The notes below the pieces were generated by a model. It searched no databases and was not told the DNA's origin. It worked only from the letters and a program-made list of their open reading frames with translations. Shown one piece after another: positions 1-64,000 of a stretch of DNA of 64,000 bases (the first letter of the stretch is position 1; every line of letters begins with the position of its first letter). The position numbers and the translations under genes were made by a program. The stretch spans positions 62,001 through 126,000 of the forward strand of contig NZ_JANKBZ010000014.1 in the NCBI RefSeq assembly GCF_024623785.1. Reading direction: 5' to 3'. Source of the stretch: Archangium lipolyticum (GTDB lineage Bacteria > Myxococcota > Myxococcia > Myxococcales > Myxococcaceae).

Positions 1-171
1 TCGTCCTGCGACTTCGCCCTGCCGGCGGGCACTCCACCCAACGCCATCGTCTTCGGCAGCGGCTACGTGCGCCTGCCCACGATGATGAAGATTGGCGTGG
101 TGCTGGACCTGCTCGCCGCCGCCCTGCTCACCCTCTACGGGCTCCTCTGGGTTCGCTTCGTGCTCGGCTGA
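1..171 (+). CDS. SLC13/DASS-family sodium-anion symporter, C-terminal fragment
   Basis: The window opens inside this gene; only the last 56 codons are present, ending in TGA at 169-171. The segment has the family signature LPAGTPPNAIVFGSG (residues 7-21 of the fragment), which in SLC13/DASS transporters (citrate, dicarboxylate or sulfate symporters) forms the second Na+/substrate-binding SNT-type loop. A final hydrophobic helix follows (about residues 30-55, MMKIGVVLDL to LYGLLWVRFVLG). The protein would sit in the inner membrane and import a di- or tricarboxylate or sulfate with sodium. The substrate cannot be told from the C-terminus. The family assignment rests on the TPPNAIVFGSG motif and the position of the last helix. 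Confidence 0.8.
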   Translation, partial: SSCDFALPAGTPPNAIVFGSGYVRLPTMMKIGVVLDLLAAALLTLYGLLWVRFVLG

Positions 172-231
172 GCGGCGGAGCGCGGCGGGTTGGTGGGTGC
201 TGGTGTGAGCCGTGCTGTGTAGCATGAGGGG

Positions 232-1065
232 GTGCGCATCGCTGGAGCACCTCACATCGCCCCTGGGGCGCCCCTGCCGATATGGCCTCCGCTGCTGGCC
301 ATGCGGGGACCTGGTGGAAGCAGCGCTGGCCATTCCCACCACGCGATGCACCTGGTGCTGGGCCTCGACGGGCCGTTGCGCGTGCGTGCCGGTCGTGAGC
401 CCTGGAGGGAGATGCCCGGAGTGCTGACGGCGCCCGATGTGCCTCACGCCATCGATGCCGCGGGCCGCGAGGTGCTGCTCGTCTTCCTCGACCCCGAGAG
501 TGAAGCCGGCGCGGCGCTCGGGGCCTCTGTCGAAGGCCCCTTCCGGGCCCTCTCCGCCGTCGAGCGCGACACCCTCGCCCGGGATGCGGACCCAATGCGC
601 CTCATGCAAGCCGGAGGAGCCGAGTGGACCCACCTGGCCATCGAGGTTCTCGGCGCGGGTGAGGCCCCGGCCCGGCGTGCCGTGCATCCCCGGGTGCGCA
701 AGCTGCTCCGGCTGCTCCGCCAACTGCCACCCGAGGGGGACACTTCGCTACCGGCTCTCGCGTCGCAGGTGGGGCTTTCACCGGGGCGCCTGATGCACGC
801 CTTCACTGAATCCATCGGGCTGCCCCTGCGACCCTATCTCGCCTGGTTGAGGCTCCAGCGAGCCGCCGCGGCCATCGTGTCGGGCATGTCCCTGGGTGAG
901 GCCGCTCATGCCGCGGGCTTCTCCGATGCCGCCCACATGACGCGCACCTTCCGGCGAATGCTGGGCCTGCCTCCGTCGATGTTGCGGCCCACGGCGTTGC
1001 GGCCCACGGCGCAGCCAACTCGTTCAAGACGCCCGGGGGGCGCGCCCCGTAGATCAGGGGCATGA
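232..1065 (+). CDS. AraC-family transcriptional regulator
   Basis: 277 aa with a GTG start. Residues 1-165 look like a cupin-like sensor domain (several His near HSHHAMHLVLG, then GVLTAPDVPHAIDA). Residues about 170-262 are a double helix-turn-helix of AraC/XylS type: the first HTH is around LPALASQVGLSPGRLMHAFTESIG, then PLRPYLAWLRLQRA, and the second HTH is SLGEAAHAAGFSDAAHMTRTFRRMLGL. The stop overlaps the start of the next gene by 4 bp (ATGA), so the two are probably translated together. A perfect 15-bp tandem duplication (981-995, 996-1010) encodes LRPTA twice just after the DNA-binding domain, in a disordered Arg/Pro-rich tail. The inducer is unknown. Confidence 0.9.
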   Translation: MRIAGAPHIAPGAPLPIWPPLLAMRGPGGSSAGHSHHAMHLVLGLDGPLRVRAGREPWREMPGVLTAPDVPHAIDAAGREVLLVFLDPESEAGAALGASVEGPFRALSAVERDTLARDADPMRLMQAGGAEWTHLAIEVLGAGEAPARRAVHPRVRKLLRLLRQLPPEGDTSLPALASQVGLSPGRLMHAFTESIGLPLRPYLAWLRLQRAAAAIVSGMSLGEAAHAAGFSDAAHMTRTFRRMLGLPPSMLRPTALRPTAQPTRSRRPGGAPRRSGA

Positions 1066-1436
1066 ACGACCGAACTGATGGACTCCTCTCCTGGCAATGG
1101 CGCCTCTACCCGGACAACCATTGCGATCGCCGCAACCTGCTCGTCCATGCGCTGACGGTGCCGTTGTTCCAATCCGGCACGGTGCTGCTCGCCACTTCAC
1201 CCTTCACCTCGCCCTGGATGGTGCTTCCCGGGGCCTTGGCGGTCGTGAGCGCGTTGGCACTCCAGGGTCGTGGCCACCGCCTCGAATCGGAAGCGCCCGT
1301 CCCCTTCCGGGGTCCCTTCGACGTCGTCGCGCGGCTCTTCGTCGAGCAGTGGGTGACGTTTCCCCGTTTCGTGCTGTCGGGCGGCTTCGCTCGAGCCTGG
1401 CGTGCGACGCGTAACGCCGGTGCGTCCGTTGCTTGA
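1062..1436 (+). CDS. Mpo1-like (DUF962) membrane protein
   Basis: 124 aa, overlapping the AraC gene by 4 bp. The N-terminal half has the arrangement YPDNHCDRRNLLVHALTVP (H...N..VH...P), and a second block has LQGRGHRLESEAPVPFRGP. These match the His-containing blocks of the Mpo1/YGL010w (DUF962) family, Fe(II) enzymes that alpha-oxidise 2-hydroxy fatty acids in yeast. Two hydrophobic segments (about residues 28-48 and 50-66) lie between the His blocks, as in the family. A role in fatty-acid breakdown is inference from the family; bacterial members are poorly characterised. The coupled AraC regulator probably controls it. Confidence is moderate because only the His-box spacing was compared. 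Confidence 0.55.
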   Translation: MNDRTDGLLSWQWRLYPDNHCDRRNLLVHALTVPLFQSGTVLLATSPFTSPWMVLPGALAVVSALALQGRGHRLESEAPVPFRGPFDVVARLFVEQWVTFPRFVLSGGFARAWRATRNAGASVA

Positions 1437-1483
1437 ATGATTGTTCGGGCTCGAACGAATCACGAGTGCTAGTTTGCGCGGCC

Positions 1484-2239
1484 ATGCGAACCTCTCTCCG
1501 ACTCTCTTCTCTCCTCCTCGCCTCCTCCATCGCCGCCGGCTGCTCCGGCGCCGAGATGGACACTGATACCCTCCAGTCCACCGAGCAACAGGCCACGGAT
1601 CCCGCGTTCCGCGTCTACAACATCGTCGAGGCCGTTCTCCCGGCCGCCAACTACGACGGCGTCGCCGGCAACGAGTGCCTCGCCCTCCTGAACCCCGAGT
1701 ACCGCCTCCGCAAAATCATCCTCGTCGAGACCGCCGGCGCCGACGGTTCCTGCGCGCTCAACGCCTACTCCGCCAGCACCGCCCTCAGCTTCACCTGGGG
1801 CGACAGCTCCGTCTACCAGGGCTCGTCCGGCATCACCGCCATCCGCGCCGCGCTCTCCGACAATGACGGCGCCGTTCACCGCCTCGTTGGCTCGATCACC
1901 TCCGAGGCCGCCACCCTCGCCAACCTGCGGTCCTTCCTCACGCTGAGCGACGCCCAGCAGGCCAGCCAGCTCGGCACCTTCACCGCCAACCGCGTCCACT
2001 CCCTCTACGACTTCGAGGGCCAGGAAGAAGTGCTCGCCGAGGCCGCCTACCAGGCCGTCCGCGTCAACCAGCCCTGCGAGAACCCCGGCTCGCCCCAGCT
2101 CGAGGCCCGCGTCCACAACGGCTTCGTCTACGGCTACACCGCCAGCAACAGCGGCAGCTGCCACAGCGGCTGGTTCTCCAAGCTCCACATCTACAATCGC
2201 AACTGGCGCCTCGTCGCCAGGCAGGAGTACTCGGAGTAG
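1484..2239 (+). CDS. secreted lipoprotein of unknown function
   Basis: 251 aa if begun at the ATG at 1484, chosen because it places a classic lipoprotein signal first: basic MRTSLRLSS, a hydrophobic core, then the lipobox IAAGC with the lipidated Cys at residue 20. The mature part is soluble, rich in Ala/Ser/Asn, and contains spaced cysteines (NECLALL, GSCALNA, QPCENPG, GSCHSG) that could form disulfides. No catalytic motif or named domain was recognised. It would be anchored in the envelope. An upstream start at 1433 is open in the same frame but would spoil the signal peptide. It stands alone between the AraC/Mpo1-like pair and a degraded gene. Confidence 0.7.
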   Translation: MRTSLRLSSLLLASSIAAGCSGAEMDTDTLQSTEQQATDPAFRVYNIVEAVLPAANYDGVAGNECLALLNPEYRLRKIILVETAGADGSCALNAYSASTALSFTWGDSSVYQGSSGITAIRAALSDNDGAVHRLVGSITSEAATLANLRSFLTLSDAQQASQLGTFTANRVHSLYDFEGQEEVLAEAAYQAVRVNQPCENPGSPQLEARVHNGFVYGYTASNSGSCHSGWFSKLHIYNRNWRLVARQEYSE

Positions 2240-2277
2240 CTCGCCGCGCCACTCACGTCCTGCCCGAAGAGGACATC

Positions 2278-2529
2278 GCAGACGAGCGTCCTCTATCCCC
2301 CGAGTTGGAGGCGTTCCTCGAGACCGGCGAGCCGCCCATCTACTTCGGCTTCGGCAGCATGCGGGCGCCGCACGGCCTCGGCCAGGCGATGGTCCAGGCC
2401 GCCCGCGCGCTCGAGCGTACGCTCCAACCCGGCGTGACTGCCCGTGCTCTCTCCAGCGCAAGCTCGGTGCGCTCCGACGGCGCCCGGGTCGCCGCCCAGC
2501 ACGTGATTTCCGCCAATCCGCGGAGCTGA
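2278..2529 (+). pseudogene. glycosyltransferase (GT1/MGT-type) gene remnant
   Basis: An open stretch reads DERPLSPELEAFLETG, then EPPIYFGFGSM, then MVQAARAL. This is the interdomain and start of the C-terminal UDP-binding domain of macrolide-type (GT1) glycosyltransferases. The same order occurs in the intact gene at 10050-11243 of this window (EAPLEPALEEFLAAG, APPVYVGFGSM). After ALER the reading no longer resembles the family and stops at 2527-2529; the GNVNQ and HHGGAGT blocks are missing, and there is no N-terminal domain or start codon upstream. It is therefore a decayed or truncated copy, not a gene. The rest of the gap 2240-2667 shows nothing recognisable. Confidence 0.7.
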
Positions 2530-2667
2530 TCCTGAAACGGGTTCCAAGGCGCCTCGCCTTCAGCTCACCCCGCCCGACGTGGGAGAGTTGCTCATCCTCT
2601 GGCCTGGTCCCCACCGCGTCCCGCGCTCGCGCCTGAGGGGCTGGATGCAGGGACGGCTCTGCGCTCC

Positions 2668-3021
2668 CTAGTCCGCGATCAACCAGGCAATGGCCTCGCC
2701 CAGGTCGTTGTAGAACACCCGGTGGTCCCCCGCGCCAAAGGCAATCCGGGAGAGATAGGCCAGACGGCTGTTGGGGACAAGGAGCGCGACCCGTACCCCC
2801 ATCTTGTGGATCTCCTCGCTGAGCTGTTGCTGCACCAGCGTCAGTTCCACCGTGGGCGGCTCCATCTCCAGCGCGTCATAGAGGACCTTCCGGCGCGTCG
2901 TGTCCCGAAGAAGGATGAGGACGCGCTCCTGGGTTTCCCTGAGCAAGGCCTCAGTAGGCTCGCCGCGAAAACGAGCAATGACGATGCCGCCGCTCACTTC
3001 CACCCATATGCTTCCTTGCAC
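2668..3021 (-). CDS. STAS/SpoIIAA-like protein
   Basis: 117 aa, GTG start at 3021 (MQGSIWVEVSGG), TAG stop. The alternating beta-alpha pattern fits the SpoIIAA-like/STAS fold: strand GGIVIARFRG, helix TEALLRETQERVLILLRD, strand RKVLYDALEMEPP, helix VELTLVQQQLSEEI, strand VRVALLVPNSRLAYL, final helix DLGEAIAWLIAD. No signal peptide or membrane segment, so it is cytoplasmic. Small single-domain proteins of this kind in myxobacteria usually have no assigned role; anti-anti-sigma or ligand-binding activity is possible. The usual phosphorylatable Ser of SpoIIAA is not clearly present. The fold call is inference from pattern only. Confidence 0.6.
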   Translation of the reverse strand: MQGSIWVEVSGGIVIARFRGEPTEALLRETQERVLILLRDTTRRKVLYDALEMEPPTVELTLVQQQLSEEIHKMGVRVALLVPNSRLAYLSRIAFGAGDHRVFYNDLGEAIAWLIAD

Positions 3022-3193
3022 TCAGGACCCCTCTCCAATCGGCGGGCGCCTTGCTCCACTCGCAGCGAAGATAGCGCCAGGTCCGCGGCAGCGCACGGTC
3101 AAACAGGGCGGGCTTGGGAAGGCCTTCAGTCCAGCACCCCACCATCAACCGGGCTCCCATCCGTCCTATGCTCTATGCTCCACAGAAGGGACG

Positions 3194-3226
3194 TGGTCCG
3201 GGCTGCGGGAATCGAACCCAACGCCG
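3194..3226 (-). other. tRNA 3'-end-like scar (T-arm, acceptor strand, CCA)
   Basis: Read on the minus strand the segment gives GGGTTCGATTCCC (a T-stem and loop with GTTCGATTC), then GC, then AGCCCGG, A and CCA. That is the layout of the last ~30 nt of a bacterial tRNA. The 76-80 nt upstream on that strand do not offer the complementary 5' acceptor CCGGGCT or a proper D-arm, so it is not an intact tRNA gene. Such 3' ends are often left behind by elements integrating into tRNA genes. It could equally be chance. Confidence 0.3.
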
Positions 3227-3305
3227 GAAGCTTCTGACGAGAGCGCTCCAGAACGGAGCGCGGATGCGTACCGCGTTCTGAGAACACCACGGGGGCTCGA
3301 AGACC

Positions 3306-4316
3306 ATGGCGACGAATCCGAGAGGGCTGCAGCCCATCGACGCATACCTGGCGGAACTGAAGGACCCGGCGGCGAAGAAGACGTTGGAGGCGCTGCGCAT
3401 GCAACTCCGCAAGCTGCTTCCGGGGGCGGTCGAAACCATCAGCTACCGGATGCCCACCTTCAAGGTCGACGGGAAGGCCGTTGCCGGCTTCGCCTTCTTC
3501 AAGACCCACTGCGGCTACTACCCCTTCAGCGGCAGCGTGGTGCCGGCGCTGAAGGCGCAGCTGGACGGCTATGCCACGTCGAAGAGCGGCGTGACCTTCC
3601 CGCCCGACAAGCCGCTCCCGGCGAAGCTGGTGAAGACGCTGGTGCAGGCGCGGCTCGCGGAGATCGCCGCGGGCGGGAAGAAGCCCTCGGCCACGAAGAA
3701 GGTGGCCGCGAAGAAGGCGCTCATCACCGAACGCGTGACCGACAGCGCCGTGAAGGAGGCGACCGGGCGGGACTGGAAGGGGTGGATGCGTGCGCTGGAC
3801 GCGGCGGGAGCAGGCGAGCTGAACCACAAGAAGCTCGTCGCGCACCTGGCCCGAGAGGTGGAGTCCACGTGGTGGCAGCAGTCCATTGCCGTGGCGTACG
3901 AGCAGGCCCGCGGCAAGCGGGTCGTGGGCGAGACGGCGGCGACGGGCTTCCAGGTGGGAGTGGTACGCACGCTGCCGGTGAGTGCCCAGGAAATGTGGGA
4001 GCGGGTTGCAACACAGGCGGAGCGATGGCTCGGTGCCGGCGCGACGCTGACGCTCGAGCCGGGGGCGGGCTACGAGGTTCCCAAGCGCCGGGGAGTACCC
4101 GGCGTACGCGGCGAGGTCCGGGTGGTGAAGCCCGGGCAGCGCATCCGCATGACCTGGCAGCCAGAAGGATGGAGGAAGCCCGCGACACTGCAGCTCACGC
4201 TGGTACCGAAGGCGCGAGGCGTCTCCTTCCACGTGCATATGGAGAAGCTGCCAGACGCGAAGGCCCGCGAGGCGATGCGCGAGCACTGGTCCAGGGTGCT
4301 CGAAGACCTCGCGTAG
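3306..4316 (+). CDS. DUF1801-DUF4287-SRPBCC three-domain fusion protein
   Basis: 336 aa, ATG start. Residues 1-120 (PIDAYLAELKDPAAKKTLEALR, then ETISYRMPTFKVDGKAVAGF, then YYPFSGSV) match the DUF1801/YdhG 'iron chaperone' fold. An Ala/Lys-rich linker follows (about 121-138). Residues 140-205 carry a DUF4287-type block (VKEATGRDWKGWMRALDAAG, then WWQQSIAVAYEQARG). Residues 215-336 look like an SRPBCC/AHSA1 ligand-binding domain (VVRTLPVSAQEMWERVATQ, then GQRIRMTWQPEGW, LQLTLVPKARGVSFHVHMEKL). No signal peptide; cytoplasmic. The three domains normally occur in separate small proteins; here they form one polypeptide. The biochemical role is not known. Confidence 0.8.
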   Translation: MATNPRGLQPIDAYLAELKDPAAKKTLEALRMQLRKLLPGAVETISYRMPTFKVDGKAVAGFAFFKTHCGYYPFSGSVVPALKAQLDGYATSKSGVTFPPDKPLPAKLVKTLVQARLAEIAAGGKKPSATKKVAAKKALITERVTDSAVKEATGRDWKGWMRALDAAGAGELNHKKLVAHLAREVESTWWQQSIAVAYEQARGKRVVGETAATGFQVGVVRTLPVSAQEMWERVATQAERWLGAGATLTLEPGAGYEVPKRRGVPGVRGEVRVVKPGQRIRMTWQPEGWRKPATLQLTLVPKARGVSFHVHMEKLPDAKAREAMREHWSRVLEDLA

Positions 4317-4337
4317 GTGCAGTGAGCGGCCCGGCGC

Positions 4338-5294
4338 CTACGGGAGGATGAAGTCCACGGGGCGCAGCGGCTCGGGCTGCGGCTCGCCCAGCGCCTCGCA
4401 CAGGTTGATTTCCGCCGTCCGGGCCAGTGCGAGCAGCGGCAGGTCGTTGGGAGCCGTGCCGAAGGGCTCCTCCAACTCGTCGCCCAGCCAGTCCAGGCCG
4501 AAGAAGGTGTAGGCAATCATCGCCGCGAGCACCGGCGTGAACCAGCCCAGGGCCTCCGCGAGGCCGAAGGGCAGCAGCAGGCAGAAGAGGTACGCGGTGC
4601 GGTGGAGCAGCACCGTGTACGCGAAGGGCAGCGGCGTGAAGCGGATGCGCTCGCAGGCGCAGAGCACGCCCATCAACGCGTGGACCCGCGCGGCCAGCGA
4701 GCCCCACGCGATGTCGGAGAGCCGGCCCTCCCGCCGCAGCGCGGCCAGCTCGACCTCGTGCTCGCGCAGCAGCGCGCTGGGCCGATTTCCACTGGTCAGC
4801 ACGCGCGAGCGCTCCGGCTCCGCGACGAAGCGGGAGATGTCCTCCCGGGCGTCATGCCCGCGCAGGTGCGCGGCGAGCGCATGCGCGAAGGCGATGTTCC
4901 GGTGAATCAGCCGCCGCGCCGCCTGCCGCCCCACGACGGGCACCTCGGCGTCCCCGTCGTCCAGCAGCGCGATGGCCTGGTGTGAGAACGCGCGCAGTTC
5001 GATGAGCAGCGCGCCCCACTGCTTCCTGGCCTCCCACCAGCGGTCGTAGCAGGCGTTGTTCCGGAACCCGAGGAAGATGGACAGCGCGATGCCGAGCAGC
5101 GACAGGGGCGCGGGCGAGGTCACCGAGAGCCGCAGGTGGCCCTCCTGGTGCGTCCAGACGACGAGGCAGGACAGCGCCGCGATACCCATCACGTGGGGCA
5201 GGACGCGCGGCAGGATGGTGCCGCGCACGACAAAGAGGAGCTTCAGGGCACTGGGGCGGGGACGGACAATCACGGCCGGTCCCTCCTGCTCCAA
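4338..5294 (-). CDS. bestrophin-family (YneE/UPF0187) ion channel protein
   Basis: 318 aa as drawn; a GTG at 5273 (giving MIVRPRPSALKLLF) matches the usual family N-terminus and may be the true start. Family blocks are clear: N-terminal RPRPSALKLLFVVRGTILPRVLP, then SIFLGFRNNACYDRWWEARKQWG (about 74-96), ERIRFTPLPFAYTVLLHR (about 219-236) and the C-terminal LEEPFGTAPNDLPL. About four transmembrane helices are expected. Bacterial bestrophins are pentameric inner-membrane channels, anion- or cation-selective depending on the member. The gene stands alone; it does not share an operon with the downstream-facing fusion gene at 3306-4316, which it meets convergently with a 21-bp gap. Confidence 0.88.
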   Translation of the reverse strand: MEQEGPAVIVRPRPSALKLLFVVRGTILPRVLPHVMGIAALSCLVVWTHQEGHLRLSVTSPAPLSLLGIALSIFLGFRNNACYDRWWEARKQWGALLIELRAFSHQAIALLDDGDAEVPVVGRQAARRLIHRNIAFAHALAAHLRGHDAREDISRFVAEPERSRVLTSGNRPSALLREHEVELAALRREGRLSDIAWGSLAARVHALMGVLCACERIRFTPLPFAYTVLLHRTAYLFCLLLPFGLAEALGWFTPVLAAMIAYTFFGLDWLGDELEEPFGTAPNDLPLLALARTAEINLCEALGEPQPEPLRPVDFILP

Positions 5295-5548
5295 TTCCCC
5301 GCCGCTCGCAAGCGCGCCGTGCGCCCCCGTATCGGAGACGCGCGGCCCGTCACTTTCTCTGCACGGTGAGCATCAGTGCGGGTGTCCCACCCGGACGTCG
5401 ACATCAGGCCGGTCCACCACGGGCTGGCCGAGAAGAGCAGGGTTGTGCACCGACATCCCCAAAATGATTTTTCAGGCCATTTTTGGAGGGCCCGGAGGCC
5501 GTACCGGAAGTGCGGAGCCTGGCTGGCTCGAGCCTCGATGCGAGGCGC

Positions 5549-6367
5549 TCACCCGAACCAGGCATTGAGCTCGGCGTAGGTCGGTGTCGCTCCCTCGGGT
5601 GCAGGAGCCCACCGCCCCGCGAGCACCTGCTCCGCGTCCCGTCTGACGGCCGAGAGCGCCGTCAGCACGAGGCGGGGCCCCACGCTCACCCGGCGTACAC
5701 CGATCGCCCGGAGCTGCTCGAGCGGGGGCAACGTCGGTGCGGCCCAGACATTGAGCGGGACTCGCACTTCCTCGACGACTCGAGCCAGCTCCTCGGCCGT
5801 CAAGGAGCCTGGCACGAAGACACCATCGCAGCCCGCGTCCACGTAGCGCCTCGCGCGCCGCACCACCTCGTCGAGTGCCTGGGGGCCTGACACCCTGCGA
5901 CGCAAGATCACATCGGTGCGCGCATTCAGGAACACGTCTCGTCCCTCGCGCCGGAGCGCCTCCCGTGATGCCGACAGCTTCGCGGCCAGCAACTCGGGCG
6001 GCTCGGCGCCATCCTCGAGGTTCACGCCGACGACGCCCACCTCCGAGAGCCGGCAGATGGCGTCGGCCACTTCCACCGGGCTCGTGCTGTAGCCTCGCTC
6101 GAAGTCGACGCTGACCGGGACATGCACCGCGCGGACGATGTCGCGAGTCGCGGCGAGCAGCCGGTCGAACGGAAGGCGCTCGCCATCGGGAGCTCCATGC
6201 GCCCAGGCCATCGCGGCACTGCTGGTGGCGATGGCGGTACCACCAATGGATTCGATCAGCCGCGCGCTGACCGCGTCCCAAGCGTTGGCCAGGATGAGGA
6301 GCTGGCCTGGCGCATGGAGTGCTCGGAACCGCGCTGCGTCCGCGGAAGCCAGGGATTCAGTGGTCAT
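5549..6367 (-). CDS. isocitrate lyase/PEP-mutase superfamily enzyme
   Basis: 272 aa from the ATG at 6367 (MTTESLASADAARF); an in-frame ATG 21 bp upstream (6388) is less likely. The ICL/PEPM signature is plain: LILANAWDAVSARLIE (residues about 24-39), SVDFERGYSTSPVEV (about 92-106), VNLEDGAEP (about 121-129), FLNARTDV, and the final VSVGPRLVL. The KKCGH loop of true isocitrate lyases is absent, so it belongs to the PEP mutase/oxaloacetate hydrolase/2-methylisocitrate lyase-like branch, cleaving or forming C-C or C-P bonds at an alpha-oxocarboxylate with Mg2+. It is divergent from the MocR regulator at 6436, with a 68-bp shared promoter region, the classic sign of being that regulator's target. 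Confidence 0.82.
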   Translation of the reverse strand: MTTESLASADAARFRALHAPGQLLILANAWDAVSARLIESIGGTAIATSSAAMAWAHGAPDGERLPFDRLLAATRDIVRAVHVPVSVDFERGYSTSPVEVADAICRLSEVGVVGVNLEDGAEPPELLAAKLSASREALRREGRDVFLNARTDVILRRRVSGPQALDEVVRRARRYVDAGCDGVFVPGSLTAEELARVVEEVRVPLNVWAAPTLPPLEQLRAIGVRRVSVGPRLVLTALSAVRRDAEQVLAGRWAPAPEGATPTYAELNAWFG

Positions 6368-6435
6368 GGCGCAACAGGATAGGCCCACGATGGAGTAGAG
6401 AAAGGGCCAAGAAAGATGAAAATGACCAGGCCATC

Positions 6436-7887
6436 ATGAGCACTCGTGGAGCCATGCTTCATCCCTCGATCTCGCGGCGGCGGGGTGACCGACCCCTCCA
6501 CGTGCAGCTCTACGATCGGCTCCGAGAGGCCATCCTCGCCGGGACACTGACCCCGGGCACCCGGCTCCCCTCGGCGCGAGCAATGGCCCTGGAACTCCGC
6601 GTCTCTCGAGGCACGGTGGATGTCGCGTACGCGCGCCTCATCGTCGAGGGGTTCCTCGTCACACGGGGAGCAGCCGGCACGTTCGTCACGAGCCCGCTCC
6701 CACTCACGCCTCGCGGAGCCTCAACGGCCCCGCCGAAGCCTCGACGTGCCGAGACTCGGGCCCGCGCGGTGCTTCACCCCTTCCAGATCGGCATCCCCGG
6801 AGTCGACGCATTCCCCATCGCGACCTGGTCGCGGCTGCTGGGTCGTCATGCTCGCGGCGCTCGGGCCATGGACCTCGCCCACTCCGACGCCAGTGGTGAC
6901 AGTTCCCTGCGCGAGGCCATCGCTACCCACCTGGCGGTCGCACGTGGCGTCATCGCCCATCCGGACCAGGTCCTGATCACCGGCGGCTACCACGGTGCGC
7001 TCGGCCTGATTGCTCGCGCACTCTCCAGCCCGGCAGACCAGGCCTGGATTGAAGATCCGGGCTACCACCGGGCGCGCATGGCGCTCTCGCTCGCGGGGTT
7101 GCGGCTCGCCGCCGTGCCGGTCGATGACGAAGGGCTCGACGTCGCAAGGGGCGTAGCCCTCGCCCCGCGCGCCAGGTTCGCGTTCGTGACGCCAGGCCAC
7201 CAGATGCCTCTGGGCATGACGCTCTCACTGCCTCGCAGGCTCGCCCTCCTGGCCTGGGCTCGGAGCGCGGACGGATGGATCGTCGAGGACGACTACGACG
7301 GGGAGTTCCAGTACGACTCGGCGCCGCTCCCCGCCCTCAAGAGCCTCGATGACCAGGGCCGGGTGCTCTACGCGGGGACCTTCAGCAAGTCGATGTTCCC
7401 CACGCTGCGCCTCGGTTTCCTCGTCGTGCCGGACAGGGCACGCGACGCGCTCGCCCGCGTCGCCAACCTGCTGCAGCCAGCCCCGCCCCTCGCGATACAG
7501 CGCGCGGCCGCCGACTTCCTGAGTGAAGGGCACTTCGCACGTCACCTGCGGCGCATGCGCAACCTCTATGCGGAGCGCCGGACCGCGCTGCTGCGTGCGC
7601 TCGACGAGCTCTCCTCTCCCTATCTCCAGCTCGAGCCCACGACGGGTGGGCTACATCTGCTGGCACGCCTGAGCAGTGTCCGTGACGATGCGGTGGTCAC
7701 ACACGCCGGTTCGCTAGGCCTCGCGCCAGGACCGCTGTCGAGCTACCAGCTCAGCCCCGAGAAGGGTCGGCTCGATGGATTGCTGCTCGGGTTCACCACC
7801 CTGCCCGCTCCTCGCGCGAGGGAGGCGGTGTCCCGGCTCTCTCGAGCCATCGAGCTGGCTCGCCGGGCTCCTTCAAAGTTACTTTGA
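6436..7887 (+). CDS. MocR/PdxR-type transcriptional regulator (GntR HTH fused to aminotransferase)
   Basis: 483 aa from the ATG at 6436 (MSTRGAMLHPSISRRR); earlier in-frame codons read through intergenic DNA. Residues 15-85 are a winged HTH of GntR type (PLHVQLYDRLREAILAG, then LPSARAMALELRVSRGTVDVAY). After a linker, residues about 115-480 are a fold-type I aminotransferase domain: the PLP lysine is in YAGTFSKSMFP, the Asp of the PLP ring is in DDYDGEFQYD, and an NxxGYHG-like block TGGYHGALGL is present. MocR proteins bind PLP and control vitamin B6, GABA or amino-acid pathways; the divergent PEP-mutase-family gene is the likely target. A 15-bp palindrome covers its stop codon. Confidence 0.9.
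   Translation: MSTRGAMLHPSISRRRGDRPLHVQLYDRLREAILAGTLTPGTRLPSARAMALELRVSRGTVDVAYARLIVEGFLVTRGAAGTFVTSPLPLTPRGASTAPPKPRRAETRARAVLHPFQIGIPGVDAFPIATWSRLLGRHARGARAMDLAHSDASGDSSLREAIATHLAVARGVIAHPDQVLITGGYHGALGLIARALSSPADQAWIEDPGYHRARMALSLAGLRLAAVPVDDEGLDVARGVALAPRARFAFVTPGHQMPLGMTLSLPRRLALLAWARSADGWIVEDDYDGEFQYDSAPLPALKSLDDQGRVLYAGTFSKSMFPTLRLGFLVVPDRARDALARVANLLQPAPPLAIQRAAADFLSEGHFARHLRRMRNLYAERRTALLRALDELSSPYLQLEPTTGGLHLLARLSSVRDDAVVTHAGSLGLAPGPLSSYQLSPEKGRLDGLLLGFTTLPAPRAREAVSRLSRAIELARRAPSKLL
7873..7887. promoter_or_regulatory. 15-bp perfect palindrome between mocR-like and reductase genes
   Basis: TCAAAGTTACTTTGA is a perfect inverted repeat (7-bp arms around one base). It includes the stop codon of the MocR-type gene and lies 28 bp upstream of the GTG of the next gene. 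Its A/T content stands out from the surrounding sequence. It may be an operator for the DHFR-fold gene; as a terminator it is weak because no T run follows. Confidence 0.35.
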
Positions 7888-7915
7888 GTGCGTTATTCAG
7901 GGAAAGGACAGTCGC

Positions 7916-8491
7916 GTGCGCAAGCTCGTCTACTACATCGCTCTCTCGATCGACGGATTCATCGCCGGCCCCAACGACGAAGTCGACTTCTATCCGGGCT
8001 CCGACGAGTACATGCGCTGGATGGCGACCGAGTATCCCGATGCGCTTCCGACCCACGTCCGTCGGCACCTCGGCATCGACGGCGCACCCAACCGGCACTT
8101 CGACACGATCGTCATGGGCAGGCGCACCTACGACCCCGCGCTCAAGCTCGGCATCACGAGTCCGTACGCGCACCTGCGCCAGTACGTGTTTTCCCGCACC
8201 CTCGAGCCACGTGACCCGAACGTCAGGATCGTGAACGGCGACGCGGTGGAGACGGTCCGGGCGCTCAAGCGCGAGGAATCGGCGCTCGACATCTACCTCG
8301 CGGGAGGTGGGGAGCTGGCCGGGCAGCTCCTCGACGAGATCGACCGCCTCGTCGTGAAGCTGTATCCCGTTGTCGCTGGCGCGGGCCGCACCGCCTTCGG
8401 CTCCCGGTTCTCACCGACGAACTTCAACCTCGACGACGTGAAGACCTTCCCCGGGGGCAACGCGGTCCTGTACTACTCACGCGTCCGCTGA
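7916..8491 (+). CDS. dihydrofolate reductase-fold (RibD C-terminal type) oxidoreductase
   Basis: 191 aa from the GTG at 7916 (MRKLVYYIALSIDGFIAGPNDE), chosen because the family begins at this strand; the frame is open further upstream into the preceding gene. Family blocks are YIALSIDGFIAGP (residues 6-18), FDTIVMGRRTYDPAL (about 64-78), YVFSRTL, and DIYLAGGGELAGQLLDEIDRL (about 125-145) followed by PVVAGAGRTAF. This is the COG0262/RibD C-terminal group of NADPH-binding DHFR-fold proteins common next to regulators; substrates are mostly unknown. Cytoplasmic. It follows the MocR-type gene by 28 bp but has a palindrome in front, so it may be separately controlled. Confidence 0.85.
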   Translation: MRKLVYYIALSIDGFIAGPNDEVDFYPGSDEYMRWMATEYPDALPTHVRRHLGIDGAPNRHFDTIVMGRRTYDPALKLGITSPYAHLRQYVFSRTLEPRDPNVRIVNGDAVETVRALKREESALDIYLAGGGELAGQLLDEIDRLVVKLYPVVAGAGRTAFGSRFSPTNFNLDDVKTFPGGNAVLYYSRVR

Positions 8492-8603
8492 GCCACATCC
8501 CGGAGCACGCGCCTGCTCAGCAGGCCGCGCTCCCCTCAGGGGCCAGGGGAAGAGCTGATACGGCCGCGGTTCATGCGCTCGGTGTGATATTCTTGACCTC
8601 TGC

Positions 8604-9971
8604 ATGAGCACCTGGTCCCCCACTTCCTGGAAGACGAAGCCCATCACCCAAGACGTCCACTATGAGGAGCAGAAGGAGGTGGAGGAGGTCGTCGCGGAGC
8701 TCGGCCGGCTGCCTCCGCTGGTCACCTCCTGGGAGGTGGAGCGCCTGCGCGAGCTGCTGGCGGAGGCCCAGCAGGGCCGCCGCTTCCTGCTGCAGGGCGG
8801 GGACTGCGCCGAGTCGCTCTCCGACTGCCGTCCGGACATCATCACCAACCGGCAGAAGATCATCCTGCAGATGTCGCTGGTGCTCATCCACGGAGGGCAC
8901 CGGCCCGTCATCCGGGTGGGGCGCATCGCCGGCCAGTACGCCAAGCCACGCTCCAAGCCCACCGAGACGCGCGGGGGCGTGGAGCTGCCCAGCTACTTCG
9001 GGGACCTCGTCAACCGGCCGGAGTTCACCCCCGAGGCGCGGCGGGCGGATCCCCGGCTGATGCTGGCCTGCTACCACCACGCGGCGATGACGCTCAACTT
9101 CGTGCGCTCGCTGAGCGACGGTGGTTTCGCGGACGTGCACCACCCCGAGTACTGGGACCTGAGCTTCTTCCGGCAGGCCGCCGTGCCGGGCGAGCTGCGC
9201 GAGGAGTACGAGCAGACCACCCGCAAGCTCAGCGAGGCCCTGCGTTTCATGGAGGCCCTGGGCGAGCGCACCGTGGCGGACCTCACCCGCGTGGACTTCT
9301 ACACCAGCCATGAGGGCCTCAACCTCCATTACGAGTCGGCCCAGACGCGTCAGGTGCCGTGGCGCCAGGGCTGGTACGACCTGACGACGCACCTGCCGTG
9401 GATTGGCGAGCGCACCCGGGCCCTGGACGGCGCGCACGTGGAGTTCTTCCGCGGCATCCGCAACCCGGTGGGCGTGAAGCTGGGCCCCAGCGTGTCCCCC
9501 GCGGACGCCGTCCGGCTGGCCGAGCAGCTCAACCCCGACAACGAGCCGGGCAAGCTCGTGCTCATCACCCGCATGGGCGCCCAGAAGGTGGCGGACGCGC
9601 TGCCCCCGGTGGTGGAGGCCATGCGGCGGGCGGGCCGGCTCGTGCTCTGGGTGTGCGACCCGATGCACGGCAACACCGTGAGCACCTCCTCCGGCATCAA
9701 GACGCGCAACTTCGATGACGTCCTGCACGAGGTGGAGCGCAGCTTCGACGTGCACGAGCAGCTCGGCTCCTACCTGGGCGGGGTGCACTTCGAGCTCACC
9801 GGCGAGGACGTCACCGAGTGCATGGGCGGTGCCGTCGGCATTACCGAGAAGGATCTGGAGCGCAACTACGCCACGCTGTGCGATCCGCGGCTCAACTACC
9901 GCCAGGCCCTGGAGATGAGCTTCCGCCTCGCCCGGCGCATGAGCAGCCTGCCCCGCGCACCCCGGTCCTGA
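8604..9971 (+). CDS. class II 3-deoxy-7-phosphoheptulonate (DAHP) synthase
   Basis: 455 aa, the usual length for the plant-type class II enzyme. It condenses phosphoenolpyruvate and erythrose-4-phosphate to DAHP, the first step of the shikimate pathway to aromatic amino acids and many secondary metabolites. Motifs: FLLQGGDCAES (residues 68-78), RPVIRVGRIAGQYAKPRS (about 100-117), YTSHEGLNL, VKLGPSVSP, LITRMGAQKV, WVCDPMHGNT (metal site), HFELTGEDVTECMGG (about 391-405) and LCDPRLNYRQALEM. Begins with ATG 20 bp after a TTGACC-like -35 with no strong SD. It stands alone, so whether it serves primary or secondary metabolism is open. Confidence 0.95.
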   Translation: MSTWSPTSWKTKPITQDVHYEEQKEVEEVVAELGRLPPLVTSWEVERLRELLAEAQQGRRFLLQGGDCAESLSDCRPDIITNRQKIILQMSLVLIHGGHRPVIRVGRIAGQYAKPRSKPTETRGGVELPSYFGDLVNRPEFTPEARRADPRLMLACYHHAAMTLNFVRSLSDGGFADVHHPEYWDLSFFRQAAVPGELREEYEQTTRKLSEALRFMEALGERTVADLTRVDFYTSHEGLNLHYESAQTRQVPWRQGWYDLTTHLPWIGERTRALDGAHVEFFRGIRNPVGVKLGPSVSPADAVRLAEQLNPDNEPGKLVLITRMGAQKVADALPPVVEAMRRAGRLVLWVCDPMHGNTVSTSSGIKTRNFDDVLHEVERSFDVHEQLGSYLGGVHFELTGEDVTECMGGAVGITEKDLERNYATLCDPRLNYRQALEMSFRLARRMSSLPRAPRS

Positions 9972-10049
9972 GCCACAACCGCTCACGCGCGTGTCACCGG
10001 TGGACAGGCCGTGCAGCTCCCTTCGGGCACACGCCTGGACGGTACGTTC

Positions 10050-11243
10050 TCATGCGTACTCGCGCTCGAGGAGACGGGCGGCCACCGCGGCGCCATCGCC
10101 TTTCACGTCGCCGGCCAGCGCCGCGGCACGGTCTGCGACTCGTGGCTCGAGGGCGACGCGCAGAGCGGAGGCCACTGAGTCGACGCTGAGTTCGGCGCGC
10201 GGGACGGATGCTCCCAGCCCCAGTGCACGAACCCGGGAACCCCAGTACGGCTGATCGGAGAACATCGGGACGAGCACCTGCGGTACGCCGGCCCGAGCGG
10301 CCGTCGTCGTGGTCCCCGCTCCCCCGTGGTGCACCACCGCCGCGAGGCGTGGGAACAACGTCTGTTGGTTCACATCGCCGATCGCGATCACATCGTCCGC
10401 GTCGTCGATCAGGCCCAGCCCGGCCCATCCTCGCGACAGCACCACACGGCGGCCGACCGACCGCACGGCCTCGACGACGGTGCGGCCCGCGGCCTGATCA
10501 GCGGGCATGCTGCCGAAGCCGACGTAGACCGGCGGCGCGCCGGCCGCGAGGAACTCCTCCAGCGCCGGCTCCAGCGGCGCCTCGTCCTCGAGGAGCCAGG
10601 CACCGGTCTGCACGACGCGCATCCCCGGTGTGCTGGGCAGCGGCCCCAACGTGGGGTCGGCCGCGAGCCACGGCTCATCGGAAAGGACGTGGTTGCGCAA
10701 CTCGCTCAGCGGGGCGAGCCCCAGCCGGCGCCGGTTGTCGTTCACGAGCTCGAGAAATCGCTGATTCCACGCCCGCGACTCGTCCGCCCATCGCTGCATG
10801 TTCGCAACCGGGTCTCCCCCGGGCTCTCCATCCGGCGCGTGGTCCGGCGACGGAAGCACCACCGGGGCGTAAAGAGCAACAACGCAGGGGAGCCCTCGCG
10901 ACTCGGCAATGGAACGGACAGCGTATTGGTGCGCCCCTCCGCCGACGAGCATCTCGCATCCCTCCACGGCCGACGCGATCACGTCGAACTGGTTGGTCAC
11001 CAGGTGTCGGACCAGCTCGCGCATCTGCTCCGGGGTCGGCGCTGTTCCCGCCGACCCGCCTCGGGGCTCACGCATCGCGATGCCGATCGGCGTCGCGTCG
11101 AAGCCGAAGCCCCTGACCCAGTCGAGGAAGTTGGGCGGCACACAGAGCCGCACAGCGTGACCGCGTGCCCGCAGCTCCACCGCCAACGCCACGATGGGTT
11201 GCACGTCACCGCGCGTTCCGATTCCTGACAGAAGTACCCGCAC
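10050..11243 (-). CDS. GT1-family (MGT/erythromycin-type) glycosyltransferase
   Basis: 397 aa from the GTG at 11243 (MRVLLSGIGTRGDVQPIVALA), the normal N-terminus of the family; the frame stays open upstream but with no family resemblance. The N-terminal acceptor domain has GTRGDVQP (residues 9-16) and the GHAVRLCVPPNF strand. The C-terminal donor domain has APPVYVGFGSM, RVVLSRGWAGL, GDVNQQTLFPRLAAVVHHGG, AGTTTTAARAGVPQVLVP and FSDQPYWGSRVRALGLG. It would transfer a sugar from a nucleotide donor to a small lipophilic or peptide acceptor. It lies 129 bp downstream of the lanthipeptide precursor gene on the same strand with no clear terminator between, so the two may be cotranscribed. A related decayed copy lies at 2278-2529. 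Confidence 0.9.
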   Translation of the reverse strand: MRVLLSGIGTRGDVQPIVALAVELRARGHAVRLCVPPNFLDWVRGFGFDATPIGIAMREPRGGSAGTAPTPEQMRELVRHLVTNQFDVIASAVEGCEMLVGGGAHQYAVRSIAESRGLPCVVALYAPVVLPSPDHAPDGEPGGDPVANMQRWADESRAWNQRFLELVNDNRRRLGLAPLSELRNHVLSDEPWLAADPTLGPLPSTPGMRVVQTGAWLLEDEAPLEPALEEFLAAGAPPVYVGFGSMPADQAAGRTVVEAVRSVGRRVVLSRGWAGLGLIDDADDVIAIGDVNQQTLFPRLAAVVHHGGAGTTTTAARAGVPQVLVPMFSDQPYWGSRVRALGLGASVPRAELSVDSVASALRVALEPRVADRAAALAGDVKGDGAAVAARLLEREYA

Positions 11244-11372
11244 CGTCGTTCTCCGTTCCGCGCCCACCTTGGACGCATCGAAAGACAGAGGACAAAGGTG
11301 GCAGGTGTGACGCGATTTTTCAGCAGAAGGAAGAGCCGCCGAAGGTTCGAGCGGAACCAGCAAGCACCGCGC

Positions 11373-11606
11373 TCAGAACTCCTGCGGGCAGGAGTTCAAG
11401 CTGCAATTCAACGTCAGGATGCAGCAGAAGACCGGTTCAGTCACCGGCAACTCCAGGCCTCCCACGGTTTCATGCAGCTCGCGCTCTCCGAGCTCTGTCA
11501 GGGGCCTGCCGGACGGCGACTCGGGGAGGGCTGCCCGTTGCCCGGCTGGCAGCGACGCTCGGTACCGCGGATCCTTCCATGCACGGATGACCATGTCCTT
11601 TTTCAT
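11373..11606 (-). CDS. class II lanthipeptide precursor, mersacidin/lichenicidin family
   Basis: 77 aa, ATG at 11606, with a strong GGAGG Shine-Dalgarno 6 nt upstream. The N-terminus MKKDMVIRAWKDPRYRASLP followed by an ALPESPSG block and an acidic stretch ending ETVGG is the leader typical of the mersacidin/lichenicidin precursor family (IRAWKDPxYRxSL...LPxxPxG...GG). Cleavage after Gly49-Gly50 would leave a 27-residue core that contains Cys61, Cys62, Cys68, Cys73 and Thr56, Thr65, Ser69, Ser72, i.e. four Cys and four Ser/Thr for up to four (methyl)lanthionine rings. No LanM, LanT or LanB-like gene is in the window, so modification must come from elsewhere or the gene is an orphan. The GT1 gene lies just downstream. 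Confidence 0.75.
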   Translation of the reverse strand: MKKDMVIRAWKDPRYRASLPAGQRAALPESPSGRPLTELGERELHETVGGLELPVTEPVFCCILTLNCSLNSCPQEF

Positions 11607-11808
11607 GAAACGCCTCCGACTGGATAGAGTGCGTGGGCGCCCTTCGTGACATTGCCATTGGCAGGAGCGCAGCAGGATCCGCGTTTACGGAGGATGCGTT
11701 CGTTCACGAAGTCGGGGCGCGCCAGGGCGGCCAGAACCGGGGCCAGGTGTCTCGGGGGCGACATCCCCGGAGGCAAAGAAGAGAGCAACTCCCATCCAGA
11801 GGTGGTGA

Positions 11809-12918
11809 ATGACACGCATCGCGGTGCTCGGAGCAGGTGGGGTGGGGAGCGCGGCGGCGCGGTTCCTCGCGCGCGAGGGACACGAGGTCACGGTGCTCGA
11901 ACAATTCGAGACCGACCACGACCGGGGCAGTTCGTACGGGACCTCGCGCATCATCCGGAAGACGTACACCGATGGCTTCTACACGACGTTGATGGGCGAG
12001 GCGTACCCGCTCTGGGACGAGCTCGAACGCGAGGCGGGCGAATCCCTGTTCGCGCGCACCGGAGGGCTGTTCTTCGGCCCCGAGGACCACCCGGAGCTGG
12101 CCGCCGTCCGGCGCGCGTTGAAGGACAACGGAGTCCCCTTCGAGGAGCTGGAGCCCGGCACGTGCGCGCGGAGGTTCCCACGGCTCCAGCTCCTGCCCGG
12201 AGAGGCCGGCGTGTTCGAGCGGGAGGCTGGGTTTCTCCGAGCCTCGGCATGTGTGCGAGCCAACCTCCGACTGGCAACCGCGCACGGGGCCCGGGTCCGC
12301 TCCCGCACTCCCGTGGAAGGTCTCGAGCCCCGCCCGGGGGGCATCCGGCTCACATTGGCTGGCGGCGAAGCGCTCGACGTCGACCGGCTGGTGGTGACGG
12401 CGGGGCCGTGGACCGCTCGACTGCTCGCCCCCTTCGTCGCCCTGCCCTTCACCGTGACCCGGCAGGTGTATTGCCACTTCGAGCCGGAGGTTCCACTGGC
12501 GGACTTCGGCGCGGAGCGGTTCCCGGTGTGGATCGATCTCGCGACGAACTTCTATGGCTTCCCGCACGATGGGCAATCGCCCGGCGTGAAGGTCGCATGG
12601 CACATGCCGGGCACGCCCACGGACCCCGACCAGGTGGACCGGACGCTCCACGAGGAGGACCGGGAGCCCCTCCGACGCTATTGCGCCGGGCACCTGCCCG
12701 GGCTGTCGTCGCGCACTGCCCACGAGAAGGTCTGCCTCTACACGATGACGCCGGACAGCGACTTCGTGGTGGACCACCTGCCGGGCGAGCCCCGCGTCAC
12801 CCTCGTGGGAGGACTGAGCGGGCACGGTTTCAAGTTCACCGTGTTGCTCGGACGCATCGCTGCCTGGATGGCCACGGACCGGAAGGTGCCGTGGGAGCTC
12901 TCGCGCTTCGCCCTGTAA
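11809..12918 (+). CDS. SolA/MTOX-like FAD-dependent amine oxidase
   Basis: 369 aa, ATG start. The N-terminal Rossmann fingerprint is VLGAGGVGSAAARFLAREG (residues 6-24), with the acidic end of strand 2 in VLEQF. The MSOX/MTOX block RGSSYGTSRIIR is at about 39-50 and GPWTARLLAP in the middle. Cys309 in KVCLYTMTPDSDFVVDHLP matches the cysteine that binds FAD covalently in monomeric sarcosine oxidase and N-methyltryptophan oxidase. The C-terminal GGLSGHGFKF block is also present. It would oxidise an N-methyl or other secondary amino acid to imine plus H2O2. It is divergent from the lanthipeptide precursor (202 bp between starts). Substrate not deducible. Confidence 0.88.
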   Translation: MTRIAVLGAGGVGSAAARFLAREGHEVTVLEQFETDHDRGSSYGTSRIIRKTYTDGFYTTLMGEAYPLWDELEREAGESLFARTGGLFFGPEDHPELAAVRRALKDNGVPFEELEPGTCARRFPRLQLLPGEAGVFEREAGFLRASACVRANLRLATAHGARVRSRTPVEGLEPRPGGIRLTLAGGEALDVDRLVVTAGPWTARLLAPFVALPFTVTRQVYCHFEPEVPLADFGAERFPVWIDLATNFYGFPHDGQSPGVKVAWHMPGTPTDPDQVDRTLHEEDREPLRRYCAGHLPGLSSRTAHEKVCLYTMTPDSDFVVDHLPGEPRVTLVGGLSGHGFKFTVLLGRIAAWMATDRKVPWELSRFAL

Positions 12919-13096
12919 GCGATTGGAGGCGGCCTCTCGCTCGGGCGCATCGCGTCGGGCGTCATCTGGGAAACGAGAGACTCCCACGGGATGTCGTGGG
13001 ATTGACACGCTCCGAAAGCGCTCACCCGGAGCCCAGAAGCGCTGAAGCCGGCGCGCGTAGGGTCCGGTCCCTTTCCAAAGGGAAGAGAGCCCACGA

Positions 13097-14536
13097 ATGC
13101 CTCGGACTTTTCGTCACACCGTCCTCGCCTCGGTCGCTGTCCTGCTGTCCTTGGGCTGTGCCTTCGCGCAGTCGGCCAAGGATCCCAAGCCGGGTGGTCT
13201 CAAGACGCCTACACCCAAGGACACAGGCGACCAGACGTACACGATTCCAGTAGTGGCCGAGGAGAGCTTCCAGGCCGTCATGGCCCGCGACATGAAGGAG
13301 AAGGCCGGGGTCATGCGCCGCCAGCAGGCGCTCCTCGAGGCCCGATACGACCTCTCCAACCGGCCCGCGAAATCCATGATGGCGGGCGGCCGCAAGGCCG
13401 TGCAGGAGGGGATCCGCGTCAAGCTCCCGAATGGAGTGACCTGGGAGCAGCTCGCAGCCATGCGCCCAGACGAGATCCGCGAGAAGGGCCTCTTCCCGCA
13501 GGGCTTCCTTCCACTGCCTCATGTCAAGCACGCCGTGGGGGGGCAGGTGTTTCCGAAGATGGAGATCGACGAGATCCGCAAGCAGGAAGGCCGCTCGCTC
13601 GAGCGCTTCGACGTCGATTTCGATCTCCCCGAGCACCTCCTGCCCGAGTTCCCGCCGCCCATCTTCCTCTCGCAGCGACCCGAGCTGGGTGACGTCTCCC
13701 AGGGCAAGGTCCTCACCATCCGCAACTTCTTCGAGATCATGAACGGCAAGCTCACCCCCGTTCAGATGGATGGCCTCCGGCAGCTCCTCACGCCGTTCCC
13801 GCAGGCGGAGTTCAACGCGACCGACGCCCGGAAGGTGGCCGAGGGAAGCCTGGGCGTCACCTGCCTGGACTGTCACGTGAATGGCCACACGAACGGAGCC
13901 TTCCACCTGAACCCGGACACCCGGCCTCAGGCCGCGCGCTTCCGGCTCGACACGGTCAGCCTCCGGGGGGTGTTCAACCAGCAGATCCACGGCTCGAAGC
14001 GCTCTCTGCGCTCCATCGAGGATTTCACCGAGTTCGAGCAACGCACCGCCTATTTCAACGGAGACATCGCGGATGCCGCCAAGAAGGGCGTGAACGAGCC
14101 CGACCGCCCCACCCAGGTGGCGATGATGGCCCAGATGCAGAACATGTTCGACTTCCCGCCAGCTCCCAAGCTCCTGCCCACGGGCCGCCTCGATCCGGCA
14201 CTGGCCACGGACATGGAGAAGCTGGGCGAGAAGGTCTTCTTCGAGAAGGGGCAGTGCGCGACCTGCCACCCGCCGCCCTTCTTTCTCGACAACAACATGC
14301 ACGACCTCAAGGTCGAGCGATTCTTCAAGCAGCAGACGATCAACGACCAGGCCATCCACGCCGATGGACCCATCAAGGCGTTCACGCTCCGGGGGATCAA
14401 GGATTCGCCTCCCTACCTGCACGACGGACGCCTGCTGACGCTCGAGGACTCGGTGGAGTTCTTCAACCTCGTCCTGGGCCTCAAGCTGGAGCCCCGCGAG
14501 AAGGAAGCGCTCGTCCACTACATGCGAGCGCTCTGA
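13097..14536 (+). CDS. di-haem cytochrome c, MauG/cytochrome c peroxidase-like
   Basis: 479 aa with a Sec signal (MPRTFRHTVLASVAVLLSLGCAFA; residues LSLGC could also act as a lipobox). Two c-type haem motifs are visible: C256LDCH260 and C387ATCH391. The C-terminal block DSPPYLHDGRLLTLEDSVEFFN is characteristic of the CCP/MauG family ('PYLHDGR...L.eavefyn'). Between the haems lies HLNPDTRPQAARFRLDTVSLRGV, also family-like. The protein would be periplasmic or envelope-attached and perform peroxidase- or MauG-type redox chemistry; it needs the Ccm system encoded at 55141-60554. It stands alone, followed by a dispersed hairpin repeat (14537-14624). Confidence 0.85.
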   Translation: MPRTFRHTVLASVAVLLSLGCAFAQSAKDPKPGGLKTPTPKDTGDQTYTIPVVAEESFQAVMARDMKEKAGVMRRQQALLEARYDLSNRPAKSMMAGGRKAVQEGIRVKLPNGVTWEQLAAMRPDEIREKGLFPQGFLPLPHVKHAVGGQVFPKMEIDEIRKQEGRSLERFDVDFDLPEHLLPEFPPPIFLSQRPELGDVSQGKVLTIRNFFEIMNGKLTPVQMDGLRQLLTPFPQAEFNATDARKVAEGSLGVTCLDCHVNGHTNGAFHLNPDTRPQAARFRLDTVSLRGVFNQQIHGSKRSLRSIEDFTEFEQRTAYFNGDIADAAKKGVNEPDRPTQVAMMAQMQNMFDFPPAPKLLPTGRLDPALATDMEKLGEKVFFEKGQCATCHPPPFFLDNNMHDLKVERFFKQQTINDQAIHADGPIKAFTLRGIKDSPPYLHDGRLLTLEDSVEFFNLVLGLKLEPREKEALVHYMRAL

Positions 14537-14624
14537 GGTGGAGCACCACGGCGGGCCCGACATCCTGAAGACGGGCTCGCGCCATCACGAGCCCGGGCCG
14601 GTAAGGCGGGCGAGGTCACTGACG
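14537..14624. repeat. dispersed hairpin repeat, copy A
   Basis: 88 bp, nearly identical (four substitutions and a 3-nt gap) to copy B at 20418-20508. It contains the perfect stem GGGCTCG/CGAGCCC around an 8-nt loop (14573-14594), followed by CGGGCC. It begins directly after the stop of the di-haem gene and lies in the convergent gap before the monooxygenase gene. No T run follows the hairpin, so it is either a Rho-assisted terminator or a small repetitive element. The rest of the gap to 14688 shows no gene. Confidence 0.75.
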
Positions 14625-14688
14625 GCCCGAGCCACGTTTCACCCGCAGCAGCCCGGCCGCCAGGGTCTTGGAGAGGAATCGCGTCACA

Positions 14689-16497
<1,809 letters not shown>

Positions 16498-16529
16498 CCG
16501 CAATCCTTTCGACCCGACAGCCGCGGCGC

Positions 16530-16549
16530 ATGTACACGGCCGTGTACAT
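16530..16549. promoter_or_regulatory. TetR-type operator O1 (perfect 20-bp palindrome)
   Basis: ATGTACACGGCCGTGTACAT is a perfect palindrome with 10-bp arms. It lies in the 96-bp divergent region, 32 bp before the monooxygenase start. The size and symmetry fit a TetR-family dimer site. Confidence 0.8.
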
Positions 16550-16575
16550 CCTGGACATAACCCATTTGCCGTCCT

Positions 16576-16595
16576 AAGTAAACGGCGGTGTACAT
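16576..16595. promoter_or_regulatory. TetR-type operator O2 (17/20 match to O1)
   Basis: AAGTAAACGGCGGTGTACAT matches the upstream palindrome at 17 of 20 positions; its centre is 46 bp from the first. It overlaps the start codon of the TetR gene (16594), so binding here would block the regulator's own expression. Confidence 0.7.
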
Positions 16596-17172
16596 GTCTG
16601 ACCCTTCCGAACCCAAGAGGCCGGGGCGCCAGCGAGATGCCGAGCGCACTCGCGATGCGATCCTCACCGCCGCCCGAACCCTGTTCTCCACGCGGGGCTA
16701 CGCCCAGACCGGCGTGCGTGAGGTGGCGGAGCTCGCCGGGGTGAACTCCGCGCTCGTCGGCCGCTACTTCGGCTCGAAGCTGGGGCTGTACCGGGCGACG
16801 CTGGAGGTGATCGACATCACCCCGGCACTCCAGGGAGACCGGAGCCGCTTCGGCAAGGACATGGTGGCGGCCTTCTTCGACTGGCCGGACGCACCGGGCC
16901 CACTGCTGATGATGCTCCTCTCGGCGGCCGACCCCGAGGCGCATGCGGCGAGCGTCGAGTTCCTCCAGACAAAGGTGATCACCCCGCTGGCCCGGTGGCT
17001 GGGACCCCCGGACGGCGAGGGCCGTGCGGCGCGGCTCAGCATCCTCTGGAACGGCTTCCTCACCGCTTGGAAGCTGCTGCCCATCCAGGCGCTCTCCGGG
17101 GCACGCCTCACCGCCACCCGCCGCTGGCTGGAGGCGGAGACCCAGGCCATTGTCGACGAAGGCACCGTCTGA
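16594..17172 (+). CDS. TetR/AcrR-family repressor of the divergent monooxygenase
   Basis: 192 aa from the ATG at 16594 ([20 protein letters not shown]); a GTG two codons upstream is possible. Residues about 15-62 form the TetR HTH ([19 protein letters not shown], then [28 protein letters not shown]). Residues 65-192 are the ligand-binding, dimerisation domain, with a shape similar to PsrA/TetR proteins that sense hydrophobic ligands. Its own promoter and that of the monooxygenase share the 16498-16593 region holding two copies of a palindrome, so autoregulation and control of the monooxygenase are likely. The inducer is probably the ketone substrate (inference). Confidence 0.9.
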
Positions 17173-17299
17173 GCGCTCGCCTGCCTGGACCTTCAGGACA
17201 GGCTGCGCGGCGGGAGCGCACGTCCGACGGCGATCATGTCGAGCCGTAGCGCCTCGGCCAGCGAGAGCTCCGCGGCATGATGACTGGCGAAAGTGGTTT

Positions 17300-18595
17300 T
17301 CAGCTCGGCTGCCACCCGCTCCCGCGGTTTCCGAGCCCATCGAGCCCGGGGGCGTCCCATGTCACCTCGAGGCGCTCGTGTCTCCGGACGGTGACGCTCT
17401 TCAGGAAACCCGGCTTCTGCCCTGGCACGAGCCGGAGACCTGGGAGACGCCGGAGCAGCGCCTCGAGCGCCAGACGCGCCTCGAGCCGTGCGAGCGGTGC
17501 GCCGATGCAGAAATGGAGGCCCTGGCCGAAGGCGAGGTGCTTCTTGACGTCAGACCTCCGGATATCGAAGCACTCCGGCGCGTGGAACCTGTGCTCGTCC
17601 CGGTTGGCCGAGGCGTAGACGAGCCGGATGTGGGCGCCCTTTGGAATCGGGATGCCCCCGATCTCCACGTCCTCCCGTGCGGTGCGGAACATGGCATGCA
17701 CGGGGGAGACCATCCGCACCGCCTCCTCGACGGCGCCCGCGGTGAGGGCCGGATTGTCCCGGAGTGCATGCAACTGCTCCGGATTGTTGAGCAACAACTC
17801 CACCGCCCCCACGATGAGGCCCGCCGTCGTCTCGTGACCCGCGAAGTGTACCTGCATCAGCAGGCTCACGAGCTCCGCCATGCTCATCGGCGGCGTCATC
17901 CCCTGGCCCTCGGTGATGATGTCGCTCAGCAGGTCCTCCCGGGGAGAGGTCTTCCGCTCCTCGAGCGCCGCGGCCAGGTAGCGCTGGAAGTCGACCACTC
18001 CTCGAGCGCACGCGACCTGGTGATCGACGGGGCCATGCGCCGCCAGGACCGTGGACAGATCGTCGGACCAGCGCCGGAACCTGCTGATGTCCGCGCGGGG
18101 GATCCCGAGGATCTCCGCGATGATGCTGGACGACAGCGGATGGGCGAACCGGAGGAACAGGTCCGCTCGTCCCTCCTGGATGAACGCGCTGATGAGCTCG
18201 TCCACGAGGGCACGGATGAAGGGCTCCTTCTCCGCGAGGCGCCGCCCGGTGAAGGCCTTGCTGACGAGGCCCCGGAAGCGCGTATGCGCTGGCGGATCGT
18301 TGTCGACGAGGCTCGGCACCAGGGGGTAGCCGTCCACCAGCGTGGAGACAACCTCCCGCGGAATCGTCGCGGCCCCCACCGTGATGGACTCGGCGGACGA
18401 GAAGCGGTCGGTATCGGCGACCACGGCGCTGATGTCCGCATGGCGCGTCACCACCCACGACCCGAGCAAGGGGCTGAAGAACACCGGCTCCTCTCGCCGT
18501 GCGCGTGCAAGGAACGGGTGAGGATTCTCGAGCTGAGGAGAGTCGAGCGGGTTGTAATCGGACCCAAGTCCGGAGGAGGTGCTGGCTTTGGACAT
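17300..18595 (-). CDS. cytochrome P450 (bacterial class I)
   Basis: 431 aa, cytoplasmic. Helix I oxygen-activation motif AGHETT at 252-257, helix K ExxR as EAVR at 291-294, haem loop [15 protein letters not shown] at 356-370 with the proximal Cys363; the N-terminal part has [21 protein letters not shown], the usual bacterial helix C block (DPPxHxRxRxxV). It hydroxylates or otherwise oxidises a hydrophobic substrate with electrons from a ferredoxin, not encoded nearby. It lies 127 bp from and converges on the TetR gene. The monooxygenase, P450 and dienelactone hydrolase together suggest catabolism or tailoring of a cyclic ketone or terpenoid (inference). Confidence 0.95.
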
Positions 18596-18644
18596 ACGGG
18601 CAGTGAGCTTACTGTGAGAGAGGCGTCCTGATTGGCGCCCCCCG

Positions 18645-18682
18645 AAAGCAAAACGGCCGCAGAGGTCTCCCCCCGCGGCCGT
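18645..18682 (-). terminator. Rho-independent terminator after the dienelactone hydrolase gene
   Basis: On the minus strand ACGGCCGC and GCGGCCGT form an 8-bp stem (18653-18682) with a loop of about 14 nt, followed at once by TTTTGCTTT. It lies 21 bp past the hydrolase stop and before the P450 gene, separating the two transcripts. Confidence 0.75.
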
Positions 18683-18703
18683 CGTCTCAAACGCTGGTCC
18701 CGA

Positions 18704-19477
18704 TCAGACCAGGGCGCGCTTGTAGAGCGCCAGCAGCTCGGCCCAGGCCTTCTCGGCCGCGGCCTCGTTGTAGATGCCGCCGGCCATGTCCTTCACGCAC
18801 CAGCCGTGCCGGGCGCCGTTGTAGACCTCGATCTTGTTTTTCACCTTGGCGGCGTCGAATGCCTCCTTGAGCTTGACCTTGGCCTGCGGGTCGCGCTCGT
18901 CGTCGTTGGCGGCGACGGCGATCAGCATCTCGGCCTTGATCTTCGGGGCCAGCAGGTGGGGGCTATCAGGCGCCTGGGTGACCAGGCCGCCGCCGTGGAA
19001 CGAGGCCCCCGCGCCCACCCGCTCCGACAGCGAGGCGGTGCGGACGGTCAGCGGCCCGCCCATGCAGTAGCCCTGCACCCCGATCTTGGCGCGCTTGTTC
19101 ACCTGCGGCTGCTGGTCCAGCCAGGCCAGGAAGGCGCCGCCGTCGGTGAAGACGGTGTCCTGGTTCAGCGTGCCCACGAACTTCATGATCTCCTCGCGCT
19201 CGGCGGGGACGGCGAAGTCCATCGGCCGCGAGAACACCGGCGCCTTGCGAGTGCGGTAGAAGGGGTTGGGCACAAGAACGGCGTAGCCCTCGGCCGCCAG
19301 CCGCCGGCCCATGTCGCGCATGGCGGGGCGCAGGCCGAAGGCGTCCGGCCACAGCAACACGCCCGGCCACGGGCCGTTGCCCGACGGGTGGAAGAAGGCG
19401 GCGTCGGCCGTGCCGGCAGGGGTCTTGATCTCGACGTCGTGCTCCTCGTCGCCGGCCCGGTTGGAATGGTCGTCCAT
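18704..19477 (-). CDS. dienelactone hydrolase-family alpha/beta hydrolase
   Basis: 257 aa from the ATG at 19477 (MDDHSNRAGDEEHDVEIKTP), preceded by GGGGAGGAG; longer in-frame readings begin in non-coding DNA. Nucleophile Cys138 lies in VQGYCMGG, the DLH-type Cys elbow. The acid is probably the Asp in VAANDDERDP, and the catalytic His is in YNGARHGWC near the C-terminus. A family-typical N-terminal GVLLWPDAFGL block is present. It hydrolyses lactone or ester bonds; in this setting it could open the lactone made by the Baeyer-Villiger enzyme, though that is inference. Cytoplasmic. The transcript ends at the terminator at 18645-18682. Confidence 0.9.
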   Translation of the reverse strand: MDDHSNRAGDEEHDVEIKTPAGTADAAFFHPSGNGPWPGVLLWPDAFGLRPAMRDMGRRLAAEGYAVLVPNPFYRTRKAPVFSRPMDFAVPAEREEIMKFVGTLNQDTVFTDGGAFLAWLDQQPQVNKRAKIGVQGYCMGGPLTVRTASLSERVGAGASFHGGGLVTQAPDSPHLLAPKIKAEMLIAVAANDDERDPQAKVKLKEAFDAAKVKNKIEVYNGARHGWCVKDMAGGIYNEAAAEKAWAELLALYKRALV

Positions 19478-19552
19478 GGTTCTCCTCCCCAGGAGCTTCG
19501 TTGAGGCCACCACTATTCCCGAGGCCCGGCCGCCGGCCAAGCCTTCGAAGCG

Positions 19553-20397
19553 CTAGAGCGCGACGAGCGCTGCCACGGCCCGATGTCCCGCGTGCTCGGC
19601 CCACCCCTGGGGCGTGTCATTGAATGACGTGTCGCGCACCGCGCGGTCCGCGCCCCGGTCGAGGAGGAGCGACACGACCTCGACGTGCCCGCGCAGCGCG
19701 GCCCAATGGAGCGGTGTCGCGACGTGATCGAACGGCGGTCGCGCGTGCACGCTGGCTCCGTGGTCGAGGAGCCACGCCGCCGCGTCCCGGTTGCCACCCA
19801 TGCTCGCGAAGACCAGCGCGAGACCCAGGATGTCGGCGTGTGAGGAGGGGCGGTCGCGCACCTGGCTGTAGTGAACCAGGGCATGCGCGTCCGGCGCGAG
19901 CGTCCCGTCATCGCGCACGAACCGCGCCATCAAGTCGATGCGGCCGAGCCCCGCCGCGGTCACGAAGTCGTACCGGGCGCCGCGCTCAGCGGCCCGCCGT
20001 TGCGGAAGTCGATGTCGGCGCCGCGCGCGAGCAGCAGCTCGAGCAACGGCCTCTGATGGCCGGCTCGTCGGGCGGCATCGCTGGTTGCCACGAGGCCGAG
20101 AGTGCTCCACCCGATGTCATCGGGCTGCGCGGGCCCAGGCCGCGTGGCGGCGTCGACCTCGGCGCCGAGCTCGAGGACGAGTCGGGCGAGCTCCGTCGTC
20201 GCCGCCGGCAGTGGCCGGATGAACGGATTGCCAGCGACATGGTGCAACAACGTCGCCTCATGGAAGTAGCCGCGGTAGTGGCCCTCGGCTGACGTCACGC
20301 GCGCATGCAGCAGCGATCGTTCGGCGCGCAGCAGCCGCTCGAGGGCCTCAGCATCGCCCGCGTAGAACACGTCCAGGACCGCTTCGAGATCCGCCAT
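19553..20397 (-). pseudogene. ankyrin-repeat protein gene broken by a frameshift/deletion
   Basis: Two overlapping reading frames together give one ankyrin protein. The first (20397 to about 19985) starts MADLEAVLDVFYAGDAEALERLL and runs through repeats such as LARLVLELGAEVDAATRPG and LLELLLARGADIDFRNGGPL, then goes out of frame and stops at 19960. The second frame resumes with ERGARYDFVTAAGLGRIDL and continues with repeats DHVATPLHWAALRGHVEVVSLLLDRGAD and PQGWAEHAGHRAVAALVAL to a stop at 19553. About a dozen residues expected between NGGPL and RGARYD are missing, so a small deletion plus frameshift near 19975-19995 is likely. Ankyrin repeats mediate protein binding. A sequencing error is possible. 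Confidence 0.75.
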
Positions 20398-20417
20398 GCG
20401 GGCGAAACGCTAACATG

Positions 20418-20508
20418 GGTGGAGCGCCACGGCGGGCTCGATATCCTGATCAAGACGGGCTCGCGCCATCACGAGCCCGGGCCGGTATGGCGGGCGAGGT
20501 CACTGACG
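20418..20508. repeat. dispersed hairpin repeat, copy B
   Basis: 91-bp second copy of the element at 14537-14624, with the same 7-bp stem (20457-20478). It overlaps the 3' end of the SnoaL-like gene, so the last residues and the stop codon of that protein are encoded in the repeat. The stop lies in the 3-nt segment (TCA on the plus strand) that copy A lacks. Confidence 0.75.
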
Positions 20509-20992
20509 CGGGCCCCTTGGGAGACAGGAGTAGCAACAATCTCCCCAGGAGGGTCTGCGCGAATGGGTTGTAGCGCGTGTTCTGGAACGCGGTGAAGCGC
20601 CATCGACCCTCCTGCTTGACGGCGACGAGCGTCTGGACGGACAACCGTCTACGAGAGGGGCGCTTCTGGCGCGCCATGAGGATCGCCCCCTTGCCGTGGA
20701 CGACAGCCACCCCTGGAGTCAGCAAACGCACCGAGGGGGGCTCACCCACCAGGCGAGAGCCCTTCATGAACCGCTCGAACAGAGGCCTGTGACTCTCCGC
20801 GATCTCCTCACGGCCCTTCAAGCGCGAGCCGTCGAACACCACGTAATCGGCATCTTCCGTGAACAGCGCCGCGAACCCATCGGCGTCTCCCCTCCCCCAG
20901 GCGTCATGAAGTTGCCGCAGGAGCGCCAGGACAGCGGCCTCGTCAGCGGAGATTTCGGACGTCACCACGGAATGCTCAGGACTCACGCTCAT
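20450..20992 (-). CDS. SnoaL-like/SgcJ-type polyketide cyclase-fold protein
   Basis: 180 aa, ATG at 20992 with GAGGGGG just upstream. NTF2-like fold pattern: VLALLRQLHDAWGRGDADGFAALFTEDADYVVFDG (residues about 22-56), GREEIAESHRPLFERFMKGSR, then strands VRLLTPGVAVVHGKGAI and VQTLVAVKQEGRWRFTAFQNTRYNP. This is the SgcJ/EcaC-type group of small proteins that bind or modify hydrophobic ligands; enzymatic activity is unproven for most. The C-terminal ~18 residues (from about SVTSPAIPARARDG) come from the dispersed repeat and are probably not part of the original fold. Divergent from the MarR gene, which probably regulates it. Confidence 0.85.
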   Translation of the reverse strand: MSVSPEHSVVTSEISADEAAVLALLRQLHDAWGRGDADGFAALFTEDADYVVFDGSRLKGREEIAESHRPLFERFMKGSRLVGEPPSVRLLTPGVAVVHGKGAILMARQKRPSRRRLSVQTLVAVKQEGRWRFTAFQNTRYNPFAQTLLGRLLLLLSPKGPASVTSPAIPARARDGASPS

Positions 20993-21015
20993 ACCCCCTC
21001 AATTCGCTCACCGAT

Positions 21016-21053
21016 TTAGCTAAGTTTTTTAGATACCAACCCTCTGAGCTAAG
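21016..21053. promoter_or_regulatory. MarR operator region with repeated AGCTAAG sites
   Basis: The 69-bp divergent region holds the palindrome TTAGCTAA (21016-21023) and a second AGCTAAG (21047-21053), with an AT-rich TTTTTTAGAT between. It is far richer in A/T than its surroundings. Both promoters probably lie here, and the sites fit binding by the MarR protein. Confidence 0.45.
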
Positions 21054-21061
21054 GTCAAGTC

Positions 21062-21553
21062 ATGCCAGCCGATACATCCGGGACCTCCAGACGCGCCAGG
21101 TTGGAGCAGGAGCTTTGCGACAGACTCGCCAATACGTTCAGCAGCGCGGTGGTGCTGTTCCACTCAGCGCTGGCCGAGCGGCTCGGGATGAACGTCACCG
21201 ACTTCAAGTGCGTGGCCATCTTGAACGAGTCCGGTCCGATGACCGCGGGCCGGCTCGCGGAGCTGACCGGGATGTCGACCGCGGCAACGACGCAGGTGCT
21301 GGACCGGCTCGAACGGGCGGGACTCGTCCGGCGGGAGCGGGACCCGAATGACCGCAGGAAGGTCATCCTCCAACCCATCTCCAGCCCGAAGATGGAACGT
21401 GACATCGGCCAGGCGATGGAGGATCTGGCCCGCTCGATGACCGAGGTCACGTCGAACTACAGTGCCCCCCAGTTGGAGACGATCCGTGACTTCATGGATC
21501 GCACCACGCAGGTGCTGCAGCATGTCGCCACCCGGCTGAAGACCGGAACGTGA
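21062..21553 (+). CDS. MarR-family transcriptional regulator
   Basis: 163 aa, ATG start. Winged HTH of MarR type: LGMNVTDFKCVAILNESGPMTAGRLAELTG (residues about 41-70), recognition helix STAATTQVLDRLERAGLVRRERDPNDRRKV (about 72-101) with the DPNDRR wing, and terminal helices (ARSMTEVTSNYSAPQLETIRDFMDRTTQVL) for dimerisation. Divergent from the SnoaL-like gene with a repeat-containing 69-bp operator region, so it likely represses that gene and itself. The ligand is unknown; MarR proteins often sense phenolic compounds or oxidants. Confidence 0.92.
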   Translation: MPADTSGTSRRARLEQELCDRLANTFSSAVVLFHSALAERLGMNVTDFKCVAILNESGPMTAGRLAELTGMSTAATTQVLDRLERAGLVRRERDPNDRRKVILQPISSPKMERDIGQAMEDLARSMTEVTSNYSAPQLETIRDFMDRTTQVLQHVATRLKTGT

Positions 21554-21688
21554 ACGCCGGTAGGGGGTGTTCCGGACGCCCACCGAGCGGCCCCGGCTGC
21601 AGCCGCTGCCAGAGAATGCCTTCCCCGTGTGCGCAAAGGACAGCGTCCACTGGGAGCACAATCCACGGTTTCGTGTTACCGGGGAGCC

Positions 21689-23368
21689 GTGGAGACGTGG
21701 ATCACCCCCTTCGAGCCGCAGCCAGCCCCCCGCGACGTCGCCGGAGCCTTCCCGAGCCCCTTCGATGAGCTCGGCCCCCATGTCCTGGCGCGCCGGGCCG
21801 CGGAGGCGATGCAGGCGGAGCTCCGGACGGGCTTCGTCGCGCCAGGGATCCCTGCCTCGACGCTCGAAGGCCCGGAGGGCGGCAAGATGCTCGGCGTGCT
21901 GGTCGTCCAGCAGCCCGACGGGCGCATCGGGTATCTCCGATCCTTCTCCGGCATGCTCGCCGGGCGATGGGAGGTCCCGGGCTTCGTCCCACCGCTCTTC
22001 GATCGCGAGGCACGCGCACAGGTGGAGCCCTCGGGTGAAGCCGTGGTGAAGGCACTGCTCGCCCGCGCCGAGGCGTTCCAGAGCTCGCCGGAGCTCGTCG
22101 AGGTCCGGGCCGCCCATGAAGCACAGCAGGTGCGCCACACCGGAGAACGGACGGCGCTGCGCGCCCGGCACGAAGAAAGAAAGAAGCGGCGTCACGCGCG
22201 GCGGGCCGAGATCTCGGCGTCGGACACGCTCACGGAGGCGGAGAAGCGCGCGGCCCTCCACTCACTCGACCAGGAGAGCCGGGGCGACAAGGCGGAGCTG
22301 CGCCGGTTGGAGGCGGCTCAGGACGCGGAGCGCCTGGCCATCGAGCCGAAGCGAGCACGGCTCGAGCGGCGTCTCCGGGCCCTCGATCGCTTGCGATGGA
22401 TCGTCTGTCGCGCGCTCATGAAGCGCATCCACGACACCTACCGGGTCCCCAATGCGCTCGGTGAGCGCCGACCCCTGCGCGCCCTGTTCGCCCCCGGAGA
22501 GCCCCCCTCGGGCGCCGCCGACTGTGCGGCCCCGAAGCTCCTCGCCCATGCCCTCACGCATGGCCTGCGTCCGCTGGCGCTCGCCGAGTTCTGGTGGGGC
22601 GCTCCGCCACCCGCGGGGGGACGCGTGACCGGCGAGTTCTATCCCGCCTGCCGCGACAAGTGCGCTCCCCTCCTCCCGTTCATGCTGGACGGCCTGCAGG
22701 TCTCGCCCCCACGGGCCTTCTCCCCGCCAGCCGTCGCGACCGAGGGACTGTCCGTCGTCTTCGAGGACGCGTGGATCGTCGTCGTCGACAAGCCCCACGG
22801 TCTGCTCTCCGTGCCCGCGAGGGACACCTCCGTGACGGACTCGGTGCTCGCCCGGCTGCGCGCCCGGTATCCGCACGCGACGGGCCCGCTCCTCGTGCAC
22901 CGGCTCGACCTGGACACCTCGGGACTGCTCGTCGCGGCGCTCGACCCGAGGACTCACGCGGACCTGCAACGGCAATTCCTCCACCGCGAGGTCCGCAAGC
23001 GCTACGTGGCCTGGGTCGAGGGGCATGTCCAGGGTGAGCGGGGCACCATCGACTTCCCCATGCGCGTCGACCTCGACGATCGGCCCCGGCAGATTCACGA
23101 TCCCGTGCACGGAAAGTCCGCCGTGACGGAGTGGCAGGTGCTCGAGCGCAGCGGGACACGCACCCGCGTGGTCTTCTTTCCCCTCACCGGGAGGACACAC
23201 CAGCTGCGTGTCCACGCGGCACATCCCCTCGGGCTCGGCGCGCCCATCGTCGGAGACCGGCTCTACGGGCGCCAGGACGGCCGCCTGTTCCTGCACGCGG
23301 AGTCCCTCTCCTTCCGCCATCCCGAGACGGGACAGCGCGTCTCCTTCGAGCGGCCGGCGCCATTCTGA
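21689..23368 (+). CDS. RluA-family pseudouridine synthase with long N-terminal extension
   Basis: 559 aa from the GTG at 21689 (METWITPFEPQPAPRDVAG). The catalytic domain occupies about residues 350-559: VVFEDAWIVVVDKPHGLLSVP, the active-site LLVHRLDLDTSGLLV (catalytic Asp in HRLDLDTSG), KRYVAWVEG, and TGRTHQLRVHAAHPLG with DRLYG. The N-terminal ~340 residues include a conserved-looking region (LGVLVVQQPDGRIGYLRSFSG and a CDCAAPKLLAHAL-like block, DCAAPKLLAHALTHGLRPLALAEFWWG) plus a Lys/Arg/Glu-rich coiled coil (about 150-240). The extended type occurs in proteobacteria; the extension presumably binds RNA. It isomerises uridine in rRNA or tRNA; the target is not deducible. Confidence 0.9.
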   Translation: METWITPFEPQPAPRDVAGAFPSPFDELGPHVLARRAAEAMQAELRTGFVAPGIPASTLEGPEGGKMLGVLVVQQPDGRIGYLRSFSGMLAGRWEVPGFVPPLFDREARAQVEPSGEAVVKALLARAEAFQSSPELVEVRAAHEAQQVRHTGERTALRARHEERKKRRHARRAEISASDTLTEAEKRAALHSLDQESRGDKAELRRLEAAQDAERLAIEPKRARLERRLRALDRLRWIVCRALMKRIHDTYRVPNALGERRPLRALFAPGEPPSGAADCAAPKLLAHALTHGLRPLALAEFWWGAPPPAGGRVTGEFYPACRDKCAPLLPFMLDGLQVSPPRAFSPPAVATEGLSVVFEDAWIVVVDKPHGLLSVPARDTSVTDSVLARLRARYPHATGPLLVHRLDLDTSGLLVAALDPRTHADLQRQFLHREVRKRYVAWVEGHVQGERGTIDFPMRVDLDDRPRQIHDPVHGKSAVTEWQVLERSGTRTRVVFFPLTGRTHQLRVHAAHPLGLGAPIVGDRLYGRQDGRLFLHAESLSFRHPETGQRVSFERPAPF

Positions 23369-23376
23369 ATCCAGCG

Positions 23377-23394
23377 CTTAAGGCTCTCTTAAGG
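23377..23394. promoter_or_regulatory. CTTAAG-N5-CTTAAG box (PmrA/QseB-like)
   Basis: CTTAAGGCTCTCTTAAGG is a direct repeat with 11-bp periodicity, the spacing used by OmpR-family response regulators. It equals the enterobacterial PmrA/QseB box (CTTAAG-N5-CTTAAG). It lies 80 bp upstream of the dioxygenase start and just after the RluA gene. Confidence 0.45.
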
Positions 23395-23473
23395 TCTCCA
23401 CGCGAAGACAGTGTCGGGCCCGACGACATGGGCAAGACAGGAGCGGCATCCCGCCGCTCCCGGAGGCATCGGG

Positions 23474-24478
23474 ATGAGCAGCGACGCCAAGAACGACACT
23501 TCACCCACGATCGTGACGCGCCGGAAGGTCCTCGGCGGGCTCGGCCTCGCCCTGATGGCCGCGCCGCTCGGCCATCTCATCGCCGCCTGCGGTGAGGGCA
23601 ACGACGGAGGCACCCCAGGGGGCGGAAACGACGCGGGGACCATCACCGACCCCGGCTTCTGGGCGACCGGAGGCACGGCCGCGATGACGGCGGTCAGCAG
23701 CTATCCCGACCCGTTCGCCTCGGGCATCGGCTCGACGTGCAAGCTGACGTGCGAGGCCACCCTGGGGCCCTGCTACGCCAATACGCTGGTCCGCAAGGAC
23801 ATCAGCGAGGGCCACGATGGACTGCCCGTGCGCATCGTGCTGCTCGTGGTGGACGAGTCCTGCAAGCCCGTCCCGGGCGCCAGCGTCGACATCTGGCATG
23901 CCGCGCCGGAGGGTCTCTACTCGGGTGAGGACGCCAGCACCTTCTGCACCGGGGACGACCCGACCGCGACCTCGGCGAGGTGGTTCCGCGGCGTGCAGAC
24001 GACGGACGCCAACGGCCGCGTGGAGTTCGATACCTGCTTCCCCGGTTGGTACAGCAGCCGGACGATCCACATCCACTTCACCGTCCGGCTCAACGACGCC
24101 GAGTATGTGACCTCCCAGCTCGTCTTCGACGACGCGCTGAACGACGACGTCATCAACAACCAGCCGCTCTACAACACGCGGGGTCCGCGCGACACGACGA
24201 ACGCGAACGACAACGTCGTCTCCGCGGAGAGTGCCCCCGATTACATGTTCCAGACCCAGCGCATGCCGGACGGCGCGATGCTGGCCTGGAAGACCCTCGT
24301 CATCCGTTCCTCGCTCTCCAACGCCTCGTGCCAGATGCCGGGTGGTGGCGGTGGGCCTCCCCCGGGCGGTGGAGATGGCGGCATTCGTCCCCCGCCGGGA
24401 GACGGTGGCATCCGTCCCCCCCGTGACGGCGGGATGGGCCCGCCTCCGGGCACGGATGGCGGCACGGGCGTCCCGTAG
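23474..24478 (+). CDS. Tat-exported intradiol ring-cleavage dioxygenase-like lipoprotein
   Basis: 334 aa from the ATG at 23474 (MSSDAKNDTSPTIVTRRKVLG). A twin-arginine signal (TRRKVLGGLGLALMAAP) ends in the lipobox LIAAC, so the protein is folded before export and lipid-anchored. The core resembles protocatechuate/hydroxyquinol dioxygenases: GPCYANTLVRKDISEGHDGLP, then VPGASVDIWHAAPEGLYS, GRVEFDTCFPGWYSSRTIHIHFTV with the Tyr and the HxH of the Fe(III) site. It would split catechols between the hydroxyls, outside the cytoplasm. The last ~50 residues are Gly/Pro repeats (GGIRPPPGD type), probably a flexible tail. A possible two-component operator lies upstream. Confidence 0.85.
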   Translation: MSSDAKNDTSPTIVTRRKVLGGLGLALMAAPLGHLIAACGEGNDGGTPGGGNDAGTITDPGFWATGGTAAMTAVSSYPDPFASGIGSTCKLTCEATLGPCYANTLVRKDISEGHDGLPVRIVLLVVDESCKPVPGASVDIWHAAPEGLYSGEDASTFCTGDDPTATSARWFRGVQTTDANGRVEFDTCFPGWYSSRTIHIHFTVRLNDAEYVTSQLVFDDALNDDVINNQPLYNTRGPRDTTNANDNVVSAESAPDYMFQTQRMPDGAMLAWKTLVIRSSLSNASCQMPGGGGGPPPGGGDGGIRPPPGDGGIRPPRDGGMGPPPGTDGGTGVP

Positions 24479-24497
24479 ACACAGGGAGCCGGTTCGT

Positions 24498-24523
24498 CCG
24501 GAGCTCGTCCGCTCGAGCTCCGG
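24498..24523 (+). terminator. strong inverted repeat after the dioxygenase gene
   Basis: CCGGAGCTCG and CGAGCTCCGG form a perfect 10-bp stem around TCCGCT, 20 bp past the stop. No T run follows, so any termination would not be of the classical kind. Confidence 0.4.
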
Positions 24524-24603
24524 CCAGCCGCGGTCGTCTCGACGGTTCGAGCCAGGGGGGGTGCACAGCGTTGAATCCAGGACGCTGACAAGGAGCACCC
24601 ACC

Positions 24604-25155
24604 GTGGCCACGGAGACGACTGTCCAACCGCCCCGCGAGGACGACACCCATGCGCTCATACCCCCTTCCGTACAGCACGCGATCCATCGGGCCTTCCATC
24701 GGGGTGCGGATGCCGGTTTCCCCAGCGAGGCCCTATTCGGGGTGCTGCCGCTCAAGCGGCTCATCCCGCAGGACATCCACAGCGTGGGCGACTACCTCGG
24801 CGCGCTGGGTGTCGGCACTCTGGCGGCTTGCAGCGGCACGTCGCGCGGGCGCGTCGCGGGATTGATGCTCGCGCTGTCCGGCGCGGGCGTGTCACTCGTC
24901 ACCGACTACCGGCTGAGCCTCAGGAAGTGGCTGCCCATCGAGGTGCACGAGGCCATCGACTACGTGTGGAGCGTCGCGACCATCGCCACCCCGTGGCTGT
25001 TCGGCTACGCGAAGAAGGCGCCCGCGGTGGCACTCGGCCAGGTGCTGGCGGGCGTGGGCTACATCGTCTTCTCCGCCCTGACGGACTACCGGGGCCAGGT
25101 CGGAGCACGCTGGGGCAAGCACACCTATCTGACGACCGGGCCGGTCAACGGCTGA
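24604..25155 (+). CDS. small membrane protein with SPW-like segments
   Basis: 183 aa, GTG start. Two related segments can be seen: IHSVGDYLGALGVGTLAACSG (about 59-79) and VHEAIDYVWSVATIATPWLFGYAKKAP (about 118-144). Each has His, Asp-Tyr and a hydrophobic stretch; the second ends in PWLFGY, as in SPW-repeat membrane proteins. Four hydrophobic segments in total, probably inner membrane; the N-terminal 55 residues are soluble. No catalytic motif; function unknown. It is single, with a hairpin before it and the Cys-rich lipoprotein gene converging after it (18-bp gap). Confidence 0.6.
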   Translation: MATETTVQPPREDDTHALIPPSVQHAIHRAFHRGADAGFPSEALFGVLPLKRLIPQDIHSVGDYLGALGVGTLAACSGTSRGRVAGLMLALSGAGVSLVTDYRLSLRKWLPIEVHEAIDYVWSVATIATPWLFGYAKKAPAVALGQVLAGVGYIVFSALTDYRGQVGARWGKHTYLTTGPVNG

Positions 25156-25173
25156 GCGGCCCGGTCGCGCGGC

Positions 25174-25551
25174 TCACGGCTGGCAGGTGACGCGGGCGCT
25201 GTCCATGGTGCACGTGCTGCACGCCTTGACCTGCACCAGCTTGCCCATGCGGCACTCGAGCACGGCCTTGCCGTCGGCCGTGCACAGCCCGCGGCCCTCG
25301 GCGGACGCCGCGCACGCGTCACCCTCGACGTTCCCCCTCAGGTCGCAGCTCACCGTCTGGTCATCCTCGGTGCATCCGGTGGGGCCCTTGCAGGGCAGCG
25401 CGCGCCATTCCCTGTCGCGGCACTCGAGAGCCTCTGTCTCGGAGGAGCAGGTGTAACCACCACCCTCGCACTTGTCGCCCGCCTTGACGCCACAGGCGGA
25501 GAGCACGAGGGAACCGAGCAACGGGAGCAGGAACAGGGAGCGGTTCATCAC
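25174..25551 (-). CDS. cysteine-rich lipoprotein
   Basis: 125 aa (a second ATG follows directly). Lipoprotein signal MMNRSLFLLPLLGSLVLSACG with the lipidated Cys at about residue 20. The mature part has three similar cysteine modules: GDKCEGGGYTCSSETEALECRDREWRALPC, then DDQTVSCDLRG...DACAASAEGRGLC, then AVLECRMGKLVQVKACSTC, resembling the repeated 'C...C....aLeCrdg.w...pC' units of myxobacterial secreted proteins. Disulfide-bonded, envelope-located. Function unknown. It lies upstream of the dipeptidase only by position; the two run in the same direction, with the dipeptidase at higher coordinates ending 44 bp before its start, so they may share a transcript. Confidence 0.72.
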   Translation of the reverse strand: MMNRSLFLLPLLGSLVLSACGVKAGDKCEGGGYTCSSETEALECRDREWRALPCKGPTGCTEDDQTVSCDLRGNVEGDACAASAEGRGLCTADGKAVLECRMGKLVQVKACSTCTMDSARVTCQP

Positions 25552-25594
25552 GGCGCCGGACGATTCCAGGCGCGGCGAGCCCGGTCAACCCAAG

Positions 25595-26605
25595 TCACTC
25601 CCCGAGCGTCTCGCGGAAGTACCTGCGGAAGTTGCCGCCGAGGATGCGCTCCACGAGCGCCTCCGGGTGGCGGCGCAGCAGGGCCTCGGTGAGCTTGGGC
25701 AGATCCGTCACGTCCCGGATGCCCTTGGGCAGGGCCACCATGCCGTCGTAGTCCGAGCCGATCCCCACCCCCTCCTCCCCCATCACCCCCAGGGCATGCT
25801 CGATGTGCCGCACGACGTCATCGATGGCGTCCCCACCCAGGTACACGGGCGCGAGGATGATGCCCACCACGCCGCCGCGCTCGGCGATGCGGCGCAGCAC
25901 CTCATCGGAGAGGTTGCGCCAGCCACCGCCCGCTCCACGCACCCCCGTGTGCGAGGAGAAGAAGCGCGCCGTGGGGTGGGCCAGGATGTCCTCCAGGGTC
26001 CGCTCGGAGGCGTGGGCCACGTCCACGCCCATGCCCACGCGGGCCATCTCCTCCAGCACCGAGTGCCCCAGGGGCGACAGCGGCCGGTTGCCCATCAATG
26101 GGAAGGAGGAGCCACCCGCCTCGTTGTTGGACAGGTGGGTGAGGCCCATGAAGCGCACGCCCCGGCGGTGCAGCTCGGCCACGCGCTCCACCTGCCCCTC
26201 GATGGCGTGGGCCCCCTCGATGCCGAGCACGGCCGACAACCGCCCCTGGGCGAGGTTCTCCTCCAGCGCCCGTCCCGAGGTGGTGATGCGCACCTGCCCC
26301 TCGGAGCGGCGGCAGAAGTCGGCCAGCCGGTCGATCTGCCAGAGGGCGCGTGTCCACTCGCTCTCGCGGGCCTCGCGAGGCCAGCCCCGCCACATGGCGA
26401 AGGCCTCGAAGCCGCCGATGAAGGGGAAGCCGCGGGTGACGATGGTGAAGCACTGCAGCTTCATCCCCACCTCGCGCAGGCGGGGGAAGTCCACGTGCCC
26501 CTCGGAAGAGCGCTCGCAGAGGTCGCGGTTCCACATCAACGAGTCCGCGTGCCCGTCCGCGATGCACCAGCGTTGGTGGAGCTCCAGCACCTTGCTCGTG
26601 TCCAT
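25595..26605 (-). CDS. M19-family membrane-type dipeptidase
   Basis: 336 aa from the ATG at 26605 (MDTSKVLELHQRWCIADGHADSLMWNRD). The zinc site begins with DGHADS (the DxHxD motif, residues about 18-22). The bridging Glu lies in VLGIEGAHAIEG, a His in FMGLTHLSNNEAG, another in VDVAHASERTLEDI and SSHTGVRG, and an Asp in GIGSDYDGM, all in the order seen in renal-type dipeptidases. No signal peptide is evident, so it is probably cytoplasmic. It hydrolyses dipeptides, possibly with D-residues. The C-terminal LGGNFRRYFRETL is the typical end of the family. Confidence 0.93.
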   Translation of the reverse strand: MDTSKVLELHQRWCIADGHADSLMWNRDLCERSSEGHVDFPRLREVGMKLQCFTIVTRGFPFIGGFEAFAMWRGWPREARESEWTRALWQIDRLADFCRRSEGQVRITTSGRALEENLAQGRLSAVLGIEGAHAIEGQVERVAELHRRGVRFMGLTHLSNNEAGGSSFPLMGNRPLSPLGHSVLEEMARVGMGVDVAHASERTLEDILAHPTARFFSSHTGVRGAGGGWRNLSDEVLRRIAERGGVVGIILAPVYLGGDAIDDVVRHIEHALGVMGEEGVGIGSDYDGMVALPKGIRDVTDLPKLTEALLRRHPEALVERILGGNFRRYFRETLGE

Positions 26606-26706
26606 GGTGGCAGTCTCGGATCTCCGGCATCCCACCACAAGCGTTCCGGAACGACGGCGGCCCCCGCCCGGAGGCGGAGGCCGCGTCTCCCTCCGTCAAG
26701 AGGAGG

Positions 26707-27276
26707 TTACTTCTTCTGCTGACCCGGGTGCTGGGCGCTCAGCTTCTCCACCTCGATGCTCTGGAGGAGCATCTTGCCGTTCGCATCCAGCTGGTAGGAG
26801 GCGCGGACCTCGTCACCCGCCTTCAGGTCCGTGAGGGCCACCGGCTTGTCGTCCTTCATCACCCGGACCTGCGAGTTCGCCTGGAACTGCATGACCTGGT
26901 TGTTCTTGTCCGGGACGATCAGCTTGAGGGTGTTGCCGGAGGTGGACTGGATGGTGCCCTCCACCTCCTCGGTCTTGGCGTTGGCCACGCCGCTGCCACC
27001 CGTGGCGCTCGTCTGGTCATCGTTGTTCAGCTGCTCGTGCTGGGCCGCGGCCAGCTCGCGCTGCTCGTCGGTCAGGTCCTTCTGGGCCTCGGCCACGTCC
27101 TGCTGCGCGTCCTGGCGCGCCTCGGCGACCTCCTGCTGCGCGCTCTGCTGCTCCTGCGCCACGTCCTGGCGCGCCTCGGCCACGTCCTGGCGCTTCTCCT
27201 CGACGTTGTTGCTCTTGCAGCCCGCCATCAGCCCCAGCCCCGCCACCGCCACCACCGCCGTCATGAGCTTCCGCAT
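26707..27276 (-). CDS. lipoprotein with Gln/Ala coiled-coil heptads and OB-like C-terminal domain
   Basis: 189 aa. Lipoprotein signal MRKLMTAVVAVAGLGLMAGC with Cys20. Residues 25-85 are a low-complexity amphipathic helix of repeated units (RQDVAEARQDVAQEQQ, QQEVAEARQDAQQDVAEAQ), clear in DNA as repeated GCCTCGGC-CACGTCCTG blocks. Residues about 100-180 form a beta-rich domain (VEGTIQSTSGNTLKLIVPD, VRVMKDDKPVALTDLKAGDEVRASYQLDANGKM) of the kind that tolerates metal or polysaccharide binding. The coiled coil may span the periplasm towards peptidoglycan, like Lpp, but this is inference. Divergent from the membrane-protein operon at 27540. Confidence 0.78.
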   Translation of the reverse strand: MRKLMTAVVAVAGLGLMAGCKSNNVEEKRQDVAEARQDVAQEQQSAQQEVAEARQDAQQDVAEAQKDLTDEQRELAAAQHEQLNNDDQTSATGGSGVANAKTEEVEGTIQSTSGNTLKLIVPDKNNQVMQFQANSQVRVMKDDKPVALTDLKAGDEVRASYQLDANGKMLLQSIEVEKLSAQHPGQQKK

Positions 27277-27539
27277 GTGCTGCTCCTTTCGTCGCTCACC
27301 GAGGAGGGAGCCTCCCCGGCGTGTGGCAGGAAACTGGTGGCCCCTCCCGCGGGTGCACAGCGCTTGTCGGAATGAAAAACCGGCACAGGGGGAGCCGGCC
27401 GAACGGGGAGCGCCCGGCGGCCCGCCTGCTCAAGATGGCTGGATTCCTGGAATATCCCGCCAATCCATGCGACTGGAGGTCAGGCTCCCTCGTACACGTC
27501 CGGTCAGCGTCTTCACCCCACCCCATCCATGACGCCAGT

Positions 27540-28562
27540 ATGCTGCGGCCCGTGAGCCACCCTCTCTCGGATCTACGCCCCCTGGCGCTCGGTGAGATCA
27601 TCGATCGCTCGGCCACGTTCTGGCGCAAGCACCTCAAGACCCTGTTCCTGCTGAGCCTCGGCTTCAACCTGGCCACCTACATCGTCACCAAGGCCATGCA
27701 GCTGGCGATGCAGCGCAACCTCAAGGTCATCCAGGAAGCGGCCGCGGGCCGGGGAGATCCCTCCACGGTGCTGGTGGAGTACGCCCGGTTCCTCGCGGTG
27801 CTGACCGGAGCCATGATCGTGACCTTCTGGCTGTACTGGATGTCCACCCTGGTGGTGTCCCGGTACGTGGTGCCCACCCTGCTCGGCGAGACGGTGAGCC
27901 CGGTGGAGGGCCTGCGGCGCGGGCTGAAGCGGCTCGGGACGCTCACCGGTGCCTTCATGCTGTCGCTGCTGTGGGCGGTGGGCGCCAACCTGCTGATGGC
28001 GATCCCCGGAGGGCTGGTGACCGGGGCGGGCGCGGGTCTGGTGGCGCTGTCGAGCGGCACGGGCGCCCGGCTGGCCGGCGGTGTCCTGTTGGGGGTGGGC
28101 GTGCTGCTGCTCCTGCTCGGCCTGGCGGGCGGCATCCTCTGGTACCTGCTGCGCTTCTCGCTGCTGGCCCCGGTGGTGGCCATGGAGGACCTGTCGGCGG
28201 CGAGCGCCTTCCGGCGCTCGGGCCAGCTGCTGTCGGGGCGGGTGGAGCCGGGCTTCCTCGGGCGCGTGACGGTGCGGGCGATGATCCTCGTCACCGTGGT
28301 GTCGGTCATCCTGCTGGCGGTGAGCCTGCTGTCCGGTCTGCCCGCGCTGCTCGTCCAGCTCGCCTACCGCAATCCGCTCGATCCGGCGTCCGTGGCGGCC
28401 AACCCGGTGCCCCAGCTCATCCTCGTTCCCACCGAGCTGCTCCAGGTGGCGGGACAGGCCGTGTTCAGCCCGCTGGCGCTCGTCTTCTACGCCTTGTTCT
28501 ATCTGGACATGCGCGTGCGCCGGGAGGGGTTGGATCTCGAGCGGCGCCTGGAGGCGCGTTGA
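27540..28562 (+). CDS. multi-pass membrane protein, first gene of DUF4129/DUF4350 operon
   Basis: 340 aa from the ATG at 27540; a GTG at 27552 is an alternative. The N-terminal RPLALGEIIDRSATFWRKHLKTLFLLSL is the usual beginning of the DUF975/YciC-like or GlpQ-membrane-domain proteins ('plslgeildrtf.lyr.nf..l'). About six hydrophobic helices follow, with a membrane Gly-rich region (LVTGAGAGLVALSSGTGARLAGG) and FRRSGQLLSGR. No enzyme domain. Its stop and the start of the next gene share one base (TGATG), so they are translated together. Such genes usually accompany DUF4129, DUF4350 and MoxR-ATPase genes; function not established. Confidence 0.75.
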   Translation: MLRPVSHPLSDLRPLALGEIIDRSATFWRKHLKTLFLLSLGFNLATYIVTKAMQLAMQRNLKVIQEAAAGRGDPSTVLVEYARFLAVLTGAMIVTFWLYWMSTLVVSRYVVPTLLGETVSPVEGLRRGLKRLGTLTGAFMLSLLWAVGANLLMAIPGGLVTGAGAGLVALSSGTGARLAGGVLLGVGVLLLLLGLAGGILWYLLRFSLLAPVVAMEDLSAASAFRRSGQLLSGRVEPGFLGRVTVRAMILVTVVSVILLAVSLLSGLPALLVQLAYRNPLDPASVAANPVPQLILVPTELLQVAGQAVFSPLALVFYALFYLDMRVRREGLDLERRLEAR

Positions 28563-29443
28563 TGCCTGGGTGGGTGCTGCTGTGGCTCGCGGCCGTGCCC
28601 TGCGACGGACATGCACGGGAAGCCCAGCAGCTCGTGGAGCTGGCCACGCGAGCGCCGGAGTCGCTGGACGCACGGCTCGACGCCCTGGAGCACCGCTGGG
28701 GAGGCCTGCCGCTGCGCTCGCCGGACGACGACACACCCGAGGAGCGCGCCCGGACGGCGGCCCGCCGCCTCCAGGGCGTCTGCGCGCAGCTCTCGGCCCC
28801 CGCGAGCGCGGAGAACCCCGCGCCCCGCTCCGAGCCAGCCCGGCTGCAAGAGATCCTCTCGCGGCCCGAGTTCGCCCTGGCACGGGATCGCCAGGGAGAT
28901 CTCCTCCAACGGCTGGTGCGCACGGTGAAGGAGTGGCTGGAGGACCTGCTACAGACGAGCGAGGCGCAGAGCTTCGCGACGGGCACGCGGACGGCGGTGC
29001 TGGTGCTGGGGTTCGCGGTGGTGCTCTTCGCGGCGCTGCGCCTGCGCCACTGGAGGCGGGGCTCCGCGCGGCGGAGGGAGGAAGCCGGTACGGGCCCGGC
29101 GGCGGCGCTGGTACTGGACTCGCCCGGTGAGCACCTGACGCGGGCCCGGAAGGCGCTGGCGGGCCAGCCACGCGAGGCCATCCGGGAGGGACTGCTGGCG
29201 CTGCTGTCCTCGCTGGAGGCGAAGCGGCTGGCCCGGCCGGATCGCGTGAAGACGAACCGCGAGCTGGTGGGCGAGATGCCCGGGCGGGGGGCCTCCACGC
29301 AGCTCACGCGCGAGGTGGAGCGGCTGGTGCGCTGGTACGACCGGGCCTTCTATTCGCTGGAGCCGGTGCCAGCGGAGGACGCCGCGCGCTTCGTGGACCA
29401 GGTGGAGCAGCTCCACCGCGAGCTGGCGGGAGCCGCGGCATGA
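28562..29443 (+). CDS. DUF4129-domain membrane protein
   Basis: 293 aa, ATG overlapping the previous stop. An N-terminal signal (MPGWVLLWLAAVPC) precedes a soluble extracytoplasmic region with many charged residues. One transmembrane helix (TRTAVLVLGFAVVLFAALRLRHW, about 143-165) follows, then a cytoplasmic C-terminal DUF4129 domain: REAIREGLLALLSSLEAKRLARPDRVKTNRELVGEMP, then LVRWYDRAFYSLEPVPAEDAARFVDQVEQLH. DUF4129 proteins occur with transglutaminase-like and DUF58/MoxR genes; their role is thought to be in envelope-linked assembly, unproven. Overlaps the next gene by 4 bp (ATGA). Confidence 0.85.
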   Translation: MPGWVLLWLAAVPCDGHAREAQQLVELATRAPESLDARLDALEHRWGGLPLRSPDDDTPEERARTAARRLQGVCAQLSAPASAENPAPRSEPARLQEILSRPEFALARDRQGDLLQRLVRTVKEWLEDLLQTSEAQSFATGTRTAVLVLGFAVVLFAALRLRHWRRGSARRREEAGTGPAAALVLDSPGEHLTRARKALAGQPREAIREGLLALLSSLEAKRLARPDRVKTNRELVGEMPGRGASTQLTREVERLVRWYDRAFYSLEPVPAEDAARFVDQVEQLHRELAGAAA

Positions 29444-30642
29444 AGGGTTTGAGGACGGCGGCCATCTACGGCGTGCTGGTGGCGCTCGCACTGGCGCTGG
29501 GGCTCGCGGTGAACCAGACGCCCCCCCAGTCGACGGTGCCCTCGGTGGACAACCCGGGGCCCCAGGGCCTGCGAGCGCTGTATCTGTATCTCCAGGAGTC
29601 GGGCGCGCCGGTCTCGGCGCCCCGGGAGGCGTTTGGAGAAGCGGGACCTCCCTCGAGCGTGCGCACGCTGGTGGTGGCGGCGCCAGCGGGGCGGTCCGTC
29701 TCCGAGGAGGAGGCCGATGCCCTCCGCCAGTGGGTCTCCAGGGGAGGAACGCTCGTCTACCTCGTGTCGAGGGAGCCGAAGGGCAAGCAGCCGCACCTGG
29801 ACGACTGGCTCCAGGTCTCCTCGGGCCCGCTGTCGTCACCGGGCTCCGAGGGCCTCCCCGAGGGGGAGAAGGATCTCACGGGGACGACGGCGCGCGTCTG
29901 GGTGCCGGTGGGCGCGGCGCGAGGGCTGGAGCGCTTCCGGGTGTCACTGGATCGTGGCCTCGTGGTGGAGCATCCGGAGGCGGTGCCCCTGGCGGGAACG
30001 AAGGGCGCGGCGGTGATGTGGCGGGTGCCGGTGGGCCAGGGCGAGGTGTACGTGCTGGCGGGGGTGGACCTGGCGGAGAACCGGCGGCTGGAGCTGCTGG
30101 ACAACCTGCGCTTCTGGGACGCGCTGGCGGCGCGAGGGCCGATCGCGTTCGACGAGTACCACCACGGCGTGGAGCCCAGGCCGGAGCCGCCGTCGGCCCG
30201 TGCCCTGTGGGTGTTCGTGGCCCAGGGCCTGGTGGTGGGGCTGCTCTACGCCGTGTCGCGCGGAACCCGCTTCGGTCCCCCCCGTCCGCTCGTGGTGGAG
30301 AAGCACCGCTCGGCAGTGGAGTACGTGCGCTCCCTGGGCTGGCTCGCCCGGCGCTCGAAGGTGGAGCGCGAGCTGGTGCCGGAGCTGGCCCGGCAGCTCC
30401 GGCGGCGGATGCACGAGCGGTTGGGCATCCCCCTCACGCTGCCGGAGGACGAGGCGGCACGTGCCCTGGAGCACACCTGCGGGCTTCCCGCCGCGGACTA
30501 CCTGGCCGTCCGGGAGGACCTGAGCCGCACCCTGGACCAACGCGACATCCGCCCCGGTGATTACGCTCGCCTGGCGCGCCAATACGCGAGGATCGAGGAA
30601 ATCATCACAGGCCGTGCGGCCGCGGATCCACGCGCGGAGTGA
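29440..30642 (+). CDS. DUF4350-domain membrane protein
   Basis: 400 aa. N-terminal membrane helix (MKGLRTAAIYGVLVALALALGLAVNQ), then an extracytoplasmic Rossmann-like DUF4350 domain: NPGPQGLRALYLYLQESG, TLVVAAPAGRSVSEEEADALRQWVSRGGTLVYLV, and WRVPVGQGEVYVLAGVDLAENRRL, ending IAFDEYHHGV. A second helix (ALWVFVAQGLVVGLLYAV, about 254-271) and a cytoplasmic tail of ~120 residues follow, with GWLARRSKVERELVPELARQLRRRM. This layout is standard for the DUF4350 partner of DUF4129/MoxR clusters. Last of three overlapping genes; no MoxR ATPase or DUF58 protein follows, so the set is incomplete locally. Confidence 0.85.
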   Translation: MKGLRTAAIYGVLVALALALGLAVNQTPPQSTVPSVDNPGPQGLRALYLYLQESGAPVSAPREAFGEAGPPSSVRTLVVAAPAGRSVSEEEADALRQWVSRGGTLVYLVSREPKGKQPHLDDWLQVSSGPLSSPGSEGLPEGEKDLTGTTARVWVPVGAARGLERFRVSLDRGLVVEHPEAVPLAGTKGAAVMWRVPVGQGEVYVLAGVDLAENRRLELLDNLRFWDALAARGPIAFDEYHHGVEPRPEPPSARALWVFVAQGLVVGLLYAVSRGTRFGPPRPLVVEKHRSAVEYVRSLGWLARRSKVERELVPELARQLRRRMHERLGIPLTLPEDEAARALEHTCGLPAADYLAVREDLSRTLDQRDIRPGDYARLARQYARIEEIITGRAAADPRAE

Positions 30643-30841
30643 AGCGCCCTACACAACGTCCGGGCACACGAGCGGAAGTGCCTGCGAGAAGACGTCTCCA
30701 CGCCCCTCCCCTCGCCCCCTCTTACCGTCACACGGTCCGACGGGTTAGGCTGATGAGGGGGGAGTGGTCTCTCACTCTCGGGCCCTCGGGCCCCTCTGGA
30801 GGCCTGCCCAGCCAGGCCCTTCAGGCGGAACGGTGACGCGC

Positions 30842-31459
30842 ATGGAAAGCCGGAGTCTCATCAGCCCCACCATGTCCCCCGGCTCGCGGGAAGAGCTGGA
30901 GTGGCGCCTGTCTCTCGTCGACCCCGCGGAGAGCATCCGGGGCGTCGTTTTCAACAGCGTGTTGGAGGTGGTGCGGCAGCTGGGAGACGAGCACGCCGTC
31001 AAGCGCTGCCTCGCGGTGGCACACGAGGGGCGCTTCATGGACTACTTCAACTACCCCTACCGCTCGCTCATCGAAATGACCTACACGGCGGCGGAGCTCC
31101 TCGCGGAGAAGTACGGGGGCGTCGAGAAGGCGCTGTGGCAGATGGGCTACCAGTCCGCCATGAGCTTCTACTCGTCCACGGCGGGACGGGCCGTGTTGCT
31201 GCTGTCGCGGGGAGGGCCCTCCCGGTTGCTCGACACCATGCCCTCCGCGTTCCACACCACGTGGAAGAGCGCCGAGGTCTCCACGCACCTGACGGGACCC
31301 CGGAGCGCCGTCCTCACCTACAAGCGCGACTTCATGCCCCGCGCCTATACGGAAGGCGGAATGCAGGGGACGTTCGAGGCCGCCAAGGTGAAGGGCTTCA
31401 AGCTCACCGCCCACCCCATCGGTCCGCTCGACACCGAGTACCAGATGACGTGGGACTGA
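30842..31459 (+). CDS. DUF2378 (TIGR02265) myxobacterial family protein
   Basis: 205 aa from the ATG at 30842 (MESRSLISPTMSPGSREELEW). Family blocks: DPAESIRGVVFNSVLEVVRQLGDE (about 28-51), FMDYFNYPYRSLIEMTYTAAELLAEKYGGVEKALWQMGYQSAMSFYSSTAGRAVLLLS (about 68-125) and FHTTWKSAEVSTHLTGPRSAVLTYKRDFMPRAYTEGG. This is the Mxa_TIGR02265 family, expanded in myxobacteria. The similarity in fold to haem-NO-binding domains suggests a ligand sensor, but function is not established. Cytoplasmic. Stands alone and converges on the efflux operon, with two GC-rich hairpins (31463-31483, 31493-31510) in the gap. Confidence 0.88.
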   Translation: MESRSLISPTMSPGSREELEWRLSLVDPAESIRGVVFNSVLEVVRQLGDEHAVKRCLAVAHEGRFMDYFNYPYRSLIEMTYTAAELLAEKYGGVEKALWQMGYQSAMSFYSSTAGRAVLLLSRGGPSRLLDTMPSAFHTTWKSAEVSTHLTGPRSAVLTYKRDFMPRAYTEGGMQGTFEAAKVKGFKLTAHPIGPLDTEYQMTWD

Positions 31460-31462
31460 GGA

Positions 31463-31510
31463 CTCCGCCCGTCAGGAGCGGAGCCCCGTCCGAGGGCCTC
31501 GGGGGCCCTA
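31463..31510. terminator. GC-rich hairpins between convergent genes
   Basis: CTCCGC/GCGGAG (31463-31483, 9-nt loop) and AGGGCC/GGCCCT (about 31493-31510) lie between the DUF2378 stop and the TolC stop. No T run; they could work as a two-way, Rho-assisted terminator. Confidence 0.35.
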
Positions 31511-32773
31511 CTCCTTCATGAAGAGCCCGGCGGCCCGGAGCAGGCGCAGGGCCGCGAGCGACGTCTGCAGGCGCTCGGAGATGGCACCCACCTCGGCGTT
31601 CGTCAGCGCCGAGTTGGCGTCCGCGACCTCCAGGTAGGTGGCCACACCGGCCTTGAAGCTGATCTCCGTGAGGCGCTGCGTCTCACGCGCCAGCGACAGG
31701 GCCTCCTCGGCCTTGGCCAGGTTCGCCTTGGCGTTCTCGTAGTCCAGCCGGGAGCGGGACACCTCTTCCACGGTGCGCGCCTCCGCCTGCTTCTGCTGCG
31801 CCGAGGCCTCGGCCACGCGGGCGGACTCCTCGCGCAGGTTGATCTCCCGGATGCCGCCGTCCCACAGCGTCCACTGCGCGCTGAGCGTCAACGCCCACGA
31901 GTCGTTCTGCCCCGTGAAGCCCGCCGCGTTGCTGACGCGGTAGACGCCCGAGAAGCCCACCGAGGGAGCGTAGGAGAACCACACGCCCGTGCGGCGGCCC
32001 ACCGCCAGATCCAGGTTGCGCCGCGCGGCGGCCACGTCCGGCCGCTGCTCCAGGCCCTGCTTGATGAGCTCCTCGTCGCTGTTGGCTGGCACCTGCGGCA
32101 CCGGCGGCAGCTCCAGCGCGAAGTCCGCTTTGCGCTGGATGAGCGTGGCGAGCGCCAGCCTCGCGGAGGCGAAGGCGTTGCGGGAGCGCACCAGGTCCTG
32201 CTCGGCGCGCGCCCGGTCGAGCTGCGCCCGGAGGAGCGCCACCCGCGTCACCGTGCCCGCGTCGAAGCGCTTCTGCGTGTCCTGCTCGCGCGCCTGGTTG
32301 ACCTGCAGCAGGAACTCCGCGGCGCGGATGGCCTCCTGGTAGCTCGCGGCCCCGAAGTAGGCCTGGGCCACGGCGAAGAGGATCTCCCGCCGAGCGTTCT
32401 CCGTGTTCAGCTCCGCCACGTCCGCGGCGATGCCCGCGTTGCGGATGGCGGGCCACAGCGACGGGGCGAGAATGGCCTGCCGGACTTCCGCCTGGGCGGC
32501 GAGCTGGTCGTACGGCTGGATGACGATCTCGGGCCCGCCACCGGGAAACGCCACCACGGCTTCGTTGGAGTTACGGGTGTAGCTGCCGCCCACGGAGACC
32601 GTGGGCAGGTAGGCCGCCCACGCCCTGTTGGACGCAAGCCGTGCCTGCTCCAGCCGGGCGCGAGCCACCTGGAGGTCCAGGCTGTTCTCGCGCGCGGCCT
32701 GAAGCGCCTCGTCGAGGGTGAGCACCGGCGTCGCGGTGCTCACGGTCAGTGTCAGTGCTAGCAGGGCAATCAT
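31508..32773 (-). CDS. TolC-family outer-membrane efflux protein
   Basis: 421 aa. A signal peptide (MIALLALTLTVSTATPV) precedes two OEP repeats: LTLDEALQAARENSLDLQVARARLEQARLASNRAWAAYLPTVSVGGSYTRN (about 18-68), and the second half starting PANSDEELIKQGLEQRPDVAAARRNLDLAVGRRTGVWFSYAPSVGFSGVY (about 235-284). Long helices ending in AEEALSLARETQRLTEISFKAGVATYLEVADANSALTNAE are typical of TolC barrels. It forms the outer-membrane exit duct of the RND pump encoded by the two upstream genes; its start overlaps the end of the pump gene by 4 bp. Confidence 0.93.
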   Translation of the reverse strand: MIALLALTLTVSTATPVLTLDEALQAARENSLDLQVARARLEQARLASNRAWAAYLPTVSVGGSYTRNSNEAVVAFPGGGPEIVIQPYDQLAAQAEVRQAILAPSLWPAIRNAGIAADVAELNTENARREILFAVAQAYFGAASYQEAIRAAEFLLQVNQAREQDTQKRFDAGTVTRVALLRAQLDRARAEQDLVRSRNAFASARLALATLIQRKADFALELPPVPQVPANSDEELIKQGLEQRPDVAAARRNLDLAVGRRTGVWFSYAPSVGFSGVYRVSNAAGFTGQNDSWALTLSAQWTLWDGGIREINLREESARVAEASAQQKQAEARTVEEVSRSRLDYENAKANLAKAEEALSLARETQRLTEISFKAGVATYLEVADANSALTNAEVGAISERLQTSLAALRLLRAAGLFMKE

Positions 32774-35700
32774 GCCGCCTCCTGATCATTCGAGGGCCGC
32801 AGCTCGGTCAGGTGACCGCCGCCGTAGGCCCGGGCCACCTCGGCCTCGCCCGTCTCCTCGGGCGAGCGCTTGGAGCCGAACTTCCGGCTGAACCACGCCG
32901 AGGCATCATCGAAGAGTGAATACACCACCGGCGTCATCAACAGTGTGAGAACCAGCGACAGCGTCTGGCCACCCACCACCACGCCCGCGGTGGCCTGGTT
33001 GAAGCTCGCACCCACGCCCTTGGACAGCAACAAGGGAATCATGCCCGCCACGAAGGACAGGGTGGTCATGAGGATGGGGCGCAACCGGTCCTTGCTTCCG
33101 TGGACGATGGCCTCCAGCCGGGGCAGACCCTCGCGCCGCAGCTGGTTGGTGTGGTCGATCTGCAGAATGGAGTTCTTCTTCACCACGCCGAAGAGCACCA
33201 GCAGGCCGAGCATCGAGTACAGGTCGAGCGACTGCTTGAAGATGAGCAGCGACACCAGCGCGAAGGGCACGGTGAGCGGCAGGGAGACGAGGATGGTGAT
33301 GGGGTGGATCCACGACTCGAACTGCGCGGCGAGGATCAGGTACATGAAGACGAAGGCCAGCGCGAAGGCCATGAGGAAGTTGATGGCCGTGCGGGCGATC
33401 TCGCGGGACTGACCCGCGGGCTTGGCCACGTAGCCGGCCGGCAGCTTCGTCTCCTCGATGACCTTGTTGAACTGCTCCACGACCGTACCCGTGCTCACGC
33501 CCGGAGCGGTGTTGGCCGAGAGCATGATCTGCCGCTGGCGGTTCATGCGGTTGATCTGCGAGGGACCCTCCTCCTCGCGCAGCTTCACCACGTCCGTCAG
33601 GGGCACCGAGCCCAGCCGCATGGAGGGCACGGTCACCTGCCCCAGCGCCTCCACGCTGTCGCGAGAGCCCGGCTCGGCGCGCAGCCGCACGTCGTACAGG
33701 TTGCCGTTCTCCACGTAGGTGGACACGTCGAAGCCACCCACCAGCATCTGCAGGGTGCTGGCCACGTCGGGCACCTGCACGCCCAGGTCGGCGGCGCGCG
33801 AGCGATCGATGTACGCGCTCACCTCGGGCTTGCCGATGATGAGGTTGCTGTCCGCGTCCACCACACCGGGGATCTGCTTCAGCTTCCCGAGCAGCACGCT
33901 GGCCTGCTTGCCCAGCTCGTCGAAGTCGGGGCCCGTCACCACGTACTGGACCGCGGCCTGGGTGCCGGCGCCACTGAAGAGGGGCGCGTTGGACACGCTC
34001 ACCCGGTACTCCTTGGGCAGCTTGGAGGTGATCTCCTGGCGCACCCGGTTCATGATGTCGTCCTGGGTCTCCCGGCGCTGATCCGGGTCGACGATCCTCA
34101 CGAAGATGCCGGCCACGTTGGGGGTCTTGTCCGCGCTGTCGCCGATGGTGACGAGCGTGGAGAGCGTCACCTCCGGCAGCTTCTCGCGGATCTCACGCGC
34201 CACGCGCTCGGACACCAGGAGGGTGGAGTCCAGGCTGGTGCCCTCCGGCATGCGGATGGTCACCTGGTACTGGGCCTCGTCGCTCTTGGGGAGGAAGCCC
34301 GTGGGCACCGCCTTCATGAGCGGCACGCAGGAGCCCAGCGTGAGCACCGACGCCACCACCATCAGGCCGCGGTGCGCCATCACCCAGCGCAGGGCGCGCT
34401 CGTAGGCGCGCTCGAGGGGCATGTAGACCACGTCGGTGACGCGCTCGAGCAGGGGCTTGCGGTGGTGGCCATGATCCGGAGCCGCCGAGCCGCCCACCAG
34501 CCAGCGCGCGCACAGCATGGGCGTGAGCGTGAAGGACACCAGCAGCGACACTGCGATGGAGAAGGCCATCGTCCAGCCGAAGCTGCTCAGGAAGCGACCG
34601 GGGATGCCTCCCATGAAGGCCACCGGGAGGAACACCGCGATGAGCGACAGCGTGGTCGCGAGCACCGCGAGGCCGATCTCCTTCGTGGCCAGGATGGCCG
34701 CCGGGAAGGGCTTGAGCTTCTTCTCGTGGATGAAGCGGTGGATGTTCTCCAGCACCACGATGGCGTCGTCGATGACGATGCCCACCGCCAGCGCGAGCGC
34801 CAGCAGGCTGATGGTGTTGAGGTTGAGCCCCGCCGCGTTCATCAGCGCGAAGGTGCCGATGATGGAGGTGGGGATGGCGAGCGCGGCGATCAGGGTGCTG
34901 CGCCAGCTACCGAGGAACAGGAGCACCACCAGCGCGGCGAAGACGCCGCCCAGCAGCAGGTGCTCCTTCACCGCGTTCACGCTGGTGATGGTGGTCTCCG
35001 AGTTGTCGCGCACCACTTCCAGCGAGTAGCCCGCCGGCAGCGTCTGGCTGAGCTCACCCACCCGGCGGCGCACCTCCTGCACCAGGGCCACGGTGTTCTC
35101 ACCGGACTGCTTGCGGATGGACAGGAGCACCGCCGGCTTGCCATCACGCACGGCCGCCGTGTCCGCCTCCACCTGGCCGTCCTCCACCCGGGCCACGTCC
35201 TGCACGCGCAGGATGTGACCGTTGCTCTCGCGCAGCACGAGCTGGCCCAGCTCCTCCACGCTGGAGACGCGCCCGCGCAGACGCAGGGTGAGGCGCTCCG
35301 GACCCGTCTCGATGCTTCCGCCCGGCATCGACATGTTCTGCCCGGACAGCGCCCGCTGCACGTCCGCCGAGCTCACGCCCGCCGCGCGCATCTTCACCGG
35401 GTCCATCCACACGTTCACCTGGCGCTTGCGGCCACCGATGAGCGACACCTGGCCCACGCCCGGCACCGTCTCCAGCCGGCGGCGCAGCACGCGGTCCGCG
35501 TACTCGGTGAGCTCGCGCACGGGCCGCTCACCCTGGACCGCCAGGATGATGACCGGCACGGCGTCCGGATCGAACTTCTGCACCAGCGGCGTCTCCACGT
35601 CGCGTGGCAGCTCGTAGGTGATCTGGTTGATGCGGTCGCGCACCTCCTGCACGGCCACGTCCACGTCCTTCTCCAGGACGAACGTGACGATGACCTGGCT

Positions 35701-35967
35701 GACGCCCTCCGCGGTGATGGAGGACATCTCGTCGATGCCGGAGATGGTGTTGACCGCCTCCTCGACCTTCTCGGTGACGTCCGTCTCCATCTCCTCGGGA
35801 GAGGAGCCGGGCAGGCGCGTGATCACCACCACGGTGGGGAAGTCGAGCTTGGGGAAGCGGTCGACGGTGAGCTTCGAGTACCCGGCGATGCCGAGCACGC
35901 AGATCAGCAGGATGAGCACCGACGCGAAGACGGGCTTACGGACACAGATACTGGCTAGCCATTGCAT
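32770..35967 (-). CDS. RND-type efflux pump permease (HAE1/AcrB family)
   Basis: 1065 aa, normal for AcrB/MexB-type proteins. N-terminal MQWLASICVRKPVFASVLILLICVLGIAGYSKLTVDRFPKLDFPTVVV, with porter-domain blocks VTEKVEEAVNTISGIDEMSS and VDVAVQEVRDRIN. The proton-relay Asp pair lies in LALAVGIVIDDAIVVLENIHRF (helix TM4), and TM10-11 has SLLIFKQSLDLYSMLGLLVLFGVVKKNSILQIDH with the conserved Lys. Twelve transmembrane helices and two large periplasmic loops. Exports drugs or other hydrophobic compounds using the proton gradient. Middle gene of the operon: 15 bp after the adaptor, 4-bp overlap with tolC. Confidence 0.96.
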   Translation of the reverse strand: MQWLASICVRKPVFASVLILLICVLGIAGYSKLTVDRFPKLDFPTVVVITRLPGSSPEEMETDVTEKVEEAVNTISGIDEMSSITAEGVSQVIVTFVLEKDVDVAVQEVRDRINQITYELPRDVETPLVQKFDPDAVPVIILAVQGERPVRELTEYADRVLRRRLETVPGVGQVSLIGGRKRQVNVWMDPVKMRAAGVSSADVQRALSGQNMSMPGGSIETGPERLTLRLRGRVSSVEELGQLVLRESNGHILRVQDVARVEDGQVEADTAAVRDGKPAVLLSIRKQSGENTVALVQEVRRRVGELSQTLPAGYSLEVVRDNSETTITSVNAVKEHLLLGGVFAALVVLLFLGSWRSTLIAALAIPTSIIGTFALMNAAGLNLNTISLLALALAVGIVIDDAIVVLENIHRFIHEKKLKPFPAAILATKEIGLAVLATTLSLIAVFLPVAFMGGIPGRFLSSFGWTMAFSIAVSLLVSFTLTPMLCARWLVGGSAAPDHGHHRKPLLERVTDVVYMPLERAYERALRWVMAHRGLMVVASVLTLGSCVPLMKAVPTGFLPKSDEAQYQVTIRMPEGTSLDSTLLVSERVAREIREKLPEVTLSTLVTIGDSADKTPNVAGIFVRIVDPDQRRETQDDIMNRVRQEITSKLPKEYRVSVSNAPLFSGAGTQAAVQYVVTGPDFDELGKQASVLLGKLKQIPGVVDADSNLIIGKPEVSAYIDRSRAADLGVQVPDVASTLQMLVGGFDVSTYVENGNLYDVRLRAEPGSRDSVEALGQVTVPSMRLGSVPLTDVVKLREEEGPSQINRMNRQRQIMLSANTAPGVSTGTVVEQFNKVIEETKLPAGYVAKPAGQSREIARTAINFLMAFALAFVFMYLILAAQFESWIHPITILVSLPLTVPFALVSLLIFKQSLDLYSMLGLLVLFGVVKKNSILQIDHTNQLRREGLPRLEAIVHGSKDRLRPILMTTLSFVAGMIPLLLSKGVGASFNQATAGVVVGGQTLSLVLTLLMTPVVYSLFDDASAWFSRKFGSKRSPEETGEAEVARAYGGGHLTELRPSNDQEAA

Positions 35968-35982
35968 GTGTGGTGTCCTCGC

Positions 35983-37107
35983 CTACTGCAGCTTCTGGCC
36001 GTCGCGCAGGTCTTCCCGCGCCACCGCCACCACGCGCTCGCCCACGCGAACGCCCGCCATCACACCCAGCGAATCCGACGAGGACTCGCTCACCTGGACG
36101 AAGCGCTCCTCCAGCCGCCCGTCGCTCACCACGAAGAGCTTGCGGCGCGCGCCGTCCTCCAGCACCGCCGAGCGCGGCACCACTGGCAGCTGCTGCTCGC
36201 CGAGCTGCACCTTCGCGGTGGCGAACTGGCCCGGCAGCAGCGCGCGGTCCTTGTTCGGAACGAGCGCCTCCACCACCAGGTCCCGGGTGCCATTGCGCAG
36301 GCCCGCGCCCACGAAGGACACCTTCGTCTTGTGCACCACGTTCGGCGCCGCCGTCAGCGTGAACTCCACCGACTGATCCTTCTGGATGAAGGCCGCCGAG
36401 GACTCCGGCACGGTGAGCGACAGCCGCAGCGGATCCAACGCCACCAGCGTCACCACCTTCGAGTCCTGCCGGACGTACTCACCCACCGACACCACGCGCT
36501 CGGACACCACCCCATCGAAGGGGGCGCGGATGGTGGTGTCCGTCATGCTGATCTCCAGCATGGACAGGCGGGCGGTGGCGGAAGCGACCTGGGCCGCCGC
36601 GTTGCGGCACTGGGCCTGGGAGCGGTCGAAGTCGGCGGAGGAGATGCTGCCCTCCTTGGAGAGCTTCTCGCTGCGCGCGCAGTCGGCGTCGGCCAGCTGC
36701 TGCTGGGACTTCGCCAGGGACAGCTGGGCCCGGGCCTCCTCGAGACTCGCCGTGGCCGAGCGCCCATCCAGCTTCACCAGCACGTCTCCCTTCTTCACCA
36801 CCGAGCCGCGCTCGACGTGCACGGACACCACCTTGCCCATGGCACCGGCCGCCACGTCCGAGTCCTCGAAGGCCGACAGCGAGCCGGTGAGCGTGAGGTA
36901 GCGCGGCACCTTCGCCTCGCCCACCTGCACCGTGTCCGCCTTCACCGCGGCCTCCTGGGCCGAGGCCTGCTGCTGCCCCTTCTTGCTCTGCGCGGCGTCC
37001 ACGCGCCCTCCGCAGCCCGCGCCCAGCGTCAGCACCAGCCCACCCGCCACCAGCACCTTGTACACCGGCGCCTTGCCCGTCCTGCCCTGTCGATGAAGTT
37101 TCCGCAT
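35983..37107 (-). CDS. periplasmic adaptor (MFP) subunit of RND efflux pump
   Basis: 374 aa. Lipoprotein-like signal: VYKVLVAGGLVLTLGAGCGG. Then an MFP core: TLTGSLSAFEDSDVAAGAMGKVVSVHVERGSVVKKGDVLVKLDGR (lipoyl half, about 70-115), a helical hairpin (SATASLEEARAQLSLAKSQQQLADADCARSEKLSKEGSISSADFDR), the second lipoyl half ISMTDTTIRAPFDGVVSERVVSVGEYVRQ, then beta-barrel and membrane-proximal domains (LGEQQLPVVPRSAVLEDG). It links the inner-membrane pump to TolC. First gene of the operon; the operator-like inverted repeat lies 59 bp upstream. Confidence 0.94.
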   Translation of the reverse strand: MRKLHRQGRTGKAPVYKVLVAGGLVLTLGAGCGGRVDAAQSKKGQQQASAQEAAVKADTVQVGEAKVPRYLTLTGSLSAFEDSDVAAGAMGKVVSVHVERGSVVKKGDVLVKLDGRSATASLEEARAQLSLAKSQQQLADADCARSEKLSKEGSISSADFDRSQAQCRNAAAQVASATARLSMLEISMTDTTIRAPFDGVVSERVVSVGEYVRQDSKVVTLVALDPLRLSLTVPESSAAFIQKDQSVEFTLTAAPNVVHKTKVSFVGAGLRNGTRDLVVEALVPNKDRALLPGQFATAKVQLGEQQLPVVPRSAVLEDGARRKLFVVSDGRLEERFVQVSESSSDSLGVMAGVRVGERVVAVAREDLRDGQKLQ

Positions 37108-37165
37108 ACCCGTGCTCCCGTCGCCGCCCCCCTCCGCGAGAGGGGTGATTGCTCGGCCCGAGATA

Positions 37166-37187
37166 AGTTAGTGAACGCAAACTAACT
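37166..37187 (-). promoter_or_regulatory. inverted-repeat operator upstream of the RND operon
   Basis: AGTTAGT and ACTAACT, separated by 8 bp (GAACGCAA), form a 22-bp TetR-type operator 59 bp upstream of the adaptor gene. On the minus strand a TTGACA (37208-37213) lies 17-18 bp before the repeat, so the operator covers the likely -10 region. The half-site extends as CTAACTAAC, giving a partly repeated arm. Confidence 0.6.
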
Positions 37188-37399
37188 AACCCCGGGGGGG
37201 TGGGTAATGTCAAGCAAACGATGGGGCAGGCAAACGGACGTCACCGGGGGGTTGCAGGTGGGCCCGTTTTGGTGTCGGGGCGCGCCAGGAGAGCGAGAAT
37301 TCCCAGGTAGTACCAATTGCCTTGCATGCCCGGCACTTCGTCTTAGTCTGTCCGGGCGCGAGCCCGAACCGTGTGGGCCGCGGCCTACTCCAGGGAGTG

Positions 37400-38524
37400 A
37401 TGTCCATGCAGAAGCTTCGGTTGTCATTGCTGATGGCAGGTGTCGTCTCGCTCGTCACGGGTTGCCAACCCGAGGCGCCCGCCTCCGGCGCCGCGCTGAG
37501 GACACACGAGTCGGCCCTCTCCGTGCAGGGAACTTGGAGCAGCAACAGGTCCATGTTCACCGAGGAGCAGGCCCACACCGCGACGCTGCTCAGCTCGGGC
37601 GAGGTGCTGGTGGCGGGCGGCTACGACAGCGCGGGCTCCGTGGTGCGCGGGCAGATCTACAACCCGTACACCGACAGCTGGCGCCCCGCGGGGTTCATGA
37701 AGAAGTCGCGCTACGACCACACCGCCACGCTGCTCCCGTCGGGCAAGGTGCTGGTCGTCGGTGGCCGCCACATCTCGTCGGCGGGCCCGGCCCTGCCCGA
37801 CTTCGCGGAGGTGTATGACCCGGCCACGGATACGTGGAACAACACGGCCAACGCCTCGGGGGGCCGGCTCGGCCACTCCACGGTGCTGCTGGACTCGGGC
37901 AAGGTGCTGATGACGGGCGGCAACTACGGCTCCATCCACGTCACGCGCGACGCGAAGCTGTACGACCCGGCCACCGACAGCTGGAGCATCGCCAGCTACA
38001 TGAACGAGAAGCGCGAGGGCCACACCTCCACGGTCCTCTACTCGGGCAAGGTGCTGGTGACGGGCGGCTCGTGGTCCGGTCCGGGCAACTCGACGGAGCT
38101 GTACGATCCGGCCACCGACACCTGGACGCCGGGACCCTCCATGCAGCAGTCCCGCGCCTTCCACGTCGCGGTCGAGCTGTACTCGGGCTACGTCCTGGTG
38201 GTCGGTGGCGACAGCGCCGGCTCGGCGGAGCTGTTCGACCCGTACAGCGAGACGTGGCTCCCGGCTCCGCCCTGCCCGGTGTCGGGGGGCAAGCTCAGCG
38301 CGACCCTGCTCTTCTCGGGCGAGGTGCTGGTGACGGGCAACGGCACGGCGAACGCGGCCCTGTACGACCCGGCCACGAACACGTGGCTGCCGACGGCCCC
38401 CATGCAGCAGTCGCGCTGGGACCACGCCGCGACGCTGCTCCATACCGGTGAGGTGCTGGTGACGGGCGGCGGCTCCAACGGGGACTTCACCGAGACCTCC
38501 ACCGTGGAGCGCTTCAAGCGCTGA
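37400..38524 (+). CDS. Kelch-repeat lipoprotein
   Basis: 374 aa from the ATG at 37400 (MSMQKLRL; a second ATG at 37406 is equally possible). Lipobox SLVTGC puts the anchor Cys at about residue 20. Seven Kelch-type blades repeat with a spacing of about 45-50 residues, each with H-x-A-T-L-L-x-S-G-x-V-L-V-x-G-G: for example HTATLLSSGEVLVAGGYD, HTATLLPSGKVLVVGGRH, HSTVLLDSGKVLMTGGNYG, HTSTVLYSGKVLVTGGSW and HAATLLHTGEVLVTGGGS; most are followed by a YDPATDTW block. It forms a beta-propeller on the cell surface, probably binding protein or glycan. Such genes are numerous in myxobacteria; function unknown. No partner genes. Confidence 0.9.
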   Translation: MSMQKLRLSLLMAGVVSLVTGCQPEAPASGAALRTHESALSVQGTWSSNRSMFTEEQAHTATLLSSGEVLVAGGYDSAGSVVRGQIYNPYTDSWRPAGFMKKSRYDHTATLLPSGKVLVVGGRHISSAGPALPDFAEVYDPATDTWNNTANASGGRLGHSTVLLDSGKVLMTGGNYGSIHVTRDAKLYDPATDSWSIASYMNEKREGHTSTVLYSGKVLVTGGSWSGPGNSTELYDPATDTWTPGPSMQQSRAFHVAVELYSGYVLVVGGDSAGSAELFDPYSETWLPAPPCPVSGGKLSATLLFSGEVLVTGNGTANAALYDPATNTWLPTAPMQQSRWDHAATLLHTGEVLVTGGGSNGDFTETSTVERFKR

Positions 38525-38603
38525 AGGGGATTCACCCGTGCGCGGGATGTGACAGACTCTCGTGTGCCTGTGGGCCGGCAGGTCGTGAATGCACGAGGTG
38601 TCC

Positions 38604-39584
38604 ATGTCCCGCAGGATGCTCCGCCGTACCCTGGCCCGGTTGCTGCTCGCGGCCCCCACCCTCCCACTGCTCGGTTGCAACCTGTACGAGAGCTCGTGCG
38701 GCCCCGCTGGCGAGGGCAGCGGCCAGCCCTCCAAGGGCAACCAGACGTTCCGCATCGCGGAGATCCAACTGGCCGATGGCGGCACGCCCGCTCCGGGCGC
38801 GTCCTGCGAGGAGCTGTGCGTGGCCGTGGCCCCCCAGGACAACCCCCCAGGACCCTGCAGCCTCCAGAACGGTGATGGCGGCACGCCCGAGATGGTGACG
38901 TGCACCGTCACCTTCCTGTGCGAGGGCCGCCGTCCCGAGGGCCTGCTCAGTGACGGTTCCGTGGACGGTCGTGTGTCCGCGCTCGGGGCGCTGTTCGCGA
39001 GCATGGCCCACCTGGAGGCCGCCTCCGTCCCCGCCTTCGAGCGGCTCGCGCGGGAGCTGGAGGCACAGGGGGCCCCCGCCCGCCTGGTACGCGCGGCCCG
39101 GCGCGCCGCCGCGGACGAGGTGCGGCATGCACGCGCCATGGGCACGCTGGCCGAGCGGCACGGCGCGCCCGTGCCCGCCGTGGAGGTGGAGCCCTTCCAG
39201 CCTCGCTCCCTGGAGCGGCTGGCCCTGGAGAACGCCGTGGAGGGCTGCGTGCGCGAGACGTTCGGCGCGCTGCTCGCCGGGTGGCAGGCCCGGTGTGCCG
39301 GAGACGCGCGGGTGCGCCAGTCCCTGGCCCACATCGCTCCGGACGAGCTGCGGCACGCCGAGCTGTCCTGGGAGATCGACGCGTGGGTCCTGAGCCGGCT
39401 GGACGAGGCGGCGCGGCGACGCATCCACGAGGCGCGCCGCGAGGCCCTGCGCACCCTCCAGCGAGAGGTGGAGGAGAGCGTCGAGCAGGAGGAGCTCGTG
39501 CGGCTCGCCGGACTGCCTTCGCGCGAGGATGCCCGGAAGCTGGTGCAGGGGCTCTCCGAGTGGGTGATCTCGGCCGAGGCCTGA
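38604..39584 (+). CDS. lipoprotein with ferritin-like four-helix domain
   Basis: 326 aa from the ATG at 38604 (MSRRMLRRTLARLLLAAPTL); an ATG at 38589 adds five residues. Arg-rich start and LPLLGC lipobox indicate a lipoprotein, perhaps exported by Tat. Residues 25-115 are a Cys-containing domain (TFRIAEIQLADGGT, SCEELC, CSLQNGDGGTPEMVTCTVTFLC). Residues about 120-300 form a ferritin-like helical bundle with carboxylate ligands in order: MAHLEAASVPAFERLARELE, AADEVRHARAMGTLAERHG, LENAVEGCVRETFGALLAGWQA and APDELRHAELSWEIDAW (E, ExxH, E, ExxH). A di-iron site is thus probable. Iron storage, peroxide or redox function at the envelope is inference. Confidence 0.8.
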   Translation: MSRRMLRRTLARLLLAAPTLPLLGCNLYESSCGPAGEGSGQPSKGNQTFRIAEIQLADGGTPAPGASCEELCVAVAPQDNPPGPCSLQNGDGGTPEMVTCTVTFLCEGRRPEGLLSDGSVDGRVSALGALFASMAHLEAASVPAFERLARELEAQGAPARLVRAARRAAADEVRHARAMGTLAERHGAPVPAVEVEPFQPRSLERLALENAVEGCVRETFGALLAGWQARCAGDARVRQSLAHIAPDELRHAELSWEIDAWVLSRLDEAARRRIHEARREALRTLQREVEESVEQEELVRLAGLPSREDARKLVQGLSEWVISAEA

Positions 39585-39611
39585 GCGCCCCCGTGGTAGC
39601 GTGACGGGCCG

Positions 39612-40982
39612 ATGAGCGTGAACCTGATCCGCGAGCTCGCGTCCGTCCTGCCCCCCGAGGCACTCGTCACCGATCCCGACGTGCTCGAAGCGCACCGCCG
39701 CGACCAGGCGGGCTGGGCCGAGGCCGGTGTCCCAGGGGTCCTCGTCCGTCCGGCCTCGACGGCCGAGGTCCAGGCCGTGCTCCGCGTCGCGGCGGCACTG
39801 CGCGTGCCGGTGGTCGCCCGCGGAGCGGGCTCGGGGCTGTCGGGCGGCGCGAACGCCACGGACGGCTGCGTCGTGCTCTCGCTCACGCGGATGAACCGCA
39901 TCCTGGAGATCGACCGGCGCGGCATGCTCGCCGTCGTCCAGCCGGGCGTGCTCAACGGCGCGCTCAAGGCGGCCGCGGCGGAGCAGGGGCTCTGGTACGC
40001 GCCGGATCCCGCGAGCTGGGAGTTCTCGACCATCGGCGGCAACGTCGCCACCAACGCCGGCGGCCTGTGCTGCGTGAAGTACGGCGTGACCGGGGATGCC
40101 GTGCTCGGGCTGGAGGCCGTGCTCGCGGATGGCTCCGTCGTCCGCACCGGCGGCCGCACGGTCAAGAACGTCGCCGGATACGATCTCACCCGGCTCTTCG
40201 TCGGCTCCGAGGGCACGCTCGGTGTCGTCACCGAGGCCACGCTGCGGCTGCGCCCGCGCCCTCCCCCGGCCACGACGCTCGTCGCCTCGTTTCCAACGCT
40301 CGTCGGCGCTGGCGCGGCCGTCACGGAGATCATGGCGAGCACCCGCCCCTCCGTCCTCGAGCTGATGGACCGGACCACGGTGCGCGCCGTCGAGTCCTTC
40401 AAGCCCCTGGGTCTGGACGTCGAGTCCGCGGCGCTCCTGCTGGCGCGCTCGGATGCCGGGGGTGAGCAGGGCGTGGCGGAGTGCACGCGGATGGTGGCCG
40501 CCTGCGAGGCCGCCGGGGCGACCTTCGTCGCGCACTCCGCCGACGAGGCCGAGGGCGAGCTGCTGCTCGTCGCGCGCCGGCTCGCCTTTCCCGCGCTCGA
40601 GCGCCAGGGGGCGACGCTGCTCGACGACGTGGGCGTGCCGCTCTCTCGCATCGCGGAGCTGCTCGCGGCCGTCGAGCTCATCGCCGAGCGGCGCGGCGTG
40701 CTCATCGGCACGTTCGGCCACGCGGGCGATGGGAACATGCACCCCACCCTCGTCTTCGACCGGAACGATCCGGACGCGGTGGCGCGGGCCAAGGCGGCCT
40801 TCGACGACATCCTCCGCGTGGTGCTCGACATGGGCGGCACCATCACCGGCGAGCACGGGGTCGGCGCGCTCAAGCGCCCCTTCCTCGCCGCTCAGCTCGG
40901 CCCCGAGTCCCTGCGGCTCCACCACGCCATCAAGACCGCGCTCGATCCGCTCGGCCTCCTCAACCCCGGCAAGCTGCTCTGA
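39612..40982 (+). CDS. FAD-linked oxidase, glycolate/D-lactate oxidase GlcD type
   Basis: 456 aa, ATG start. The PCMH-type FAD domain occupies about residues 40-215: [39 protein letters not shown], then [37 protein letters not shown], then [28 protein letters not shown]. The C-terminal FAD-oxidase domain has [17 protein letters not shown] and [15 protein letters not shown] with the final LNPGKLL. This is the GlcD/D-lactate dehydrogenase group, oxidising a 2-hydroxy acid to the 2-oxo acid. GlcE and GlcF are not adjacent, so it may work alone. Cytoplasmic or membrane-bound. A good terminator overlaps its 3' end. Confidence 0.93.
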
Positions 40983-41003
40983 CTCGGGAGCGGCCTGTTT
41001 TTC
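40973..41003 (+). terminator. Rho-independent terminator of the glcD-like gene
   Basis: GCTGCTC pairs with GAGCGGC (7 bp with one G-T pair) around an 8-nt loop, followed by CTGTTTTTCTC. The stem overlaps the last codons and stop. It separates this gene from the pilus operon. Confidence 0.7.
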
Positions 41004-41123
41004 TCATCCGCTGAGACGACTCTGGATGTCGTGCGATGGCCCGGTTTCCCCCGCACCGGGGATCTCGCGGAAGTGTCAGCTACAAGTAAAATCGCCCTAC
41101 GGGCTTGGTCACCCATTCGGTTC

Positions 41124-41171
41124 TTGACATACTGGAAACGGACGGGATGATCGAATATCCCGTTTTATTCC
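41124..41171 (+). promoter_or_regulatory. promoter and leader hairpin of the pilus tip operon
   Basis: TTGACA at 41124-41129 and GATGAT at 41146-41151 (16-bp spacing) make a plausible sigma-70-type promoter. The -10 overlaps a perfect 7-bp inverted repeat ACGGGAT/ATCCCGT (41142-41163, 8-nt loop) that is followed by TTTATT, so the same DNA could serve as operator, or as an attenuator-like hairpin if transcription begins further upstream. GGAGAG precedes the pilX ATG. Confidence 0.45.
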
Positions 41172-41189
41172 TGTTTGGAGAGAGCCCGG

Positions 41190-41960
41190 ATGAATCAGGT
41201 TCGCCTACACCGTCGACATCCGCGTGGCATGACGTTGCTGGTGGCTCTTGGGACACTGGCGGTGGTGACCGCGGCCACGCTGGTGAGCCTGCGCATCGTC
41301 AGCCAGGAGAGCGAGCTGCAGGGAGGTGAGCGGCGTACGCGCGAGGCCTTCTTCGCCGCCGAGGCGGGCCTGGCCGAAGGGCGGGAGGTGCTCACCACCT
41401 TGTTGGGCAATGGCGCCAACAACAACAACTTCAACGCGGTGATGGCCCAGCTCGGCGATCTCTACTCGGCCGGGCAGGGCCTGGATGGGGTGGTGAACGA
41501 GCCCGACTTCCCGGGCAACGGCTGGTACGAGGTGATCCCCCAGAGCCGCTACAGCCTGTTGGCGGGCGCGGGCCAGGCGGTGGATCCCAATGTCGCGACG
41601 CCCATGCGGGAGATGCGCGACCCGAACGGCCGCACCTACATCTCGTTCCCCGAGCAGTCCACGGTCTTCTATCGCGTCTTCATGCACGACGACGACGACG
41701 ACAAGGACGAGCCAGGCAACCCGAACGATGGTCGCCGCGATGATACCAACAGCTCCGTCTGGCTGGTGTCCATGGGCGAGGTGCAGGGGAAGGGCGGCGT
41801 CGTGCTCGCGCGGTCCGTGGTGCGTGTCCTCGTGTCCGCGGGGTTGTCGTCGCAAGTCGCCAGCGGCTACGGCGGACAGAAGCTCGGCGGCTCGGACAAG
41901 ACGTCGGGCACGTCGCTGGACACGTCGCCCCCCAATATCGCCCAAGGCACCACCTTCTGA
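41190..41960 (+). CDS. pilX: minor pilin PilX
   Basis: 256 aa from the ATG at 41190 (MNQVRLHRRHPRGMTLLVALG); a TTG 15 bp upstream is less likely. A short positive leader ends in Gly, followed by the hydrophobic MTLLVALGTLAVVTAATLVSLRIVSQ: a class III (type IV prepilin) signal cleaved by PilD. Position +5 is Val, not Glu, which is common in PilX/GspK-type tip pilins. AFFAAEAGLAEGREVL matches the PilX N-terminal domain (PF14341). The C-terminal part has an acidic run HDDDDDKDEPGN that might bind calcium. Works with the other minor pilins and PilY1 in the priming and tip complex of type IVa pili. First gene of the operon. Confidence 0.88.
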   Translation: MNQVRLHRRHPRGMTLLVALGTLAVVTAATLVSLRIVSQESELQGGERRTREAFFAAEAGLAEGREVLTTLLGNGANNNNFNAVMAQLGDLYSAGQGLDGVVNEPDFPGNGWYEVIPQSRYSLLAGAGQAVDPNVATPMREMRDPNGRTYISFPEQSTVFYRVFMHDDDDDKDEPGNPNDGRRDDTNSSVWLVSMGEVQGKGGVVLARSVVRVLVSAGLSSQVASGYGGQKLGGSDKTSGTSLDTSPPNIAQGTTF

Positions 41961-42006
41961 AGTTCCCCCCCTCGCCCCACCCCCCCACCGGTATTCGAGG
42001 CTCGTA

Positions 42007-42372
42007 ATGAACCGACCCTTCCTGCTCCTCCCGCTGCTGCTGGCGCTCCCAGCGAGCGCGGGCGACGCCGATTTCGGCAAGAAGGCCTTCGAGGCGGCCT
42101 GCGCGCAGTGCCACGTGGCGGAGCCCGCCCGTCCGGACGGAAAGAACGCCGCCCCGGCCAACCTCTCCCTCTGGCTGAGCACCCACTCGGGCACCGAGCT
42201 GCGCAAGTGGGTGAAGGACCCCTGGAAGGTGCGGGCGGACACGCAGTGCGATCCGCGCCAGTTGCAGCCCCAGTACGTCAGCGACCTCATCTCCTACCTG
42301 CGCAGCGCCCAGACGCCGGCCACCCCGGCCACCCCGGCCCCCAGCTCGCGGACGCCCGCCAAGAGGAACTGA
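42007..42372 (+). CDS. tfcP: TfcP-type cytochrome c for type IVa pilus formation
   Basis: 121 aa. Signal peptide MNRPFLLLPLLLALPASAG, then a small class I-like domain with one haem motif C32AQCH36. There is no Met after the initiator, so the usual His/Met axial pair is impossible; Cys81 in ADTQCDP is the natural sixth ligand. This fits the Myxococcus xanthus TfcP protein, reported to have an unusual His/Cys-ligated haem and to help PilY1 bind calcium rather than carry electrons. The position between pilX and pilY1 (1-bp gap to pilY1) matches that cluster. A Pro/Ala/Thr-rich tail ends the protein. Function is assigned by synteny and ligand pattern. Confidence 0.82.
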   Translation: MNRPFLLLPLLLALPASAGDADFGKKAFEAACAQCHVAEPARPDGKNAAPANLSLWLSTHSGTELRKWVKDPWKVRADTQCDPRQLQPQYVSDLISYLRSAQTPATPATPAPSSRTPAKRN

Positions 42373-42373
42373 A

Positions 42374-45300
42374 ATGCACGCGCCTCGTAAGACCCTGATG
42401 GTGGCGCTGCTCTGCGCCTCGGCCGCCACGGCCCAGACAGGTGGACCCAGTGGGAACGGTGGTCTGGTGGCGCTCTGCCACGACACCACCGGACAGGACC
42501 GTCAGCCGGACTTCAGCCCCTCGGCGGGCTTCGACTGGACGTCCGTCTCCCTCACCAACGACAACCCGCCCGCGATCCGGTTGAACACCAACCTCGAGGT
42601 GCTCAACACCGAGCACATCTACTTCCCCTTCACCCAGCAGGTGAGCGTCAGCTACCTGTACGAGTCCGCCGGCAACTCCGCCGCGCTCGGCTACTTCTAT
42701 TACAAAGACCTCATCACCCGCGGGTACATCAACACCAACGGCACCCCGAAGGACAGCAGCGACGACAAGCTCGCGGACAGCGACAACAACGGCATCGCGG
42801 ACTTCCACGAGGACCTCTACTCGTTGTCCATGACCCGCGATTACATCGGTGGCACCAACCGCCGCTGCCCATCGCGCACCTTCACCTTCAACGGCAAGAC
42901 CTTCTACGAGCCGGAGCTGGCCCTCCGGGAGTGCAACACCGGGACCTTCATCACCCAGACGCTGAAGGACGCCCGCCCTGGCCAGACCAGCCGCAACATC
43001 TCGGTCCACCTCGTGGGCCAGGCGCCCTCGGCCAACCGTTCCGGCTCGCAGTTCAGCGATCAGGGGCTCTACCCCACCATCCCCAACCTCCTGGAGCCGA
43101 TCGACGACAAGAACAAGAGGGTGAGCGCTGACAGCACCGAGAAGGGCCGGGGCATCGGTCACCTCATCTTCCTGCACTCCGACGACGACACCGACACCAG
43201 CACCTACAACAACATGACGCCGGTGGGGGACTCCTCGGGCCAGTTCAACGGCATCCCCGACTACAACGCCTCCGCGTACGACCAGGATGGCCGGCCGTTG
43301 GTCACGCCTCCGGACAATCAGCTCAACGAGGAGCGCGACCGCACGGTCAACCTGGGAGAGATCAAGGGCGACGAGGAGATCGTCTTCTACATGGTGTCCT
43401 GGGGCAATCCCAACCACGCTCCGGGCGGCGGGTCCCCGCAGGTGTATCCCTGCCTGAGCTTCGACCCCGCGCCAGGTGGCGCCTGCAAGCTCCACCTCGT
43501 CAGCCCCACGGTGGTCTTCTTCTCCAAGACGTTGCTGAACATGGATCAGAACGCCCTGGCCCCCACCACCGCCAGGGACGCGGCGGGCAACAACATCTCC
43601 GTGGTAGCCAAACGCGACATCGGCTGCGCGTATGGCGCGGGCACCTGCAACCAGACCGGTGAGGCGCTCGAGGGCTGGCTGGACCAGGCCACGCTCAACC
43701 GCCTGCAGACGGAGCCGGCCTACCGCAACCTGAACATGCCGCACGAGAAGGCCTACGTGAAGGCCGACACGAGCGGCCGCAACGTGCTGCCCCACGTCCT
43801 GGTGGGCGCGCCCTCCACCGACAAGTTCCGGTGGGTCCTCGGCTTCGAGGACCTCTCCGGCGGCGGTGACCGCGACTTCAACGACGTGAGCTTCATGATC
43901 CACAAGTCCAACGGCGGCGTGGTGCGCTCGGCCGTGGTCTCGGGGGACCTGTCCCCGAGCATCTCCCAGGACTACACCATCACCGAGGTGACGTTCCGGG
44001 CGGTGGACGAGCCCTATTACAGCTCCACCAATCCGGCCCTGTGCCGGACCCGTCCGGCCGAGGATCGGCCGCGCATCACCTACCAGGTGGCGCTCGACTG
44101 CAAGGTGTGCACGGCCAACTGCAGCACGACCAACCCCACCCTGTCGGTCAACGACAACCCCACCTGGACGGACGTGCCGCTGGACGAGCCGCCGGCCAAC
44201 GGCGCGCAGCGCGACTCGACGGCGACCATCCGGGACTTCCTGCAGCGCAGCCTCACCGGCTCCCAGCTGTGCTGGCGCTCCATCATGCGGAGCAAGGACG
44301 ACACGTGCCAGCCCACCATCCGCAACATCAACGTCTCCTACAAGGCGATGAAGGCCGGTGACTACGGGCGCGCGGCCGTCTCCACCGTGGCCAACACCGT
44401 CCTGTACGGGGCGTACGAGACGCCCGGCCGCACCTGGTTCGAGAACGGCGTGACCCAGCCCTCCACCCGCGTGGTGGATGGCCGGTTGGATCTGGCCGAG
44501 CGCGGCCACCTCTACCTCAAGGAGCTCTACAAGCCGGAGATCCCCACCGCCACCACCGGCCGGCTGCTGTGGGACGGCGGCCGCAAGCTCGGCGAGGTCG
44601 TGAGCAGTGAGGAGCCCACCGGCTGGCGCAAGCTCATCACCATGCGGCCGAACAACACCCGGGCCGAGCTGAAGGACGTGCTGCTCGACAACAACGGGGG
44701 CGAGGCCTTCTCGTCGACCAACTGCGGCGCGGCCAACGGCGGCCGGTGGGTGTGCGACCTGGATGGCAGCGGAGGCACTCCCGGAGCGGAGGATCGCGCG
44801 CTGCTGCGCAACTGGCTGTATGGCTGGGAGCGCCGCAACGGCACGGCGTCCACGAACCAGAAGCGCACCTGGCCCATGGGCGGCATCCAGCTGTCCACGC
44901 CGGCCATCATTGGCGGTGGCTCCACGCCGCCCTGGTGGACGCGCGTCACGGGCACCGAGCAGGCCAAGTTCACCTCCAACTTCATGGCGGACGCGCGGGT
45001 GAGCCAGCGCTCCACGGTGGCCTACGTGGGCACCACCCAGGGCTACCTGCACGGCGTGCAGGCCGGTGCCCTGCGCATGAAGGACGACCCGTGCACGCCG
45101 GAGCGCGATGCGCGCGGCCACTTCGAGGGCTGCAACGACAGCCGCAACTACGGCACCGCGCGCGAGCTGTTCGCCTACCTGCCGCGCAAGCTGCTGCCCA
45201 ACTACGTGGAGTCCTACCTGCGCCAGGGCAATGGCAAGCGCGCCCTGGTGGACGCCTCGCCCTCCGTGGCGGACGTGGACCTCGGCTTCGGCTCGTACAA

Positions 45301-46591
45301 CCCCACGGGTGGCAACACCTCCACCCAGCCGGCCTGGACCATCGGCACCAACCCCGGCCCCACCGAGGGCGCCAAGACGGTGCTCGTGACGCCCACCGGC
45401 CCCAGCCTCGGCGTCGTGTTCGCGCTGGACATCACCGATCCGTCCCATCCGTCCTACCCGCAGCCCATGTGGGAGTTCGACATGGCCAACGACGCCGTGT
45501 CGATGAGCGGTGTGAGCGATGCCCCCACCTCCGTCACGTCGATGACCGTGGAGGACGCCTTCGCCGACATGAACGCCGACCTGGTGCCGGATACGCGCGG
45601 CTCGCGTCACTCCACGCCCATCGTGCGCATGGACTTCGGGGCGCAGGGCGGCCGCAAGTGGGTGGCCGTGGTGGGCACCGACTACGTGCCCAACGCCGGC
45701 ACCGCTGGCGCCCTGTACCTGCTGGACATGAAGACGGGCCTGCCGGTCCAGGTCACGGGCTCCAAGGCCGCCTCCCGGCTGGCCGGCGTGGTTCCCCTGG
45801 CGGACGGCGAGGGCGTGGGCGGTGAGCCCGCGGCGGTGGATGCCAACGAGGACGGCTCGTATGACCTCATCTACGCCGCCACGACGGGCGGCAAGCTCTT
45901 CCGCATCAGCACCACCCAGGTGGACCCCGAGCGCGGTCTGGGCAAGACGTTCAGGGTGTGCGAGCTGGCGGACGTGAAGCAGCGGCTGAGCACGGAAGGC
46001 CGCTCGGACGCGCAACACCAGGGCGTCTACTCGAGCATCTCGGTGCGCCTGCAGGCCGGCGCCACCGGCAAGGTGGTGCGCGTGTACCTGGGCACCGCCA
46101 ACAACCCGGACATCTCCGACGAGCCGGCCGACCTGGCGAACCCCCGGCCGCACGGCTACGTGCTCGCCTACGAGGACGCCAACCCCACGGCCAACAACTG
46201 CGCCAACGCCACCCACCTGTGGACCCAGCAGCTGGGCGAGGGCCAGCTCGTCTGGGGTGGTGTGGCCATCGCCGGTGACAGCGTGTACACCACCACCGCG
46301 GTGGGCAAGGCGGCCAACGCCTGCGAGCTCAGCCCGACGGACAGCGGCAGCTTCTACGCCTTCGCCAGCAACACCGGCGTGGCGATGCCCAACTCCGGGA
46401 CGCCGCTGGGGGGCCATGGCCTGTCCACCCCGGTGGTACACGACGAGCACCTGATCATGCTCACCGCGGATGGAAAAGTGATGGTCAAGGGCGACCCCGC
46501 CAGGTGGAACAACCAGACCGCGACGACCAACTCCGGGCCGGTGCGCATCCGCGTCTGGGACGCGAGCGCGAGCGGGCGCCTGCAGCCGTGA
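42374..46591 (+). CDS. pilY1: PilY1 pilus tip adhesin/priming protein
   Basis: 1405 aa. Signal MHAPRKTLMVALLCASAATAQ. The N-terminal half holds a variable region with an EF-hand-like loop DSDNNGIADFHED (Asp135 onward), then a DUF4114-type block FRWVLGFEDLSGGGDRDFNDVSFMIH (about 485-510). The C-terminal ~500 residues are the PilC/PilY1 beta-propeller: STVAYVGTTQGYLHGVQAGALRM, VLVTPTGPSLGVVFALDITDPSHP, and the calcium loop D1156ANEDGSYD1164 followed by LIYAATTGGKLFRI. PilY1 sits at the pilus tip with the minor pilins, primes extension and mediates adhesion; calcium at the C-terminal loop is needed in known homologues. Third gene of the operon, 1 bp after tfcP. Confidence 0.93.
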   Translation: MHAPRKTLMVALLCASAATAQTGGPSGNGGLVALCHDTTGQDRQPDFSPSAGFDWTSVSLTNDNPPAIRLNTNLEVLNTEHIYFPFTQQVSVSYLYESAGNSAALGYFYYKDLITRGYINTNGTPKDSSDDKLADSDNNGIADFHEDLYSLSMTRDYIGGTNRRCPSRTFTFNGKTFYEPELALRECNTGTFITQTLKDARPGQTSRNISVHLVGQAPSANRSGSQFSDQGLYPTIPNLLEPIDDKNKRVSADSTEKGRGIGHLIFLHSDDDTDTSTYNNMTPVGDSSGQFNGIPDYNASAYDQDGRPLVTPPDNQLNEERDRTVNLGEIKGDEEIVFYMVSWGNPNHAPGGGSPQVYPCLSFDPAPGGACKLHLVSPTVVFFSKTLLNMDQNALAPTTARDAAGNNISVVAKRDIGCAYGAGTCNQTGEALEGWLDQATLNRLQTEPAYRNLNMPHEKAYVKADTSGRNVLPHVLVGAPSTDKFRWVLGFEDLSGGGDRDFNDVSFMIHKSNGGVVRSAVVSGDLSPSISQDYTITEVTFRAVDEPYYSSTNPALCRTRPAEDRPRITYQVALDCKVCTANCSTTNPTLSVNDNPTWTDVPLDEPPANGAQRDSTATIRDFLQRSLTGSQLCWRSIMRSKDDTCQPTIRNINVSYKAMKAGDYGRAAVSTVANTVLYGAYETPGRTWFENGVTQPSTRVVDGRLDLAERGHLYLKELYKPEIPTATTGRLLWDGGRKLGEVVSSEEPTGWRKLITMRPNNTRAELKDVLLDNNGGEAFSSTNCGAANGGRWVCDLDGSGGTPGAEDRALLRNWLYGWERRNGTASTNQKRTWPMGGIQLSTPAIIGGGSTPPWWTRVTGTEQAKFTSNFMADARVSQRSTVAYVGTTQGYLHGVQAGALRMKDDPCTPERDARGHFEGCNDSRNYGTARELFAYLPRKLLPNYVESYLRQGNGKRALVDASPSVADVDLGFGSYNPTGGNTSTQPAWTIGTNPGPTEGAKTVLVTPTGPSLGVVFALDITDPSHPSYPQPMWEFDMANDAVSMSGVSDAPTSVTSMTVEDAFADMNADLVPDTRGSRHSTPIVRMDFGAQGGRKWVAVVGTDYVPNAGTAGALYLLDMKTGLPVQVTGSKAASRLAGVVPLADGEGVGGEPAAVDANEDGSYDLIYAATTGGKLFRISTTQVDPERGLGKTFRVCELADVKQRLSTEGRSDAQHQGVYSSISVRLQAGATGKVVRVYLGTANNPDISDEPADLANPRPHGYVLAYEDANPTANNCANATHLWTQQLGEGQLVWGGVAIAGDSVYTTTAVGKAANACELSPTDSGSFYAFASNTGVAMPNSGTPLGGHGLSTPVVHDEHLIMLTADGKVMVKGDPARWNNQTATTNSGPVRIRVWDASASGRLQP

Positions 46592-46602
46592 GGACTCGAG
46601 CC

Positions 46603-47127
46603 ATGAAGCACCACCACTGGAAACCCCGTGGGGTCTCCCTCCTGGAGTCCATGGTGACAGCGGTGGTGCTCATCCTGGGCATCGGCATGGTGGCTGGGAC
46701 GGTGATCGCCGTCACCAAGCTCAACCGCCGCAACCTCGCCCAGGCGCAGGCGTACACCATCGCCGAGTGGTGGTTGGAGCGCGTCACACGCATCGGGTGT
46801 GACGCGGTGGCCAACCCGAACCAGCCTTGTGGGGCCATCGCGGCGTTGGATCACAAGGAAGAGACCGTCTACTGGAGCGCCAGCGGCGCGCCCACCTTGC
46901 AGGCCCCGGCGGCGGGAGACCCTGAAGTGCGCCGGCCGTACCGGGTGAGCATCGATGTGGATCCGCCGCTGGAGGGCAATGAGCAGGGCGACCCGGTCCT
47001 CAACCGCCAGGTGGCGGGAGTGACCCTGACGCGCACGGTCAACGTGCGCGTGACGGTCGGCTGGCAGGACGAGGGCAGCGGGGAGTCCTTCCAGGCGGTG
47101 GCCCTGCAGACGCGGGTGGGACCATGA
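46603..47127 (+). CDS. pilV: minor pilin PilV
   Basis: 174 aa from the ATG at 46603 (MKHHHWKPRGVSLLESMVTAVV). Prepilin peptidase site G/VSLLES with Glu at +5 of the mature protein, followed by the hydrophobic helix MVTAVVLILGIGMVAGTVIAVTKLNRRNLAQAQAYTIAEW. Length and N-terminus fit PilV. The globular part has a Cys pair (GCDAVANPNQPCG) suitable for a disulfide. Part of the minor-pilin priming complex with PilX, PilW and FimU. Overlaps pilW by 4 bp. Confidence 0.88.
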   Translation: MKHHHWKPRGVSLLESMVTAVVLILGIGMVAGTVIAVTKLNRRNLAQAQAYTIAEWWLERVTRIGCDAVANPNQPCGAIAALDHKEETVYWSASGAPTLQAPAAGDPEVRRPYRVSIDVDPPLEGNEQGDPVLNRQVAGVTLTRTVNVRVTVGWQDEGSGESFQAVALQTRVGP

Positions 47128-48413
47128 AGCAACGGGTGGTTGGAAACGGAGGCTTCTCCCTCCTCGAGGTGATGGTGGCCAGCACCATCTCGCTGATCGT
47201 GCTCGCGGCGGCCCTGTGGAGCGCCGCGGAGCTGCAGCGGCGCGGCACGCTGGAGGAGTCGCTGATGAGCGCGCAGAACGCCATGCGCGCGGTGCGGGAT
47301 CTGGTCGTGGTCGACCTGCAGCGGGCGGGCACCGGGGCGGGAAGCGCGCGCATGGTCTTCGGCAGCCGGCCAACGGGAAACGCCGACGTACGCTATGCCA
47401 TCACCGTCAGCGCACGGGAGCCCTTCGACGGCAGCGGCCTGTTTCCCGAGGACACGTTGTTCGCGCTGCCCTCGGGCCCCTATGCCACGCGGGCCTCGGA
47501 CGCCTTGCAGGTGTGGAGCTGGGACACCGAGGCGCAAGACGCGGCGGGCCAACCCATCCCCATGTTCCCGCTGGACACGTGCCCGACGCCGCCCCCCTCC
47601 CCTGCCCTGTACCGCAGTGGCGACACCCTGTGCATGCTCACCAACCCCACCGTGCTGGTGAACCGGCTGGTGATGGTGGTCAAGCCCGCCACGCGGACCT
47701 CCTGCATCATGCAGGTGCGGGCGGTCAATGAGGTGGCCAGCGCGCCCATCCCCTATTGGCAGGTGACGGTGACGCCGGGCCTGCCGGGCAATCCACCCCC
47801 CGCGGGAGATCTGTGCGCGACCCCCGCGGCGGCCCCGACGGTCGAGTACACCAACTTCTGGCAGCACGACACCGCGGGCGCCTTCGTCATGCCCGTGCGT
47901 GGAGTGTCGTTCCGCATCAACTGGAAGAGCGGCGGCCCGGTGCTCGAGCGCCACGAGCAGACCTCCGACATCACTCCTGGCCTGCCCGCCGCCCCCTGGG
48001 TGGCCCTGTCCCGGGATGTCGAGCAGCTCCGGGCCCGGCTGGGGGTGAAGGACAACCTCGCCGAGCTGGACGCGGATGTCGTCTGGTTCCCCGATGCGTC
48101 CGCCGCGCCCTCACGTCCGGCGATCGATTCCTGTGACGCGACCTGCAACGCGCTGGTGCCCATGCCCAACGGCGCGCTCTGGGTGCCCAGCACGGACGAG
48201 CCCACCGCGAGGGATGCGCTGATGCGCAGGTTGCGCATGGTGGAGCTCTCGGTGACCACTCGCACCTCGCGGGCGGATCCCGCGCTGGCCAGGAAGAGCG
48301 GCACCGACTTCGTCCTGGACGCGGACGGCAACCCCCAGGACGGCTACAAGCGGCGCACCGCCACGGTCGAGGTCATGCCGCGCAACTACTCCTACGCGGG
48401 GGTGATTCCATGA
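47124..48413 (+). CDS. pilW: minor pilin PilW
   Basis: 429 aa. Prepilin site G/FSLLEVMV with Glu at +5, then VASTISLIVLAAALWSAAELQRRGTLEESLMSAQNAMRAVRDLVVVDLQRAGTG, the typical PilW N-terminal block ('R.a...l..DlR.AG'). The globular domain is large, as in PilW, with cysteine pairs (DTCPTPPP/DTLCM; RTSCIM/DLCATP; DSCDATCNA). ATGA overlaps at both ends show close translational coupling with pilV and fimU. Acts in the tip and priming complex of type IVa pili. Confidence 0.9.
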   Translation: MKQRVVGNGGFSLLEVMVASTISLIVLAAALWSAAELQRRGTLEESLMSAQNAMRAVRDLVVVDLQRAGTGAGSARMVFGSRPTGNADVRYAITVSAREPFDGSGLFPEDTLFALPSGPYATRASDALQVWSWDTEAQDAAGQPIPMFPLDTCPTPPPSPALYRSGDTLCMLTNPTVLVNRLVMVVKPATRTSCIMQVRAVNEVASAPIPYWQVTVTPGLPGNPPPAGDLCATPAAAPTVEYTNFWQHDTAGAFVMPVRGVSFRINWKSGGPVLERHEQTSDITPGLPAAPWVALSRDVEQLRARLGVKDNLAELDADVVWFPDASAAPSRPAIDSCDATCNALVPMPNGALWVPSTDEPTARDALMRRLRMVELSVTTRTSRADPALARKSGTDFVLDADGNPQDGYKRRTATVEVMPRNYSYAGVIP

Positions 48414-49036
48414 AGCGGACCCAGAGGGGAACGACCCTGATGGAGATCGCCGTGACGCTCGCGGTGATTGGAGTGATCACCTCGGTCGCCCTGGTGAACA
48501 TGGACGACGTGCGGCTCAAGCAGAGCGAGCGCGATGGGCTCCGGGAGATCTCCATCCTGGCGATCCAGGCCCGCACCTCCGCCCGCAAGGGCCAGTACCC
48601 CGTGCGGCTGGCCGTGCACCCGCGCACGGACCGCCCGGGGCACATCATCCGCTGGGAGCAGCTGGGGTGCACGAACCCGACCGACAAGTGGGGCGTCGAC
48701 TGCCCCTCCGCGGCCTGCCAGTCGAATGCCTGTGGTCAGGGGGGCTGCACCTGTGTCGCGGTGGGCGAGCCGATTCCCGTCCCCGACACGTTGGACATCT
48801 CCGCCCTGGACGGGCTGTGCTGGCTGGCCCGGAGCGCCCAGCCGCGCCAGCGCGGCACGGCGGGTCCACACCCCACGGACTGCGACAAGAACGCGGCACC
48901 GCCCCAGGGGCCCCTCCGCATCAAGGAGCGCGGTGGTGTGGTCCACCACCTGCTCCAGGTCGACGGGCTCACCGGGGCCATGCGGATGATCGACTGCACC
49001 GGGAGCACTCCGGACCCCGCGTGCACGGGGCCCTGA
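48410..49036 (+). CDS. fimU: minor pilin FimU/GspH-like
   Basis: 208 aa. Prepilin leader MKRTQRG and cleavage site G/TTLMEIAVTLAVIGVITSVALVN with Glu at +5, then EISILAIQARTSARKGQYPVRL, the GspH/FimU N-terminal pattern. The globular part contains an unusual Cys-rich insert (DCPSAACQSNACGQGGCTCVAVGEP) and further Cys pairs. Last gene of the operon; ends 3 bp before the convergent glycosyltransferase stop, with no clear terminator. FimU couples the minor-pilin complex to the major pilin. The symbol follows the M. xanthus naming; assignment as FimU rather than PilE rests on operon position and length. Confidence 0.85.
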   Translation: MKRTQRGTTLMEIAVTLAVIGVITSVALVNMDDVRLKQSERDGLREISILAIQARTSARKGQYPVRLAVHPRTDRPGHIIRWEQLGCTNPTDKWGVDCPSAACQSNACGQGGCTCVAVGEPIPVPDTLDISALDGLCWLARSAQPRQRGTAGPHPTDCDKNAAPPQGPLRIKERGGVVHHLLQVDGLTGAMRMIDCTGSTPDPACTGP

Positions 49037-49039
49037 GCG

Positions 49040-50242
49040 CTACAGCCCGCGCCCGGCCTTGAGCATGGCCTCGCCCACGAAGGTGCGGATCTCCTCCACC
49101 TTCGCCTCCCAGCTCTCGTGGCGGATGCGCTCGGCCCGCTCACGGGTGGGGCCGGCGCCCTCCGCGAGGCACTCGTCGATCTTCCGCACGAAGTCCTGGG
49201 TGTCCTTGGCCAGCTTGCACAGGCCCACCTTGCGCACCTCGGGGATGTCCGAGGACACCACGGGCAGGCCCGCCGCCAGGTACTCGCGCACCTTGAGCGG
49301 GTTGGCGTTGAGCGTGAGCTCGTTCACCTTGAAGGGCATGAGCGCCACGTCGAAGGCGCGGCAGTAGCCGGGCAGCTCCGCGTACTGCTTGCGCCCGAGC
49401 AGGTGGATGTTGGGCTCGGACTTGAGCACCGACGGATCCACGTCCGGCGCCACCTTGCCGATGACCACCACCGAGCCCTCGGGGTGCGCCTTCGCCGCCG
49501 CGGCGATGGCCTCCAGATCCACCCAGTCCGCCACCAGCCCGAAGAAGCCGAGGATGGGGCGAGGCAGCTTCGCGATGTCCTCCGGAATCGGCGTGGAGGC
49601 ATCACACGCCTTCACGAAGTGGTTGAAGTCCACGCCGTGGCGCACCAGCACCGTGTTCGGGTTGACGCGCGCCTTGTTCTCCCGCAGCCGCTCGGCCGAG
49701 GTGATGACCAGGTCCGCCCGGCGCATCAGCTTGTCCTCCAGCTCGGCGATGTGCCGGCCGTTGGTGTCGCTGAAGGCGGAGAACTCGTCCACGCAGTGGT
49801 AGACGACGAACTCCTCGCCCAGCCGCCCGGACACCGGCGCCGAGGCCGGCAGGAACGACCAGGAGATGGGCCGCTTGAAGTGCAGCGACCGCATGGCGCG
49901 CAGCACCTGCGCGCGCAGCAGCTCGCGGTTCGCGGTGCGCACCGCCTCCGAGCCGTAGAAGGGAATGGCCAGCGGGGCGAGCACGAAGAGGTTCGGCTCC
50001 ACCTCGCGGATGCCCTCGGTGAACGAGGCCAGCTTCTTCCAGATGCGCTGCAGGTCGTGCGCGTTGGCCTTCGGCGCCCGGTTGCCGATGCTGTTCACCC
50101 AGAGGACACGGTTGTCCCGGGAGAGGATCCGCATGATGTGGACCTTGGACAGCGGGTCCCCATCCCAGTCGTTGGAGAACACCACCAGATCCCTGCCACG
50201 AAGGGCCCGGCGGGCCACCTCCAGTTCCTCACTGCGCCGCAT
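49040..50242 (-). CDS. glycosyltransferase, GT4-like (polysaccharide cluster)
   Basis: 400 aa from the ATG at 50242 (MRRSEELEVARRALRGRDLVV). Two Rossmann domains: N-terminal DLVVFSNDWDGDPLSKVHIMRILSRDNRVLWVNSIG, middle VVYHCVDEFSAFSDT and EDKLMRRADLVITSAERLRENKARVNPNTVLVRHGVDFNHF, C-terminal RPILGFFGLVADWVDLEAIAAAA, and FDVALMPFKVNELTLNANPLKVREYLAAGLPVVSSDIPEV carrying the GT4 ExxxxGxP-type element. Probably adds a sugar to a lipid-linked repeat unit in the cytoplasm. Last gene of the five-gene set; its start lies within the end of the preceding gene (14-bp overlap). Confidence 0.88.
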   Translation of the reverse strand: MRRSEELEVARRALRGRDLVVFSNDWDGDPLSKVHIMRILSRDNRVLWVNSIGNRAPKANAHDLQRIWKKLASFTEGIREVEPNLFVLAPLAIPFYGSEAVRTANRELLRAQVLRAMRSLHFKRPISWSFLPASAPVSGRLGEEFVVYHCVDEFSAFSDTNGRHIAELEDKLMRRADLVITSAERLRENKARVNPNTVLVRHGVDFNHFVKACDASTPIPEDIAKLPRPILGFFGLVADWVDLEAIAAAAKAHPEGSVVVIGKVAPDVDPSVLKSEPNIHLLGRKQYAELPGYCRAFDVALMPFKVNELTLNANPLKVREYLAAGLPVVSSDIPEVRKVGLCKLAKDTQDFVRKIDECLAEGAGPTRERAERIRHESWEAKVEEIRTFVGEAMLKAGRGL

Positions 50243-51290
50243 GAGTCTCGCCTCCTCCCAGCATCGTGGGTTGCGCCAGAGCGCCGTACAGTTCGAACAG
50301 CACCGGACCCGCGTCCGGTGACACCACCTGCGCGGGCCCGTTCGCGAGCGCGCGATGCACCTGGTTCGCCAGGTCCACCGAGTTGTCCGCGCGGAAGGTG
50401 TAGGTCCCGTGTGGCCGCGCGCACACGTCGCTGGCCACGCATGGCACGCCGAGCGCGAGCGCCTCTCGCACGGAGATGGCGTCACCGTCGTGCGTGGTGG
50501 GACGGATGAAGGCATCGCAGCGGGAGATCAGCGCCAGCGCCCGCGAGTGCTCCAGCTCGCCCATGTCCTCGAGGTGCCGCTCGACTCGGCACTCGCGGGC
50601 GTCGCGGAGGAACTCCTCCGAGCGGGTGCCGGGCCCGAAGACGGCGAGCCCCACGCCGGGCAGCTCGTCCGCGAGCACCCTCAACGCGCGGAACATCAGC
50701 TGGCGGCCGTAGACGGGAGAGGGGTGGTGCGCCATGGCCAGCAGGGGCCGGCGGCGGCGCCGTGCCTCCCGGACCTCCAGGGGCTCCACCCCCGGCCGCA
50801 CCTGCGAGCCGCAGAAGGCCGGGTACACCACGAGCTTCTCCTCGGGGATGCCGCAGCGCAGGAGCGCCTCGCGCACGGCCTCGGACACGGCCACCACGCG
50901 CGAGTAGCCGGCCAGGGCCACCCGCGCGAAGGCACGGCGCGAGACGGAGGCGGCCAGGTAGTCCGGCAGCAGCCCCGAGTGCAGCGTGATGACCCGCGGC
51001 GAGCGCGGCGCCCTCACGCCCGCGGTGGCCGCGAGCATCCAGGACTTCGGGTTGTTGCCGCTGGTGTGGACGTGCACCGTCCACCCGTCCCGGAGGAAGC
51101 CCGCGAGCCGTTTGCCGTACTGCGTGGGGGTGCGGACGGGGATGACGTCCGGAGCCGGCCGGCCGCCCTTCCCGATGTCCAGCACCACCGCCTCCACCCC
51201 GCGCTCGCGCAGGTACCCGTGGAGCTGTTGGACGTGGATCGCCACGCCACCGTGCGGTGGCGGATAGTCACCGACGAGGAGCACTCGCAT
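50229..51290 (-). CDS. glycosyltransferase, GT4 family (polysaccharide cluster)
   Basis: 353 aa. N-terminus MRVLLVGDYPPPHGGVAIHVQQLHGYLRERGVEAVVLDIG is a textbook GT4 start with the Gly-Gly loop. Middle part VITLHSGLLPDYL, VVAVSEAVREALLRCGIPEEKLVVYPAF. Donor-domain block FIRPTTHDGDAISVREALALGVPCVASDVCARPHGTYTF carries the ExxxxGxP motif (REALALGVP). It adds a sugar to the growing exopolysaccharide unit. Donor and acceptor unknown. Begins 18 bp after the acyltransferase gene. Confidence 0.9.
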   Translation of the reverse strand: MRVLLVGDYPPPHGGVAIHVQQLHGYLRERGVEAVVLDIGKGGRPAPDVIPVRTPTQYGKRLAGFLRDGWTVHVHTSGNNPKSWMLAATAGVRAPRSPRVITLHSGLLPDYLAASVSRRAFARVALAGYSRVVAVSEAVREALLRCGIPEEKLVVYPAFCGSQVRPGVEPLEVREARRRRRPLLAMAHHPSPVYGRQLMFRALRVLADELPGVGLAVFGPGTRSEEFLRDARECRVERHLEDMGELEHSRALALISRCDAFIRPTTHDGDAISVREALALGVPCVASDVCARPHGTYTFRADNSVDLANQVHRALANGPAQVVSPDAGPVLFELYGALAQPTMLGGGETHAAQ

Positions 51291-51308
51291 GCCCTGATCC
51301 CTTCTGGA

Positions 51309-51839
51309 CTACCGCGCGGCGGACGTCGCCGATGGAGGAACGGACGGGACAGCCTCGGGGCGCCGCACCGGCGGGCGCAGTCCCATCTCGCGCTCGTAGG
51401 CGGCGAGCGGATCCGCGTCCCTGCGGATCTCCCTGGCCGGGATGCCTCCCACCACCGCGCCGGGAGCCACGTCCCGCACCACCACGGCATTGGCGCCAAT
51501 GACGGCGAAGTCCCCGATGTGGATGTTGCCGAGGATCTTGGCGCCCGCGCCAATGCGCACGTAGTCGCCGATGACGGGCAGATCCTTGAGCCCCGAGCGT
51601 CCGCCGATCGTCACCTGGTGGGAGATGAGGCAGTGACGGCCGATCCGGGCGTCCTTGTGGATGACGATGCCCATGCCGCCGTAGCCCAGCTGCGTGCCCT
51701 CGCCGATCTCCGCCTCGGCGGGGATGTACGAGCCATGCAGGAAGTGGATCGTCTTGCGCAGTACGGCCGGCAACACGGGGACGCCCCGCAGGTACAGCTT
51801 GCGAGCCATCCGATACAGCGTCATCGCATCAATGCCCAT
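51309..51839 (-). CDS. hexapeptide-repeat O-acetyltransferase (serine acetyltransferase-like)
   Basis: 176 aa from the ATG at 51839 (MGIDAMTLYRMARKLYLRGVPVLP). A left-handed beta-helix is clear from the hexapeptides: IPAEAEIGEGTQLGYGGMGIVIHKDARIGRHCLISHQVTIGGRSGLKDLPVIGDYVRIGAGAKILGNIHIGDFAVIGANAVVVRDVAPGAVVGGIPAREI, with the catalytic His in ISHQVTIGG and IVIHKDA. The family includes EpsC/serine acetyltransferase and polysaccharide O-acetyltransferases; within a polysaccharide cluster, O-acetylation of the sugar unit is more likely than cysteine synthesis (inference). A disordered Pro-rich C-terminus follows. The 104-bp gap before it (51840-51943) holds nothing recognised. Confidence 0.88.
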   Translation of the reverse strand: MGIDAMTLYRMARKLYLRGVPVLPAVLRKTIHFLHGSYIPAEAEIGEGTQLGYGGMGIVIHKDARIGRHCLISHQVTIGGRSGLKDLPVIGDYVRIGAGAKILGNIHIGDFAVIGANAVVVRDVAPGAVVGGIPAREIRRDADPLAAYEREMGLRPPVRRPEAVPSVPPSATSAAR

Positions 51840-51943
51840 CACGCCACTCCTCCCCAGTTGAACGGAGCCCCAAGCTAGGTACCAGCCCCCCAGGGCGGGA
51901 GTCCCCCCAGACCCGCACCGTCCACCAGTGACAGCTCCGGGGA

Positions 51944-53455
51944 TCAGCCGGCGCGACGAGCACGCAGGCTGGCGAGGACGCTCAGCGGCCGCACCCCCGT
52001 CGCGTACAGGACACCCACATACCCCGCGAGGAACAGCAGGCCGGCCAGCGCGAGCGGCAGGACCCGCCAGAGGAAGCCCTCGGGCAGACCGAGCCAGGCG
52101 TGCTCCGTCCCGGCGCGCAGCAGGAAGACGCCCACCCCGGCGGCCAGGGCCGCGAGGGACGCCTTGCCCAGCTCGCCCCAGGGGATGACGTCCCGGACAC
52201 GCAGCGGGTGCTCCGGAGTGGACAGCGCCGCCGGCACGCGCACCAGCAGTGAGCACTTGCCCACCACCTCGGCCAATGCCCAGGACACGACACCGCCCAT
52301 CATCCCGAAGTGACGCACGCCCAACCACACGAGCGGCACCGTCACCACCGCCTTCAGCAGGTACGAGATGAAGATGGCGCGCGTGTGCCCGCGCGCGCGC
52401 AGCACGCCATCCATGGGAAGGATGGCGAGCACCACGCCCAGCACGCTCACCCGGAAGATGGGGACGGCCGGGAGGAACTTCGCGCCGAAGAGCGCGCCGA
52501 TGAACTCGGGAGCCGCCGCGAAGAGGAACGCGGCGAAGGGCAGGAAGACGAACGCCAGCTTGCCCGCCGCCTCCCGGAAGGCCAGCACGCCCTCCTCCGG
52601 ACGCCCCTGCTTGTCCAGCTCGCCCAGGCGCACCATGAGCACCTCGCTGGTGGGCGTGTAGAGCAGATCCACCACGGGCAGCTGGAAGCACCCCACGCGG
52701 TAGAGGGCATAGAGGGCCGGAGTCACCGCGCCCGCGACCATATAGAGGTGGGCGTTCTGCTGGGGAATGGCGAGCGCCATGGCCGCGCCGAAGGGCGCCG
52801 CGTACACGAGCTGCTCGCGCCACAGCTTCGCGCGCACCAGGGGCCCCGAGGCCCCGCGCGGCACCACCACCCAGGTGGCCACGTAGCGGAGGAAGGCGAA
52901 GCCCGCCACCGCCATCATCATCCCGTACAGGCCCGCGCCCAGCAGGCACGGCACCACCATGACGGCCGCGCGCACGGCGTCGGACACCAGGTACACGAGC
53001 GCCGACTGCTTCGTGCGGCCCTGGCTGGTGAGGGAGATCTCCAGCGGGAAGGAGCCGATCAGGAAGGCGGTATAGGCCGCGAGCGTCCCCCGGTACGGGA
53101 GCAGCCCCGGGTTGCCGAACCTGTCCGCCACGAACCCGAGCAGCCCCCACACCAGCGCCGCGCCCACCAGCCCCGCGCCGGACGTGAAGAGCAGCGCCTG
53201 GCCCAACCAGGGCCGCTTCTCCTCGGTGCGAGGCACGAAGTAGTAGAGGCTCTGCACCACCCCGAAGGGCAGCACGTAGTAGAGCGTCGTGGCGATGAGG
53301 AAGAGCTGGTAGTAGGTGCCGTAGTCCTCGAGGCTCAGCACCCGCGCCAGGACGAGGGGAATGGACAAGGTGAGCCCGGCGGTGAACAGCCGGGCCAGCA
53401 CCAACGGTCCCGCCTTCCCCAGGAAGGAGGAGGCGGGAGCGGACTTCTCGTTCAC
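51944..53455 (-). CDS. Wzx-type polysaccharide flippase (MATE/MVF-like)
   Basis: 503 aa with about 12-14 hydrophobic helices. N-terminal ASSFLGKAGPLVLARLFTAGLTLSIPLVLARVLSLEDYGTYYQLFLIATTLYYVLPFGVVQSLYYFVPR is the Wzx 'polysacc_synt' start (aR.ls.edyG.y). The C-terminal ends in LALAGLLFLAGYVGVLYATGVRPLSVLASLRAR. It moves lipid-linked repeat units across the inner membrane. Overlaps the deacetylase gene by 4 bp (ATGA). A Wzy polymerase and Wzc/Wza are not in the window, so the export system must be encoded elsewhere. Confidence 0.88.
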   Translation of the reverse strand: MNEKSAPASSFLGKAGPLVLARLFTAGLTLSIPLVLARVLSLEDYGTYYQLFLIATTLYYVLPFGVVQSLYYFVPRTEEKRPWLGQALLFTSGAGLVGAALVWGLLGFVADRFGNPGLLPYRGTLAAYTAFLIGSFPLEISLTSQGRTKQSALVYLVSDAVRAAVMVVPCLLGAGLYGMMMAVAGFAFLRYVATWVVVPRGASGPLVRAKLWREQLVYAAPFGAAMALAIPQQNAHLYMVAGAVTPALYALYRVGCFQLPVVDLLYTPTSEVLMVRLGELDKQGRPEEGVLAFREAAGKLAFVFLPFAAFLFAAAPEFIGALFGAKFLPAVPIFRVSVLGVVLAILPMDGVLRARGHTRAIFISYLLKAVVTVPLVWLGVRHFGMMGGVVSWALAEVVGKCSLLVRVPAALSTPEHPLRVRDVIPWGELGKASLAALAAGVGVFLLRAGTEHAWLGLPEGFLWRVLPLALAGLLFLAGYVGVLYATGVRPLSVLASLRARRAG

Positions 53456-54621
53456 CAGGACACCTCCCCCAGCGGGCCAGCAGCCACGAGCGGATTGCCC
53501 AGGGCCTTGGCCTGCTGCGGGCGCCGGCCCGGCACGGGATCCCTCAGACCCAGCACGCCGAAGCAGTCATCCAGCTGGCACACGGTGAGGCTGCGCGAGT
53601 ACCCGGTCAGGCCCACGCTGAAGTTCTCCCAGAGCACCTTGCGCTTGAGGGTGAACGGGTCGCCGCCGATCAGGTTGGACATGTCCTCGGTGGTGACGGC
53701 CGAGCGGAAGCCATTGCGCTTGAGCACGCCGATGACCTCGTCCGAGTACCACCCGTTGCAGTAGGCGAAGTCGCGCACGGTGATGCCGGCCTCGCGCTCG
53801 ATGAGGGCCTTGGACTCGCGCACCTCGCGCTCCACCACCTCGAGCGGCTCGTGCGTGAGCACCACGTGGCCCAGGGTGTGCGCGCCGAACTCGAAGCCGT
53901 CCTTCGCCATGCGCCGCACCTCGTCCCAGTCCATCAGGTCCCCCTGCTCCGGGAGCAGCGGGGAGCCGGGCGCGAGCCGCGCCTCCAGCGCCTGGATGGT
54001 CTCCACGAGCGTGGCGGAGGGATACTGGCCGATGAAGTCGTCGAGCGCCGCGGACAGCCGCTTGCGGCCGGTGAGCACCGTCTCCACCAGCTCCGCGGCG
54101 GGCGCGGGCATCACGTCGAACAACACCTGCTTCTGCTGGGACTGCAGCAGCCGCAGCAGGTGGAAGAGCCGGTCGTGGTTGAAGCGCTGTGAAGTGCCGA
54201 TGAGCTCCGCCGGCAGGTAGGTGATGGCCGGCACGCCCATCTCCTTGAGGACGGGGTAGCCGTACCGGTACACGTCGCGGTAGCCGTCATCGAAGGTGAC
54301 GACGCACAGGTCCTTGCGCGCCGTGCGCCTGCCGGCCATCACGTCCAGCGCATCGCCAAGGGAGGCGAACTCGTAGTCGGCCTCGGCGAGCCCCTCCAGG
54401 TGCCTGCGGAACGTCTCCTGGGAGATGAGCAGCCCCGGGATGGAGCGCTGGAGCTCCCCGGAGAAGTCGTCCACCACCCGGTGATAGCTGACGATGAGGA
54501 TACGGCGCCCGCCCGACTGGTGCCGTCTCCAGGCCGCCATGGCCTTGCGCAGCCCGGTGTGGTGGAACACACCCGCCGCCGCTGTTTTCATCGCCCGCCG
54601 CACCATTCCCCGCATGTCCAT
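53452..54621 (-). CDS. polysaccharide deacetylase, CE4/NodB family
   Basis: 389 aa from the ATG at 54621 (MDMRGMVRRAMKTAAAGVFHH); longer readings run into non-coding DNA. NodB-type motifs: RILIVSYHRVVDD, motif 1 VVTFDDGYRDVYRYG with the catalytic Asp pair, motif 2 FEFGAHTLGHVVLTHEP (HxxxH zinc site HTLGH), and later FAYCNGWYSDEVIGVLKRNGF. CE4 enzymes remove N- or O-acetyl groups from polysaccharides. No signal peptide is visible. First gene of the polysaccharide set, 51 bp from the -12 element of a sigma-54-type promoter candidate. Confidence 0.9.
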   Translation of the reverse strand: MDMRGMVRRAMKTAAAGVFHHTGLRKAMAAWRRHQSGGRRILIVSYHRVVDDFSGELQRSIPGLLISQETFRRHLEGLAEADYEFASLGDALDVMAGRRTARKDLCVVTFDDGYRDVYRYGYPVLKEMGVPAITYLPAELIGTSQRFNHDRLFHLLRLLQSQQKQVLFDVMPAPAAELVETVLTGRKRLSAALDDFIGQYPSATLVETIQALEARLAPGSPLLPEQGDLMDWDEVRRMAKDGFEFGAHTLGHVVLTHEPLEVVEREVRESKALIEREAGITVRDFAYCNGWYSDEVIGVLKRNGFRSAVTTEDMSNLIGGDPFTLKRKVLWENFSVGLTGYSRSLTVCQLDDCFGVLGLRDPVPGRRPQQAKALGNPLVAAGPLGEVSW

Positions 54622-54671
54622 CGCTGCTTCCTCCCAGATGACGCCGCCGCCCATTCTCCGCGCCAGGAGTC

Positions 54672-54687
54672 TGCATACGCGATGCCA
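54672..54687 (-). promoter_or_regulatory. sigma-54 (RpoN)-type promoter candidate for the polysaccharide operon
   Basis: On the minus strand TGGCATCGCGTATGCA matches the -24/-12 consensus TGGCAC-N5-TTGCW at the key GG and GC with the exact 12-bp spacing. The predicted transcript start is about 40 bp before the deacetylase ATG. Confidence 0.5.
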
Positions 54688-55140
54688 GCCGCACGGCGTG
54701 GACCTGCCTGGAAGATCGAGCCTCTGTTGACGGTAACTCCGTTCCCAATCACTACGTGCACGGGCACGGTCCGGTGCAAGCCGGGTGTCAGCGGGTGAAA
54801 GATCTTCCGTTTCGCGGAGGACAAGAGTCCCATTCACGCCCTCCCCGAGCCTCCACAAGCCCCGTGAGGGCCGCTGGTGTGGCCCACGAATTGAAAAAGG
54901 TTCCTCGGACCTCTCGCGTGGATCGCACCGGGAGAGCCCAGGCCGTGCCGTGGATTTTCCCTCCCCGGGCCACGGCTCGACCCTCCGCGTCGGAGCCCTC
55001 CGGGCGAGCCTCGGGCGGCCATGACCCCGCCCGGGGGTTCGGGCCTCGTCCTGGGGCCTCGTCTCCAGGCTCCTGACCAGGCTGCCGGGCCTGCTTTCGC
55101 TGGAGTGCGGGGGAGTTTCCAGTTACGAACGGTCCCGCCG
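54688..55140. other. divergent intergenic region, no gene seen
   Basis: About 450 bp between the polysaccharide and ccm operons. GC-rich with a short AT pocket (TTGAAAAAGG near 54892) that might belong to the ccmA promoter. No convincing small gene, repeat or clear hairpin was found. Confidence 0.5.
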
Positions 55141-55803
55141 ATGGAAGCTCCCCCTGTAGCGCCTCCCGCGTTGGCCCTCCACGATGTCAGCAAGCGATAT
55201 GGACGTCGCTGGGCTCTCGCGCGCCTCAGCTACACCCTTCCCCAGGGCCGCTCCCTGCTGCTCACGGGGCACAATGGCTCCGGAAAGACGACGCTGTTGC
55301 GGCTGGTGGCCACGGCGCTCTCCCCCACCCACGGCCGCGTGGAGGTGAGGGGCAAGGACTCCGTGCAGGAGCGGGAGACGGTGCGCCGCGAGGTGGCGCT
55401 CCTGTCACACGCGAGCTTCCTCTACGAGGACCTCACCGCCCACCAGAACCTGGTGGTGCTGGCGCGGCTGCTCGGCATGGACGGGCCCTCGGACGTGGCC
55501 GGCGAGCTGCTCACGAAGGTGGGGCTGACGAAGCGCTCGGACAGTCCGGTGCGCCAGTTCTCCGCGGGCATGCGCAAGCGCCTGGCCATCGCCCGGCTGC
55601 TGATGAAGTCCCCTGCCCTCGCGCTGTTGGACGAGCCCTTTGGCGAGCTGGATCCCTCGGGCATCCAGGACATGGAGAAGATCATCGGAGAGCTGAAGGA
55701 CTCGGGTGTCACCGTGGTACTGGCCACGCACCTCATCGAGCAGGGCCTGGCCCTGTGCGAGGAGCGCCTGCACCTGCAGGAAGGCCGGGCGGTGGCGGCA
55801 TGA
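55141..55803 (+). CDS. ccmA: haem exporter ATP-binding protein CcmA
   Basis: 220 aa from the ATG at 55141 (MEAPPVAPPALALHDVSKRYG). ABC ATPase: Walker A GHNGSGKTT (about 43-51), signature QFSAGMRKRLAIARLLMKSPALALLDEPFGELDPSG (modified signature FSAGMRKR, Walker B LALLDEP), and H-loop ATHLIEQG. The small size and FSAGQ/M-type signature are usual for CcmA. With CcmB/C it drives release of holo-CcmE during cytochrome c maturation. First gene of the operon; serves the c-type cytochromes seen here (TfcP, the di-haem protein). Confidence 0.92.
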   Translation: MEAPPVAPPALALHDVSKRYGRRWALARLSYTLPQGRSLLLTGHNGSGKTTLLRLVATALSPTHGRVEVRGKDSVQERETVRREVALLSHASFLYEDLTAHQNLVVLARLLGMDGPSDVAGELLTKVGLTKRSDSPVRQFSAGMRKRLAIARLLMKSPALALLDEPFGELDPSGIQDMEKIIGELKDSGVTVVLATHLIEQGLALCEERLHLQEGRAVAA

Positions 55804-56495
55804 AGCGCGTGCGTCCCATCTCCCTGCTGAAGACGGTGGGGGTGTTGCTGGCCAAGGATCTGCTGATCGAATGGCGCACCCGCGCGCGGCTCAACGCGCT
55901 CGTCTTCTTCGCGCTGGCCACGCTGCTGCTCTTCTCCTTCGCGGTGGGCCCGGACAGCAAGGTGCTGGCGCGCAACGCGGGCGGCTACCTGTGGCTGGCG
56001 CTGCTGTTCGCCAGCGTGCTCGCGCTGGGCGAGTCCTTCCGGGTGGAGCAGGAGAACCTCACCCTGGACGGGCTGCGGCTGGCCCCGGCGGACGCGCGCG
56101 CCATCTTCCTGTCCAAGGCCATGGGCAACGCGCTGCTGCTCATCGCCCTGGGCGCCCTGCTGATTCCGGTGATGGTGGCCCTCTACGGGGTGCAGGTGTC
56201 GATGGGGGTGGGAGCTTTCTTCACCACCCTGGTGCTCGGCTGCATGGCCATCAGCGCGCCGGGCACGGTGTATTCGGCCATCGCGAGCAATGCGCGGGCA
56301 AGAGATGTGCTGCTCCCGCTGTTGCTGTTCCCGCTCATCATTCCAGCGCTGCTCGCCGCCGCGAAGGCGACATCGCTCGTGTTGCAAGGTGACCCGATGA
56401 ATCAGCTGGGCTCATGGTTTGGGCTGCTCTTCGGGTTCAATCTGATTTATTGGGGGTTGGGATTCGTCCTGTTCCCCCGGGTCATCGAGGATTGA
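55800..56495 (+). CDS. ccmB: haem exporter membrane protein CcmB
   Basis: 231 aa, starting in the 4-bp overlap with ccmA (ATGA). Six hydrophobic helices; N-terminal VGVLLAKDLLIEWRTRARLNALVFFALATLLLFSFAVGP, and GYLWLALLFASVLALGESFRVEQENLTLDGLRLAPADARAIFLSKAMGN are the CcmB family blocks (fr.e...g.ldgLllap.d...iylgK). The C-terminal ends FGLLFGFNLIYWGLGFVLFPRVIED, without the extended tail of some homologues. Integral inner-membrane partner of CcmA. Confidence 0.92.
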   Translation: MKRVRPISLLKTVGVLLAKDLLIEWRTRARLNALVFFALATLLLFSFAVGPDSKVLARNAGGYLWLALLFASVLALGESFRVEQENLTLDGLRLAPADARAIFLSKAMGNALLLIALGALLIPVMVALYGVQVSMGVGAFFTTLVLGCMAISAPGTVYSAIASNARARDVLLPLLLFPLIIPALLAAAKATSLVLQGDPMNQLGSWFGLLFGFNLIYWGLGFVLFPRVIED

Positions 56496-56499
56496 GGTC

Positions 56500-57327
56500 A
56501 TGAGCGGTGTCATGAACACGGTGCTGCAGACGGGCTCGGCGGCGGCGGCGCTGACGACGGTCGGTCTGGGAGTATGGCTGGGCCGCAAGTGGGCGCCTCC
56601 GGGCTCGCGCTTCAACGCGCGTCCGGTGCTGATCGGCATGACGGCGGCCACGCTGCTGCTGCTGGCGGTGGGCACGTACCTGGGACTGGTGTGGACGCCA
56701 GAGGACCGGGAGATGGGCCACGTCTACCGCATCATCTACGTCCACGTGCCAGCCATGTGGATGGCGATGCTGGCGCTGGTACTGAACTTCGGCCTGTGCG
56801 TGGCCTACCTCTTCAAGTCGAGCTGGAAGACGGACGCGCTGGCGGAGGCCTCCGGTGAGGTGGGCCTGCTCTTCGGCAGCTACGGACTGGTGCTGGGCGC
56901 CATCTGGGGCAAGCCGACGTGGGGCACGTACTGGGACTGGGATCCGCGGCTCACCGCCATGGCCATCATGCTGGTGACGTACGTGGCCTACATGGCGCTG
57001 CGCCGCTTCGTGGAGGACCCCGAGAAGCGGGCGGTGTGGAGCTCGGTGGTGGGCATCATCTCGTTCGTGAACCTGCCCATCGTGTGGTTCTCGGTGAAGT
57101 GGTGGCGCAGCCTGCACCAGGTGCAGTCGACGCCGAAGACGGTGGACCCGGACATGGTCTTGTCGCTGCGCGTCAATGCCTGGGCCTCGCTGATGATCCT
57201 CACCCTCTTCCTGCTGCACCGCTACCGGGTCGCCCTCGCCACGCGCGAGGCGGAGGTGGCGCTGCCCGAGGCGCTCCCCACGGACGCGCCGGCCCCGCGG
57301 AACGACCGCGCTTCGGAGGTTGCCTGA
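56500..57327 (+). CDS. ccmC: haem-handling protein CcmC
   Basis: 275 aa, 4 bp after ccmB. Six transmembrane helices and the tryptophan-rich haem loop WGKPTWGTYWDWDPRLTAMAIMLVTYVAYMALRRF (about 136-170; WGTYWDWD motif). Flanking His residues lie in MGHVYRIIYVHVPAMWMAML and VKWWRSLHQVQSTPKTVDPDM. CcmC loads haem onto CcmE at the periplasmic face. The annotation as CcsA-type family is expected for this fold. Confidence 0.94.
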   Translation: MSGVMNTVLQTGSAAAALTTVGLGVWLGRKWAPPGSRFNARPVLIGMTAATLLLLAVGTYLGLVWTPEDREMGHVYRIIYVHVPAMWMAMLALVLNFGLCVAYLFKSSWKTDALAEASGEVGLLFGSYGLVLGAIWGKPTWGTYWDWDPRLTAMAIMLVTYVAYMALRRFVEDPEKRAVWSSVVGIISFVNLPIVWFSVKWWRSLHQVQSTPKTVDPDMVLSLRVNAWASLMILTLFLLHRYRVALATREAEVALPEALPTDAPAPRNDRASEVA

Positions 57328-57328
57328 C

Positions 57329-57505
57329 ATGAGCACGGCACTGCACACGTACACGCTGCTCGCCCAGGTGGGCATGGGCCGCATCCAGGGTGGTTGGGAG
57401 TACATCTGGTCCGCCTACGGCATCGCCTGGGCGTCGCTTTCGCTGTATGCCCTGTCCCTCTGGCTGCGCCGGCCCGGCAAGGCCGCCAACGACGCGAAGG
57501 AGTGA
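57329..57505 (+). CDS. ccmD: CcmD small membrane protein
   Basis: 58 aa from the ATG at 57329, one base after the ccmC stop. One membrane helix: GGWEYIWSAYGIAWASLSLYALSLWLRRPGK, with the WEYIWSAY pattern and a basic end typical of CcmD. It helps release holo-CcmE from CcmC. Size and place between ccmC and ccmE support the call more than sequence alone. Confidence 0.85.
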   Translation: MSTALHTYTLLAQVGMGRIQGGWEYIWSAYGIAWASLSLYALSLWLRRPGKAANDAKE

Positions 57506-57508
57506 GCC

Positions 57509-57997
57509 ATGACTCAGCAGAACCGCAACCGCCTCATCGCCGTGGTGGCCCTGCTGGTGGCCGGAGCGGGCCTCGCCCTGGTGGCCTTCGGCAACATCGG
57601 TGAGAACCTCGTCTACTACTGGAGGCCCTCGGAGATGCTGGCCCAGGGCGAGAAGGCCTACGGCCCCACCATCCGCCTGGGTGGCCAGGTGAAGCCGGGC
57701 AGCATCCAGTGGAACGAGCAGCACACCACCTTGAACTTCGAGGTGATGGACAGCGAGCAGCCCGACGCGGCCCACGTGATGGTGCGCACCACGGAGGTGC
57801 CGCCGCAGATGTTCCGCGAGCGCATCGGCGTGGTGGTGGAGGGCACCTTCGACAAGTCGCGGGTGTTCCAGGGCAGCCGACTCATGGTGAACCACTCCAA
57901 CGAGTACCGCGCGCCGAAGACGGATGACGACGTGAAGAAGATGTTCGAGGAGATGCAGAAGCAGGAAGCCACCACGGCGGCTGTGAGGAACCCGTGA
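57509..57997 (+). CDS. ccmE: haem chaperone CcmE
   Basis: 162 aa. N-terminal membrane anchor (RLIAVVALLVAGAGLALVAFG), then an OB-fold domain with LVYYWRPSEMLAQG, IRLGGQVKPGSIQWNEQ and VVVEGTFDKSRVFQGSRLMVNHSNEYRAPK. The haem-binding His and partner Tyr are in HSNEY (H-x3-Y), as in HxxxY-type CcmE. The C-terminal tail is short. It carries haem from CcmC to CcmF in the periplasm. 3 bp after ccmD and 4-bp overlap with ccmF. Confidence 0.94.
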   Translation: MTQQNRNRLIAVVALLVAGAGLALVAFGNIGENLVYYWRPSEMLAQGEKAYGPTIRLGGQVKPGSIQWNEQHTTLNFEVMDSEQPDAAHVMVRTTEVPPQMFRERIGVVVEGTFDKSRVFQGSRLMVNHSNEYRAPKTDDDVKKMFEEMQKQEATTAAVRNP

Positions 57998-60018
57998 ACG
58001 GAACGCTCGGATACGGGCTGGTGCTCGGCGGGCTCGCGTTCGCGAGCTTCGGAGCGCTGGTCGGCCTGGTGGGCGGGCTGCGCCGCGACGACGCGGCGTT
58101 CCCCTGGGTGATGCGGTGCGTGTACGGCTTCTTCGCCTGCATGCTCGGCGCCAACGTGGTGATGGAGTGGGCGCTGCTCACCAACGACTTCAGCGTGAAG
58201 TACGTGGCGCAGGTGGGCAGCCTGGCCACGCCCACGGTCTTCAAGATCGTCTCGCTGTGGAGCGCGCTCGAGGGCTCCATCCTCTTCTGGGGCCTCATCA
58301 TGGGCAGCTACGTGCTGGCCTTCGCGCTGGTGCACCGGCGCGAGCACGCGCGTTACATGTCCCTGGCGCTGGGCACGATGCTGGCGGTGGGCGTGTTCTT
58401 CACCTTCCTCATCGCCGGACCGGCCAACCCGTTCCACGCGATGTCGCCGGTGCCGTCGGACGGGCCGGGCCCCAACGCGCTGCTGCAGAACCACTACCTG
58501 ATGGTCATCCACCCGCCCATGTTGTACCTGGGCTACGTGGGTATGACGGTGCCCTTCGGCATCGCCGTGGCCGCGCTGCTGCGCGGGGAGATGGGCGATG
58601 CGTGGATGGCGCCCCTGCGCCGCTGGACGCTGGTGGCGTGGCTGTTCCTGTCCGTGGGCATCATCCTCGGCTCGTGGTGGGCGTACGCGGTGCTGGGCTG
58701 GGGCGGCTACTGGGCGTGGGATCCGGTGGAGAACGCGTCCTTCCTGCCGTGGTTGACGTCCACCGCGTTCATGCACTCCACGCTGGTGCACGAGCGCAAG
58801 AAGATGCTGAAGCTGTGGACGCTGAGCCTGGTGTTGAGCAGCTTCGTGCTGACCATCCTGGGCACGTTCATGACGCGAAGCGGCATCTTCAACTCGGTGC
58901 ACAGCTTCACGCAGTCGGACATCGGCCCGACGTTCCTGGTGTTCATCGCGGTGCTGCTGTTCGTGTCCATCGCGCTGCTGGCCACGCGCGGGCACCTGCT
59001 GGTGGCCGAGAGCGAGCTCAAGTCGCTGATGTCGCGCGAGGCGACGATCCTGGTGAACAACCTGGTGTTCGTGGCCATCACCTTCACGGTGCTGCTGGGC
59101 ACGCTCTACCCGCTCATCTCCGAGGCGGTTCGCGGGGTGCGGGTGAGCGTGGGCGAGCCGTACTTCAACAAGATGGCGGTGCCCGGCGGCATCATGGTGC
59201 TGTTCCTGATGGGCGTGGGCCCGATGCTGCCGTGGGGCAGCGCGGATCCGAAGACGGTGCGCGATCGCTTCTGGATTCCGGCGGCGGTGGGCGTGGCGGT
59301 GGTGGGCGCGTGCCTGCTGGGAGGCCTGAGGGGCTTCTACCCGCTGCTGACCTTCGGACTGGCGGGCTTCGTGACGGTCATCACCCTGCGTGAGCTGGCG
59401 CTGCCGGTGAAGGTGCGCATGAGCGAGCGCAAAGAGGGCTTCGTCACGGCGCTGGTGGGCAGCGCGACGAAGGCGCGGCGGCGCTTCGGCGGCTACATCG
59501 TGCACCTGGGGATCGTGATGATCCTCGTGGCGGTGGGAGCGTCGCAGGCGTACGTGACGCACACCTCGGGCACGGTGCGCGTGGGCCAGACGATGAAGGT
59601 GGGCGAGTACCAGGTGAAGTACCTGGGACTGACGAGTGGGCAGGAGCCGCACCGCACGTTCGTGGCCACGCGGGTCGAGGTGACGGCGCCGGACGGATCG
59701 GTGAACGAGCTGGCGCCGCGGATGAACTACTACGAGCGCATGACGGATCCGGTGGGAACGCCGGCGGTGCGCACGACGGCGAAGGAAGACCTGTACCTGT
59801 CGCTGATGGCGTTCTCCGAGGAGCGGGGCACGGCGAGCTTCAACGCGTGGGTGTTCCCGCTGGTGGGGTGGATCTGGTGGAGCATCCCGGTGCTGGTGCT
59901 GGGGACGCTGATCGCGCTGTGGCCGTCGAGGAAGGCGCGGGCGGTGGCCGGGACGGAGACACCGGCGGCGGGAGCCTCGCCCGAGTCTGGCGGTGAGATG
60001 AACCGGGGTGCGGCATGA
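57994..60018 (+). CDS. ccmF: cytochrome c haem lyase subunit CcmF
   Basis: 674 aa with GTG start overlapping ccmE by 4 bp. About 15 membrane helices. The haem loop WGGYWAWDPVENASFLPWLTSTAFMHSTLVHERKKMLKLW (about 232-270) carries the WGGxWxWDPVEN motif. Other family blocks: VIHPPMLYLGYVGMTVPFGIAVAALL, GTFMTRSGIFNSVHSFTQSDIGP and YPLISEAV. The C-terminal periplasmic part includes QTMKVGEYQVKYLG. With CcmH (not in this window) it attaches haem to apocytochromes c. Confidence 0.95.
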   Translation: MNGTLGYGLVLGGLAFASFGALVGLVGGLRRDDAAFPWVMRCVYGFFACMLGANVVMEWALLTNDFSVKYVAQVGSLATPTVFKIVSLWSALEGSILFWGLIMGSYVLAFALVHRREHARYMSLALGTMLAVGVFFTFLIAGPANPFHAMSPVPSDGPGPNALLQNHYLMVIHPPMLYLGYVGMTVPFGIAVAALLRGEMGDAWMAPLRRWTLVAWLFLSVGIILGSWWAYAVLGWGGYWAWDPVENASFLPWLTSTAFMHSTLVHERKKMLKLWTLSLVLSSFVLTILGTFMTRSGIFNSVHSFTQSDIGPTFLVFIAVLLFVSIALLATRGHLLVAESELKSLMSREATILVNNLVFVAITFTVLLGTLYPLISEAVRGVRVSVGEPYFNKMAVPGGIMVLFLMGVGPMLPWGSADPKTVRDRFWIPAAVGVAVVGACLLGGLRGFYPLLTFGLAGFVTVITLRELALPVKVRMSERKEGFVTALVGSATKARRRFGGYIVHLGIVMILVAVGASQAYVTHTSGTVRVGQTMKVGEYQVKYLGLTSGQEPHRTFVATRVEVTAPDGSVNELAPRMNYYERMTDPVGTPAVRTTAKEDLYLSLMAFSEERGTASFNAWVFPLVGWIWWSIPVLVLGTLIALWPSRKARAVAGTETPAAGASPESGGEMNRGAA

Positions 60019-60554
60019 ACTGGCGCGTCACGCTGAGCTTCGTCGTCCTGTGCCTGGGGCTGCTGCTGGTGCTCAACAAGGGCTTCGGGAGGGATCCGCA
60101 CGAGGTGCCCTTCATGCTGAAGGGCAAACCGGCGCCGGCGTTCGGGCTGAGGTCGCTGAACGACGGGCAGCTGGTGAAGCTGGAGCAGTTCAAGGGCCGG
60201 CCGGTGGTGATCAACTTCTGGGCGTCGTGGTGCGGGCCCTGCAAGATGGAGCACCCGGTGCTCGAGTGGGGGGCGAGGGAGTTCAGCGGCCAGGCGGTGT
60301 TCCTGGGAGTCATCTTCGAGGACACCGAGGACAACGCGAGACAGTTCCTGTCGCAGATGGGGGCGAGCTTCCCGCAGCTGATGGATCCACGCTCGCAGAT
60401 GGCGGTGGACTACGGGGTGGCGGGAGTACCGGAGACGTACTTCATCGACGCGCAGGGGACGATCCGGGGCAAGCACGTGGGACCGATCGACCCCCAATCG
60501 TTGGCGAACTGGATCCGGGAGCTCTCGACGAGCGCCCCCACGGCGAGACAATAA
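60015..60554 (+). CDS. ccmG: thioredoxin-like CcmG/DsbE
   Basis: 179 aa, 4-bp overlap with ccmF. N-terminal membrane anchor (WRVTLSFVVLCLGLLLVLNKGFG), then a thioredoxin fold: KPAPAFGLRSLNDGQLVKLEQFKGRPVVINFWASWCGPCKMEHPVLEWGAREFSG with the CGPC active site, and GVAGVPETYFIDAQGTIRGKHVG with the cis-Pro in GVPETY. It keeps apocytochrome thiols reduced before haem attachment. Last gene of the ccm set; no ccmH/ccmI follows. Confidence 0.94.
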   Translation: MNWRVTLSFVVLCLGLLLVLNKGFGRDPHEVPFMLKGKPAPAFGLRSLNDGQLVKLEQFKGRPVVINFWASWCGPCKMEHPVLEWGAREFSGQAVFLGVIFEDTEDNARQFLSQMGASFPQLMDPRSQMAVDYGVAGVPETYFIDAQGTIRGKHVGPIDPQSLANWIRELSTSAPTARQ

Positions 60555-60563
60555 ACACACCAA

Positions 60564-60664
60564 CCCCTCTCCCTCCGGGAGAGGGACGGGGTGAGGGTAT
60601 CCCGCCCCCCGGGTTGACCCCGCGAAAAACCCCCTCTCCCTCTGGGAGAGGGCTGGGGTGAGGG
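60564..60664. repeat. two copies of a CCCCTCTCCC...GGGAGAGGG palindromic repeat
   Basis: 34-bp copies at 60564-60597 and 60631-60664 match at 31 of 34 positions and are 67 bp apart. Each holds CCCTCTCCC/GGGAGAGGG-type arms followed by GGGGTGAGGG. This is an intergenic repeat type seen in many proteobacteria; it follows the ccm operon and may aid termination or RNA stability. Confidence 0.8.
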
Positions 60665-60741
60665 TCATCACCGAAATCCAGTACACTCCGCGCGGGAACA
60701 ACCGGGAGCACCGAGGGCCCGGGAGCAGGAGGCCGTAACCC

Positions 60742-61866
60742 ATGCGGTGCAAGGAGTGCGGAGAGCGAGCGCAGGATCCCACCCTGCGATACTGCGAGAA
60801 CTGTGGGGCGAAGATGCCCACGCCGCCGCCCGGGAGCATCCGCCGGACATCCACCGGAACCACGGCGGTGCAGACGACGGGGCGCTCGAGGAGCACGTCG
60901 ACGGCGAGGGCCGTCCAAGCCCGAGACGAAGCCGAGGACACGAACCCAGGCCCGCGCCGGGTACGCGTGGACGACGCGGACGAGCACACGGATCCAGGGA
61001 GACCCGCGGCCCCCCCATACGACGGGCCGCTCTGGCTGGCGCACGTCCCGGGACACTCGCCGAGCGTGCTGGGAGTGGGCCTGCTGGGGATAGCACTGGT
61101 GCTCGGCATCCTGCCCTTCTTCGCGAGCGTGGGAGCGCTCAGCGCATTGGCGGTCGTCGCGGGAGGGTGGCTGGTCACAGCGCGGGAGATGCGTGCGGCG
61201 GGCGCGAGGCACGGGCTGGTGGACTGGGTACCGGACTCGCTGCTGCACCCGGCGGTGCCGGCGGTGTACACGGTGCTGACGGTGGGGCTGGCGATCCGGA
61301 TGCTGGGCATCGGCCTGACGCCGCTGCTGTGGCTGGGGGGAGCGGGGCTGATCGGCTACGACCAGTACCGCAAGGTGTACGCGGGAGAGAGCGGGTGGAG
61401 CCGCCTCTTCGAGCCGCGCCAGCTGGTGCGCGGCACGTCGGGGTTGGCGCTCGGGGGCGTGGTGCTGTGCCTGGTGTCGCTGTTCCTCACCTGGACGCCG
61501 GGGAGGAGCTACTCGGGGCCGGTGCCGACGCCCCAGGGACCTCCGGGGCTGCAGGTGGTGGACGCGCCGCGCCCGTCGGACGACGTCGTCTACAGCCTCC
61601 TGGCCGAGGCCTACGACAAGGGCTGGGACAAGCCGCTGGCGGAGATGGTGGAGTTGCTGCTCCTGGCGGTGCTGGCGCTGCTGGCGCTGCGCCCGGAGGT
61701 GGCCCGGCCGGGCTGGCTGCGCTTCGCCCCCCTCGCGGTGGTGGTGATCGGCCTGGTCTGGACGCTCGCGTGCGGCGCACTGCTGGCGGGGCCCCTGCTG
61801 TTCATCGGAGGGCTGGCCGCGGTGGGCTTCGCCGGGGTGTACCAGGCCTTCACGCGCGAGGCGTGA
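60742..61866 (+). CDS. zinc-ribbon membrane protein of unknown function
   Basis: 374 aa. N-terminal zinc ribbon MRCKECGERAQDPTLRYCENCGAKMP (CxxC-x12-CxxC), then a disordered, charged linker of about 70 residues. The remaining ~270 residues hold six to eight hydrophobic helices (for example VLGVGLLGIALVLGILPFFASVGALSALAVVAGGWLV and LALLALRPEVARPGW, LAVVVIGLVWTLACGALLAGPLLFIGGLAAVGF). No catalytic motif. Double-zinc-ribbon proteins with membrane domains are common in myxobacteria; the ribbon would be cytoplasmic. Single gene after the repeat region; converges on the CX3C protein gene. Confidence 0.72.
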   Translation: MRCKECGERAQDPTLRYCENCGAKMPTPPPGSIRRTSTGTTAVQTTGRSRSTSTARAVQARDEAEDTNPGPRRVRVDDADEHTDPGRPAAPPYDGPLWLAHVPGHSPSVLGVGLLGIALVLGILPFFASVGALSALAVVAGGWLVTAREMRAAGARHGLVDWVPDSLLHPAVPAVYTVLTVGLAIRMLGIGLTPLLWLGGAGLIGYDQYRKVYAGESGWSRLFEPRQLVRGTSGLALGGVVLCLVSLFLTWTPGRSYSGPVPTPQGPPGLQVVDAPRPSDDVVYSLLAEAYDKGWDKPLAEMVELLLLAVLALLALRPEVARPGWLRFAPLAVVVIGLVWTLACGALLAGPLLFIGGLAAVGFAGVYQAFTREA

Positions 61867-61901
61867 CGCCGGGAGCGAGCCCGGCGCCCGCCACCGAGCC
61901 G

Positions 61902-62204
61902 CTAGTGGCCCTCGGGCTTCGACTTCCCGCAGGTCTTGTCGCAGGACTGGGTGCTGGACTGGAGCTTCTCCGCGCAGCGGTTCACACAGGTCCGGGTCTT
62001 CTCCTTCTCGGCATCCGTGGTCCCCGACTTCGGACAGGTCTCGACACACGCGTTCATGGCCGAGTTGGCCTTCATCAGGCACTGGCCCCTGCACTCATCC
62101 GGAGTCTGCTTGCCAGCCGCCGCGGCCGGCAGCGCCAGCAGCACTCCACCGACGAGCATCGCACCCCACCACGAGGTCTTCCTCACTCGATTCATGGCTC
62201 GCAC
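61902..62204 (-). CDS. secreted duplicated twin-CX3C protein
   Basis: 100 aa (ATG at 62195 is an alternative start). Signal peptide MNRVRKTSWWGAMLVGGVLLALPAAAAG. The mature ~65 residues carry four CX3C motifs: CRGQC, CVETC, CVNRC and CDKTC, arranged as two units, each CX3C-X10-CX3C, joined by 15 residues between Cys. Each unit is a likely helical hairpin tied by two disulfides, like the twin-CX3C fold of small Tim chaperones, though no homology to them is claimed. Periplasmic or secreted. Function unknown. Confidence 0.75.
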   Translation of the reverse strand: MRAMNRVRKTSWWGAMLVGGVLLALPAAAAGKQTPDECRGQCLMKANSAMNACVETCPKSGTTDAEKEKTRTCVNRCAEKLQSSTQSCDKTCGKSKPEGH

Positions 62205-62414
62205 ATCCTCCTGATGAAACGTTTGCCGCGAGGATAGGAGGGCACGCCCCCCTCAGGGAAGCGAACCGGCGGGAGAGGCCCTCGAGGAGCCACTCCCGCG
62301 CGGGTGAAGCGCTACTGCCCGCCCGTGGGAGCCTCGGTGTTGATCGCGTCGAACCGCACCGCGGAGCAGAAACCAACGGGCTGACATGGAGCGGCTCGGG
62401 GTAGAGTGACGCCC

Positions 62415-63800
62415 ATGGCCTCCATCCAGTTCCTCGGCGCGGCGGGCACCGTCACCGGCTCCAAGTTCCTCCTCGAGCACCAGGGCAAGAGGGTCCTCGT
62501 CGACTGCGGTCTCTTCCAGGGGCGCAAGGAGCTGCGCCAGCGCAACTGGCACGCCCTGCCCGTCCCCGCCCGGAGCCTCGACGCCATCGTCCTCACGCAC
62601 GCCCACATCGATCACACGGGCGGCCTGCCCCGCGTGGTGCGTGACGGCTTCCACGGGCCCGTCTACTGCACCTCGGGCACGAGGGACCTGTCCGCGCTGC
62701 TCCTCCCGGACTCGGCGCACCTCCAGGAGGAAGAGGCCCGCTACGCCAACAAGGAGGGCTACTCGAAGCACCGCCCCGCCCTCCCCCTCTACTCGGTGGA
62801 GGACGCGCAGCGCGCGCTGAAGCTCTTCGAGACCTTCGGCTACGAGCGCACCCGGGAGATCCTCCCCGGCATCACCCTCACCTTCTACCGGGCGGGCCAC
62901 ATCCTGGGCTCGGCGGTGTGCGTGTTCCACCTGGAGCGCACCAACCAGCGCGTGGTGTTCAGCGGCGATCTGGGCCGCTACCACGCACCCATCCTGAGGG
63001 ATCCTCAGACGGTCCGCTCGGCCACCACGCTCCTGGTGGAGAGCACCTACGGCGACCGCGAGCACGCGGAGACGCGCCCCGTGGACGCGCTGTGCGAGGC
63101 CGTGAACGCGGCCGTCGAGCGCAAGGGCATGGTCGTCATCCCCGCCTTCTCCATCGGGCGCACGCAGGAGCTGCTCTACCACCTGGGCAACCTGGAGCGG
63201 GCGCGGCGCATCCCGGAGCTGGATGTGTTCGTGGACTCGCCCATGGCGTGCGACGCCACGCCCATCTACCTGGCGCACGCGGAGGAGCATGATCTGGACA
63301 TGTCCGCCATCGTGGAGCGTGGTGGGTCTCCGCTGGCCACGAAGCGCACGCGCTTCATCACCTCGCCGAAGGAGAGCCAGCGGATCAACCAGTTCGAGGG
63401 CCCGGGCATCATCATCTCCGCCTCGGGCATGGCCACCGGGGGCCGCATCCTCCACCACCTGAAGCACCGGCTGCCGGATCCGCGCAACACGGTGCTCTTC
63501 GTGGGCTACCAGTCCGAGGGCTCGCGCGGCCGGCGCATGCTGGACGGCGAGAAGGAGATCAAGATCCACGGGCAGATGGTGCGGGTGGAGGCGGAGCTCC
63601 GCACGGTGAGCGGCTTCTCCGCGCACGCGGACTGGACGGAGATGCTGCGCTGGATGGACGGCTTCGAGGCCCCGCCGCGCCAGACACTGCTCGTCCACGG
63701 CGAGCCCTCGGCCCTTCAGGCGCTGAAGGGCCGCGTCGAGGCGCGCGGCTGGCCGGCCTACGTGCCCGGGTACATGGAGAAGGTCGAGCTGGCGGAGTAA
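62415..63800 (+). CDS. metallo-beta-lactamase/beta-CASP RNase-like protein
   Basis: 461 aa from the ATG at 62415 (MASIQFLGAAGTVTGSKFLLE). Metal-binding motifs: LTHAHIDHTGGLP (HxHxDH, about 60-72), AGHILGSAVCVFHLE (His), SGDLGRYHAPIL (Asp). The beta-CASP part contains ESTYGDREH, VVIPAFSIGRTQELLYHL, FVDSPMA, IIISASGMATGGRILHHLKHRLPDPRNTVLFVGYQSEGSRGRRM and the last TVSGFSAHADWTEML (SAHAD). This is the YSH1/CPSF-like 'RNA-specific ribonuclease' group (COG1236); it probably processes or degrades RNA. Cytoplasmic. Stands alone. Confidence 0.93.
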   Translation: MASIQFLGAAGTVTGSKFLLEHQGKRVLVDCGLFQGRKELRQRNWHALPVPARSLDAIVLTHAHIDHTGGLPRVVRDGFHGPVYCTSGTRDLSALLLPDSAHLQEEEARYANKEGYSKHRPALPLYSVEDAQRALKLFETFGYERTREILPGITLTFYRAGHILGSAVCVFHLERTNQRVVFSGDLGRYHAPILRDPQTVRSATTLLVESTYGDREHAETRPVDALCEAVNAAVERKGMVVIPAFSIGRTQELLYHLGNLERARRIPELDVFVDSPMACDATPIYLAHAEEHDLDMSAIVERGGSPLATKRTRFITSPKESQRINQFEGPGIIISASGMATGGRILHHLKHRLPDPRNTVLFVGYQSEGSRGRRMLDGEKEIKIHGQMVRVEAELRTVSGFSAHADWTEMLRWMDGFEAPPRQTLLVHGEPSALQALKGRVEARGWPAYVPGYMEKVELAE

Positions 63801-63818
63801 GACCTTCTCCCCGCCCTC

Positions 63819-64000
63819 TCACTCGCCCCGGACGTAGGTGCGGGTCGTCCCGCCCTGCTCGGCGATGGTGAGGGCCGGCTTGCCATTGGGGTCCGTGGTC
63901 GGGTTCACGGTCCACGTCAGGACGCCGATGTTCGGAGTGAAGTCCGCGTTCGACGAGGGGCTGCAGAAGTTCTCGCGGCGGCCGATCTTGAACTCCGGCG
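63819..64000 (-). CDS. unidentified protein, C-terminal fragment
   Basis: The window ends inside this gene. The frame ending in TGA at 63819-63821 reads PEFKIGRRENFCSPSSNADF, then TPNIGVLTWTVNP, then TIAEQGGTTRTYVRGE. The composition is soluble and beta-rich, with one Cys, like the end of a secreted or lipoprotein domain. No family was recognised. It converges on the beta-CASP gene (18-bp gap). Confidence 0.55.
   Translation of the reverse strand, partial: PEFKIGRRENFCSPSSNADFTPNIGVLTWTVNPTTDPNGKPALTIAEQGGTTRTYVRGE

What the first reader, a model, noticed from the sequence alone, without database searches (positions are those of the whole stretch)
11373..11606. Orphan class II lanthipeptide precursor next to a GT1 glycosyltransferase
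The 77-aa product has a full mersacidin/lichenicidin-type leader (IRAWKDPRYRASL, LPESPSG, VGG) and a 27-residue core with four Cys and four Ser/Thr. The gene has a strong GGAGG ribosome site. No LanM synthetase or LanT peptidase-transporter is in the window. A GT1 glycosyltransferase gene follows 129 bp downstream on the same strand, so a glycosylated lanthipeptide, or trans-modification by a distant LanM, is possible. The leader match is direct observation plus family knowledge; the link to the glycosyltransferase is inference.
Basis: partly seen in the sequence, partly recalled or inferred. Interest (0 to 1): 0.8.

Follow-up and report, generated by a model that had tools for sequence, protein, structure and literature searches.

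The report
Scattered lanthipeptide precursor served in trans
This small gene encodes a real peptide precursor, one of about a dozen scattered copies in a soil bacterium that share a leader segment and a promoter-like signal but carry different peptides, so one distant enzyme probably turns them into ringed peptides; the sugar-transferase gene beside it looks like a chance neighbour.

Summary
The ORF is real (minus strand, 77 aa; TIGR03898 mersacidin/lichenicidin model 62.8 bits, cut-off 23.5). It is one of a set. This Archangium-type genome holds 14 such precursors: two sit beside their own LanM; twelve, the window's included, share one leader type. Of these, two lie with a LanM and a C39 exporter on contig C23 and ten are scattered. 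Paralogous leaders are 63% identical; cores are no more alike than shuffled ones. Relatives repeat the pattern; one has a single LanM and 13 precursors. A bipartite promoter-like motif (GTCACA-N14-ACTCC) precedes 37 of 43 class precursors (the window's too), 0 of 8 that sit with other LanMs, and 10 of 10 held-out ones. Best reading: a prochlorosin-like, dispersed, probably co-regulated lanthipeptide set, modified and exported in trans by the C23 machinery. The LanM has a CHG zinc motif, unlike ProcM. The glycosyltransferase link fails: a close relative has the same GT (93%) with no precursor beside it, and none of 33 other precursor loci has it. Modification in trans is inferred, not shown.

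The parts
11373..11606 (-). Class II lanthipeptide precursor gene (77 aa plus stop)
   Evidence: ORF; TIGR03898 62.8 bits; relatives
11457..11606 (-). Leader-coding part (50 aa, ends in GG)
   Evidence: Conserved in 12 paralogues, mean identity 0.63, pS 0.50, pN 0.23; alignments
11376..11456 (-). Core-coding part (27 aa, 4 Cys, 4 Ser/Thr), CC-type core subfamily
   Evidence: CC pair and third Cys invariant in five relatives
11620..11652 (-). Promoter-like motif ATGTCACG-N14-ACTCTATCCAG, ends 13 bp before the ATG
   Evidence: Left-one-out score 22.6, 0 of 200 resampled controls; place
11613..11617 (-). Ribosome-binding site GGAGG
11376..11397 (-). Perfect 9-bp inverted repeat over the last core codons, no T-run behind it; role unknown
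   Evidence: (z -3.05)
11327..11784 (.). 458-bp segment with motif and precursor; replaced by 88 bp in close relative G003
10050..11243 (-). Neighbouring GT1 glycosyltransferase; judged not part of the system

Best explanation
The gene is one of a genome-wide set of class II lanthipeptide precursors that share a leader and a promoter-like motif but differ in core. Proposed working: (1) a common regulator or sigma factor that reads GTCACA-N14-ACTCC switches on the scattered precursors and probably the exporter operon together [motif shown; its role as promoter and the regulator inferred]; (2) the leader docks on the one matching LanM, encoded on contig C23, which dehydrates Ser/Thr of the core and closes thioether rings with its Cys, in trans [inferred from leader sharing and gene counts; an orthologous LanM with its adjacent same-leader precursor was, very probably, shown active in E. 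coli as LanII-2B]; (3) the C39 peptidase-ABC exporter of that cluster cuts after GG and exports the product [inferred]. The core belongs to a CC-type subfamily also found in another Archangium, in Hyalangium versicolor and in a Myxococcaceae MAG. The glycosyltransferase is an unrelated neighbour.
For: Leader HMM. 43 of 51 precursors in seven genomes fall in one leader class; G000 has 12, ten of them away from the LanM. One C23-type LanM (67-100% identical) in each of six of these seven genomes and in two held-out genomes (66%). G001 has one DUF4135 protein and 13 precursors. Leader kept, core free. Motif: 37 of 43 class members, 0 of 8 others, 10 of 10 held-out class members against 0 of 5 held-out precursors with their own LanM and 0 of 49 other relatives at that level; two decayed precursors found by it. 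CC-type core conserved at dispersed loci. LanII-2B of A. violaceum: three Cys, four Ser/Thr, two rings (passages), the same counts as the core beside the only LanM of G005.
Against: No modification of any scattered precursor has been shown. G004 has one class precursor with the motif but no LanM closer than 45%. Two of the 12 G000 class cores lack Cys and several copies look decayed, so some members may be dead. The window's motif ends 13 bp before the ATG, the others' 32-59 bp. The exact pattern also occurs at many other places: 28 in G000 (reversed control 9), only 6 of them before class precursors. The exporter-operon site in G000 scores 16.2, hardly above a 15.8 antisense hit in the same locus. 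In one of five orthologous pairs the core is slightly more alike than the leader.
Confidence: 0.8

Rival explanations
1. Local pair: the neighbouring GT1 glycosylates this lanthipeptide.
For: 129 bp apart, same strand.
Against: In G003 the GT (93%) and the oxidase are neighbours without a precursor; none of 33 other class loci encodes a relative of this GT; no window protein matched any gene of the 40 loci compared; the precursor has its own shared motif.
Confidence: 0.04
2. A decayed or silent copy: a leader duplicate with no product.
For: Other members of the set look decayed (no Cys, or truncated); the segment is absent in G003; motif spacing to the ATG is odd.
Against: Open frame with leader, GG, four Cys, ribosome site and motif; Cys positions of the core kept in relatives from other genera.
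Confidence: 0.12
3. Modification by another lanthionine synthetase of the genome (LanM of C2, C17 or C4, or the kinase-LanC protein 109 kb away on the same contig).
For: They exist; substrate tolerance is common in LanMs (recalled).
Against: The C2 and C17 LanMs have their own precursors with different leaders and no motif; the C14 protein has no DUF4135 match; G001 has the same class of precursors with only the C23-type LanM.
Confidence: 0.06

Closest known systems
Prochlorosins / synechococsins (ProcA-ProcM, SyncA-SyncM) of marine picocyanobacteria
   Same: Many precursors with conserved leader and variable core, scattered over the genome, one LanM (passages of PMC10783134 and PMC7268733).
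   Different: Leader is mersacidin/lichenicidin type, about 50 aa, not the Nif11 type; LanM zinc motif is CHG, whereas the prochlorosin-like subfamily is listed as CCC (passage of PMC11251773); here a shared promoter-like motif is found.
LanII-2B, class II lanthipeptide of Archangium violaceum (PMC9576775)
   Same: Very probably the orthologous LanM (79% to the C23 LanM) with its adjacent precursor of the same leader class: three Cys, four Ser/Thr; two dehydrations and two rings in E. coli (passages).
   Different: That work, in the passages seen, concerns one adjacent pair; strain and sequence were not in the passages, and scattered precursors are not mentioned there. A different core from the window's.
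Mersacidin / lichenicidin family (TIGR03898; LicM2)
   Same: Leader HMM over its cut-off; C23 LanM aligns to LicM2 over nearly its whole length, 497 bits.
   Different: Precursor far from any LanM and member of a dispersed set; core unlike those of that family as recalled.
ECF41-type sigma promoters (TGTCACA-n16-CGTC)
   Same: The first box TGTCACA and a similar spacing (passages of PMC3426412).
   Different: Second box is ACTCC with slightly shorter spacing; which factor reads it is not known.

Membership tests
Mersacidin/lichenicidin-type class II lanthipeptide precursors (TIGR03898) | Leader HMM over the curated cut-off | tested here: met
   62.8 bits, cut-off 23.5
Mersacidin/lichenicidin-type class II lanthipeptide precursors (TIGR03898) | GG cleavage site and core with Cys and Ser/Thr | tested here: met
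   GG at residues 49-50; 4 Cys, 4 Ser/Thr
Mersacidin/lichenicidin-type class II lanthipeptide precursors (TIGR03898) | LanM encoded close by | tested here: not met
   None of 7 LanC-domain proteins in the window; the matching LanM is on C23
Mersacidin/lichenicidin-type class II lanthipeptide precursors (TIGR03898) | Thioether rings in the product | not testable with these tools
   Needs mass spectrometry
Prochlorosin system (ProcA/ProcM) | Scattered precursors, conserved leader, variable core, one LanM for many | tested here: met
   that the one LanM acts on all is inferred
Prochlorosin system (ProcA/ProcM) | Nif11-type leader | tested here: not met
   Only TIGR03898 over its cut-off; no Nif11 family listed
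Prochlorosin system (ProcA/ProcM) | Three-Cys zinc site (CCG motif) of the LanM | tested here: not met
   CHG in six of six C23-type LanMs looked at
Glycosylated lanthipeptide / glycocin-like cluster | Glycosyltransferase conserved with the precursor | tested here: not met
ECF41-dependent promoter | TGTCACA-n16-CGTC | tested here: inconclusive
   First box matches, second differs; no sigma factor assigned

The most novel reading that the evidence does not exclude
Archangium, Hyalangium and a related lineage run an independently evolved, prochlorosin-like combinatorial lanthipeptide system with mersacidin-type leaders: precursors turn over fast at scattered sites, while one dedicated promoter class ties them and the exporter into a regulon, so that new cores become products wherever they land. 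The motif is then a search handle for unannotated members, and the CHG-type LanM would be a substrate-tolerant enzyme outside the CCG group.
Probability: 0.55. Interest if true: 0.8.

Novelty: new variant of a known kind. Interest (0 to 1): 0.66.

Why it matters
Genome mining that looks near the LanM misses such precursors (PMC7268733 says so of prochlorosins, passage). If trans modification holds, such a genome can make several lanthipeptides with one enzyme set; substrate tolerance would then occur in a LanM with the canonical CHG zinc motif; and the shared motif gives a handle on when these bacteria release a diversified peptide set, a question that the passages seen call open for prochlorosins.

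Tried and rejected
Glycosylated lanthipeptide: rejected. Mobile cassette with shared ends: blastn of 200-bp flanks showed similarity, apart from evident orthologues and neighbours, mainly in roughly the last 75 bp upstream; the window's flanks matched none; the 458-bp segment matched five other genomes in 17 rows, 16 of them in the leader-coding part and its start, one a 49-bp piece. No mobile mechanism is claimed: the G003 difference is 458 against 88 bp, not a clean insertion, and which state is older is not known. Nearby ECF-like gene (L039 14079-14870) as the regulator: 40.4 bits against a cut-off of 42.9, linkage not tested; not claimed. Sigma-70 scan of 11000-11900: 0 promoters; 1 terminator-like site at 11793-11781, shuffles mean 0.5. 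In print: searches of the held open library listed no paper whose title or abstract start describes scattered Archangium precursors; subscription papers, among them a 2023 JACS paper on a myxobacterial lanthipeptide seen only in reference lists, were not read. Papers were seen as listings or passages only.

Full report
What is there. The reported ORF exists at 11373-11606 on the minus strand: MKKDMVIRAWKDPRYRASLPAGQRAALPESPSGRPLTELGERELHETVGG followed by the core LELPVTEPVFCCILTLNCSLNSCPQEF. It scores 62.8 bits with TIGR03898, cut-off 23.5. The window is C14:62001-126000 of a 12.6-Mb draft genome of 75 contigs. Two of its genus-mates have the contig lengths and coordinates of Archangium lansinium MIWBW (G001) and A. 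violaceum Cb vi76 (G005), so the genus is taken to be Archangium.

A set, not an orphan. TIGR03898 finds 51 above-cut-off precursors in seven genomes: 14, 13, 5, 9, 3, 1 and 6 in G000, G001, G002, G003, G004, G005 and G018; three further rows fell below the cut-off. By leader type and neighbourhood I put 8 of the 51 with other LanMs (C2 and C17 in G000, six more in G002, G003, G004 and G018) and 43 in one class. In G000 the class has 12 members: two on C23, on the same strand between a C39 peptidase-ABC exporter and a LanM, and ten elsewhere on eight contigs, the window's among them. The C23 exporter is closest to NHLM-type exporters but below that model's cut-off (622.4 against 853.3); the LanM scores 1027.6 with TIGR03897, cut-off 304. 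A C23-type LanM was found in G000, G003, G001, G002, G005 and G018 (100, 92, 80, 80, 79, 67% identity; one weak DUF4135 match in G000, C2:18312, was not compared) and in H. versicolor and a Myxococcaceae MAG (66%). G001 has a single DUF4135 protein and 13 precursors. G004 is the exception: one class precursor, but no LanM closer than 45%. In a survey of 59 relatives with the window protein as query, 10 had a match at E 0.01 or better.

Leader kept, core free. Among the 12 class members of G000 (66 pairs) mean leader identity is 0.63, pS 0.50, pN 0.23; mean core identity is 0.16, against 0.15 for shuffled cores. In five G000-G003 orthologous pairs leaders are 0.85-0.94 and cores 0.47-0.88 identical; in one of the five the core is slightly more alike than the leader. 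Two of the 12 G000 cores have no Cys and look decayed.

The window's own core family. A like core in Archangium is that of G003 L078: alignment score 36 against a shuffled mean of 7.2, 0 of 1000 shuffles as good; the partner was chosen because it looked alike. Three more came from the MAG (two) and H. versicolor (one). In the alignment of the five the CC pair and the third Cys are invariant; one of the five is cut short and lacks the fourth. All five have the motif, and none lies at a LanM found.

A shared promoter-like motif. Upstream regions showed GTCACA, 14 bases, ACTCC[A/T].CC. A weight matrix with each precursor left out found it in 37 of 43 class members at a level reached by at most 1 of 200 resampled controls; the six misses include both members of the C21-type pair and two of three degenerate copies. 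The window scores 22.6 (0 of 200). None of the 8 precursors of other LanMs has it. Since the 43 are related, other genera were held out: 10 of 10 class precursors of H. versicolor and the MAG score 17.3-28.9; five precursors with their own LanM (three Corallococcus, one H. versicolor, one MAG) score -5.0 to 9.9; 49 other relatives in public genomes score at most 5.8. The motif also lies before the exporter operon in G000, G003 and G002 (16.2, 17.8, 21.3; the G000 score is close to a 15.8 antisense hit in the same locus) and led to two decayed precursors missing from the above-cut-off list, in G003 (L148) and G001 (L066). Against exclusivity: the exact pattern occurs 28, 26 and 20 times in G000, G003 and G001, reversed controls 9, 7 and 11, and only 6 of the 28 in G000 precede class precursors; several others precede unrelated genes. 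The first box equals the -35 of ECF41 promoters, the second differs (passages of PMC3426412). The window's copy ends 13 bp from the ATG, the others' 32-59 bp.

The glycosyltransferase. G003 has the same GT (93%) and oxidase (98%) as neighbours. Window 10030-11326 and 11785-14544 align to it at 95-96%, but the 458 bp between, with motif and precursor, are replaced by 88 bp. None of 33 other class loci (28 of 5-9.5 kb, five of about 3 kb) encodes a relative of this GT or of the oxidase at E 1e-3, and no window protein matched a gene of the 40 loci compared. The adjacency is taken as chance.

How it works. The C23 LanM has dehydratase and cyclase domains, aligns with LicM2 at 497 bits, and all six C23-type proteins looked at have the CHG zinc motif, unlike the CCC class listed for prochlorosin-like enzymes (passage of PMC11251773). 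LanII-2B of A. violaceum, with three Cys and four Ser/Thr, two of them dehydrated and two rings formed in E. coli (passages of PMC9576775), has the same counts as the core beside the only LanM of G005; I infer that they are the same. So the enzyme type is very probably active on this leader type; that it acts on the scattered members, the window's included, is inference. The likeness to ProcA/ProcM is in the way of working, not in membership: leader family and zinc site differ.

Noticed in passing
window 11376-11397 (-): Perfect 9-bp inverted repeat with a 4-base loop over the last core codons before the stop, no T-run; folding z-score -3.05, 1 of 200 shuffles as stable.
   Followed up: partly
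L148 near 1174 (+), G003: Motif followed by a 47-aa ORF with a shortened leader: a decayed precursor below the HMM cut-off.
   Followed up: partly
L066 near 7031 (-), G001: Motif followed by a leader start (MKKEMIVRAWKDP) that breaks off; what follows resembles a transposase start (recalled, no search).
   Followed up: partly
L040 and L077 (G000 C37 and G003 232105): Leader nearly identical even at silent sites (pS 0.03) while the core differs strongly (pS 0.44, pN 0.40): looks like core replacement or leader conversion.
   Followed up: no
L226 1842-2237 (+) and L227 1725-2300 (-): Two dispersed CC-type precursors of different genomes share a neighbour protein, 82% identical, not found in the window.
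   Followed up: partly
L050 2824-5475 (+), C14, about 109 kb from the precursor, outside the window: 883-aa LanC-domain protein with a kinase-like middle, class III/IV type by look; no DUF4135 match.
   Followed up: no
window 8604-9971 (+): Class II DAHP synthase gene lies between the 7880-8502 gene and the GT here, but not in G003, where those two are adjacent: a locally plastic region.
   Followed up: no
L145 1707 (+), L149 3063 (-), L124 and L151: The motif also precedes non-precursor genes conserved between G000 and G003 (a 297-aa protein, an acetyltransferase-like protein): the regulon, if any, may be wider.
   Followed up: no
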